The notes under the pieces were generated by a model. That model worked only from the letters and a program-made list of their open reading frames with translations. It did not search any database and was not told the origin of the DNA. DNA of 38,901 nt from a candidate division WOR-3 bacterium (GTDB lineage: Bacteria > Hydrothermota > Tepidihabitantia > Tepidihabitantales > JBDRVQ01). A program made the position numbers and the translations under genes. Shown here piece after piece: positions 1 to 38,901 of this stretch; positions within the stretch are counted from its first letter, which is position 1, and every line of letters begins with the position of its first letter. Location of the stretch: positions 1 through 38,901 of the forward strand of contig JBDRVQ010000017.1 of assembly GCA_039801905.1 (NCBI GenBank), read 5' to 3'.

Positions 1-128
1 TAATTCTCTTACTCTTTTAATTCTTTTTTGGACGCCTATTATTTTAAGAAACTTATTAAATAATTTCAACACATCTACTACCTTAATACCCTTATTAACC
101 TGGTAACCATGTCTTAACACATTTACTG
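1..128 (-). mobile_element. Leader of a probable insertion sequence, left copy (partial)
   Basis: This stretch is the reverse complement of 38677-38804 with a single mismatch (31 versus 38774). In the right copy the repeat is the promoter and leader of an ORF that begins at 38819, so the left copy is read leftward and its ORF would start just outside the window. The identity stops abruptly near 128-132, which marks the element end on the chromosomal side. A long near-identical repeat next to an ORF is typical of a recent insertion-sequence pair; the family cannot be named from what is visible. Confidence 0.75.
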
Positions 129-142
129 CTGTGGGGAGTTGG

Positions 143-170
143 TTGACGATTGGACTTAATTGTTTATAAT
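143..170 (+). promoter_or_regulatory. Sigma70-type promoter of the oxidoreductase gene
   Basis: TTGACG (143-148) and a perfect TATAAT (165-170) are 16 nt apart. The ATG at 180 lies 9 nt after the -10 box, so the mRNA would have a leader of only about 2-3 nt. The in-frame TTG at 150 falls inside this promoter and is therefore not the start. Confidence 0.8.
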
Positions 171-179
171 GAAATCTTT

Positions 180-1112
180 ATGAAAGAGATTAATCTGGCG
201 ATTATCGGGACTGGGAATTGGGGCTTAAATTATGTCCGCATTTTTTCTCGTTTACCGAATGCCCGAATAAAATTCTTGGTTGATAAGAGTGATAATAATT
301 TGAGGAAGGCAAAGGAATTTGCCCCGGAGGCGATTGCCTTAAATGATTACCGAGACCTCTTAAAAAGAGAAGACTGGGAGGCAGGAATAGTTGCCACCCC
401 GGCGCAAACTCATTTTCCAATTGTTTCCGAACTCCTTTCAAGAGGAAAGGATGTCTTGGTGGAAAAACCATTAGCCTTAAACTCTAAGGATGCCCAAATC
501 CTATTTGAGATTGCCAAAAGGGAGGGAAAGAAGTTGATGGTTGGTCATATCCTTCTTTATCACCCGGCGGTGCGCTATCTTAAAAACCTGATAAAGAGAA
601 ATATCTTCGGCCGGATAGATTCTCTCCTCTCCCTCCGTTTTAATTTTAATGGTCTTTCCGAAGAAGACTGTCTATTCGGTCTTGCCTGTCATGATATCGC
701 CATCGCCAATTACCTTTTATCTTCTCCGCCGGAATTTGTCAGGGCGATGGGGAACGAAAAAGAGTCATCGTTTGTTTTAATCTATCCCCAAGGGGTTAAC
801 TTTTACGGAGAAGTTGGTTTTAAAGAAGGAGAAGGGAAGGTTCGCTCCCTTTTTGTCTTTGGGGAAAAGAAGGAGGCATTTTTTGATGATACCCGAGAGG
901 AGAAGTTAGTGATTAGGGATAAGAAGAAGACCTCTCTCCCAAAACTGAAAAAGATTGAGCCATTAAAATTGGAATGCGAACACTTCTTAAGATGTCTAAG
1001 AGAAGATAGAGAGCCAATTACGGATGGCAAGGACGGTCTTTTGGTGGTGAAAGTTTTGGAAAGGCTTTTTAAGTCAATGAGAAATGGGGGAGATTGGGTA
1101 AGGGTGGAATGA
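180..1112 (+). CDS. Gfo/Idh/MocA-family oxidoreductase
   Basis: A 310-residue cytoplasmic NAD(P)-dependent dehydrogenase, the usual size for the family. The N-terminal Rossmann fold shows the dinucleotide loop GTGNWG at residues 10-15, and the family signature EKP is at 95-97 in a VLVEKPLAL context; the C-terminal part fits the substrate-binding domain. The ATG at 180 is chosen because an upstream TTG lies within the promoter. The stop overlaps the start of a DegT-type aminotransferase by 4 nt (ATGA). That pairing recalls WbpB/WlbA plus WbpE/WlbC, which oxidise and then aminate the 3-position of a UDP-sugar for surface polysaccharide. The exact sugar is an inference and cannot be read from the sequence. 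Confidence 0.85.
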   Translation: MKEINLAIIGTGNWGLNYVRIFSRLPNARIKFLVDKSDNNLRKAKEFAPEAIALNDYRDLLKREDWEAGIVATPAQTHFPIVSELLSRGKDVLVEKPLALNSKDAQILFEIAKREGKKLMVGHILLYHPAVRYLKNLIKRNIFGRIDSLLSLRFNFNGLSEEDCLFGLACHDIAIANYLLSSPPEFVRAMGNEKESSFVLIYPQGVNFYGEVGFKEGEGKVRSLFVFGEKKEAFFDDTREEKLVIRDKKKTSLPKLKKIEPLKLECEHFLRCLREDREPITDGKDGLLVVKVLERLFKSMRNGGDWVRVE

Positions 1113-2278
1113 AAATTCCTTTCTTAAATTTAGTCCGGCAGATTGAAGAGAGAAAAGGGGAAATAGAGAAGGCAATCGGTTCGGTTTTAAGAAAAGGGAT
1201 TTTCATTTTAGGACCGAAACTTTCCCTCTTAGAGAAGAAGGTGGCTAAATATGTTGGGAAAAGATATGCGGTTGGGGTTGGTTCGGGGACCGATGCCTTA
1301 CATCTTGCGCTCCGGGCAAAGGGAATTGGTAAAGGTGATGGGGTAATTACAACTCCCTATACCTTCTTTGCCACCGCGGAGGCGATAAGTTTAACGGGAG
1401 CAAGACCCTTCTTCGTTGACATTGAATTGGATAGTTATAATTTGGATGGGGAAAAGTTGGCGGATTTTATTGAAAAGGAATGTCGGGAGAAGAATGGCAA
1501 TTTGATTCATAAAAGAACCGGATTGAAAATTAGGGCAATAATTCCGGTTCACCTGTTTGGGCAATGTGCGAAAATGGAAAGGATTTTAGATCTTGCCCGA
1601 AGATATAACCTTTCGGTGATTGAGGATGCTGCCCAGAGTTTTGGTGCCGAGCAGAAGATAAAAGGGAAATGGTTGAAGGCGGGAAGTATGGGTGAGATTG
1701 GTTGCTTCTCCTTCTACCCAACAAAAAACCTTTGGGCTTTTGGGGATGGGGGAATGATTGTTACTTCGGAAAAGGAGGTTTATCACCAACTTTGCCTCTT
1801 CCGGAACCACGGGATGGTGAAGAAGAATTATCATTCCTGTTTTGGTTGGAATAGTCGGTTGGATGAAATTCAAGCCGCTCTCCTTTTGGTAAATTTCCGC
1901 TCCTTAAAAGAAGGAAATCAAAGGCGGAAAGAGATTTTCCTTTATTATAACGAACATTTGAAGGATAATGTGATTGTACCTAAAATTTTACCTTTTAATC
2001 GCCCGGTTTTTAATCAATACGTGATTCGGACCCTAAAACGCGATTTCCTAAGGTCTTTTTTGGAAAGGAGAGGGATTGCGACGGAAGTCTACTATCCCCT
2101 CCCCTTACATCTCCAGAAATGTTATCGGGATTTGGGTTATAAAAAGGGCGATTTCCCGAAGGCGGAGAAGGCGAGTGAAGAGGTTTTAGCCTTGCCGATT
2201 GACCCGACCTTAAAGGAGAAAGAAAGGAAATATATAGTTGATTGTATCGCCGCCTTCTTTGCCGATGTTGACAATTAA
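1109..2278 (+). CDS. DegT/DnrJ/EryC1-family PLP aminotransferase
   Basis: A 389-residue fold-type I aminotransferase that would transfer an amino group, normally from glutamate, to a keto sugar. SGTDAL (59-64) and DAAQSFGA (173-180) are the PLP-binding segments, and the catalytic lysine is K206 in SFYPTKNLWAFGDGG. The ATG at 1109 overlaps the preceding stop by 4 nt and has AGGGTGG just upstream, so it is preferred to the earlier in-frame start at 1094. Together with the preceding dehydrogenase it forms a two-gene cassette for an aminated nucleotide sugar. The -35 box of the next gene overlaps the last codons of this one. Confidence 0.88.
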   Translation: MKIPFLNLVRQIEERKGEIEKAIGSVLRKGIFILGPKLSLLEKKVAKYVGKRYAVGVGSGTDALHLALRAKGIGKGDGVITTPYTFFATAEAISLTGARPFFVDIELDSYNLDGEKLADFIEKECREKNGNLIHKRTGLKIRAIIPVHLFGQCAKMERILDLARRYNLSVIEDAAQSFGAEQKIKGKWLKAGSMGEIGCFSFYPTKNLWAFGDGGMIVTSEKEVYHQLCLFRNHGMVKKNYHSCFGWNSRLDEIQAALLLVNFRSLKEGNQRRKEIFLYYNEHLKDNVIVPKILPFNRPVFNQYVIRTLKRDFLRSFLERRGIATEVYYPLPLHLQKCYRDLGYKKGDFPKAEKASEEVLALPIDPTLKEKERKYIVDCIAAFFADVDN

Positions 2279-2295
2279 AAATAGTCTATTAAAAT
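2268..2295 (+). promoter_or_regulatory. Promoter of asnA
   Basis: TTGACA (2268-2273), 16 nt, TAAAAT (2290-2295). The -35 box overlaps the last codons of the aminotransferase gene. Unlike several other promoters here, it is followed by a leader of about 25 nt with a strong AAGGAG ribosome binding site at 2316-2321. Confidence 0.75.
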
Positions 2296-2327
2296 AAGAG
2301 TTAAACTTTAACCAAAAGGAGAAAACT

Positions 2328-3458
2328 ATGTTGGATAAAAGAGCTGACTTAGCTGGACCAGGTATTGGGAGTTATGAAGAGTTAGAAAAAATTTTGCCCA
2401 ACGACTACTATCCGATCTTAAATCCTAAGGAAACCCAGAAAGCGATCTTTGCGGTAAAGAGATATATTGAAGAGAACCTCTGTAAGGAATTGAATCTGAT
2501 GATGGTGACGGTTCCTTTAATCGTTGATGCGGAAAGTGGCGTTAATGATACCTTAGACCGAGATGGCTCGCGCACGCCGATCCGATTCCATATCTCCAAT
2601 GATTACGACAAGAATCCGGTTGATGCCGAAATTGTCCAGGCGGCAACAAAATGGAAGAGGCTGGCTCTGAAGCAGTTCGGTTGTCAGGTGGGTGAAGGGA
2701 TATGTACGGATATGCGAGCAGTAAGAAAGGATTACTTCTTAGACCATGACCACAGCGCCTATGTTGATCAGTGGGATTGGGAATTGGTGATTACCGAAGA
2801 GCAGAGGAATCTCAATTTCTTAAAAGAGGTGGTGAAGAAGATCTGGAAGGTTCTGAAAGGGGCGGAGACTTATATCCAAGAGCTCTTCCCTCAATTGAAG
2901 ACCGATAAATACCCCAATCTCCCGGAGGAATTGGTCTTCCTCCACGCCGAAGATATCCTTGACCGCTTCCCGAATTTACCAAGGAAGGCAAGGGAGACGG
3001 CAATCCTCCAAGAATATCCGGCAATTTTTATCATTGGTGTCGGTTATCCCTTAAAAGATGGCTATCCCCATGAGATGCGAGCGGTTGATTACGATGATTG
3101 GATTACGGAAACTGTTTCCGAAGATGGCCGACCGATGCACGGCTTGAACGGCGATATCTTAGTTTGGAATCCTGTCACCCGCCGCCGTCACGAATTGACC
3201 TCAATGGGCATTCGGGTGAATGCCGAGAGCCTAATGAGACAGGTGAAACTCTGTAAACAAGAACATATCCTCTCTTCCCCTTACCATCAGGCAATCTTAA
3301 AGAATGAGGTGCCCCTCTCTATCGGTGGGGGAATTGGTCAATCCCGAACCTATATGTTACTTTTAAGAAAGGCACATCTGGGAGAGGTGAGTGTTACGGT
3401 CTGGCCAAAGATTCTAAAAGATATGTGCCGGAAGAGGAATATCTTCGTCTTAGAGTAA
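2328..3458 (+). CDS. asnA: Aspartate--ammonia ligase (asparagine synthetase A)
   Basis: AsnA makes asparagine from aspartate, ammonia and ATP, using a class II aminoacyl-tRNA-synthetase-like fold. The 376-residue product shows the family blocks in order: the AKWKR-like segment TKWKRLALKQFG, YVDQWDWE, LNGDILVWNP, SSMGIRV-like TSMGIRVNAESL and the ATP-site GGGIGQSRTYMLLLRKAHLGE. It is longer than E. coli AsnA (330 residues), mainly because of an N-terminal extension. A good AAGGAG ribosome binding site precedes the ATG. It has its own promoter and appears monocistronic, with an initiator tRNA gene next. The window also holds gatCAB, so this organism may not need the amidotransferase route for asparagine. 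Confidence 0.95.
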   Translation: MLDKRADLAGPGIGSYEELEKILPNDYYPILNPKETQKAIFAVKRYIEENLCKELNLMMVTVPLIVDAESGVNDTLDRDGSRTPIRFHISNDYDKNPVDAEIVQAATKWKRLALKQFGCQVGEGICTDMRAVRKDYFLDHDHSAYVDQWDWELVITEEQRNLNFLKEVVKKIWKVLKGAETYIQELFPQLKTDKYPNLPEELVFLHAEDILDRFPNLPRKARETAILQEYPAIFIIGVGYPLKDGYPHEMRAVDYDDWITETVSEDGRPMHGLNGDILVWNPVTRRRHELTSMGIRVNAESLMRQVKLCKQEHILSSPYHQAILKNEVPLSIGGGIGQSRTYMLLLRKAHLGEVSVTVWPKILKDMCRKRNIFVLE

Positions 3459-3500
3459 GGAGATAGAAAAGGAAGCGTCAAAACACCTTATCGGAAAGGG

Positions 3501-3528
3501 TTGACATTTTTCAAGATTTCTGTATTAT
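3501..3528 (+). promoter_or_regulatory. Promoter of the tRNA and hutU unit
   Basis: TTGACA (3501-3506), 16 nt, TATTAT (3523-3528). The expected transcription start near 3535 is about five bases before the mature tRNA 5' end, a normal arrangement for a tRNA gene. Confidence 0.75.
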
Positions 3529-3539
3529 TTATTATTGAC

Positions 3540-3613
3540 TGCGGGGTGGAGCAGCCTGGTAGCTCGTGAGGCTCATAACCTCAAGGTCGCTGGTTCAAAT
3601 CCAGCCCCCGCTA
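3540..3613 (+). tRNA. Initiator tRNA-Met (CAT)
   Basis: The cloverleaf folds fully, with anticodon CAT at 3574-3576. Initiator hallmarks are the unpaired first and last acceptor positions (T1 at 3540 opposite T72 at 3612) and the A11:T24 pair in the D arm (3550 and 3564). The T arm GCTGG/CCAGC closes TTCAAAT. The anticodon stem is TGAGG/CCTCA, so the usual three G-C pairs next to the loop become A29:T41, G30:C40, G31:C39. No CCA is encoded; 3613 is the discriminator A. The hutU start codon follows 16 nt later. Confidence 0.95.
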
Positions 3614-3629
3614 TTTCCACCGCGAGCGG

Positions 3630-5315
3630 ATGCGCAAAGAGTTCGTTCTTGATAAGAAGGCAATCCAAGCACCCCGAGGGACGAAAATTATCTGTAAGGG
3701 TTGGCATCAAGAAGCAGCGCTTCGGATGCTTTTGAATAACTTAGATAAGGAGGTGGCGGAAAAACCAGAAGAGTTAATCGTTTACGGCGGAACCGGTAAG
3801 GCAGCAAGGAATTGGGAGTGTTTAAAGGCAATCGTCCAATCGCTAATCAATCTTAAAAATGATGAGACTTTATTAATTCAATCGGGAAAACCGGTGGGGA
3901 TATTTAAGACCTTTCCTTATGCCCCCAGAGTTTTAATCGCCAACTCATTATTGGTTCCGGCCTGGGCAAACTGGGATTATTTTAGAAAGTTGGAAGGTTT
4001 GGGACTAATTATGTATGGTCAGATGACGGCAGGGAGTTGGATTTATATCGGTACCCAAGGGATCATTCAGGGGACTTATGAGACATTTGCCGCGGCCGCT
4101 AATAAACATTTTGGTGGGACTCTGAAAGGAAAGTGGGTTTTAACCGCGGGAATGGGAGGGATGTCTGGTGCCCAACCATTGGCGGTGACAATGAACGAAG
4201 GGGTGATCTTGGATGTGGAGGTTGACCCGGCAAAAATTGAGCGGAGGATTAAGCAAGGTTTCTGCGATACCCTAGCCACCAATTTGGATTCCGCCTTGCG
4301 GTTGGTTGAGGAGGCGGTGAAGAAGAAGATCCCCCGCTCTATTGGCTTGGTCGGTAATGCCTCAGAAACTCATCCGGAATTGGTGCGCAGGGGAATAATC
4401 CCTGATCTTTTAACGGACCAGACATCCGCTCATGACGAACTTAACGGCTATGTCCCCGGAGGGATGAGTTTAGCGGAAGCCTTAGAGTTGAGAAAGAAAG
4501 AGCCAAGGGAGTATATCAAAAGGTCTTACGAATCCATGGCTCGGCAGATGGAGGCGATGTTGGAAATGCAAAAGAAGGGAGCGGTGGCTTTTGATTACGG
4601 TAATAATATCCGGGGGCAGAGTTTTAAGGCAGGGGTGAAAGAGGCCTTCAACATCCCAGGATTTGTCTTAGAATATATTAGACCGCTCTTCTGCGAAGGG
4701 AGGGGACCATTCCGGTGGGTCGCCCTCTCCGGAGAAAAGTCGGACATTTACGAGACCGACGAGTTGGTCTTAAAACTATTCCCGGAGAATGAGTCTTTAA
4801 GAAGGTGGATCACTTTAGCCCGGGAGAAAGTTCCCTTTCAGGGTTTACCCGCCCGTATCTGTTGGCTCGGTTATGGGGAGAGGGATAAGTTTGGTAAGGC
4901 GATCAACCGTCTGGTGCGCAAAGGTAAGATTTCGGCACCGATTGTGATTGGTCGGGACCATTTAGATTCCGGTTCGGTCGCCTCTCCCAATCGGGAGACT
5001 GAAGGGATGAAGGATGGTTCCGATGCGATTGCCGATTGGCCAATCTTAAATGCCCTTTTGAATGCGGTTTCTGGTGCTTCCTGGGTCTCGGTTCACCACG
5101 GGGGCGGTGTGGGGATCGGTAATTCTATCCATGCCGGACAGGTGATTGTCGCCGATGGTAGTGAAGAGATGGATAAGAGATTGGAAAGGGTTTTGACCAA
5201 TGACCCGGGATTAGGGATTGTCCGACACGCGGATGCCGGTTACGAGAAGGCAAAAGAGGTAGCAAAGAAAAAAGGGATAAAGATCCCGATGTTAAAAGAA
5301 GAAGTTGAGGGATGA
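3630..5315 (+). CDS. hutU: Urocanate hydratase
   Basis: HutU adds water to urocanate to give imidazolonepropionate, the second step of histidine degradation, with a tightly bound NAD. The 561-residue product has the normal length. Visible family blocks are [12 protein letters not shown] near the N-terminus, NAD-domain [24 protein letters not shown], and [18 protein letters not shown] followed by [16 protein letters not shown] and HHGGGVG. The cysteine in ARICW corresponds to the NAD-site cysteine (Cys410 region of the Pseudomonas enzyme). The ATG at 3630 has no convincing Shine-Dalgarno and follows the tRNA by 16 nt, so the mRNA 5' end may be created by tRNA 3' processing. hutH and hutI are not in the window; argF follows immediately. 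Confidence 0.95.
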
Positions 5316-5316
5316 G

Positions 5317-6246
5317 ATGAGAAAAAAGAGGGACTTTTTATCAATTAAGGATTTTACCGAAAAGGAGATTTATAACCTTTTTAAGAAGGCAAAGGAGTTA
5401 AAGTTAACGATTAAGAAGAGGGGGCGGATCAATCTCCTTAAAGGAAAGATTGGGGCATTGGTTTTTGAGAAGCCCTCCTTACGCACCCGGGTGACTTTTG
5501 AGACCGCCTTAAAGGAGATGGGAGGGGATGCCATCTACTTGGCGCCCCAAGATATCGGTTTGGGGAAAAGGGAGAGTGTGGCGGATGTGGCACGGAATCT
5601 CTCCCTTTGGGTCTCTTTAATTATCGCCCGCACCTTCTCTCATACCACCTGTGAGGAGTTGGCAAGATTTGCCAAAATTCCGGTAATTAATGCCCTTTCC
5701 GATTTGGAACATCCCTGCCAAGTTCTGGGTGATTTTTTAACCATCTATGAGATAAAAAAGAAGAGATTGAATAAGGTAAAGATTGGCTGGCTTGGCGATG
5801 GGAATAACGTCTGCCATTCCCTAATTCTGGGTGCGGCAATTTTGGGTTGTGATTTGATTGTGGGAACACCTCGGGGTTATGAACCAAACGAGAAGGTTTT
5901 AGCGGAGGCGAAAGGTTTCGCCCTAAAAAGTGGGGCGGAGATTAAATTGACCAATAATCCCAAAGAGGCGGTAAGAGACCGAGAGTTTATTTACACCGAT
6001 GTTTGGGCATCCATGGGTCAAGAGAATGAGGCACCAGTAAGGCGGAAGATATTTTGGGAGTTTCAGGTAAATAAAGATTTGCTCTCCTTTGCCCCACTGG
6101 AGGTGAAGGTGATGCATTGCCTACCCGCCCATCGGGGGGAGGAGATTACCGATGAGGTTTTGGATGGGCCAAATTCCATCGTTTTGCTGCAAGCGGAAAA
6201 TCGGCTCCATATCCAGAGGGCAATCATCGCCTATCTCCTAAGTTGA
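5317..6246 (+). CDS. argF: Ornithine carbamoyltransferase
   Basis: This enzyme transfers the carbamoyl group from carbamoyl phosphate to ornithine, giving citrulline (arginine synthesis, or catabolism in reverse). The 309-residue protein has the carbamoyl-phosphate loop SLRTR (54-58), HPCQ (132-135), the ornithine loop DVWASMG (228-234) and the active-site HCLP (267-270). ATG 5317 lies 1 nt after the hutU stop with GAGGGA upstream; a TTG at 5305 is the less likely alternative. It is probably co-transcribed with hutU, although the direction of its metabolic use cannot be told from the sequence. The stop region carries the -35 box of the next operon. Confidence 0.93.
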   Translation: MRKKRDFLSIKDFTEKEIYNLFKKAKELKLTIKKRGRINLLKGKIGALVFEKPSLRTRVTFETALKEMGGDAIYLAPQDIGLGKRESVADVARNLSLWVSLIIARTFSHTTCEELARFAKIPVINALSDLEHPCQVLGDFLTIYEIKKKRLNKVKIGWLGDGNNVCHSLILGAAILGCDLIVGTPRGYEPNEKVLAEAKGFALKSGAEIKLTNNPKEAVRDREFIYTDVWASMGQENEAPVRRKIFWEFQVNKDLLSFAPLEVKVMHCLPAHRGEEITDEVLDGPNSIVLLQAENRLHIQRAIIAYLLS

Positions 6247-6270
6247 CTTCTCAATCAATCTTTGTATAAT
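6243..6270 (+). promoter_or_regulatory. Promoter of the NHL-protein operon, leaderless type
   Basis: TTGACT (6243-6248), 16 nt, TATAAT (6265-6270). The ATG at 6276 begins 5 nt after the -10 box, so transcription should start at or within a base or two of the start codon. Confidence 0.82.
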
Positions 6271-6275
6271 AAATG

Positions 6276-7577
6276 ATGTTTTGGCGAAGGAAGATAATTT
6301 TCGGATTGCTCTCTTTCTTTCTCGCCTTAAAAGGGGAGGAGACAACCCTCTTAGTCCCGCCTTTTTCCCATACCCTCGGCATCTATCGGGTCTCTTCCTT
6401 CCACTTAAATCTCTATTTTGGCGATTTTAAGATTGATGACCCCCAAGGGATTGCGGCTATAAAATTTGCCGAGGATGATGACCCCACAACCACCCGCGAT
6501 GACCACATCTTAACCCTCTTGGCGGTCAATTCTGGTCAGGGGCAGATTGTTTATAATCAGGGACTATTAAAGATGGAGATTTTCGGTAAAAAGGGGAGCG
6601 GGGAGGGAGAATTCCTCTTCCCTAAGGGGATTGCTGCCCATCGGGATAATTTAGTTTGGGTGGCGGATTGGGGGAATGATCGGATTGTCCAGTTGCGGTA
6701 TAAAGATAAGAGATTGTATTGGGATAGGATCTTCTTTGCCCCGGTAACCAAACCTTATGGAGTGGCGGTTGATAGTAAGAAGAATGTCTACTTTACAGAG
6801 CCGGAAAGTTCTAAAATTTATATCTGTGATAGTTTGGGGAATATCATTCGGATAATCAAAGAGGAGGTTTTCCATCCCACCGCGCTGGCGGTTATTGACA
6901 AAGATGACCCGTATAATTTCTACGGCGAGGAGTTTCTGGTGGTGGCTGATTTCCGGAATAAGAGGTTACAAAAATTCACCCTTTCCGGAAGGCTTTTAGA
7001 ATATACCGATGTTCGGGGAATCGGGATGAGCGAGGCGGAATTCTCTTACCTGGCGATTGACTACCACGGCAATGTCTTTGCTACGGATACCGTCTTAAAT
7101 TGTATCCATAAATTTGACCGTTTCTTAAACTACCTCACCTCTTTCGGCAAAGAAGGGAGCGGCAAGGGAGAATTTTATAAACCGCGGGGGATTGCGATTG
7201 GCCGGAAATACGGACAGGTCTTCGTGAGCGAAAAGACCGGTGGGCAGTATTACTGGACGGGATTAGATTCCTATTTTCTCGGTCTCTTTCCCGACTCCTT
7301 TAGTCGAGAAAAACCCGGAACGACCGTCGCTCTCTATCTTACTGATATTAGCGAAATCTCCCTCTCCATCTTTGATGAAAAAGGAAATCGGGTAAGGGAG
7401 ATTTCTTCTTTTATCACTTCCCAGGCGGGCGAGGTTCTCATCGCCTGGGACGGCCGGGACGAGAAGGGGGAGATTGTGCCGCCCGGTCGTTACCAATTAA
7501 AGATTACCTGCCGTTTACCCTACGGGGGAGGAAAGAGGTTTAAGAAGGAAGTGGAGGGCTATGTTTATGTGCAATAG
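6276..7577 (+). CDS. Secreted NHL-repeat beta-propeller protein with FlgD-like C-terminal domain
   Basis: About 433 residues with an N-terminal hydrophobic signal after RRK (LLSFFLAL), so exported. The middle is a series of NHL-type blades: GSGEGEFLFPKGIA, NLVWVADWGNDRIVQL, PYGVAVDSKKNVYF, FLVVADFRNKRLQKF, NVFATDTVLNCIHKFD and GSGKGEFYKPRGIAI. The last 85 or so residues (ISLSIFDEKGNRVRE through IAWDGRDEKGEIVPPGRYQLKI) match the FlgD-like Ig fold found at the end of many FCB secreted proteins. Start at 6276 rather than 6273 because of the promoter spacing. It overlaps the PorV-like gene by 17 nt. The function is unknown; a surface scaffold or ligand-binding role is likely. Confidence 0.8.
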   Translation: MFWRRKIIFGLLSFFLALKGEETTLLVPPFSHTLGIYRVSSFHLNLYFGDFKIDDPQGIAAIKFAEDDDPTTTRDDHILTLLAVNSGQGQIVYNQGLLKMEIFGKKGSGEGEFLFPKGIAAHRDNLVWVADWGNDRIVQLRYKDKRLYWDRIFFAPVTKPYGVAVDSKKNVYFTEPESSKIYICDSLGNIIRIIKEEVFHPTALAVIDKDDPYNFYGEEFLVVADFRNKRLQKFTLSGRLLEYTDVRGIGMSEAEFSYLAIDYHGNVFATDTVLNCIHKFDRFLNYLTSFGKEGSGKGEFYKPRGIAIGRKYGQVFVSEKTGGQYYWTGLDSYFLGLFPDSFSREKPGTTVALYLTDISEISLSIFDEKGNRVREISSFITSQAGEVLIAWDGRDEKGEIVPPGRYQLKITCRLPYGGGKRFKKEVEGYVYVQ

Positions 7578-8505
7578 AGCGGATAAGGTTTTTCTTCTTA
7601 CCTATGCCTTCTGGATACTTTCTCTATTTAGCTACACCGGTGACTTTGAGGATTTGGGCTCTTCTGCTAAGGCGATGGGAAAGGGGAGCGCAGCCGTCAG
7701 TTGTCTATTGGATGCCGGGACCATTTATTATAATCCCGCTTTCACTTCCTTTTTCTCCAAGCGGGAGTTAACTTTTCTCCATTCGGAAAATTTTGGCGGT
7801 ATCTTTCGCAATGATTATCTCGGTTTTATCTATCCCTTTGCTAACTATGCGGTTGGCTTAGGGATTTATGCCAATTTTGTCCCCGGGGTGAAAATTACCA
7901 AACTTCTCAATGAAACCCTGCCCCCTTCCCCGGAAAATCCGGTAATTGTGGAAAGGATTGTCACCACCTATGACGGTATCTTTTATCTCAATTATGCGCA
8001 CAGATTATTGCCCGGGGAGAACGAATTGAGTCTGGGGGTGAACGGTAAAATTTTCTACCGCTCTTTAGGTTTAGAAAATGCCTTTGGTTTTGGTGCCGAT
8101 TTTGGGATCGGGTTTAAGCGAAAAGATCTGGCGCTCGGTCTCCGTCTTCGGAATCTTTTTGCTTCCCCTCTTCTCTGGTCGGATACCACCGAATATGTGA
8201 AGATGCGGGGAACGATTGGGATTACGAAGGTGAGCAGACTTTTTGGTAACGACTTCTCTTTAAGTTATGAGATTGAAGGGAATTTAGAAAACCTACCTTT
8301 CTATGCCAATTTCGGTTTAGAGTACACCTGGCGATTTTTTAGTCTCCGGGTTGGTCTTTTAAGACGCTCCCCAACTTTTGGCTTTGGGATTGTCTATAAG
8401 AATCTCTATTGCGATTATGCCTACGAGAGGAGTCGCTATCCGGAACCGGAGAGTAGGGAATTGCCCCCTTCGCCAATCAAAATCTCCGGAGGTGTGCGAT
8501 TCTGA
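7561..8505 (+). CDS. PorV/UPF0164-like outer-membrane beta-barrel protein
   Basis: A 314-residue protein with an N-terminal hydrophobic segment (VFLLTYAFWILSLFSYTG). It then has the signature of the PorV/PorQ/UPF0164 group: DLGSSAKAMGKGSAAVS, a DAGTIYYNPA motif where the family has NPAGL-like text, and alternating aromatic strands ending in KISGGVRF with a terminal phenylalanine, as in barrel proteins. In Bacteroidetes, PorV-type barrels work with type IX secretion as shuttle or attachment proteins; the M1 peptidase at 36241 carries a matching type of sorting domain. It overlaps the preceding NHL gene by 17 nt with GGAGGG just upstream of the ATG. Assignment to PorV specifically is an inference. 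Confidence 0.75.
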   Translation: MFMCNRADKVFLLTYAFWILSLFSYTGDFEDLGSSAKAMGKGSAAVSCLLDAGTIYYNPAFTSFFSKRELTFLHSENFGGIFRNDYLGFIYPFANYAVGLGIYANFVPGVKITKLLNETLPPSPENPVIVERIVTTYDGIFYLNYAHRLLPGENELSLGVNGKIFYRSLGLENAFGFGADFGIGFKRKDLALGLRLRNLFASPLLWSDTTEYVKMRGTIGITKVSRLFGNDFSLSYEIEGNLENLPFYANFGLEYTWRFFSLRVGLLRRSPTFGFGIVYKNLYCDYAYERSRYPEPESRELPPSPIKISGGVRF

Positions 8506-9095
8506 ATCCCGAGTTTAGTCGGAAGATTGTCCACCTTTTAGCCCTTCTCATCCCGATTCTCTATTATTTCTTGCCGCGAAGGTTATCAATTATCTTACTT
8601 CTTTTAGCAACCGCTATCTTCTTAACAGTTGATTTCCTCCGTCTCCATCTTAACTCTTTTAAGGCAATCTTTATCATCATCTTCGGTTCCCTTTTGCGCC
8701 GCCGTGAATTTCATTCCCTTACCGGAGGGAGTTATCTTATGATTGCCGCCTCTCTGGCGATTCTCATCTTTGAGGACCGGGGGATATTTATGGCGGCGAT
8801 CAGTTTTTTGGCGATTGGCGATACGGTGGCGGCACTCTTCGGTCTCACCCACGGCCGGGTGCGCATTTTTGGTCGGAAGACCTTGGAAGGAGCAATCGCC
8901 TGCTTTCTCTCTTGCCTTTTGGTGGTCTATGTTCTTACGAAACTTCCCGACCTTTCTTTCCTCTTTTTAGTTGGCTTTTGGGGGGCAGTGACCGCTACCC
9001 TGGTAGAAACTCTGCCGATTGAGGTGAATGATAATGTGGTCATCCCCATCGTTTCCGGGATGGTGATGCAACTCGCTAAAATTTTTATTCGGTAG
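8502..9095 (+). CDS. Dolichol kinase/phosphatidate cytidylyltransferase-like membrane protein
   Basis: A polytopic membrane protein of about 197 residues. The first in-frame conventional start is a TTG at 8571, but the frame is open upstream to 8457 and encodes NPEFSRKIVHLLALLIP, which is the conserved RKxxH block at the start of the SEC59/dolichol kinase/CdsA-like family. AIGDTVAALFGLTHGR and KTLEGAIACF are the following family motifs. The real start therefore lies near 8499-8504, where only ATT (8499) or CTG (8502) is available, 6 or 9 nt after GGAGG at 8488-8492. CTG is used here and overlaps the preceding stop. Likely role: a CTP-dependent lipid or prenol kinase. Substrate unknown. Confidence 0.72.
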   Translation: MNPEFSRKIVHLLALLIPILYYFLPRRLSIILLLLATAIFLTVDFLRLHLNSFKAIFIIIFGSLLRRREFHSLTGGSYLMIAASLAILIFEDRGIFMAAISFLAIGDTVAALFGLTHGRVRIFGRKTLEGAIACFLSCLLVVYVLTKLPDLSFLFLVGFWGAVTATLVETLPIEVNDNVVIPIVSGMVMQLAKIFIR

Positions 9096-9150
9096 GAGTT
9101 AAGATGGCAAATAGAGGATTGGCGAAGATTTATTATTATAGGGAGGACCT

Positions 9151-11160
9151 ATGAGAAAACTATTCCTATTCTTTTTCTTTATTTTTCTCCTTCTGCACGG
9201 TGAGGAAAAGATAGAAGAAGTGAGGCGGTTATACTTAACGAAGGAATACGATAATGCCCTTGATATCTTGGCACGAGAGTACGAGACGGCAACCGAAGCG
9301 GAAAGACCCTACATCCAACTGGAAATGGGCGATATCTACCTTGATAAGAAGCGGGATTTTGATAAGGCGGAAGAGATTTACAATGGCATCCTCCGTAGCT
9401 ATCCCAATCTCCCGGAGACACCGGATATCCTTTATCGCTTAGCACTTCTTGCGGAGAGGAAAGAAGACTTTGTGACGGCGGCTTCCCTTTACGAAAAGAT
9501 TGCTACCCAATACCTCCGTTATGAGAAACGTTACCGCTTTCCCTTCAAGATTGAGAGGAAGGAACGAAAGCCGAAATATATGGATGACGCCTTGGAGGCG
9601 ATCGAGCGGACCTTTAAGAAAAACTACCAAGAGAGGGTGGCTTATGTTGATGGTTATCCGATTACCCAGGTGGAGTTAGACGAGAGGGTGCTCCATTCAC
9701 CAACCGGGGGGGCAAGTTTTGAAGAGAAGAAGAAGGAATTGGAGCGACTGATTGAAGACCGCCTCCTTTACCAACATGCCTTACGCTCCGGTTATGCGCA
9801 GAAAGAAGATTTCCGGAAAACGATTGATGATGTCCGGCGGCGTTTTCTCTTTTCGGAATGGTATAACCAGGAAGTAGTGAATCAGGCTTCGGTTTCCGAA
9901 AAGGAGAAGCGGGCTTACTACCAAGCCCATCAGAGTGATTACATCACCGAGGAACAGGTGAAAGGGAGGGAGATCTTAGTTAGAGACCTCTCGGAGGCGA
10001 TGGCTCTGCGGGCAAAGATAATAAGTGAGAGTTTGTCCTTTGATTCCGCGGCGAAGGCTTTCTCTTTAGCCCCGAGTAAGGATAAAGGGGGCGATTTGGG
10101 CTGGGTAAAGAGAAAGAGCTACCCGAAAAATGTTGAGAAGGTCTTATTTAAGTTGAAGCCCAAAGAGATTTCCCAACCGGTAAAGACTCAAGATGGATAC
10201 CTCTTACTTAAAGTGGAGGAGAGGAAGGAATATCAGAAGAAGAGATATAAGGAAGTGGCAGGGGAGATTGAGGCGCGATTACGCCAGGAGAAGATCCAAA
10301 AAGGGTTAGAGGAGAGATTAAGAGCGTTGAAGGAAAAGGGAAAGTTGGTAATTGATACGAATGGAGTGAAAGAGGGGAAGGAGACATTGGGTTATGTTTT
10401 TAACATTCCCTTAACCAAAACCGCTTTTGAAGAAAGGGTGGCACAGATCCCTGCTTTCTTTCGGGGTGATTTGGAAACGCCGGAGGGGAAACTTCGCTTT
10501 TTGGGAAGTTTCGCGGAGGAGTATATGGTGCTTTACGATTGCGAGAATAAAAAATACTGGTTAAAAAACTCCGTCTACGGACAACTTTTGGAGGAGGAGA
10601 AGAGGATTTTAATCAATCAACTGCGGAAAGGGGAAGTTTCGGATAAAGCGGTGGTGAGTGAAGAGGAGGCAAAGAAGGAATACCAATCTTCCTTAAAAGA
10701 CTTTTACGTTCCCGATCAGGTAAAAGCGCGAGAGATTGTCTGTCGCTCAAAGGAGCAAGCGCTGGCGGCAAAAAAGATGTTGGAAGAGAAGAAGGTGAGT
10801 TTTGATTCGGTAGTGAGAGAGTATTCGGTTGCCCCCTCCAAATGGATCGGTGGGGATTTGGGTTATTTTTCAAAGGATGACACCCTAAAACCAAAACCGG
10901 TTCGGGACTTCGCTTTTAAGGCGAAACCGGGAAAGATAAGTGATGTGATGAAGATTAACGACACGACATTTGTCATAATTAAAGTGGAGGAGCAGAAAAA
11001 GGCTTATACCCGTCCCTTTTCGGAGGTGAGGGCAAAGATTGAAAGAAAGTTGAAGCAGGAGAAGGAGGATCGGCTCTACCAGGAGTTAATCGCCGAGTTA
11101 AAGAGGGAAGCAAAGATTGAAATTCTTTTAAGTCCAGAAGAGAAGAAGGAGGAGGAGTAG
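9151..11160 (+). CDS. SurA/PpiC-type periplasmic peptidyl-prolyl isomerase with two rotamase domains
   Basis: A 669-residue exported foldase. A signal peptide (FLFFFFIFLLLHG) is followed by TPR-like helices (about 25-145: EYDNALDILAREYE, FDKAEEIYNGILRSYP, DFVTAASLYEKIA). A SurA_N-like helical region containing the YVDGYPITQVELDERV signature (about 163-178) follows. The first parvulin domain is about 270-370 (EEQVKGREILV, SLAPSKDKGGDLGWV) and the second about 540-640 (DQVKAREIVC, SVAPSKWIGGDLGYF). It would help outer-membrane proteins fold on the way to BamA. AGGGAGG at 9140-9146 gives a strong start. It leads an operon running through gatCAB to the TonB-dependent receptor. The internal domain duplication is described under findings. 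Confidence 0.88.
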   Translation: MRKLFLFFFFIFLLLHGEEKIEEVRRLYLTKEYDNALDILAREYETATEAERPYIQLEMGDIYLDKKRDFDKAEEIYNGILRSYPNLPETPDILYRLALLAERKEDFVTAASLYEKIATQYLRYEKRYRFPFKIERKERKPKYMDDALEAIERTFKKNYQERVAYVDGYPITQVELDERVLHSPTGGASFEEKKKELERLIEDRLLYQHALRSGYAQKEDFRKTIDDVRRRFLFSEWYNQEVVNQASVSEKEKRAYYQAHQSDYITEEQVKGREILVRDLSEAMALRAKIISESLSFDSAAKAFSLAPSKDKGGDLGWVKRKSYPKNVEKVLFKLKPKEISQPVKTQDGYLLLKVEERKEYQKKRYKEVAGEIEARLRQEKIQKGLEERLRALKEKGKLVIDTNGVKEGKETLGYVFNIPLTKTAFEERVAQIPAFFRGDLETPEGKLRFLGSFAEEYMVLYDCENKKYWLKNSVYGQLLEEEKRILINQLRKGEVSDKAVVSEEEAKKEYQSSLKDFYVPDQVKAREIVCRSKEQALAAKKMLEEKKVSFDSVVREYSVAPSKWIGGDLGYFSKDDTLKPKPVRDFAFKAKPGKISDVMKINDTTFVIIKVEEQKKAYTRPFSEVRAKIERKLKQEKEDRLYQELIAELKREAKIEILLSPEEKKEEE

Positions 11161-11176
11161 GATAAGGCGCACTCTT

Positions 11177-11857
11177 TTGAGGGCGAAAAGGAAAAAGGTG
11201 ATTAATCTTAAAGACTTAGAGAAGGATGAGGAGGTATTAACTTTCTTAAAAGAGGCGGACCGACAGTTACTGGCGATCGGCTATACCGAACACGGTATTA
11301 GACATTCGAAATTGGTGGCGGCTCGCGCCCGCGCCATTCTTTTGCGCCTCAAATTTCCCAAAAGGGAAGCGGAATTGGCAGCCATTGCTGGTTTTTTGCA
11401 CGATATCGGGAATCTGGTGAATCGGGAAAGACACGAAGAGAGTGGGGCGCTGATCGCTTTAAGTATCTTAAAGAGGTTGGGAATGCCTCTGGCGGAGGTG
11501 AGTAAAGTGGTCTCGGCATTAGGGAATCATCATGAAGAGACGAGCAATATCACTTCTCCCATCACTGCCGCCTTAATTTTGGCTGATAAATCGGATGTCC
11601 ATTCTTCCCGGGTGCGAAATCCCGACTACATTAAATTTGATATCCACGATCGGGTGAATTACGCGGTGAAAAAAAGTGAACTGACCGTTGACTCCAAAAA
11701 GAGAAAGATAATTCTCAATTTGGCGATTGACACGAAAATTGCCCCGATTATGGAATACTTTGAAATCTTTCTCTCCCGGATGCTCATCTCTCGGCGGGCG
11801 GCTGACTTTTTAGGTTGTCAATTTGAATTATTCATCAATGGGGTGAAGGTGGTGTGA
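11177..11857 (+). CDS. HD-domain phosphohydrolase
   Basis: A 226-residue soluble protein with a full metal-binding HD set: H43 (GIRHSK), H75-D76 (FLHDIGN), H86 (RHEESG), H118-H119 (NHHEE) and D137 (ADKSD). Such proteins hydrolyse nucleotides or phosphodiesters; the substrate is not predictable here. The conserved C-terminal part (ILNLAIDTKIAPIMEYFEIFLSRM) resembles an uncharacterised HD subfamily in which a phosphate-ester role is only presumed. The start is uncertain: TTG 11177 gives the full N-terminus, GTG 11198 would shorten it by seven residues. Its end overlaps the next gene by 4 nt (GTGA), which implies translational coupling. Confidence 0.8.
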   Translation: MRAKRKKVINLKDLEKDEEVLTFLKEADRQLLAIGYTEHGIRHSKLVAARARAILLRLKFPKREAELAAIAGFLHDIGNLVNRERHEESGALIALSILKRLGMPLAEVSKVVSALGNHHEETSNITSPITAALILADKSDVHSSRVRNPDYIKFDIHDRVNYAVKKSELTVDSKKRKIILNLAIDTKIAPIMEYFEIFLSRMLISRRAADFLGCQFELFINGVKVV

Positions 11858-12093
11858 ACGGTGATCTTTTTGGTCTGAAGGAACTTTCCAATTATTTGGG
11901 GAGGAAGCGAAAAATTTTCTTTCTCAATTTTCTGGCGGGGATTGCCCGGGGATTAGGTTTTGCCATCGGGATGACCATCATCTTCGCCTTCCTTCTCTTA
12001 ATCTTGCGAAAATTTGTCTCTGTCCCCTTCCTCGGTAGATATATCGCCCAATTATTAGAAATCATTGAGACCCAGAGGGCGCTTCCCAGATGA
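11854..12093 (+). CDS. Small DUF5665-like membrane protein
   Basis: A 79-residue protein with an amphipathic N-terminus (LFGLKELSNYLGRKRKIFFLNFLAGIARGLGFAIG) and one clear membrane helix (MTIIFAFLLLILRKF). The RGLGFAIGMT pattern after a basic stretch is typical of the small DUF5665 family. Function unknown. The GTG start overlaps the HD gene stop by 4 nt, and the stop is 1 nt before gatC, so it belongs to the same operon. Confidence 0.7.
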   Translation: MNGDLFGLKELSNYLGRKRKIFFLNFLAGIARGLGFAIGMTIIFAFLLLILRKFVSVPFLGRYIAQLLEIIETQRALPR

Positions 12094-12094
12094 G

Positions 12095-12379
12095 ATGCGA
12101 GAATTTGATATTGATAAGTTACTAAAATTAGCCCGACTCTATCTTTCCCCGGAGGCAAAAGAGAAACTTAAGCCTTCCCTTCTCAAAATTGTGGAATACT
12201 TCCAGACGATAAGAGGGTTTCGGGAAAAATCCCCCCCCACTTCATTTTCCGAATTTCCTTGCCCCCGGCGGCAAGAGGAAGAGCGGGTCCACGAAGGATT
12301 AAAACTCACTCCCGATTACCTCCAAGGTCTACCGAACTATGAGAATGGTTATTTTCGGGTGCCCAAGATGCGAGAATGA
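12095..12379 (+). CDS. gatC: Asp/Glu-tRNA amidotransferase subunit C
   Basis: GatC is the small subunit that ties GatA to GatB in the amidotransferase that converts misacylated Glu-tRNA(Gln) or Asp-tRNA(Asn). The 94-residue length is right, and the N-terminus DIDKLLKLARLYLSPEAKEK followed by ILKIVEYF-like text matches the family. The C-terminal GLPNYENGYFRVPKM is the typical DxxxxxxGxFxVPKVxE tail. ATG 12095 starts 1 nt after the preceding stop; the frame is open back to TTG 12065, but that codon lies in the previous gene. There is no clear Shine-Dalgarno. gatA overlaps by 4 nt. Confidence 0.92.
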   Translation: MREFDIDKLLKLARLYLSPEAKEKLKPSLLKIVEYFQTIRGFREKSPPTSFSEFPCPRRQEEERVHEGLKLTPDYLQGLPNYENGYFRVPKMRE

Positions 12380-13830
12380 GAACGCTTTCCGAACTTACGA
12401 TAAGAGAATTACAAGAAGAGGTGAGAAAGGGGAATTTGGCCTACCAAGAGATTTTGGAATTTACCATTGCGAGGATTGAGGCGGAGAGAGAGGTAAATGG
12501 CTACATCTCTCTATTTTTAGAAGAGGCGAGAGCAGAGGCGAAGTTGGCGGACGAAAAGAGAAAAGAGATTATCCATCCCTTATTTGGTCTGCCAATTGCC
12601 ATTAAAGATAATATCGCGGTGAAAGGTAAACCTTTAACCTGCGGCTCAAAAATCCTCTCCCCTTTCCTTTCCCCTTATGATGCGACAGTGGTTGAGAGAT
12701 TAAAAGCGACAGGTTGTATCATCTTAGGGAAGACTAATTTAGACGAGTTCGCTATGGGTTCTTCCAATGAGACTTCCTATTTTGGTCCGGTACGCAACCC
12801 ATTGGCTAAAGAGCGGGTGGCAGGTGGTTCTTCGGGTGGGAGCGCGGCGGTGGTGAAATATGGAGGAGCGGTAGCCAGTCTCGGTTCCGACACCGGCGGT
12901 TCGGTTCGTCAACCCGCTGCCTTCTGTGGTCTTTATGGATTAAAACCGACCTACGGGCGGGTCTCAAGGTTTGGTCTTGTCGCCTATGCCTCTTCTCTGG
13001 ATACAATCGGACCAATTGGAAAAAGTACGGAGGATTGCGCTTTATTACTCCAAACCATCGCTGGCTACGACCCAAAGGATGCCACATCCGTCAATCTGCC
13101 AGTGGAGCAATATCTTCCCTTGACCGGTAATCTTAAAGAGATAAGGATTGGTATCGCGGAAGAGTTTCTTCCCGATGACTTAGACCCGAGGATGAAGGCG
13201 GTAATAGAAGAGGCGATAAGGGAATTGGGAAAAGAAGCCAAGGATGTGAAGAGAGTTAAACTACCCCATCTCCCTTATGGAGTAGCCGCTTACTATCTAA
13301 TCGCCACAGCGGAGGCATCATCAAATTTGGCGCGCTACGATGGCATTCGCTACGGATTTCGAATTCCCGCCGAGGAAATTTCCCTCTTATACGAAAGAAC
13401 CCGGGGGGAAGGTTTTGGGGAAGAGGTGAAGAGGAGGATAATGCTCGGGACATTTGCTCTCTCTAAGGGTTATTATGAGGAGTATTATGGGGTAGGGGTA
13501 AAAGTGAGGGGATTGATAAGAGAAGACTTCTCTTCGGCTTTTGATGAGGTTGATGTGATTTTAGGTCCCACTTATCCCAAACCCGCTTTCCAGTTGGGAG
13601 AGATTCAAGAACCCTTAGAGATGTATCTTTCCGATATCTTCACCACACCGGTAAATCTGGCGGGGCTTCCGGCAATCTCTGTCCCTGCCCCCAGAAAGAT
13701 TGATAATCTTCCGGTTGGTTTACAAATTATCGGCAGACCCTTTGCGGAAAGGATAGTTTTAGAGGTTGCCTACGCCTCGGAGAGATTGCTTGACGACGAA
13801 AAAGGGAGAGGGGGGAGATATGGAATATGA
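12376..13830 (+). CDS. gatA: Asp/Glu-tRNA amidotransferase subunit A
   Basis: GatA hydrolyses glutamine and supplies ammonia for transamidation. It is an amidase-signature enzyme of 484 residues, normal in length. The catalytic Lys is in PIAIKDNIAVKG, and the serines are in the GGSSGGSAA block and in DTGGSVRQPAAFCG, the Ser-cisSer-Lys triad of the family. The interface segment GKTNLDEFAMGSSNETS is intact. It overlaps gatC by 4 nt (ATGA) and gatB by 11 nt, so all three subunits are translated from one message in C-A-B order. Confidence 0.96.
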   Translation: MRTLSELTIRELQEEVRKGNLAYQEILEFTIARIEAEREVNGYISLFLEEARAEAKLADEKRKEIIHPLFGLPIAIKDNIAVKGKPLTCGSKILSPFLSPYDATVVERLKATGCIILGKTNLDEFAMGSSNETSYFGPVRNPLAKERVAGGSSGGSAAVVKYGGAVASLGSDTGGSVRQPAAFCGLYGLKPTYGRVSRFGLVAYASSLDTIGPIGKSTEDCALLLQTIAGYDPKDATSVNLPVEQYLPLTGNLKEIRIGIAEEFLPDDLDPRMKAVIEEAIRELGKEAKDVKRVKLPHLPYGVAAYYLIATAEASSNLARYDGIRYGFRIPAEEISLLYERTRGEGFGEEVKRRIMLGTFALSKGYYEEYYGVGVKVRGLIREDFSSAFDEVDVILGPTYPKPAFQLGEIQEPLEMYLSDIFTTPVNLAGLPAISVPAPRKIDNLPVGLQIIGRPFAERIVLEVAYASERLLDDEKGRGGRYGI

Positions 13831-15238
13831 GGTGGTAATCGGTCTTGAGGTTCATATCCAATTGCAAACCAAAACTAAACTTTTCTGTTCCTGCCCCGCA
13901 GAATTTGGGGAAAAACCTAACACCAATATCTGTCCCGTCTGTCTCGGTTTTCCCGGGGTCTTACCGGTCCTAAATGATAATGCGGTGAAATTGGCGCTCA
14001 AGGCTGCCTTGGCTCTCAATTGCCAAATCCAAAATGTTTCAACCTTTGCCCGCAAGCATTATTTCTATCCCGATTTGCCCAAAGGTTATCAGATAACCCA
14101 ATACGAAAGGCCTCTGGCGGTCAATGGTTTTTTGGAGATAAAGAATAAGAAGATAAGAATCCGAAGGCTCCATCTGGAGGAAGATGCCGGAAAATTAATT
14201 CATACCCCAAATTTCACCCTCATTGACTTCAATCGGTGTGGTATACCTTTGATTGAAGTTGTTACCGAGCCCGACCTTTCTAATGCCGAGGAGACTGTTG
14301 AATTCCTTTCCGAATTGCGGAGCATTTTGAGATACCTCAATGTTTCTTCGGGGGATATGGAAAAGGGGCATTTAAGATGCGAGCCGAATATCTCCTTAAA
14401 GGTTAATGGTGTCTGGGGGAAGAGGAGGGAGATAAAGAATTTGAATTCCTTAAAGAGTGTGCGGGATGCCTTAAATTATGAGTTTATCACTCAGAAGAAA
14501 ATTTTAGAGGCCGGCAGGAAGATTGAGCAAGAGACCTTGCTCTGGGACGAAATGGAAAAGGTGACGAAACCGATGCGGAGCAAGGAAGAAGCCGAAGATT
14601 ACCGTTACTTTCCCGAACCCGACTTACCTCCCTTGGTGATTAAAGAGGAGGAGGTGTGGGAGATGAAAAAGGGGCTTCCCGAATTGCCAGCCGAAAAAAG
14701 AAAGAGGTTTGTCGCCAATTATCATCTCTCGGAGAAGGAGGCGGAGATTTTGGTTCGGGAGAGGGAGATGGCAGATTATTTTGAAGAGGTGATTGTTGCC
14801 GGAAAGGATTCTTCGCCACCGTTCTTCCGTTTAGCCGCTTCCTGGTTGATTAACGAAGTGGCGCGGGTTATTAACGAGAGAAATATCACCGTCAATCAAT
14901 TTGAGATTTCCCCCCAAGACCTCGCCCAACTTCTTATCCTTCTCCGGGAGGGGAGGATAACGCAAAGGGTGGCAAAGGATGTCTTTTTCCGGATGGTGAG
15001 GGAGAGGAAGAAGGCTCAGGAGATTATTAAAGAGGAAGGTTTGGAAAAGGCAGAAGACCTTTCCCAATTGGAATTGGTGGTAAAGGAGGTTCTAAGAGAA
15101 AACCCGGATGTGGTGGCCAGTTATAAAAGAGGGAAGGAGACAGTTCTGATGTTCCTTTTGGGTCAAGTGATGAAAAAGACCAGAGGGCGCTTTCCGCCGG
15201 AAAAAATTAGGGAAAAGATTTTAGAAAATATAAGATGA
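13820..15238 (+). CDS. gatB: Asp/Glu-tRNA amidotransferase subunit B
   Basis: GatB binds the misacylated tRNA, activates the carboxylate with ATP and accepts the ammonia from GatA. The 472-residue product starts YEVVIGLEVHIQLQTKTKLFC, the classic GatB N-terminus, with the zinc-type cysteines in CSCPAEFG and NTNICPVCLGFPG. The kinase core includes HLEEDAGKLIH and GIPLIEVVTEPD, and the C-terminal YqeY-like tail domain is present (about 320-472). ATG 13820 has GGGGGAG upstream. The stop overlaps the TonB-dependent receptor start by 4 nt, so a receptor is translationally coupled to this enzyme. Confidence 0.96.
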   Translation: MEYEVVIGLEVHIQLQTKTKLFCSCPAEFGEKPNTNICPVCLGFPGVLPVLNDNAVKLALKAALALNCQIQNVSTFARKHYFYPDLPKGYQITQYERPLAVNGFLEIKNKKIRIRRLHLEEDAGKLIHTPNFTLIDFNRCGIPLIEVVTEPDLSNAEETVEFLSELRSILRYLNVSSGDMEKGHLRCEPNISLKVNGVWGKRREIKNLNSLKSVRDALNYEFITQKKILEAGRKIEQETLLWDEMEKVTKPMRSKEEAEDYRYFPEPDLPPLVIKEEEVWEMKKGLPELPAEKRKRFVANYHLSEKEAEILVREREMADYFEEVIVAGKDSSPPFFRLAASWLINEVARVINERNITVNQFEISPQDLAQLLILLREGRITQRVAKDVFFRMVRERKKAQEIIKEEGLEKAEDLSQLELVVKEVLRENPDVVASYKRGKETVLMFLLGQVMKKTRGRFPPEKIREKILENIR

Positions 15239-17460
15239 GAGAGAGGACCGATTTCTCGCTTCTTCTCTTTCTTCTTCCCCTTTTTTCTTTTGGGGCAATA
15301 ATTAAAGGTTTCGTTTGGGAAAAGGGGACAAGAGAGCCTTTGATTGGTTGTAATGTCTATTTGGAAGGAACGGGTTTGGGAAGTGCTACCAATAAAGAAG
15401 GTTATTACATCATCTCCGGGATTAAAGAAGGGGGATACAAAATCGTTTTCAGTTATGTTGGTTATCAGGAGATAAAAAAAGAGATTTACTTAAAGAGGGA
15501 TACCATTCTCACCCTCAATGTGGAGATGGAAAAGGAGATTATCAGTTTACCGCCGGTGAAGGTCTCAGCGAGGAAGAGTGAATTTCAAGAAGAGGTGAAA
15601 GGGAGCGTGATTAAGATCTCCCCACCCCAATGGCAATCCTTTCCCCATTTTTTAGAAACCGATCTCATCCGTTCTCTCCAATCCTTGCCCGGAGTGATTA
15701 TGGCTAATGACTTCTCGGCAGCGCTCTATGTGCGGGGTGGGGCAGCCGATCAGAATTTAATCCTCTTAGATGGAGTGAATATCTATAACCCTTTCCATCT
15801 CGGTGGTCTCTTTTCGGTATTTGACTTATCCGCCTTAAAAGGGGCGGAATTTTTTACCGGTGGCTTTCCGGTGGAATACGGAGGGAGGCTCTCCTCAGTT
15901 TTGGATGTTGATGTGCGGGAAGGAAATAAGGAACGTTTAGGAGGAAATTTAGGGGTTTCGCTCCTTTCAGCGAAAGTTTTAACCGAAGGACCACTTATCG
16001 GGAAAAAGGGGAAGAGTTCTTTCCTTTTTTCTCTCCGCCGTACCTACTTTGATAAAATCCTGCCAATTTTTAATATCAATTTCCCCTACCATTTTTATGA
16101 TGGTCATCTGAAGACCAATTTTGAGATTTCTCCGCAGAGCAAAATTTTCTTCTCCGGGTTCTTTAATTCCGATGTGTTTGATTTTGGTTTTCGGAAGACC
16201 CGGATCTATTTTGATTGGGGGAATAAGACGGGAAGTGTCCTTTTCCGGCATCTCTTCACCCCCCAACTCTTTACTAAGACCTATCTCACCCTCAGTCGCT
16301 ACTTCTATGATATTGACTTAGCAGAAGGTTTAGTCTGGGCAAAAGATTGGATTAACGAAATCTCTCTGAAAAGTGAAGGGGTTTACTATTTAGGAGGGAA
16401 TCGGGATTTGAAGTTCGGCTTGGAGGGAAAGATAAATCAATTCACATATGATGCCAATATCCAGGGTTTCCGTTTTGACATCAAGGGGATGCCCAGTTAT
16501 TTCAGTCTTTATCTGGCTAATAAATGGAAGGCGGATAAGTTGCTTTTGGAATCGGGTTTGCGATTTGACAATTCCTTTGTCTCTTATAAGGGGAGGCGGG
16601 TCTATTCCGAATTAAATCCCCGGATTGGGATTAAGTACTTTATTCGGGATGATTGGGCGGGAAAGGTCTTATGGGGGAGATATGCCCAGTTTGTGAGCGC
16701 CCTCCTTCCGGAATTTCAGCCGGTCCCTTTTCTTTATGTCTGGGTGCCAACCTTTGGTCCCTATCAACCGCAGATCGCCACCCACCTCATTTTGGGGTTG
16801 GAGAAGTGGTTTTCGGACGAGGTCTTCTTGGCGATTGAAGGTTATTATAAAAATTACCCAAGGCTTTATGAGATGAACGCCAGGTTAGACCCCCTCTTGA
16901 TTGAGGAGACAATCTTAGAAGAGGGAAAGGGGAGAAGTTTAGGTTTTGATCTCCTTCTGCGAAAAGACTGGGGAAGGTTAGCGGGTTGGGCAGCTTATTC
17001 CTACGGTTGGGTGAAGGTTAAATTCGGCGGCAAGGAATATTTTCCTTTTTACGACCGGCGACATAATTTCAATCTGATTGCTACTTATTCTCTTTTCCCT
17101 TCGGTCAAATTTTCCGGGCGGCTCGCCTTTTATTCCGGCAATCCTTACACCCAACCGGTCGGTCGTTATCGCTATTGGTATTGGCGTTATCGTTATGAGA
17201 AGTGGGATTTTTTCTGGTCCGAAATTCCCGGAGAGAAGAATAAGGCGAGATATCCCTCTTACTTTCGGACGGATTTTGGGCTGGAGAAGGAGTTTTTCAT
17301 CAAGGAGACGAAACTTACCGTCCGCTTTGAGGTGATAAATCTTTTCAATTATAAAAACCTCCTCTTTTACTACTACGATTACGAAAAGGACCCACCGGTG
17401 AGAAAAGGTTTCTATATGTTACCAATCTTTCCCTCTTTGAGTGTGGAATGGCAATTTTGA
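15235..17460 (+). CDS. TonB-dependent outer-membrane receptor with carboxypeptidase-regulatory-like N-terminal domain
   Basis: A 741-residue receptor. After a signal peptide (LLLFLLPLFSFG) comes a CarboxypepD_reg-like domain (about 22-100: IIKGFVWEKGTREPLIGCNV, SYVGYQEIKKEI), then the plug (LIRSLQSLPGV, ALYVRGGAADQNLILLDGV, PVEYGGRLSSVLDV). A 22-strand-type barrel rich in aromatic residues follows, ending in FPSLSVEWQF with terminal Phe. The N-terminal extension and plug are the Bacteroidetes/FCB style of receptor, normally driven by TonB-ExbBD to import large or scarce ligands. The ligand is unknown. The next gene, a lipoprotein overlapping by 13 nt, is probably its surface partner. Confidence 0.9.
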   Translation: MRERTDFSLLLFLLPLFSFGAIIKGFVWEKGTREPLIGCNVYLEGTGLGSATNKEGYYIISGIKEGGYKIVFSYVGYQEIKKEIYLKRDTILTLNVEMEKEIISLPPVKVSARKSEFQEEVKGSVIKISPPQWQSFPHFLETDLIRSLQSLPGVIMANDFSAALYVRGGAADQNLILLDGVNIYNPFHLGGLFSVFDLSALKGAEFFTGGFPVEYGGRLSSVLDVDVREGNKERLGGNLGVSLLSAKVLTEGPLIGKKGKSSFLFSLRRTYFDKILPIFNINFPYHFYDGHLKTNFEISPQSKIFFSGFFNSDVFDFGFRKTRIYFDWGNKTGSVLFRHLFTPQLFTKTYLTLSRYFYDIDLAEGLVWAKDWINEISLKSEGVYYLGGNRDLKFGLEGKINQFTYDANIQGFRFDIKGMPSYFSLYLANKWKADKLLLESGLRFDNSFVSYKGRRVYSELNPRIGIKYFIRDDWAGKVLWGRYAQFVSALLPEFQPVPFLYVWVPTFGPYQPQIATHLILGLEKWFSDEVFLAIEGYYKNYPRLYEMNARLDPLLIEETILEEGKGRSLGFDLLLRKDWGRLAGWAAYSYGWVKVKFGGKEYFPFYDRRHNFNLIATYSLFPSVKFSGRLAFYSGNPYTQPVGRYRYWYWRYRYEKWDFFWSEIPGEKNKARYPSYFRTDFGLEKEFFIKETKLTVRFEVINLFNYKNLLFYYYDYEKDPPVRKGFYMLPIFPSLSVEWQF

Positions 17461-18176
17461 AGAGGGCAAGAAAAAGATTTTTTCTCCTCTTCCTTCTCCT
17501 TTTCGGGTGTGGGAAAGAGGAGGTAAAAAAAGAAAATATCATATTTGCCTATTGCCTCTTAAATCCCCGTTTCCAAAACCAAGTCGTGATTGTTGACAGT
17601 CTTTACAGTTTTCAGGAAGAGGTGAAAGATACTGCGGGCATTTCCGGGGCGAAGGTCTTTATCTTTGAGGTGGAGAGCGGAGAGACGATTGCCTTTAAGG
17701 AGAGAGAGAAGGGTGTTTATCAAGATACGATGGACAAAAATTGGGTTAAGCCTCTATTTACCTATGAACTATTCGTCGCTTTTCGTTCCGATACCCTCCG
17801 GGGTCGGACGAAAATTCCGGATACCTTTAAGATCGTCTTTCCTAAGAATTTTGACACCATCCCTTTTTCCGAGGTGGGATCCGTAATTTGGCGAAGGAGT
17901 AACGGAAGAAAGGTCTATTTTTTGGCGGTGATCCATCCGGATACCTTGAAACCTTTAATTCCCATTGTCACGGAAGATACCACAGTTGATTTGAGTTCCT
18001 TCCGCAACTTCTATTTTGACACCACCGCCAATTATGTGATAAAGGTTTGTGCCTGGGATGAAAATCGCTATCGTTATCTGGTGATGAAAAATTACGAGCC
18101 GGATACATTAGGGGAAGGTTTGGGACATTTCGCTTCCCAAACTGAGGATACCGTCGTGGTTCATATCCGCCACTAA
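17448..18176 (+). CDS. Probable outer-membrane lipoprotein (DUF4249-like)
   Basis: A 242-residue protein with a basic N-terminus, a hydrophobic stretch and a lipobox (LLLFGCG; the lipidated Cys is about residue 22). The body has a short Ig-like or transthyretin-like N-terminal domain (DTAGISGAKVFIFEVESG, YELFVAF) and a beta-rich C-terminal domain with repeated FDTxx turns. This organisation and its position after a receptor match DUF4249-type partner lipoproteins. It overlaps the receptor by 13 nt and ends the operon; a GC-rich hairpin begins 6 nt after its stop. A specific substrate cannot be named. Confidence 0.7.
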   Translation: MAILKRARKRFFLLFLLLFGCGKEEVKKENIIFAYCLLNPRFQNQVVIVDSLYSFQEEVKDTAGISGAKVFIFEVESGETIAFKEREKGVYQDTMDKNWVKPLFTYELFVAFRSDTLRGRTKIPDTFKIVFPKNFDTIPFSEVGSVIWRRSNGRKVYFLAVIHPDTLKPLIPIVTEDTTVDLSSFRNFYFDTTANYVIKVCAWDENRYRYLVMKNYEPDTLGEGLGHFASQTEDTVVVHIRH

Positions 18177-18182
18177 TTGATG

Positions 18183-18201
18183 GGGAGGCGATTCACCTCC
18201 C
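18183..18201 (+). terminator. Possible hairpin terminator after the lipoprotein gene
   Basis: GGGAGG (18183-18188) pairs with CCTCCC (18196-18201) around a 7-nt loop, 6 nt after the lipoprotein stop. No T-tract follows on the plus strand, so it is an unconventional terminator or a message-stabilising hairpin. Confidence 0.45.
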
Positions 18202-18214
18202 AAAAAGGGATTTA

Positions 18215-18442
18215 ATCCGGATTTGGATTAAACCCCTGATTAGGTTTGGGATTAGAGTTTTTATTAGGCCCTCTATTAGAGCCCGGGTTAGGTCTCTGAT
18301 GAGCCCCCCAATTATCCTTTCCATTAGACTATCTATTATCCTTCTCATTAAACCCTATATTAAACTTTCTATTAAGTTCAAAATTATGCCTTTTCTTAGC
18401 CCTTATATTAAACCTTCTATTAAATCCCCGATACCATCCCCT
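18215..18442. repeat. Degenerate 12-nt tandem array, copy 1 (19 units)
   Basis: Nineteen units of exactly 12 nt run from 18215 to 18442 without an insertion or deletion. Most units begin ATTA, followed by a purine-rich then pyrimidine-rich stretch; variants include ATTAGGCCCTCT (18263) and ATTAAACCTTCT (18407). On the plus strand the register reads as a tetrapeptide I-(K/R)-x-x; on the minus strand it reads as LIxx, interrupted by two stops. Neither strand shows a convincing gene. The same register and flanking blocks recur at 30429-30632. This array fills most of the first half of the 592-base stretch between the lipoprotein gene and phoH. Confidence 0.85.
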
Positions 18443-18491
18443 GTATGCTTCACCCCTTTTTATAAAGATAAACCCCTCCTATTCAATAAAA
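18428..18491. repeat. Shared 64-bp block next to array 1
   Basis: This block aligns without gaps to 30618-30681, with 56 of 64 positions identical. The strongest core is TATAAAGATAAACCCCTCCT at 18461-18480. On the minus strand the core reads as AGGAGGGG followed by an AT-rich segment, so it could be a ribosome-binding or promoter-like signal. Confidence 0.8.
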
Positions 18492-18523
18492 GTCTTATAA
18501 TCTAACTCTGTTCTTAGTTAAGC

Positions 18524-18586
18524 CTACTTACCCGATAACACCTCCTTAATCTCTCTTCTCATTTTAAGGATTATGCCTTTCTTCAT
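18524..18586 (-). pseudogene. Remnant of the small gene found in repeat copy 2
   Basis: A minus-strand reading frame of 20 codons ends in REIKEVLSGK then TAG. This corresponds to the LEIKEALAEK-TAG end of the longer small gene in copy 2 (30719-31017). The bulk of that gene is missing here, as if internally deleted. It is listed as a remnant, not as an expressed gene. Confidence 0.5.
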
Positions 18587-18603
18587 AGTCCTCTATAATA
18601 AAA

Positions 18604-18630
18604 ACGGAAATACCCCCCAATTTCTGACAT
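18604..18630. repeat. Shared G-run block upstream of the small-gene remnant
   Basis: ACGGAAATACCCCCCA and the following TTTCTGACAT recur at 31127-31153 with few changes. On the minus strand it reads as a TATGTCAG segment followed by a run of six G. In both copies it lies on the 5' side of the small minus-strand ORF. The remaining bases up to the phoH promoter (18631-18730) hold no feature I can name. Confidence 0.7.
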
Positions 18631-18730
18631 AAAATTTCCCCTTTTTATAAGTCTTTAACTTATAATAACTTACTTTTGAAAGGGAGACCGACCAATTTCC
18701 TCTAAATTATTTTTAAGGAAAACCGATCGG

Positions 18731-18758
18731 TTGACAGACCACTTTTTTGAAGTATAAT
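18731..18758 (+). promoter_or_regulatory. Promoter of phoH
   Basis: A perfect TTGACA (18731-18736), 16 nt, and perfect TATAAT (18753-18758). It is the strongest-looking promoter in the window. The phoH TTG start is 10 nt after the -10 box, leaving a leader of only a few bases. Confidence 0.85.
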
Positions 18759-18768
18759 AAATGATAAA

Positions 18769-19725
18769 TTGGCTAACTGGGAAGAAAAGAATTTAGTGAA
18801 GTTGTCGGTCCCCTTAAAGGGGATAAACCCAGTTTTAATTCTGGGGATTGCCGATTCTAATCTTTCTTTTATTAGTAAATTCTTCTCCTCCCAAATAATT
18901 GTCCGTAATGACCGGGTAAGGATAAGAGGACCTCAGAGAGAGGCGGAGCAGGTGAGGAATCTCTTTCTCAATCTTATAAAGAGATTACGTAAGGGGGAGA
19001 CTTTGAATCTCCAAATTATTAAAGAGGAGATAGAAATGGTGAAGAGTCAATCGGAAACTGCCTTAGAGGTAAAAGAAGGGTTAGGAATTACCACTCCGAA
19101 AAAGGTCATTTACCCTAAAACCGAACATCAGAGGGAATATCTCTTGGCGATTGACGAGTATGAGATTGTCATCGCCATTGGTCCGGCCGGAACCGGCAAG
19201 ACTTACTTGGCGGTGGCGAAGGCGATCTCTAACCTCCTTTCGGGAAAGGTGGAAAGGATTATCCTTACCCGCCCAGCGGTGGAGGCGGGAGAGTCTTTAG
19301 GTTTTCTCCCCGGTGATTTCCGGGAGAAGGTCTCCCCTTACCTCCGGCCCCTCTACGATGCCCTCTTTGATATGTTACCAATGGAGAAGGTAAAAAGGTT
19401 GATTGATGAGGAGATCATTGAAGTAGCACCCTTAGCCTATATGAGAGGGAGGACCCTCTCTGATGCCTTCATCATCTTAGACGAAGGTCAGAATACCACC
19501 CAAACCCAGATGAAGATGTTTTTAACCCGTTTGGGATATAATTCTAAGGCGATTGTTACGGGTGATATCACGCAGATTGATCTGCAAGGGAAGACCCTCT
19601 CCGGCCTGGTTGATGCCCGAAACCGGTTGAGTAAGGTTTCCGGGGTGAAGATTGTCTATTTTGACCAGACCGATGTCACCCGCCCGCCCATCGTCTCCCG
19701 CATCATTAGGGCTTATGAAGATTAA
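18769..19725 (+). CDS. phoH: PhoH-like NTPase
   Basis: A 318-residue cytoplasmic P-loop NTPase of the PhoH/YbeZ type. An N-terminal KH-like domain (about 10-75: KLSVPLKGINPVLILGIADS, NDRVRIRGP) precedes the ATPase core with Walker A GPAGTGKT (138-145), TRPAVEAGESLGFLPG, and Walker B FIILDEGQNTTQ. PhoH proteins are usually beside ybeY and act with it in RNA metabolism; that adjacency holds here, with an 11-nt overlap. The frame has no ATG that keeps the KH-like N-terminus: TTG 18769 is the only start after the in-frame upstream stop, and it has no Shine-Dalgarno. Confidence 0.93.
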   Translation: MANWEEKNLVKLSVPLKGINPVLILGIADSNLSFISKFFSSQIIVRNDRVRIRGPQREAEQVRNLFLNLIKRLRKGETLNLQIIKEEIEMVKSQSETALEVKEGLGITTPKKVIYPKTEHQREYLLAIDEYEIVIAIGPAGTGKTYLAVAKAISNLLSGKVERIILTRPAVEAGESLGFLPGDFREKVSPYLRPLYDALFDMLPMEKVKRLIDEEIIEVAPLAYMRGRTLSDAFIILDEGQNTTQTQMKMFLTRLGYNSKAIVTGDITQIDLQGKTLSGLVDARNRLSKVSGVKIVYFDQTDVTRPPIVSRIIRAYED

Positions 19726-20035
19726 CTTCTTTTGGGAAGGAGGGGAGAAGAAAACTCCTCTCTTAAAGGGAGGGGAAGTTAGAAAAATAGTGAGAAAGGT
19801 GGTGAGAGATCTCGGGATAAGAGGGAAGGAGTTGAATATTATCTTCTGCTCTTCCCCATATATCAAGGATCTGGCGCGAAGGTATTTGCAAAAGGATTAC
19901 GAACCAGCCTGCCTTACCTTCCCTTTTCGGGAGAAAGGGTTTTTGGGTGAGATCTATATAAATTATCACTCCCTTCCTCACTTTCCCATCGCTCATTTAT
20001 TAGAACATGCCTTGAAGCATTTCCTTCGGGAATAA
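19715..20035 (+). CDS. YbeY-like endoribonuclease, C-terminally truncated
   Basis: YbeY is a zinc-dependent endoribonuclease of 16S rRNA maturation. The 106-residue product keeps the family pattern: RYLQKDYEPACLTFPF corresponds to the YRGKDxPTDVLSFP block, followed by GFLGEIYI. The zinc signature is HxxxHxxxxxH, normally HGxLHLxGYDH. Here H98 and H102 (HALKH) are present, but the stop at 20033-20035 comes after residue 106, so the third ligand expected at 108 and the GYD are missing. Family members are usually about 140-160 residues. ATG 19715 overlaps phoH by 11 nt. It may be inactive, use another ligand, or be a degenerating copy. Confidence 0.78.
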   Translation: MKINFFWEGGEKKTPLLKGGEVRKIVRKVVRDLGIRGKELNIIFCSSPYIKDLARRYLQKDYEPACLTFPFREKGFLGEIYINYHSLPHFPIAHLLEHALKHFLRE

Positions 20036-20041
20036 TCCAAA

Positions 20042-21289
20042 ATGCCATTGGGAATTATCTTCCGGATAATCTTCATCGTCATCTTCTTAATTCTCTCCTT
20101 CATCTTCTCCGGCTACGAGACCGCTTTTTTTACCCTCCGGCCCGCCGATATTGAGCGGCTCCGGGCGAAGAAGAGAGATTGGGTGAAGGGTTTAAAAAAG
20201 AGCGAGACGGAACTTCTGGGAACGATTCTCATCGCCAATCTTTTAGCCAATATTTTAGCCTCCTCTCTCATCTCCTCCCTCTCCCTCAATTTTTTTTCTC
20301 TCTTCCCCCATCGGGAATTCTCTCTCTTCCTCCTTTCCCTACTCACCGCCATCTTCATCTTCCTCTTTTGCGAGGCGACACCTAAGATTTATTCCTTTGC
20401 CAATCGGGATTGGTTCTTACGTCTCTCGCCTCTGCTCATCTTCTTGAAGAGAATTTTCTCCCCCATCTTCTTCCTCTTTTCCCAAAAGATTGACGATTTA
20501 GTAAAGAGGAAGAGAAGGGGGGATTTTCCTACTACTCAGGAGTTGGCGGATTTAATCCAGGTGGCGGAGAAGGAAGGAATTTTGGATAGCGAGGAGAAGG
20601 ATATCCTCTTAGCCTTAAAGGATATGGAGAAGATGACCTTAAAATCCTTTTTGACGCCCAAGAGGAAAATCTTCGCCTTGGATTGTCAGACTAAGATTGG
20701 GGAGGCGATTAAAATCGCCAAGACGATTCCCTACTCCCGGATCCCTTTATATCAGGAGAAAATAGAGAATATCGTGGGTATTCTCTATGTGAAAGACTTA
20801 GTAGTTGAACACCTCTCTCCGGAAAGAAGGGAAGATTTACCGGTAAAGGAGATTATGCGCCCGGTCTCCTTTTTGCCCGAAGGGCAAAATGCCTTGGAGG
20901 GGCTTGAGATATTGCGAAAGAAAGGAACCCATTTAGCAGTGGTTGTTGATGAGTTTGGTGAGATTTCCGGCATTATCACCTTAGAGGATATCTTGGAAGG
21001 GCTCTTTGGCGAAATCCGGGACGAATACGATTTATCCGAGGAGGAGACCTTTCGCCAGATTGATGAACGGACCTATCTCGTCTTAGGGGAGATTGATATG
21101 AAGACCTTAAACCGTCTTCTGGCTGATGCCTTCGCGGAGGTGAGTGAGGAGAGACTTTCCGGTTTTATCGCCCGCTCTCTAAAAAGGTTACCGGAGAAAG
21201 GCGATTCCTTTATCTATCGGAATATTCAGATTGAGGTCTTAGAAGTGATAGATAAGAGGGTGGAGAAGGTTTTACTACGGATTTTGTAA
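20042..21289 (+). CDS. HlyC/CorC-family CNNM-CBS membrane protein
   Basis: A 415-residue protein with three parts: an N-terminal CNNM (DUF21) membrane domain (about 1-150, starting IIFRIIFIVIFLILSFIFSG and containing ETAFFTLRP), a pair of CBS domains (about 205-330: MTLKSFLTPKRKIFALD, SRIPLYQEKIENIVGILYVKD, HLAVVVDEFGEISGIITLEDILE), and a C-terminal CorC_HlyC domain (about 340-415). Members are linked to magnesium or other cation efflux, or to haemolysin-like functions in name only. The ETAFFTLR motif of CNNM proteins is intact. It overlaps the next CBS gene by 1 nt (TAATG). No Shine-Dalgarno is evident. Confidence 0.88.
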   Translation: MPLGIIFRIIFIVIFLILSFIFSGYETAFFTLRPADIERLRAKKRDWVKGLKKSETELLGTILIANLLANILASSLISSLSLNFFSLFPHREFSLFLLSLLTAIFIFLFCEATPKIYSFANRDWFLRLSPLLIFLKRIFSPIFFLFSQKIDDLVKRKRRGDFPTTQELADLIQVAEKEGILDSEEKDILLALKDMEKMTLKSFLTPKRKIFALDCQTKIGEAIKIAKTIPYSRIPLYQEKIENIVGILYVKDLVVEHLSPERREDLPVKEIMRPVSFLPEGQNALEGLEILRKKGTHLAVVVDEFGEISGIITLEDILEGLFGEIRDEYDLSEEETFRQIDERTYLVLGEIDMKTLNRLLADAFAEVSEERLSGFIARSLKRLPEKGDSFIYRNIQIEVLEVIDKRVEKVLLRIL

Positions 21290-22188
21290 TGGTCTTCACC
21301 TTAGGCATTTTGGCGATCATCCTGCAGGGGCTTTTCTCCGGGAGTGAGACCGCGGTCTTACGTTTGAACTGGCTCCGAATTTTATTGAAGGGGAAGGAGA
21401 AATTGTCTCTTATCCAAAAAAGGGAGCGCACAATCCTTGCCTCCCTTATTGGTACCAATCTCTGTGTCGTTTTTGCCTCCTTTGCCTTCTCCTACCTTTT
21501 TATCATCACCTTTGGGGAAGGATTTGTTTTCCTTTCCGTCCTCTGGGTGGCGATCCTCTCCCTCCTCTTTGGAGAATTTCTACCGAAGGCGATCGCTAAG
21601 GAATATCCGGAATTCTGGTACGAATATCTCTATCCCTTCCTATCTTTTACCAATTGGCTCTTTTCTCCTTTAACTTTCCTCTTACAGAAGACCATCCAAC
21701 CCCTTTTTCAGGAGAAGCGGGAGGAGTTGAAATTGAAGAGGGAGGATTTAATCGCCCTCTTTGGGCAGAAGGGTTATGAGAGGATTGCCCGGGCAGTTTT
21801 GGAATTCTCTTCCCTTAAAGCGCGGGATGTGATGATTCCCCTAAAACTAATGATTGCCATCAGTGCGGATGCGGACCCGGCGGCTATCTATCATATTTTA
21901 AGAGAATATGGGTATTCCCGCTATCCGATTTACCGGAAGAAAAAAGAGAACATCGTCGGCCTTCTCCATGCCAAGGATTTCCTCTCTTATCCCGATTTGA
22001 AGATGAGAACTCCCTATTTCGTTTCTGAAGATAAAAAGTTAAAAGATGTCTTTTCGGAGATGCGTCGGGGAAAGGATAAGGGGCTCCATCTGGCGGTCGT
22101 TCTGGATAAGAATAAACGGACGATTGGGATTTTGACCTTAGAGGATATCTTGGAGGAGATTGTGGGGGAGATTAGAAGTGAGGATTAG
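21289..22188 (+). CDS. Second CNNM-CBS membrane protein, lacking the CorC domain
   Basis: A 299-residue paralogue of the preceding gene. It has the CNNM domain (FTLGILAIILQGLFSGSETAVLRLNWLRI, about 1-130) and two CBS domains (RDVMIPLKLMIAISAD, YSRYPIYRKKKENIVGLLHAKD, HLAVVLDKNKRTIGILTLEDILEE). It stops at EEIVGEIRSED, right after the second CBS, with no CorC_HlyC domain. The two proteins may form a heterodimer, since CNNM proteins are dimeric; this is an inference. recO starts directly after its stop. Transcription is shared with phoH through recO. Confidence 0.85.
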   Translation: MVFTLGILAIILQGLFSGSETAVLRLNWLRILLKGKEKLSLIQKRERTILASLIGTNLCVVFASFAFSYLFIITFGEGFVFLSVLWVAILSLLFGEFLPKAIAKEYPEFWYEYLYPFLSFTNWLFSPLTFLLQKTIQPLFQEKREELKLKREDLIALFGQKGYERIARAVLEFSSLKARDVMIPLKLMIAISADADPAAIYHILREYGYSRYPIYRKKKENIVGLLHAKDFLSYPDLKMRTPYFVSEDKKLKDVFSEMRRGKDKGLHLAVVLDKNKRTIGILTLEDILEEIVGEIRSED

Positions 22189-22905
22189 ATGGCGTTGGTT
22201 AAGAAGACGGAAGGGATAGTTTTGCAAAGGGAGGATTTTCGTTCCCAGAGTAAGTTTATTACCCTTTTTTCCTTAGATTACGGGCGGTTAGCACTTTTAG
22301 CGAAGGGTGGTTTTCATCCCAAGAGATATTTGAGCGGCCCTCTTGAGCCATTTAATCTAATAGAGGTTATCTTCTATCACCGGGAGGGGAGGGATTACCA
22401 TCTTCTCTCCGAAACGAGCCTCCTTCTTCACTTTCCCCATTTCCGAACTGATGGCAAAAGATTTTATTATGCCTCCCTCCTCGCCTCTTTCCTCATCAAG
22501 GCCTTACCCCGGGAGGTGAGGCAGCCTTCTCTTTATCGGTTATCCCTCAGGACCCTTTCCCTTTTAGACGAAGAGGGTAAGGAAAATTTCCTTTATGCCT
22601 TTTTCCTTAAATCCTCTTCCCTTTTGGGTTATCGCCCCCATCTCCTTTCCTGTCTGCGCTGCGGCAAGGGATTAAAATCCTTTTTCTTCTCTCCGGAAAA
22701 GGGAGGTTTCCTATGTGGGAGATGCCGAAATGGGGAGGGGAGGGAATTTTTGCCCGCAGAGGCAGAAAGGATGAGAGGACTCCTCTTTTTACCTTTAAGA
22801 AAGATTGGGGGGTTGGAATTGGGTGCGAAAGAGAAAGAGGCGATTAGGAATTTCCTTTGCCACCATTTTCATTTTCCTCTTCCCAACAACCCTTTCCTTA
22901 TCTAA
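22189..22905 (+). CDS. recO: DNA repair protein RecO
   Basis: RecO loads RecA on single-stranded DNA with RecR. The 238-residue length is typical. The N-terminal OB-fold ([36 protein letters not shown]) is followed by a helical domain and a four-cysteine zinc-type motif ([11 protein letters not shown] ... FLCGRCRNG). It is the last gene of the phoH-recO run, and its stop overlaps the stop of a minus-strand gene by 4 nt, leaving no space for a terminator. The ATG follows the previous stop directly, so translational coupling is likely. Confidence 0.93.
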
Positions 22906-23576
22906 AAGGATTGCTGGAATTTGAGATTGATAATCCGGCTGAGATTGGTTTCTTCTTTATTTTTCAAGAGATCTTTTAAGGCGAAGAGGAAAGAGGCACT
23001 TTCGTCAAGCCCCCAGCATAATCCTAAGTTTAAGAAACCTCGGTTCTTATCTTTTTTGTCGTTGAGGGCGAGGTCGTATTCTAAGAGGAGTTCAGAATTT
23101 CCAGAAAGTCCCTGACTTATAGCAAAAAAACCGTTCATCCCCCGGAAATAATTTAAGCCCCCGGCAAGATAGGTTCGGCTCACCGCCACTGAGCGACCAA
23201 AAACCAGGTAGAAGTTTTTTGCCATAAATTGGTAGTTATTAGAATCGGAGAGGTATTTACCAAATCCTTGAGAGTCAAAACCGAGGAGGAGGTCAAGGAA
23301 ACCAAATTCTTCTTCGCTCAAAATCCTCAATTTTGCCTGAAATTCGGGTCTTTCCAGAAAGTCAGGTGTGCCGGTGCCTAAAATACTATCACCGCCGTAG
23401 GAAATGCCTAAGTTTATCCGGTCAAGGATCCCGACGCCGAAGTGTCCCAGAATTCCGCCCGCACCTTGCAGCCGGAAGTTTATTAAGTATTCCCCATGAC
23501 CTAAGATCGTTGGTCTGGGGACATCAATGAAATAGGATTGAGAGAAAAGGAAGAGACTTAAAATTATTTTTGGCAT
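22902..23576 (-). CDS. Predicted outer-membrane beta-barrel protein
   Basis: A 224-residue protein with a short N-terminal signal ([14 protein letters not shown]). It then has alternating strands rich in Gly and aromatics ([78 protein letters not shown]) ending in Phe, which is the look of a small beta-barrel. No named family is recognisable; a YjbH-like group common in FCB genomes is one guess. The promoter places the ATG 5 nt after the -10 box, so the mRNA should be leaderless. It converges on recO with a 4-nt overlap. Confidence 0.6.
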
Positions 23577-23581
23577 AGGGG

Positions 23582-23609
23582 ATTATAGGATAAATTCCCA
23601 TTCCGTCAA
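23582..23609 (-). promoter_or_regulatory. Leaderless-type promoter of the barrel-like gene
   Basis: On the minus strand TTGACG (23604-23609), 16 nt, and a perfect TATAAT (23582-23587), then exactly 5 nt to the ATG at 23576. The same geometry is seen at four other genes. Confidence 0.85.
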
Positions 23610-23752
23610 GGGGAAATTTTTCGCTAGCGTATTAAAATTAAGATAGAGCCAATCCTCGCCCGAGAAAGATAAAGAGGTATCTCAAAAATTGGCCGGACGG
23701 GGAGGGTCTTTCAGAACACAGTCAAATATTAAGTGCTTTTGGGAGGGAGTCA

Positions 23753-23807
23753 AGCGATTTCTCACTTTTTGGGTGATGACAATCTCTGTGGGTAGTGAGA
23801 AATTGCT
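23753..23807 (-). terminator. Inverted repeat just after the VUT gene, possible operon terminator
   Basis: AGCGATTTCTCACT (23753-23766) and AGTGAGAAATTGCT (23794-23807) pair over 14 positions with one mismatch (a G-U pair on one strand), around a 27-nt loop. The hairpin begins 5 nt after the VUT stop codon on the minus strand. No T-tract follows, so it could act as a 3' stabiliser or Rho-independent-like stop. The bases from here to the 23604 promoter hold no other feature I can support. Confidence 0.5.
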
Positions 23808-23811
23808 CAAA

Positions 23812-24495
23812 TCATCCTTTGCCCATCGCCCAACGGGCGAGATAAAGGAAGGGGAAGTCAATGCCACCAATTACTCCCTTGGTGATTATCTGGCCGATGA
23901 TTAAGGGGATGACCGGCTGGCGACCGTAAAAGGCTAAGGTGATGAAGAGGAGGCTATCCAGAGTTAAACTTAATATATCACTGACAACATTTCTCAGCCA
24001 CAGCATCTTCTCTTTGGTTAAGCGGCGGAGGAGGTCATAAATGAAGGCGTCAAAGTTTTGGCTCAAAAGGAAGGCGATCCAACTGGCAATGGTGATGCGG
24101 GGAATGAGGGTGAAGATTTGGCGCCAGGCTTCATTCCCCGACCAGAAAGGAGCGGGAGGGAGACTGAGCCCGATCATTAAGAATAGATTCATAAAGATTT
24201 GGCTAAGGAAGGCGAGGAGAATCATCCTCCGCACCGCGATTTTACCGAATGCTTCATTGACGATATCAATTATCTGAAAGGTGAAAGGAAAGATGAAGAC
24301 CGCAGCCGGAGCGGAGATGGAGAAGGAGCGGAAGTGGAAGGTAGTGATCTTGGTCGCTAAAATTTGTGCCATTGCCAAGTAGATGATGTAAAAGACCAGT
24401 GGTAAATCGGAACGGCCGTAAACTTTAATGTACCAACCGGAAGCATAACTGACAACGGCGAGGGTGAGAAGCCAGAGGAGGATTGCCAAAAGCAT
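23812..24495 (-). CDS. VUT-family (YhhQ/QueT-type) queuosine-precursor transporter
   Basis: A 227-residue inner-membrane protein of about six to seven helices. Family marks are DIVNEAFGKIAVRR (the DxxNExFG block), LSQNFDAFIYDLLRR (xFDAxIYD) and ITKGVIGGIDFPFLYL near the C-terminus. YhhQ/VUT proteins take up queuine, preQ0 or preQ1 for tRNA modification. It begins 7 nt after the bamA stop with no Shine-Dalgarno, so it is the tail of the clpC-bamA operon. No queuosine synthesis genes are in the window, so the substrate is inferred from the family. Confidence 0.83.
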   Translation of the reverse strand: MLLAILLWLLTLAVVSYASGWYIKVYGRSDLPLVFYIIYLAMAQILATKITTFHFRSFSISAPAAVFIFPFTFQIIDIVNEAFGKIAVRRMILLAFLSQIFMNLFLMIGLSLPPAPFWSGNEAWRQIFTLIPRITIASWIAFLLSQNFDAFIYDLLRRLTKEKMLWLRNVVSDILSLTLDSLLFITLAFYGRQPVIPLIIGQIITKGVIGGIDFPFLYLARWAMGKG

Positions 24496-24502
24496 CTAAT
24501 TC

Positions 24503-26749
24503 TTAGAAGACCTTACCCACTTGGAAATGGATCTCCCATTTTCTCGGTCGGGCATCAATACCGTAGCCGAAATCAACACCGACTAAGCCGACCATTGGGA
24601 TCTCCAATCGGATCCCCGGTCCCAATCCCCTTTTCAGATGGGCGGGGTTAATTTGGGAGAAGGAATGGTAGGAGTTGCCCGCATCAAAGAAGAGGATGAA
24701 GGAGAGATAAGGTGCCAATTTTAATTTGTATTCCAGATTGAAGAGGAGGAGTGCCTTCCCCCCAATTGGATAACCGTCACTGCTCGGTCCTAAGTAACGG
24801 TCGGGATAGCCCCTTACTCCATCATCACCAATCCCACCGGGATAGAATTTCTCATAAAGAGGGATGGTATCGTTTTTCTTAACTTCGCCTATTAAGCCGA
24901 AGCGCGTGCGGAACATAAAGGAGAATTTCCAAAAGAGGGGGAAGTGAATCCTCTCTTCCCAAACCGAACGGAAGAAACGAATTCGGCCAAAGGAGAAGGT
25001 TTGGGAGAAACGGTAATAGGAACCGGCACTCGGATTATAGATATAATCTCGTGAGTCGCGAATTAAGGAAAAACCGGGTTGGATAAAGCCCTTTTTTATC
25101 GTATCGGAATAGATGGTATAAGGACCGGTTGGTTGATAACGGGAGGAGATGGAGCGGGGAGGAATTAGGGTTTGGCCAAATCTTAAATTGAGATAGCCGC
25201 GCAGGTAATCAAGAGGTAGGGGATAGGAGAGATCTAAATCTAAACTTTTGTCCTGTTTATCGTAATACTCATAAGGTTGGGTAAGGAGACTTAATCCAAT
25301 CCCCGAAGAGATCGGCCGGTCAAAGAGGTAAGGTTCGGAGAAGCCGAAATTGAGATTGGTCTTTCTCCCTCCTTTCTCCAATTTGAGGGCGACCCTTTCC
25401 CCTCTGCCTAAGAAGTTGGGTTGGGTAATCTCAATATAACCGGTAAGCCCATCCTGTTTGGAGTAGGAAACACCACCACCTAAGGTACCGAAAGCCTGTT
25501 TTTCCTTTACCTGGTAGATTAAATCCACCTCTCCGGTCTCTTCGGAGACCTTCCGGTAATCAAGTTGCACATCTTCAAAGAAACCGAGATTGAAGATATT
25601 CCTCTGGCTGCGCAGTACCTCACTCCTCTTGAAGATTGTCCCGGGTAGGGTGGCGATCTCTCGCCGGATCACCTTCTCTTCGGTTCGCTTATTGCCCATT
25701 ATTTTTACCAGACGAATCCGAGCGGGGAGGCATTCTTCAATCATCAGAAGTAAATTGACCGTATCTTCCTTGATCTCTTCTAAGGGGGTGATTAAACAAT
25801 AGATGTAACCTTCTTCCGTATATTGGGCATACAATTCCTGAATTCCCTTATTCACCTTCTGGTAATTATAAACCTCTCCTTTCTTGAGACGTAGTTTCTT
25901 TTTTAGGAATTCTTCATTAAAGAGGCTCTCTCCTTCCAATTTAATCTCGCCCAGATAAAATTTCTTCCCTTCTTCTATCTCAATGGTTAAACTGACAAAT
26001 TCTTTCTCTTCGCTGAGGTGGTAATCAACCACCTTTGCCTCTAAGAATCCCTTCTCCTTGTAGAGATTGGTAAGCCTTACTATGTCTTCCTTCAATTCTT
26101 CTTCCCGAAACCAACCCTTTCGGTACCATCTCTTCTCTTTATTCTTCATCACCTTCTTCAAGGCTTTTTCGGAAAGGTTTCTATTACCCAAAAACCTTAT
26201 CTCTTTGAGGCGCATCTTTTTCCCTTCATCAATCTGGAAGTAGAGGGTGATCCGGTTGAGGGAATCCCTTTCCGACTTTAAGGTCTTCACCTTGGTTAAG
26301 AGGAAGCCCTTCTCTTTATAAAGGGAGAGGATATTCTGCTCCATAGTGAAGATTTTGTTCGGGGAGAGGATCTCCCCTGGTTTAGCAGTAATCTTCTCTT
26401 TCAGTTCCTTGGTTTTAATTTTCCGATTACCGGAAAATTCAAAACTTTTTAAGCAGGGGTTATCCTTCGTTTGAAAATGGACAATGATGCCTTCCTTCGT
26501 CTGGGTTGTTTCCACTGTGATCTCCGCGAAGCGACCCGATTTGTAAATGCGTTTTACCGCCTCGCTGATCGCTTCTGGTCGGTAAGGGGTGCCCGGTTCT
26601 AAACCGGAGAGTTCTTTTACTAAGAGGGGGTCAACAAATTCCGTTGTGGCGGTGATTTTGATGACGGTGGTGGGAAGGGGTTGGGAGAAGAGGGATACCA
26701 GAGGAAAAAAAAGAAAGACCATCCGACGAAGGGGATGGGAGAAAGACAT
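24503..26749 (-). CDS. bamA: Outer-membrane protein assembly factor BamA
   Basis: BamA inserts beta-barrel proteins in the outer membrane. The 748-residue product has a signal peptide (MVFLFFPLVSLFSQP) and five POTRA-like domains (about 27-420), each with a KxxxFxGN/EIKLEG-like strand (KSFEFSGNRKIK, KEIRFLGNRNLS, GEIKLEGESLFN, RLVKIMGNKRTE). The C-terminal barrel (about 420-748) carries GGVSYSKQDGLTG, GVRGYPDRYLG (the VRGF/Y loop that folds into the barrel) and ends in VGKVF with terminal Phe. Length and order are normal. It starts 3 nt after the clpC stop, an unusual partnership of a protease chaperone with an assembly factor. Confidence 0.95.
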   Translation of the reverse strand: MSFSHPLRRMVFLFFPLVSLFSQPLPTTVIKITATTEFVDPLLVKELSGLEPGTPYRPEAISEAVKRIYKSGRFAEITVETTQTKEGIIVHFQTKDNPCLKSFEFSGNRKIKTKELKEKITAKPGEILSPNKIFTMEQNILSLYKEKGFLLTKVKTLKSERDSLNRITLYFQIDEGKKMRLKEIRFLGNRNLSEKALKKVMKNKEKRWYRKGWFREEELKEDIVRLTNLYKEKGFLEAKVVDYHLSEEKEFVSLTIEIEEGKKFYLGEIKLEGESLFNEEFLKKKLRLKKGEVYNYQKVNKGIQELYAQYTEEGYIYCLITPLEEIKEDTVNLLLMIEECLPARIRLVKIMGNKRTEEKVIRREIATLPGTIFKRSEVLRSQRNIFNLGFFEDVQLDYRKVSEETGEVDLIYQVKEKQAFGTLGGGVSYSKQDGLTGYIEITQPNFLGRGERVALKLEKGGRKTNLNFGFSEPYLFDRPISSGIGLSLLTQPYEYYDKQDKSLDLDLSYPLPLDYLRGYLNLRFGQTLIPPRSISSRYQPTGPYTIYSDTIKKGFIQPGFSLIRDSRDYIYNPSAGSYYRFSQTFSFGRIRFFRSVWEERIHFPLFWKFSFMFRTRFGLIGEVKKNDTIPLYEKFYPGGIGDDGVRGYPDRYLGPSSDGYPIGGKALLLFNLEYKLKLAPYLSFILFFDAGNSYHSFSQINPAHLKRGLGPGIRLEIPMVGLVGVDFGYGIDARPRKWEIHFQVGKVF

Positions 26750-26752
26750 TCT

Positions 26753-29185
26753 TTAACTGATTGGTAGTTCTTCGGGGGTTAATTCCCGAAAACGGAGGAT
26801 ATTCTCTTCCCGCTCAATGAGAATGGTGGCACCTTCCTTAAACTTCCCTTTTAGAATCTCTTCGGCTAAGGGATCCTCTACCAATCGGCGGATGGTTCTT
26901 TTCAGGGGTCGGGCTCCGTATTCCGGGTCAAAGCCTTCTTCCACCAGTAACTCTCGGGCGGCTTCGCTCAAAACGATATTCAACTTCTTCTCCGCCAACC
27001 TTTCTTGGATATCCCGCAGTTGAACATCAACAATCTTTTTCATCTCTTCTTTACCCAGTTGCCGGAAGACGATGATCTCATCAACGCGGTTCAAGAATTC
27101 CGGGCGGAAGACCCGCTTCACCTCCGTGAGGAGTTTCTCTCGCATCTTTTCGTAGGAGATCTCTTCGCTTTCCGGATGGAAACCCATCATCTGGGCACGC
27201 TTGATCTCGGCGGTGGCGATATTGGAGGTCATAATGATCACTGTATTTTTGAAATTGACCCTCCGGCCTAAGGAATCGGTCAATTGGCCATCCTCTAAGA
27301 TTTGGAGGAGGATATTGAAGACATCAGGATGAGCCTTCTCAATCTCGTCAAAGAGGACGCAGGAGTAAGGTTTTCTCCGTACCCTCTCCGTCAATTGCCC
27401 CCCTTCTTCATAGCCGACATAACCCGGGGGAGCACCAACCAACCGGGAGACATTAAACTTCTCCATATACTCCGACATATCAAGTCTGATTAAGGCATTT
27501 TCGTGACCGAAGAGGAAGCGTGCCAAAACCCTTGCCAGTTCGGTCTTACCGACACCGGTTGGTCCTAAGAAGATAAAGGAGCCGATTGGTCTTCTTGGAT
27601 CTTTGACGCCGGCTCGGGAACGGCGGATCGCCCGGGCGACCGCGCTGATCGCCTCATCCTGACCAACGATCCATTTCTTTAACTCCTCTTCCATCTTTAA
27701 TAACCTTTGCGATTCGGATTCTTCAATCCGGGAGAGCGGGATACCGGTCCACATTGAGGTCACCTGGGCGATATCCTCAGGGGTGACCACTGGGAAATTT
27801 CCCGCCTTCTCCCATTCCTTACGTTTCTTCTTTAAGAGGTCGGTTAAACGCTTTTGCTCATCCCTTAACTCCGCGGCTTTTTCAAACTCCTGCGCCCTTA
27901 CCGCTTCCTCCTTCATCTTCTTTACCCTTTCAATCTTCTTCTCGATCTCCTCCCATTCTTTATTCACCACCGGCCGCAAAAGTTTTACCCGAGCGCCCGC
28001 TTCGTCTAAAACATCAATCGCCTTATCCGGCAGGAAGCGGTCAGTGATGTAGCGGTCGGAGAGATAAGCAGCCGCTTCGATTGCCGCTTGGGTATAGATG
28101 ACATTATGATGGAGTTCGTATTTCTCCTTTAAGCCTTCCAGAATTTTAACCGTTTCCGCCGCGGTTGGTGGTTCCACAATAATCGGTTGGAATCTCCTTT
28201 CTAAGGCGGAATGCTTTTCAATATATCTCCGATATTCCTCAAAGGTAGTGGCGCCGATGCATTGGATCTCACCCCGGGCTAAAGCCGGTTTTAACATATT
28301 GGAGGCGTCAATCGCCCCTTCTGCTGCCCCGGCGCCAACAATCGTATGTAATTCGTCAATAAAAATGATACAATCACCAGACTTAATGATCTCATTGAGG
28401 ACCGTCTTCAATCTTTCTTCAAACTGCCCCCGATATTTTGTTCCGGCAACGAGTGCCGCTAAATCCAAGGCTAAAACCCTCTTATTTCTCAAAATTGGGG
28501 GTACCCGATTTTCCACAATCCTTTGGGCTAAACCTTCCACGATGGCGGTCTTTCCCACGCCGGCCTCACCGATTAAGACCGGATTATTCTTCTTCCGCCG
28601 AACCAAAATCTGGATTACCCTTTCAATCTCTTTCTCCCGACCGATGATTGGGTCTAATTTATCTTCCCGCGCCAGTTGGGTCAAATCCCGGGAGAAGTAA
28701 TCAAGGGCGGAGGTCTTCGTCTTATGTTTAGGTGTGGAAATTATTCCTTCTCCCCCTAAGACCCTTAAAATCTCATTCCGCACCATCTCAATCTCCGCCC
28801 CTAAGGAAGTGAGGACTTGGGAGGCAATTCCCCGCTCTTCGCGCAAGAGTCCCAAGAGGAGATGCTCGGTGCCAATGTAGGAATGGTTCATACTCTTTGC
28901 CTCTTCAATTGCATAATTGAGGGCGGCGCGCGCTTCTTGATTTAAAGGGATTTCACCCACGACGAGTGCCTCTTGTCCATAACTGACCGCATTCTCCACC
29001 GCTCGGCGCAAATCCTCCAAATCAATGCCTAAGTTGGTTAAAACCAGAGCGGCGACACCTCCCCCTTCCCGAATGATCCCTAAAAGGAGATGTTCGGTTC
29101 CGATGTAATCGTGGTGCATGCGGCGGGCTTCCTGGCGGGCAAGTTGGATCACCCTTTTTACTCTTTCTGTAAATCTCTCTTGCAT
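26753..29185 (-). CDS. clpC: ClpC-type AAA+ protease chaperone
   Basis: An 810-residue Hsp100 unfoldase that feeds proteins to ClpP. Domains in order: two Clp N repeats (about 1-150, each with GTEHLLLG), AAA1 with Walker A GEAGVGKT and Walker [13 protein letters not shown], a UVR/M-domain coiled coil (about 425-455, [18 protein letters not shown]), and AAA2 with GPTGVGKT and [15 protein letters not shown], arginine finger region and C-terminal D2 domain. These match ClpC rather than ClpA or ClpB. The promoter geometry predicts a leaderless message. It heads the operon clpC-bamA-VUT. Confidence 0.95.
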
Positions 29186-29190
29186 AATTT

Positions 29191-29219
29191 ATCTTATCAT
29201 AATATTAGACACCTGTCAA
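29191..29219 (-). promoter_or_regulatory. Leaderless-type promoter of clpC
   Basis: On the minus strand TTGACA (29214-29219), 17 nt, TAAGAT (29191-29196), then 5 nt to the ATG at 29185. It sits in the 47-nt gap between clpC and the upstream phosphoribosyltransferase gene. Confidence 0.72.
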
Positions 29220-29232
29220 TAGAATTTTGGTG

Positions 29233-30297
29233 CTACTTCGGTTTCAATTCGTGATAGGGAAAGCCCTTCTTCTCGTGCCAGCGTCTCGGGTTAGAGAAGT
29301 AGGTGCGGATCTCCTCATACTCCCTTTCCGTGATTAAGGTGATATCCCGAGGAATCCTTTTTGAGAGTAAGGCAGTCCGATTGGTTAGGGATAAAAGGGT
29401 ACAATTAAGGGAGGCGAGTTCCTCCTTTCCTCCTTCTTGGCGGTCAAAGATGACAAAGGCGTATTCACAGATTCCACCCTTCGCCCGAATCTCCTCAATT
29501 GCCCTCTTTTTCGTCCAACCCTTAACTACGGTATCATCAACCAGAAGAACCTTTTTCCGGAAGAGTTCGTGTTCTTTAACCCCTTCTAAGAGGGGTGCTT
29601 CCTTATATCTTCGTTCCCGTCGGGCGAAGAAACTGGGTTTGGCAATCTTTTGGGCTAAGAGGGAAGCGAAGGAGATACTTCCGGCTTCAATGCCACAAAT
29701 CAGATCAAACTCGTAATGGGCTAAAATTAAAGCGGCTTGGGAAATTAGGAAGTCAAAAACCCTGGGGTAATTGGGAAGACATTTGAGGTCAATATAAATT
29801 GGGCTCCGATTCTTTCTTCTATCCACCTTAAAAAATGGTTTTATGTCGCCGAGGCTAACCTTGACGGCGCCGATCTGCCAGAGCAAAGCGGCGACAATCT
29901 CCGGTAGAGTTCCCGAGACCTTCCTTCGGATATATTCCAAATCTGGTTTAATAACCCTTTGTTCCCGGAGGAGCCGAAAGAGGGGGTCAATAAATTCCAC
30001 TGCCGCGGTATCCCGGCGGTCGCATTCAAAGGAGAGGCGGGTGGCGTCAATATCATAAATAAAATTTAGGTAGGCGGTTTCCCGATTGTTTAAGGAAATC
30101 GGGAAGATATCGGCATTCGCTTCCTTTTTCGGTTCGCCGATTCCTTTTGCCTTGGGGAAGATATGTCTCTTGAAGAGGCGGAAGAAGTCTTGGGCTAAAG
30201 GCTTTACTTCCTTTGGTTCAAGGAGAATGGGCGTGGCAAAACTGACAATCCCCCTTTTAATCTCAAATCCCACTAAGGGGAGTTCTACAAAACGCAT
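29233..30297 (-). CDS. Orotate phosphoribosyltransferase-like protein with a long N-terminal extension
   Basis: A 354-residue protein whose C-terminal half (about 135-320) is a PRTase fold: SPIYIDLK, FDLICGIEAGSISFASLLA, the basic loop FFARRERRYKE and the PRPP motif VLLVDDTVVKG. These match PyrE, which makes OMP from orotate and PRPP. PyrE is normally about 180-210 residues; here about 130 extra N-terminal residues (MRFVELPLVGFEIKRGIVSF onward) form an unrecognised domain. The ATG lies 5 nt after a TATAAT on the minus strand. It is upstream of clpC, but clpC has its own promoter. A purine or other base could be the substrate, and the extension may add regulation or a second activity. Confidence 0.75.
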   Translation of the reverse strand: MRFVELPLVGFEIKRGIVSFATPILLEPKEVKPLAQDFFRLFKRHIFPKAKGIGEPKKEANADIFPISLNNRETAYLNFIYDIDATRLSFECDRRDTAAVEFIDPLFRLLREQRVIKPDLEYIRRKVSGTLPEIVAALLWQIGAVKVSLGDIKPFFKVDRRKNRSPIYIDLKCLPNYPRVFDFLISQAALILAHYEFDLICGIEAGSISFASLLAQKIAKPSFFARRERRYKEAPLLEGVKEHELFRKKVLLVDDTVVKGWTKKRAIEEIRAKGGICEYAFVIFDRQEGGKEELASLNCTLLSLTNRTALLSKRIPRDITLITEREYEEIRTYFSNPRRWHEKKGFPYHELKPK

Positions 30298-30302
30298 TTC
30301 TT

Positions 30303-30331
30303 ATTATAATTCAGATTTAGAGAAATGGCAA
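30303..30331 (-). promoter_or_regulatory. Leaderless-type promoter of the phosphoribosyltransferase gene
   Basis: On the minus strand TTGCCA (30326-30331), 17 nt, and a perfect TATAAT (30303-30308), then exactly 5 nt to the ATG at 30297. Confidence 0.8.
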
Positions 30332-30428
30332 GGGCTCCTTTCATTTGGCATAATGTTCAAATCTCTAAGGGCGAATGCGACAAGAATACCGTCCCACCAA
30401 GGGAATCCAATCTGTTTTTACCCACTCA

Positions 30429-30632
30429 ATTAGGCTTGGGATTAAAATCTCAATTATACTTCTCATTAGGTTCTTAATTACCATCCCGATTAGACCCTGT
30501 TTTATTATCATTATTAGGTCTTCCTTTATCTAACGGATCAGATATCGGATTAAAGGGGTTATTAGGCTCTCGCTTCCACTGATGATTTGGCTTCTGATAA
30601 GACCTTTAATTAGGCTTCCGATACCATCACCT
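30429..30632. repeat. Degenerate 12-nt tandem array, copy 2 (17 units)
   Basis: Seventeen units of exactly 12 nt, in register from 30429 to 30632, begin mostly with ATT or a variant (ATTAGGCTTGGG, ATTAAAATCTCA, ATTATACTTCTC at the left end). They continue directly into the same 64-bp block as copy 1. The register matches that of copy 1 and the last unit (ATACCATCACCT) is nearly the same as in copy 1 (ATACCATCCCCT). One stop interrupts each of the two candidate reading frames. The bases between the PRTase promoter and this array (30332-30428) hold nothing I can name. Confidence 0.85.
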
Positions 30633-30681
30633 GTATGCTACACCCAATTTTATAAAGATAAACCCCTCCTACCTCATAAAA
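30618..30681. repeat. Shared 64-bp block next to array 2
   Basis: Partner of 18428-18491 (56 of 64 identical). The core TATAAAGATAAACCCCTCCT (30651-30670) is identical in both copies. Confidence 0.8.
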
Positions 30682-30718
30682 TTCCTATCGCTTAAATCAG
30701 ATCTTATTTATTTAAGAC

Positions 30719-31017
30719 CTACTTCTCCGCTAAAGCCTCCTTAATCTCCAATAGGACCTCCCTTAAAGGGATCTCCCCTTCCTCTTTTCCTTTAAGAGTT
30801 TATAGAGTTTTCTGCCAAAGGCATAATAGGCAAAGTGATAAATAACCGAAATTCCTCGCTCCTCCAAAATTTCTTTCACTTTCTCTTCCAAAAATAAGAG
30901 ATAGTCGGCTATCCCTTTTAGGTGTCTCCTCTTCCCCTGAGGATAGTAAAGGGCATATCTTCTTACTATCTTTTCCAGTTTTTCAACCGGTTTTCTCTTC
31001 TTTATCTCAATCCCCAT
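30719..31017 (-). pseudogene. Small gene of the repeat element, disrupted by a frameshift
   Basis: A minus-strand ATG at 31017, preceded by a good GGAGGAG, starts a Lys/Glu-rich helical protein (MGIEIKKRKPVEKLEKIVRR ...). The frame ends early at 30763 (LKEKRKGRSL then TAA). In the -1 frame the sequence continues smoothly as KEEGEIPLREVLLEIKEALAEK and ends in TAG at 30719-30721, and its tail is matched in repeat copy 1. A single-base loss near 30785-30795 (in an A/G-rich run) would explain this, or a programmed shift. The restored protein would be about 98 residues. No family is recognised. Confidence 0.65.
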
Positions 31018-31126
31018 ATCTCCTCCGGTAAGTTATGCCAAATAACTTAGATACATATTCTCTATTCGCCTTAAAGCATCTCTTTTTGGGGTTGGGATTA
31101 GAACCCAATACCCCTACATATAAATA

Positions 31127-31153
31127 ACGGAAATACCCCCCATTTCCTGACAT
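31127..31153. repeat. Shared G-run block upstream of the small gene
   Basis: Counterpart of 18604-18630; ACGGAAATACCCCC is identical, then the copies diverge slightly. In this copy about 110 nt separate it from the small-gene start, and no promoter is convincing there. Confidence 0.7.
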
Positions 31154-31242
31154 AGAATCTTTCCCCTTTATTTAAGCCTTTGCCTTTCAGAGACTTATTT
31201 TTGGCAGAAATGTTCCTTAATTGGTGTTTTTAGAATTACCTC

Positions 31243-31270
31243 TTGAAATTTGAAAATTGTATGTTAATAT
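31243..31270 (+). promoter_or_regulatory. Leaderless-type promoter of the M20 peptidase gene
   Basis: TTGAAA (31243-31248), 16 nt, TAATAT (31265-31270), then exactly 5 nt to ATG 31276. A longer frame starting at TTG 31243 is excluded because that codon is part of the -35 box. Confidence 0.75.
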
Positions 31271-31275
31271 ACTCT

Positions 31276-32490
31276 ATGGAAGAGGTATTTCAAAAGATTG
31301 AATCTTTTCGAGAAGATATGATCAATCTGCAAAGGGAGTTGACTTCCCGGCCGGCGATTGGTCCGGAAAATGGCGGCAAAGGGGAGAAGGAAAGGGCGGA
31401 TTTCTTAAAGGGTTTTATTAAGGATTTGGGTTTTGATTGGGAGGAGTATAATGCCTTTGACGAAAGGATTGGCTTAGCAAGGCCAAACCTGCGGGTGAAT
31501 TTGCCGGGTAAAGAGAGGAGTAAAACCATCTGGATCATCACCCATCTGGATGTTGTGCCGCCCGGAAACCTTTCCCTCTGGCAGACCGACCCTTTCTCCG
31601 CAGTGGTGAAGGATGATAAGATTTACGGTCGGGGGACTGAAGATAATCAGCAGGAGATGGTCGCCTCCCTTTTCGCCTTAAAGGCATTAAAGGATTTAAA
31701 TAAGAGGCCGACTTATGATCTCTCTCTTTTGTTTGTGGCGGATGAGGAGACGGGTAGTCGTTATGGAATTGGCTATCTCGTAAATAATTTCTCTCTCTTT
31801 AAGGAAGGTGATTTAATTTTGGTGCCGGATGCGGGAAGTAAGGATGGCGCTATGATTGAGATTGCGGAAAAGACTATCTTCTGGTTAAAGTTTATAGTGC
31901 GCGGGAAGCAGACCCATGGTTCCACGCCTCAGGATGGCTTAAATGCCCATCGGTTGGGGGCGCTTTTTCTCTGTCTTTTAGATAAGGAGTTGCCCCGGCG
32001 ATTTAGGGAGAAGAATCGTTTATTTGAACCGCCCCGTTCCACTTTTGAGCCGACGAAAAAGGAGAGTAACTGTCCCAATATCAATACGATTCCCGGAGAA
32101 GATATCTTCTATTTTGACTGTCGGCTTTTGCCTGAGCATCCGCCGGAAGAGGTGAAGAGGTTAATTGAGGAGTTGAAAGAAGGTTTCACTAAGAAGTATG
32201 GCGGTGAGATTTCTTATGAGGTGGTGATGGCTGGGGAGTCAGCACCGGCCACATCTCCAAAGGCAGAAGTGGTGAAGAGGTTGAAGAAGGCAGTGAAAAA
32301 GGTTTATGGGGTGAAGCCGAAACTGAAAGGAATTGGTGGTGGCACTGTCGCCGCCCTTTTCCGAAAGAGAGGCTTTCCGGTTTGTGTCTGGGGAAAATAC
32401 GAAGGGATGGCGCATCAGGCGAATGAATATTCGCTAATTAGTAATATGGTCCAGGATGCCAAGGTCTACGCCTATTATGCTCTCCTTTGA
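31276..32490 (+). CDS. M20-family metallopeptidase/deacylase
   Basis: A 404-residue cytoplasmic enzyme with the M20 metal ligands in order: THLDVVPPG (His and Asp), GRGTEDNQQ (Asp of the bridging pair), DEETGS (Glu-Glu) and a C-terminal EGMAHQANEY (His). Members include dipeptidases, ArgE and DapE; substrate cannot be decided from the motifs. KQTHGSTP in the middle is the dimerisation-domain region. The promoter at 31243 fixes ATG 31276 as start, with a leaderless message. It heads the cluster of hemerythrin-like, prfA, prmC, NAD kinase and pgsA-like genes. Confidence 0.83.
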   Translation: MEEVFQKIESFREDMINLQRELTSRPAIGPENGGKGEKERADFLKGFIKDLGFDWEEYNAFDERIGLARPNLRVNLPGKERSKTIWIITHLDVVPPGNLSLWQTDPFSAVVKDDKIYGRGTEDNQQEMVASLFALKALKDLNKRPTYDLSLLFVADEETGSRYGIGYLVNNFSLFKEGDLILVPDAGSKDGAMIEIAEKTIFWLKFIVRGKQTHGSTPQDGLNAHRLGALFLCLLDKELPRRFREKNRLFEPPRSTFEPTKKESNCPNINTIPGEDIFYFDCRLLPEHPPEEVKRLIEELKEGFTKKYGGEISYEVVMAGESAPATSPKAEVVKRLKKAVKKVYGVKPKLKGIGGGTVAALFRKRGFPVCVWGKYEGMAHQANEYSLISNMVQDAKVYAYYALL

Positions 32491-32992
32491 AATTCTACGG
32501 GAAGAACATTACTCCTTTGAGCGGGCGCTAAAGGTCTTAAATAAGTTTATCTTAATAAATAATTTTACCTTCCGTTTCTTCTCCGATTTCTTTTTTGCTC
32601 TGTGCGAACTCTTAACCGCCCACTTGAAGAAGGAGAAGATTCTCTTTGCCCATCTGGTAGCGGAGACGAATGGGCAAGAAGATACGCTCTCGCTATTTTT
32701 TGATACCGCCCTCTTAGACCAAATGATAAGAAATGAGATGAGCGCGGCGAAGGAGAGTTTATTGAAAAATGAGATGGGAGATTTTTCCCAGCATCTGGAG
32801 GAGTTTATCCTCTCTTTCTCCCGGCACATCTTCTATCAGGAGGAGGGAATTTTTGCTCGGGAAAGTTCCCTTTCCGAAAAGACGGATCAGAAGGTGGCAA
32901 AACTCTTTGACAATTGCCATCAACCACCTCAGGGGAAGAGACTTTGGGATACATTTCTTTTCCTTTTGCAGGAGATGGAGCGAATGGTTTGA
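32477..32992 (+). CDS. Hemerythrin-like HHE-domain protein
   Basis: A 171-residue four-helix protein with the metal-ligand spacing of the HHE cation-binding family: EEHYSFERAL near the N-terminus, TAHLKKEKILFAHL and SRHIFYQEEGIF. Such proteins bind a diiron centre and take part in oxygen or nitric oxide sensing, or iron handling. ATG 32477 overlaps the M20 stop by 14 nt; an earlier in-frame ATG at 32456 is possible. There is no Shine-Dalgarno at either, so coupling with the M20 gene is probable. prfA starts 3 nt after its stop. Confidence 0.72.
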   Translation: MLSFEILREEHYSFERALKVLNKFILINNFTFRFFSDFFFALCELLTAHLKKEKILFAHLVAETNGQEDTLSLFFDTALLDQMIRNEMSAAKESLLKNEMGDFSQHLEEFILSFSRHIFYQEEGIFARESSLSEKTDQKVAKLFDNCHQPPQGKRLWDTFLFLLQEMERMV

Positions 32993-32995
32993 GTT

Positions 32996-34066
32996 ATGGA
33001 GATAAAGGATTTGGAGAAAAAGGTTAGTGAGAAGAGGAGAAGGTTGGAAGAGATTGAGCAGGAACTATTAAAACCGGAAGTTCAGAAGAAACCCGAACTT
33101 TTAGCCCTCCTCTCTCGGGAATATAAGGAGGTGAAGGAGTTATTAGACGACTTTGAAAGGTTAAAGGCGGTGGAGGAGGAATTGAAAGAGATTTCTCGGA
33201 TTACCGGAGAGGAATGGCAGGAGGTAATAGAGAAGGAGAAGGTTTCCCTCACCGAAGAGAAGGAGAGGCTCTACCAAAAGGTGCTCAGTTATTTTCTTCC
33301 CAATGCTTCCAGTTTCCGAAAGAATTGTCTTGTGGAGATCCGAGCCGCGGCTGGGGGAGAAGAGGCAGCGCTCTTTGCCGCCGACCTTTTTCGGATGTAT
33401 ACAAAGTACATTGAGAAACAGAAACTTACCTATTCGGTTCTCTCATCAACCCCTTCGGACCGGGGTGGTTTTAAGGAGATAATTTTTGCGGTTGAAGGAG
33501 AAGATGCCTATGATAAACTCCGATTCGAACAGGGGGTCCATCGGGTGCAAAGGGTTCCGATTACGGAGGCGAGTGGCCGGATTCATACTTCTACGGTCAC
33601 GGTGGCGGTTCTGCCGGAACCGGAGGAGGTGGAGGTAAATATCCGACCGGAGGATTTGAAGATTGATGTCTTTCGGGCTTCGGGTCACGGTGGACAACAT
33701 TTGCAGATGACAGATTCTGCGGTGCGAATCACCCACCTGCCAACGGGAATTACTGTCACCTGTCAGGATGAGAGGAGTCAACATCAGAATAAGGAGAAGG
33801 CGTTGAAGATTCTGAAAGCCCGCCTCTTAGAAAGAGAAAAAAGAAAGAAAGAAGAGGCGATTCTAAGCGAAAGGCGAAAACAGATTGGCCAGGGGGAAAG
33901 GGCAGAAAAGATTCGCACCTATAACTTCCCCCAGAATCGGGTAACCGACCATCGGATTAACCTCTCCCTTTATAATTTAGGCGAAATCCTCAATGGAGAA
34001 TTGGCACCGATCATTAAGGAGTTGAAAAAGAAAGAGATTGAGGAGTTGCTATGCTCCGAGAGTTGA
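32996..34066 (+). CDS. prfA: Peptide chain release factor 1
   Basis: RF1 reads UAA and UAG and releases the peptide. The 356-residue length is standard. The tripeptide recognition block is [22 protein letters not shown], with PIT in place of the usual PAT/PVT; this is the RF1 type, not RF2 (SPF). The catalytic GGQ is intact in [16 protein letters not shown], although the usual residues after GGQH (VNTT) are changed to LQMT. prmC, which methylates this Gln, overlaps the end by 16 nt. The start ATG 32996 has only a weak upstream purine run. Confidence 0.94.
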
Positions 34067-34842
34067 GCAAAATCTATTCCCTTCCTTATGAAGATGTTGA
34101 GAACTTATTCCTTTACCATTATAAAATTCCCCGTTATCATCTCTATCTCTCCCCCCACTTATTCCCCCTCACCGAAGAGCTCTCTTTCTTATTAAAGAAG
34201 CGGCAGGAGGGCTATCCCATCCAATATCTGACGAAGACCGCCTTCTTTTTAGATTACAAACTTTATGTTGACGAAAGGGTCTTTATCCCCCGACCGGAGA
34301 CCGAAGGATTGGTGATGTTGGTGGAGAGGGAATTGGGAAAGGAAGAGATAGAAAAAATCTTAGAGATCGGCACTGGTTCTGGTAATCTCGCAATCGGTTT
34401 AGCCCGGATTTTTCCCAAGGCGAAAATTTTTGCTACTGATATCTCAGAAGAGGCGCTGGCGGTGGCGGAGATTAACATCCGTCGGTATAATTTGGGAAAA
34501 AGGATTCGGTTAATAAAATCTAACCTCTTCACCGCTTCCGAGATTAGGAATTGCTCTTTTGACTTTATTGTCTCCAATCCTCCTTACATCCCTTCCGAGG
34601 AGATTTGCCGATTGGCAAGAGAGGTTAGGGATTTTGAACCGCGGATTGCTTTAGATGGGGGAGAGGGTGGCTTCTTTTATATTGAAAGGATAATTGAAGA
34701 GGGGAGGAGGTTTTTAAGGAGAAAGGGGCGGATATTTTTGGAGATTGACCCGAGGCATAAAGAGAAGATTCTGGTATTAGGGGTGAATGGGAATTTTTAT
34801 AGAGATCTGGCAGGTCATATCCGTTATGCGGTAATCAGTTAA
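34051..34842 (+). CDS. prmC: Release-factor glutamine methyltransferase
   Basis: PrmC (HemK) uses SAM to methylate the glutamine of the GGQ motif in release factors. In 263 residues the N-terminal helical domain (about 1-75) is followed by the SAM-binding [33 protein letters not shown], and the catalytic NPPY ([10 protein letters not shown]). The ATG overlaps prfA by 16 nt with GAGGAG upstream; gene order prfA-prmC is conserved across many bacteria and supports both calls. Confidence 0.94.
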
Positions 34843-34843
34843 A

Positions 34844-35698
34844 ATGAGAGAGCAAGGAGTGGGTATCGTTTTTAATCCGAAGAAGGAAGGGGTGAGGGAG
34901 GTTTTGAAAGAGGTCTCCACTTTCCTTCAAAAGAAGGGGGTGAGGATAAAATTTTTGCCAGGAGGAGAAAAATTTGGTTTCCGCCGCTATGTGGTCTCCA
35001 AAGGTAAATTCTTACGGGAGACATCATTAGTGATTGCCATCGGTGGTGATGGCACAATCTTGGCTTCCGCCCATTTGGTTGGGGAGCGGGGGATCCCCAT
35101 AATGGGGATAAATATTGGTAGTTTGGGATTCTTGGCTTTCTTCTCCCCAAAAGAGGCATTAACCACCTTGGCGGATTTCTTGAAAGGGAAGGCAAAGGTT
35201 GAGGAGAGGATGGCGTTGAAGGTCTCCTTTCAGGGTAAGGAATATTTTGCCCTAAACGATGCGACAGTAAATATGGGGTATTCCTTGCGGGCAATTGAGG
35301 TGATTCTTTATTCGGGAAAGAGATATGTCTCTCGTTTTATTGGTGATGGGGTAATTATCTCCACACCAACTGGTTCTACCGCCTACTCTTTGGCTTGTGG
35401 CGGTTCCATTATCTACCCGACCCTATCCTGTTTTATCATTACGCCGATCGCTCCCCATGCCCTTTCCGCCCGGCCTTTAATTGTCCCAGCCGAAGAGGAG
35501 TTAAGGGTGGAACTGGCGAAAGATAGCGAAACGGGGTTTTTAGTGATTGATGGTCAGAGGAGGTTAAAAATTTCCCCCGGTTTTAGGGCAAAATTTCTTA
35601 AGGCGAAGAGGGGGATAAACGTCGTTGTGCCAACCCGAAAGGACTACTTCTCTATCCTCCGCCAGAAGATGCGCTGGGGTGGGAGGGGAGATGAATGA
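34844..35698 (+). CDS. nadK: NAD kinase
   Basis: This enzyme phosphorylates NAD to NADP with ATP or polyphosphate. The 284-residue product has IGGDGTILASAHL (the GGDGT motif), GINIGSLGFLAFF, and the NAD-binding FIGDGVIISTPTGSTAYSLA, followed by PIAPHALSARPLIVP. All are typical of the family. It starts 1 nt after prmC stops. Its end overlaps the next gene by 8 nt. Confidence 0.94.
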   Translation: MREQGVGIVFNPKKEGVREVLKEVSTFLQKKGVRIKFLPGGEKFGFRRYVVSKGKFLRETSLVIAIGGDGTILASAHLVGERGIPIMGINIGSLGFLAFFSPKEALTTLADFLKGKAKVEERMALKVSFQGKEYFALNDATVNMGYSLRAIEVILYSGKRYVSRFIGDGVIISTPTGSTAYSLACGGSIIYPTLSCFIITPIAPHALSARPLIVPAEEELRVELAKDSETGFLVIDGQRRLKISPGFRAKFLKAKRGINVVVPTRKDYFSILRQKMRWGGRGDE

Positions 35699-36251
35699 GA
35701 TAAAGAGATACGCCAATGAAGTGATAAGGTTTGCCAATGTCCCCAACTTCCTCACCCTCTCCCGCCTTTTCCTTCTGCCCCTCATTTTACTCTTTCTCAT
35801 TACCCAGCAGTTCCATTCCGCCTTAATTTTGATGCTTCTCTCCTGGCTTTCGGATGCCTTGGATGGTTTTCTTGCCCGACGCTTGAACCAGGTGACCGAG
35901 GTTGGTAAGATTTTAGACCATCTGGTTGATAAGATCTGGGTGGGGAGTGTCTTTGTGGTTCTGGTGCTGACTAAGAAATTACCATTTTCTATCGCTTTGG
36001 GTGTCATCATCCGCGATTTGTTGATTGTCCTCGGGGGCTCTTTTTTAATAAAAAGGGGGGTAATTCCCTATTCCAATATCTTTGGGAAATTGACCGGTTT
36101 TTTCTTTGCCCTGCTCATCGTCACTTACACCCTCTCTATTAAAATTATTGCCCAACCGGTTCTCTATATCACCTGGTCTTTACTAATAATCTCCTTTTTC
36201 AGTTATATCCCGTTTTTTATCAGGAACCGAAAGGGAAAAATTAAATTTTAA
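35691..36251 (+). CDS. CDP-alcohol phosphatidyltransferase, probably PgsA
   Basis: A 186-residue inner-membrane protein. The catalytic signature D-x2-D-G-x2-A-R-x8-G-x3-D-x3-D is complete: D55, D58, G59, A62, R63, G72, D76 and D80 (SDALDGFLARRLN to DHLVDK). These enzymes move a phosphatidyl group from CDP-diacylglycerol to glycerol-3-phosphate (PgsA) or similar alcohols; the alcohol is not decided by the motif. ATG 35691 with GGGAGGGGAG upstream is preferred to longer frames that overlap nadK. It converges on the M1 peptidase gene, overlapping its stop by 11 nt. Confidence 0.85.
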   Translation: MNEIKRYANEVIRFANVPNFLTLSRLFLLPLILLFLITQQFHSALILMLLSWLSDALDGFLARRLNQVTEVGKILDHLVDKIWVGSVFVVLVLTKKLPFSIALGVIIRDLLIVLGGSFLIKRGVIPYSNIFGKLTGFFFALLIVTYTLSIKIIAQPVLYITWSLLIISFFSYIPFFIRNRKGKIKF

Positions 36252-38160
36252 TCAACTTCTTTAAGGATTTTCCGTTCCACATCAGAAGATAAACCCCGGA
36301 TTTTAATTTCCGGAGATTAAGGGTGTAGTTTTTAATACCGATGGGAATCTCTCCTCTATCTACGATTAGGACCTTTCTTCCGGTAGGCTCAAAGAGCGCC
36401 AACTCTCCTTTAATTGGGGAAGACAGGGAAAGGTTAATTTTTAGGTAATGGGAGAAGGGATTGGGATAAATCTCTAAGAGAGAAGGAATTTTTTGGGAGA
36501 GTTCGGTTACTCCCAAGCGGACGGTCGCTTTGTGTAAAAGCCAATTTCCTGGGTCAAAGGTCAATTGGTTCGGTTCAAAAGATAGATAATAAGTGTTTAT
36601 TTGGGGTGAGGTATCAATGGGTATGGTTAGTAAGACGGTATCGGTTGTTCCCTTTAAGAGGACTTGCACTGGGATGTGAAAGACGGTTGGTGCCAGGTTG
36701 CCATTATTCTGGGAAATATCTATCTCCACTCGGAAGGAATCGCCTTCTTGGGTTTTTGACCAGAGAACATTATAATTGGGATAACCAGCCAGATAGACCC
36801 ATTCCCGGAAGAAATTTTCTAAGTTTAAGCCAGTAACCCTTTCTAAGATTCTTTTGTAGTCTTCGGTATTGGCACATTTATATTTGAAGGAGTCGCCATA
36901 GACCCGTAGCGCCCGGAAGAAAATTCCGGGATGAGCGGTAGTGTCTCCGATAATGTACCTTAACATATGTTGAAGCCAAGAACCTTTGCAATAGATATGG
37001 CCATAGGCGAATAGTTGATTGGGTGGTGGGTCATAAAGGGGAAAGCGCATACTGGCATCTTCCTGGAAATAGATATTCTTTCGGCTATTCATCAGATTTA
37101 AGAAATAGGCGCGACCGTTCCGATAACCAAGATAAAGGGCATCGGAATAGGTGGCAAAGCCCTCATTGAGCCAGATATTTGCCCAGTTAAAGCAGGTGAC
37201 CATATCTCCCCACCACTGATGGGAGAGTTCGTGGGCGATCCCTCCTTCGCTTCCCTGAGTTACCCATTGCCGATGGACACCGGTCATTGTCTGGTGTTCC
37301 ATTCCGCCCCAGGCAAAGGGATAGAGGGAGACCATACCGTATTTTTCAAAGGGATAAGGTCCATAAAGGTTGGTATCGGAGAAGAAGGTCATCATTAAAG
37401 GGGTATTGCGAAAGGAGTTGGTTGCGGCGATAGAATCTTCGGGCCAAATGTAATACTTAATCTCTAAGGATTCAGTTGGTGAGATATGATGCCAATGGGA
37501 AAAGGTGGCGTAGATAGAAGAGGCAAAGCAGATAAGATAGGTGGCGATTGGGTAAGAATGGCGCCAGAAATAGGTCTTTGTTCTGTTTTCCGGATTGTGG
37601 CTGACGGAGTCCAATAAGCCGTTGGCACAGACCGAAAAGGAATCGGGAACGGTTAAAAAAAGTTCTACGCCCCTTTCCGCTTTATCCCAAGGTTCATCCC
37701 AACAGGCAAACCAGGTTCTTGAATCAGAAGGTTCGGTGCAGGTATAGGCGATATTGTGTAAAGTATTGCCGCTTTTGGGATAGAATAAAAAGCCATTATT
37801 GGGAATTGATGGGTCGCGGTGGTAAAAGATAGTGATATCGGTTGATTCGCCGTATGGTAAACCCTCGTCCAAGGTGATGGAGAGATAACCATTACCAGTG
37901 GACCAAAGGAGATTTATCCCTTCCCTCTTTACGGAATCGCAGACCAGATCTGAGAAATGAAAGGAGAAGGTGTCTAAGATGGGAACAAGAGATTTTATTG
38001 TTACTATCTCCTTTGCGGTATAAGAACGCTCGCTCATCGGTAGATTTATCTCCAGATGATAGAAGCGAACATCATAGGTGTGGGTTGATTCGGCAAGAAG
38101 TTGATTTGGAGAAAATTTACCCGTATGCCAGGAGATAAAGAAAAAGAGTAAGAAGTTCAT
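36241..38160 (-). CDS. Secreted M1-family metallopeptidase with T9SS-type C-terminal sorting domain
   Basis: A 639-residue aminopeptidase-like protein. It begins with a hydrophobic signal (LLFFFISWH). The zinc site is HELSH (310-314) with E333, 18 residues on, in WLNEGFATY; the exopeptidase loop GGMEH (285-289) stands for the usual GxMEN. From about 558 to the end a sorting domain is visible: LEIYPNPFSHYLKI, GELALFEPTGRKV, LRKLKSGVYLLMWNGK, the por-secretion/type A pattern. It would be exported and either anchored or released at the surface. The stop overlaps the PgsA-like gene by 11 nt. No clean promoter is visible directly before the ATG, and an inverted repeat precedes it. Confidence 0.88.
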   Translation of the reverse strand: MNFLLFFFISWHTGKFSPNQLLAESTHTYDVRFYHLEINLPMSERSYTAKEIVTIKSLVPILDTFSFHFSDLVCDSVKREGINLLWSTGNGYLSITLDEGLPYGESTDITIFYHRDPSIPNNGFLFYPKSGNTLHNIAYTCTEPSDSRTWFACWDEPWDKAERGVELFLTVPDSFSVCANGLLDSVSHNPENRTKTYFWRHSYPIATYLICFASSIYATFSHWHHISPTESLEIKYYIWPEDSIAATNSFRNTPLMMTFFSDTNLYGPYPFEKYGMVSLYPFAWGGMEHQTMTGVHRQWVTQGSEGGIAHELSHQWWGDMVTCFNWANIWLNEGFATYSDALYLGYRNGRAYFLNLMNSRKNIYFQEDASMRFPLYDPPPNQLFAYGHIYCKGSWLQHMLRYIIGDTTAHPGIFFRALRVYGDSFKYKCANTEDYKRILERVTGLNLENFFREWVYLAGYPNYNVLWSKTQEGDSFRVEIDISQNNGNLAPTVFHIPVQVLLKGTTDTVLLTIPIDTSPQINTYYLSFEPNQLTFDPGNWLLHKATVRLGVTELSQKIPSLLEIYPNPFSHYLKINLSLSSPIKGELALFEPTGRKVLIVDRGEIPIGIKNYTLNLRKLKSGVYLLMWNGKSLKKLIKI

Positions 38161-38188
38161 ATCTTTTAAGAGCCTATTTTGAGAAAAT

Positions 38189-38259
38189 TTTACCCCGTGA
38201 GAGAATTAAAAGCCTCTCTTTTTTGATATTTGAGATACTCGTTCTACTCACGGGGTAAA
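38189..38259. repeat. 13-bp inverted repeat between the RRM gene and the M1 peptidase gene
   Basis: TTTACCCCGTGAG (38189-38201) pairs perfectly with CTCACGGGGTAAA (38247-38259) around a 45-nt loop. A second, competing hairpin GAGAG (38199-38203) with CTCTC (38214-38218), followed by a T-run (38219-38224), lies inside and shares bases with the first. The element starts 7 nt after the RRM stop on the minus strand. It may be a terminator or a 3' UTR regulatory structure. Confidence 0.75.
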
Positions 38260-38266
38260 TTATTTT

Positions 38267-38557
38267 TTACCAGGAACGGCGACCACCGCCCTTTCTTTCT
38301 CTTCCCCGGTAATCGGTTCGCGGACGTGCTTCATTAACCCGGATTGTCCGACCCATAAATTCTTTACCATTTAGGGCGGACATTGCTGCTTGGGCTTCTT
38401 CTCGGTTCGGCATCTCCACAAAGCCGAATCCGCGCGACCCGCCCGAGAATTTGTCTTTAACGACTGTGGCGGATGTCACTTCGCCAAAGGCAGCAAATGC
38501 CTTGCGCAGATCTTCATCCGTGGTCTCGCGCGCTAAATTACCAACATAGATATTCAT
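38267..38557 (-). CDS. RRM-domain RNA-binding protein
   Basis: A 96-residue protein consisting of one RNA recognition motif (about 1-78) and a short Arg/Gly-rich tail (RGRERKGGGRRSW). RNP2 is IYVGNL (3-8) and RNP1 is RGFGFVEM. Bacterial proteins of this size are cold-inducible in several phyla. ATG 38557 has a GGAGG in front; a longer frame to 38581 includes the leader structure and is not preferred. The leader holds three hairpins, including one with the Shine-Dalgarno in its loop, so post-transcriptional control is likely. Confidence 0.9.
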   Translation of the reverse strand: MNIYVGNLARETTDEDLRKAFAAFGEVTSATVVKDKFSGGSRGFGFVEMPNREEAQAAMSALNGKEFMGRTIRVNEARPRTDYRGRERKGGGRRSW

Positions 38558-38574
38558 ACTGACCTCCATCAGTT
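38558..38574 (-). promoter_or_regulatory. Hairpin presenting the Shine-Dalgarno of the RRM gene
   Basis: On the minus strand ACTGA and TCAGT pair around TGGAGG, so the ribosome binding site sits in the loop with the start codon directly after the stem. Upstream on the same leader are TTCCG/CGGAA (loop AAAA, about 38620-38633) and GACC/GGTC (about 38587-38599). Confidence 0.55.
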
Positions 38575-38640
38575 TTTGCACCTATTGACCAAAGCGGTCT
38601 CTTCCGTTTTCGGAAAAATAAGTGCCAATTAATAACTAAT

Positions 38641-38669
38641 ATTATAAAGTAAATAAGGAAAAATGTCAA
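38641..38669 (-). promoter_or_regulatory. Promoter of the RRM gene
   Basis: On the minus strand TTGACA (38664-38669), 17 nt, and TATAAT (38641-38646), both perfect. The transcript starts about 75-80 nt before the ATG, which gives a structured leader. The -35 box starts 8 nt from the inserted element. Confidence 0.85.
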
Positions 38670-38676
38670 ATAACAA

Positions 38677-38804
38677 CAGTAAATGTGTTAAGACATGGTT
38701 ACCAGGTTAATAAGGGTATTAAGGTAGTAGATGTGTTGAAATTATTTAATAAGTTTCTTAAAATAATAGGCGTTCAAAAAAGAATTAAAAGAGTAAGAGA
38801 ATTA
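38677..38804 (+). mobile_element. Leader of a probable insertion sequence, right copy
   Basis: Inverted partner of 1-128. It carries a promoter for the downstream ORF (TTGAAA 38736-38741, 17 nt, TAAAAT 38759-38764). A 7-bp inverted pair ATAGGCG (38766-38772) and CGCCTAT (38814-38820) brackets the ribosome binding site GGGGG (38809-38813) and reaches the first two bases of the start codon. Confidence 0.75.
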
Positions 38805-38818
38805 AAAAGGGGGCGCCT

Positions 38819-38901
38819 ATGTTTCTATACAAAAAATTATACAACAAAATGAATAAAGAAGCAAGATTTAATTTAAGAGTGAAAATGATAGAAGAATACA
38901 A
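38819..38901 (+). CDS. Start of a probable transposase-like ORF (cut off by the window end)
   Basis: Twenty-seven codons are visible (MFLYKKLYNKMNKEARFNLR, then VKMIEEY), very rich in Lys and Glu. The segment from EARFNLRVKMIEEY could be the first helix of a helix-turn-helix, as in transposase or integrase N-termini; this is a guess. GGGGG at 38809-38813 precedes the ATG. The remainder lies beyond the window. Confidence 0.5.
   Translation, partial: MFLYKKLYNKMNKEARFNLRVKMIEEY

Follow-up and report, generated by a model that had tools for sequence, protein, structure and literature searches.

Two phased arrays in one window

What holds short, degenerate repeat units in strict register, twice on one contig of a candidate division WOR-3 bacterium, when the units themselves differ considerably in sequence? 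In the window, by which we mean the whole stretch of 38,901 nucleotides that was analysed, the original prediction had described two indel-free 12-nt arrays, of nineteen and seventeen units, the first with a 64-bp flank. The perfect register was borne out in both arrays, autocorrelation and a period scan being in agreement, and the second array, 12 kb away, is real and belongs to the same element. The unit counts were slightly different: array 1 has 18 units, its supposed nineteenth (18431-18442) being the start of a conserved tail, and array 2 has 16, ending at 30620 and not at 30632. The flank is this same tail, of which the genome holds 54 copies, and the original observation is therefore confirmed and far larger in extent than first noted. 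The features of the window are:

18215..18430, + strand: array 1, 18 degenerate 12-bp units, consensus A-TTA-R-R-C-C-Y-Y-Y-N, indel-free
18430..18481, + strand: conserved tail 1, GATACCATCCCCTGTATGC...TTTTTATAAAGATAAACCCCTCC, in fixed register relative to array 1
18482..18640, - strand: semi-conserved downstream segment of copy 1, a putative remnant (from the alignment of copies) at the end position of coat-like gene B
30429..30620, + strand: array 2, 16 units of 12 bp, more diverged, in register with its own tail
30620..30671, + strand: conserved tail 2, its core differing by a C-to-A change
30763..31017, - strand: decayed coat-like gene B with an open frame of 84 aa and no C-terminus; gene A is absent

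Identity at a lag of 12 was 0.55 in array 1 and 0.43 in array 2, as compared with 0.18-0.39 at the remaining short lags, multiples of 12 excluded. When periods of 8 to 18 were scanned over the whole 38.9-kb window, 0.68 bits per column was exceeded only at period 12 and only by these two arrays. TRF recovered mere fragments of them, since the units are too divergent.

A dispersed element whose register is maintained

At least 56 copies of the element are present in the window's genome, 54 with the tail and two with a variant tail (contigs C16 and C40), a count that is a lower bound given that the assembly breaks near element copies; contig ends lie within about 1 kb of copies on C5, C20, C32, C36, C44 and C48. 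Each element consists of 17-18 degenerate units of 12 bp, in which a TTA is almost invariant, and of a conserved tail of about 50 bp that follows in fixed register. Allowing up to 3 mismatches, the tail has 54 matches in 1.70 Mb (25 forward, 29 reverse), and a reversed control pattern has none in the same genome. The array precedes the tail in all 54, with a TTA-like unit at both positions 1 and 2 before the tail in every copy, and the array signal falls sharply beyond unit 18. The tail sequence was absent from 40 relatives and from a collection of 84,980 species (the latter without the genome itself), and its one exact match in IMG/VR had no adjoining array.

At least 16 of 17 units are in register in 49 of the 54 copies, and 803 of 918 units carry an exact TTA. 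These bases (unit positions 2-4) are 92-96% conserved, and identity between copies reaches 0.86-0.92 in the TTA columns versus 0.35-0.52 in the others. Autocorrelation at multiples of 12 shows almost no decay across 72 bp, and the register can therefore be considered absolute, with breaks in a few copies (e.g. L040, L050 and L052). According to simple ORF calls the copies are intergenic and occur in every orientation of the neighbouring genes, with no link to the direction of transcription in this genome (16 ++, 13 -+, 13 --, 6 +- and 6 undetermined). The strand balance of 25 to 29, the intergenic placement and the independence from gene direction favour a role at the DNA level. Copies lie 7.6-41 kb apart on their contigs, with a mean of 18 kb and a coefficient of variation of 0.41 versus 0.80 expected at random (P 5e-5), an evenness that is suggestive and specific to the window's genome, given that assembly gaps at repeats could bias toward longer intervals; the arrays of the relative G020 are unevenly spaced. 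In several copies (L009, L019, L020 and L155) a further repeat that contains a hairpin (GGCGGGTGCTGATTTTGGTGGCACCCGCC) is found upstream of the array, as is a conserved lead-in, and a conserved piece around CCTCTATAATAAAAACGGAAATACCCCCCAATTTCTGACA occurs downstream of many tails, 200-300 bp past the tail (18580-18640 in the window).

The original prediction had offered a coded tetrapeptide, a periodic protein-binding site or a structured RNA as explanations, and a decayed coding origin as a further one; this interpretation is partly supported. What speaks for coding is that the ATT-ARR frame is poor in stops (0.7 versus 3.6 expected), but even this most open frame has stops in 44% of copies, and in the would-be ATT codon the third-position T is 94% conserved as opposed to only 68% for the first position. 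We thus discarded the coding tetrapeptide, since the constraint includes a synonymous third position that is not free to vary; moreover, the arrays of relatives are built from unrelated units. For a structured RNA, folding was no better than that of shuffled sequences on either strand (z +0.16 and -1.71), and in the whole window the sole Rfam match was a tRNA. A repeat that encodes a tetrapeptide or a structured RNA is thus hardly credible. The decayed coding origin applies to the coat-like genes beside the arrays and not to the array itself. The periodic protein-binding site is supported, as the genes beside the arrays encode proteins homologous to one that wraps DNA in steps of 12 bp, from which we infer binding.

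Genes adjoining the arrays

In four copies of the window's genome, a gene or a gene pair adjoins the tail. On contigs C1, C48 and C40 these are tandem genes A (~122 aa) and B (111-121 aa), on the strand opposite to the array, while on C16 a gene A is found, with 225 bp between it and the downstream array. Of these four intact gene-bearing copies, three have the array 77-83 bp beyond the 3′ end of B, and the end of gene B occupies there the segment that matches 18482..18640 of the window. A and B are paralogues within one family, to which the decayed B of the window also belongs (family HMM match at 30769-30978, E 9e-17); the predicted structure model of this truncated B was poor. The coat-like genes show dN/dS values of 0.13-0.27, which indicates purifying selection. 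About 50 arrays of this genome have no intact gene and still keep the TTA and the register, which argues for selection on the array itself, as a site served in trans. Neighbouring genes vary from copy to copy, and in the inspected flanks (1.5-8 kb) the genes look host-like, with no other viral genes noticed. At another locus of the same genome (L154, C4:51469-51822), an intact A-type gene stands among host genes, beside a sigma-factor-like gene, with neither array nor B.

To identify the family, whose alignment is devoid of any conserved stretch, a profile was built from 25 WOR-3 members and searched against all PDB sequences. The best six matches were all capsid proteins of Adnaviria: 3j9x of SIRV2 (E 6.1e-7, profile positions 3-111 of 121), 6wq0 (9.7e-6), 5w7g_A of AFV1 (4.7e-4), then 3fbz, 5w7g_B and 3fbl; the seventh was unrelated, with an E-value of 0.55. 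Initial Pfam matches were weak (E 0.005). The Pfam model PF12193 (Sulfolobus virus coat protein) matched 17 of the 25 members, the top one above its curated cut-off, and in the reciprocal search it found matches in 21 of the 28 genomes of the window's order, at sites largely the same as those found with the family profile; in 10 of these genomes it passed the curated cut-off, and 14 control genomes gave no match. For one member, an AlphaFold2 model (pLDDT 88.7) showed five helices, and when it was compared by Foldseek with 350,542 chains, the nine best were nine Adnaviria capsid chains, of which the top five had a probability of 1.00 and the top six TM values of 0.5-0.76, with E-values that are modest (best 0.0099), as is usual for small helical proteins; a viral Foldseek library was in agreement. 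Although the Foldseek E-values would be weak alone, the three routes (family profile, reciprocal Pfam model and predicted fold) agree, and the coat-like family is thus homologous, as judged from profiles and modelling, to the major capsid proteins of Adnaviria, with a predicted helical fold of the SIRV2 type. The AFV1 capsid is a heterodimer of two paralogous proteins and that of SIRV2 a homodimer. In both viruses the DNA is A-form and each capsid dimer takes up 12 bp of it (PMC5517147). The period of the arrays is exactly 12 bp, equal to this step.

Distribution of genes and arrays in the order

All 28 genomes of the window's order carry the family, with copy numbers between 3 and at least 30, and of 119 other genomes of the phylum only one has it. 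That lone member (L159, G097 C173:924-1265) has no array and could represent a transfer, a contamination or an older branch. Named matches are candidate division WOR-3 bacteria (NCBI phylum Caldifarciminota), lake sediments being among their sources, and the genes sit in bacterial WOR-3 chromosomes among host genes, the host not being archaeal. No relatives of a query from the g12 subfamily were found in IMG/VR contigs, nor any of two tested members in phage and plasmid records.

A check of relatives revealed the same architecture and period, without a common unit sequence. Arrays of 12 bp occur in five families of the order (f1 to f5), and those in the four families other than the window's are likewise indel-free. 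The units differ: the window's species has TTA-RR-CC, G001 has GG-AGCAG-CT, g12 has types of TCA-T-GGCA and G007 has TAGGTAA-CTA. Some matches to the TTA pattern in relatives (L056, L059, L071 etc.) were set aside as coding or simple repeats, and the array of L104/L139 was not counted, as it is situated in a coding stretch and scored only 0.68, and equally at period 9. Genus g4 has a 24-bp super-period of two 12-bp units, with an identity of 0.60 at lag 24 versus 0.43 at lag 12, and 12 tail copies (GTTCCCTATCTTT); an in-register array stands before each of them, faintest in L236 and L245. The super-period (L234-L245; G003, G006 and G009) looks as if two different dimers alternate, and these genomes carry both A and B. 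When 400 kb of G020, a single-contig relative, were scanned de novo, the result was 13 peaks at period 12, one of them probably coding, and no arrays of period 10, 11, 13 or 14. The 12-bp arrays of these first 400 kb (L214-L233) fall into at least five unit families, which might match different gene paralogues. At L096 (G027 C15), where there are two family genes, it is period 14 and not 12 that scores 1.12.

An array was found within 1 kb of 24 of 53 distinct gene loci, versus none of 27 rpsH loci taken as a control in these genomes (Fisher 5.5e-6), a P value to be taken loosely given that the sample consists of the best-scoring gene loci and that the operon around rpsH is densely packed with genes. 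A small overlap within the sample is possible, since a few named loci belong to genomes that may recur under a number. The near-fixed distances between array and gene are stronger evidence of linkage than this P value. In family f3 the array is upstream at all 16 linked loci, mostly at a distance of 262-297 bp from the gene; it is downstream at 4 of 4 linked loci of the window's genome, and G001 shows both geometries. In families f4 and f5 both arrays and genes occur, but at separate places. A 400-kb scan of G011 found no array despite its family genes (L194-L213), and in the genomes with few genes (G011, G013, G002, G008 and G005; L194-L213, L129-L132 and L135) no array lies beside them. The protein may also have a role without arrays.

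Possible function of the arrays

The arrays probably are phased nucleation sites for the side-by-side assembly of the coat-protein homologues, at one dimer per 12 bp. The small helical proteins would assemble along the array, the recurrent bases of the units setting the phase and the tail probably fixing the start point and the direction of assembly, with the bound DNA possibly in A-form. A and B could form a heterodimer, as in lipothrixviruses, and the few intact gene copies would supply the protein in trans to arrays that have no gene. Among the points against nucleation, the unit sequences change completely from genus to genus, while the viral coat proteins cover entire genomes, and the linkage is incomplete, given the genes without array in G011 and the separate arrays and genes in f4 and f5.

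As for the purpose, a domesticated DNA-organising filament takes about half of the probability in our estimate. In its most explicit form, the order would have domesticated, or would ancestrally share, the A-DNA-wrapping capsid protein of Adnaviria and would lay A-form filaments on genus-specific 12-bp tracks, an undescribed kind of chromatin organisation that we put forward only tentatively. The coat-like proteins could instead still build filamentous particles, as a gene-transfer agent or a capsid-only mobile element, the arrays being assembly origins that load chromosomal or element DNA. That the nearest homologues are virion proteins, that large genomes hold many gene copies with their own array, like a selfish cassette, and that copies differ in their neighbouring genes are all consistent with packaging; however, no other viral genes were noticed in the inspected flanks, the searches of IMG/VR contigs (with the g12 query), phage and plasmid records gave no relatives, presence in every genome of the order fits vertical maintenance, and the copies in the window's genome appear too evenly spaced for free spread, so that we consider packaging unlikely. 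Organisation of the chromosome is tentatively favoured over packaging or autoregulation because of the order-wide fixation, the absence of viral genes seen alongside and the even spacing.

An array acting only as a cooperative operator of the coat-like genes would explain its near-fixed upstream distance in f3, where promoter-like hexamers can be seen by inspection between array and gene, but it is improbable, as some 50 arrays of the window's genome keep TTA and register with no intact gene to regulate, and the array there lies downstream, not upstream, of B. It is more improbable still that the arrays are sites of an unrelated DNA-binding or partition protein, of the iteron type or centromere-like as in ParR-parC and TubR-tubC, with the coat-like genes merely linked. 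Plasmid centromeres with degenerate arrays of short period and a filament-forming binder are indeed known, but the period here is that of the capsid step, and arrays and coat-like genes are linked in three families whose geometries differ. No partition genes were recognised among the inspected ORFs beside the arrays.

Comparison with known systems

Adnaviria have been described as archaeal filamentous viruses unrelated to any other known viruses (PMC8497307), and in the open-access literature we found no report of bacterial relatives of their capsid protein or of such arrays. The capsid proteins of Rudiviridae (SIRV2, 3j9x) and Lipothrixviridae (AFV1, 5w7g; PF12193/PF21660) belong to the same family as the WOR-3 proteins by profile, curated model and predicted fold; they are likewise of about 120 aa, all helical and with a 12-bp step, and the A/B paralogous pair is as in AFV1. 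Unlike in Adnaviria, the WOR-3 genes are chromosomal across a whole bacterial order, lie in host surroundings where no viral gene module was seen, and come with phased DNA arrays, for which no counterpart was found described in the viral literature that was searched. Homologues fixed in a bacterial order bear on the origin of the capsid protein, from a cellular ancestor or as a captured viral gene, and the arrays offer natural phased DNA substrates for studying how an A-DNA filament starts. If they organise the chromosome, they would represent a new kind of sequence-phased bacterial chromatin, and should they serve DNA packaging, the gene-transfer system would be a new one. Two small proteins and synthetic DNA would suffice for simple tests of the predictions.

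REP, ERIC and MITE elements are also intergenic, multi-copy and found in both orientations, but the WOR-3 element has no noticed terminal inverted repeats, its 12-bp phase is selected and it is linked to a coat-like gene. In the ParR-parC and TubR-tubC plasmid centromeres, degenerate short tandem sites template a protein helix; there is one centromere per plasmid, with an adjoining motor, whereas the WOR-3 arrays are in more than 50 dispersed copies with no motor gene noticed beside them. In tobacco mosaic virus, a sequence phased with the subunit footprint, the RNA origin of assembly, nucleates the assembly of the coat. The arrays are proposed by analogy to work alike, the virus differing in its RNA, its 3-nt step and its unrelated protein.
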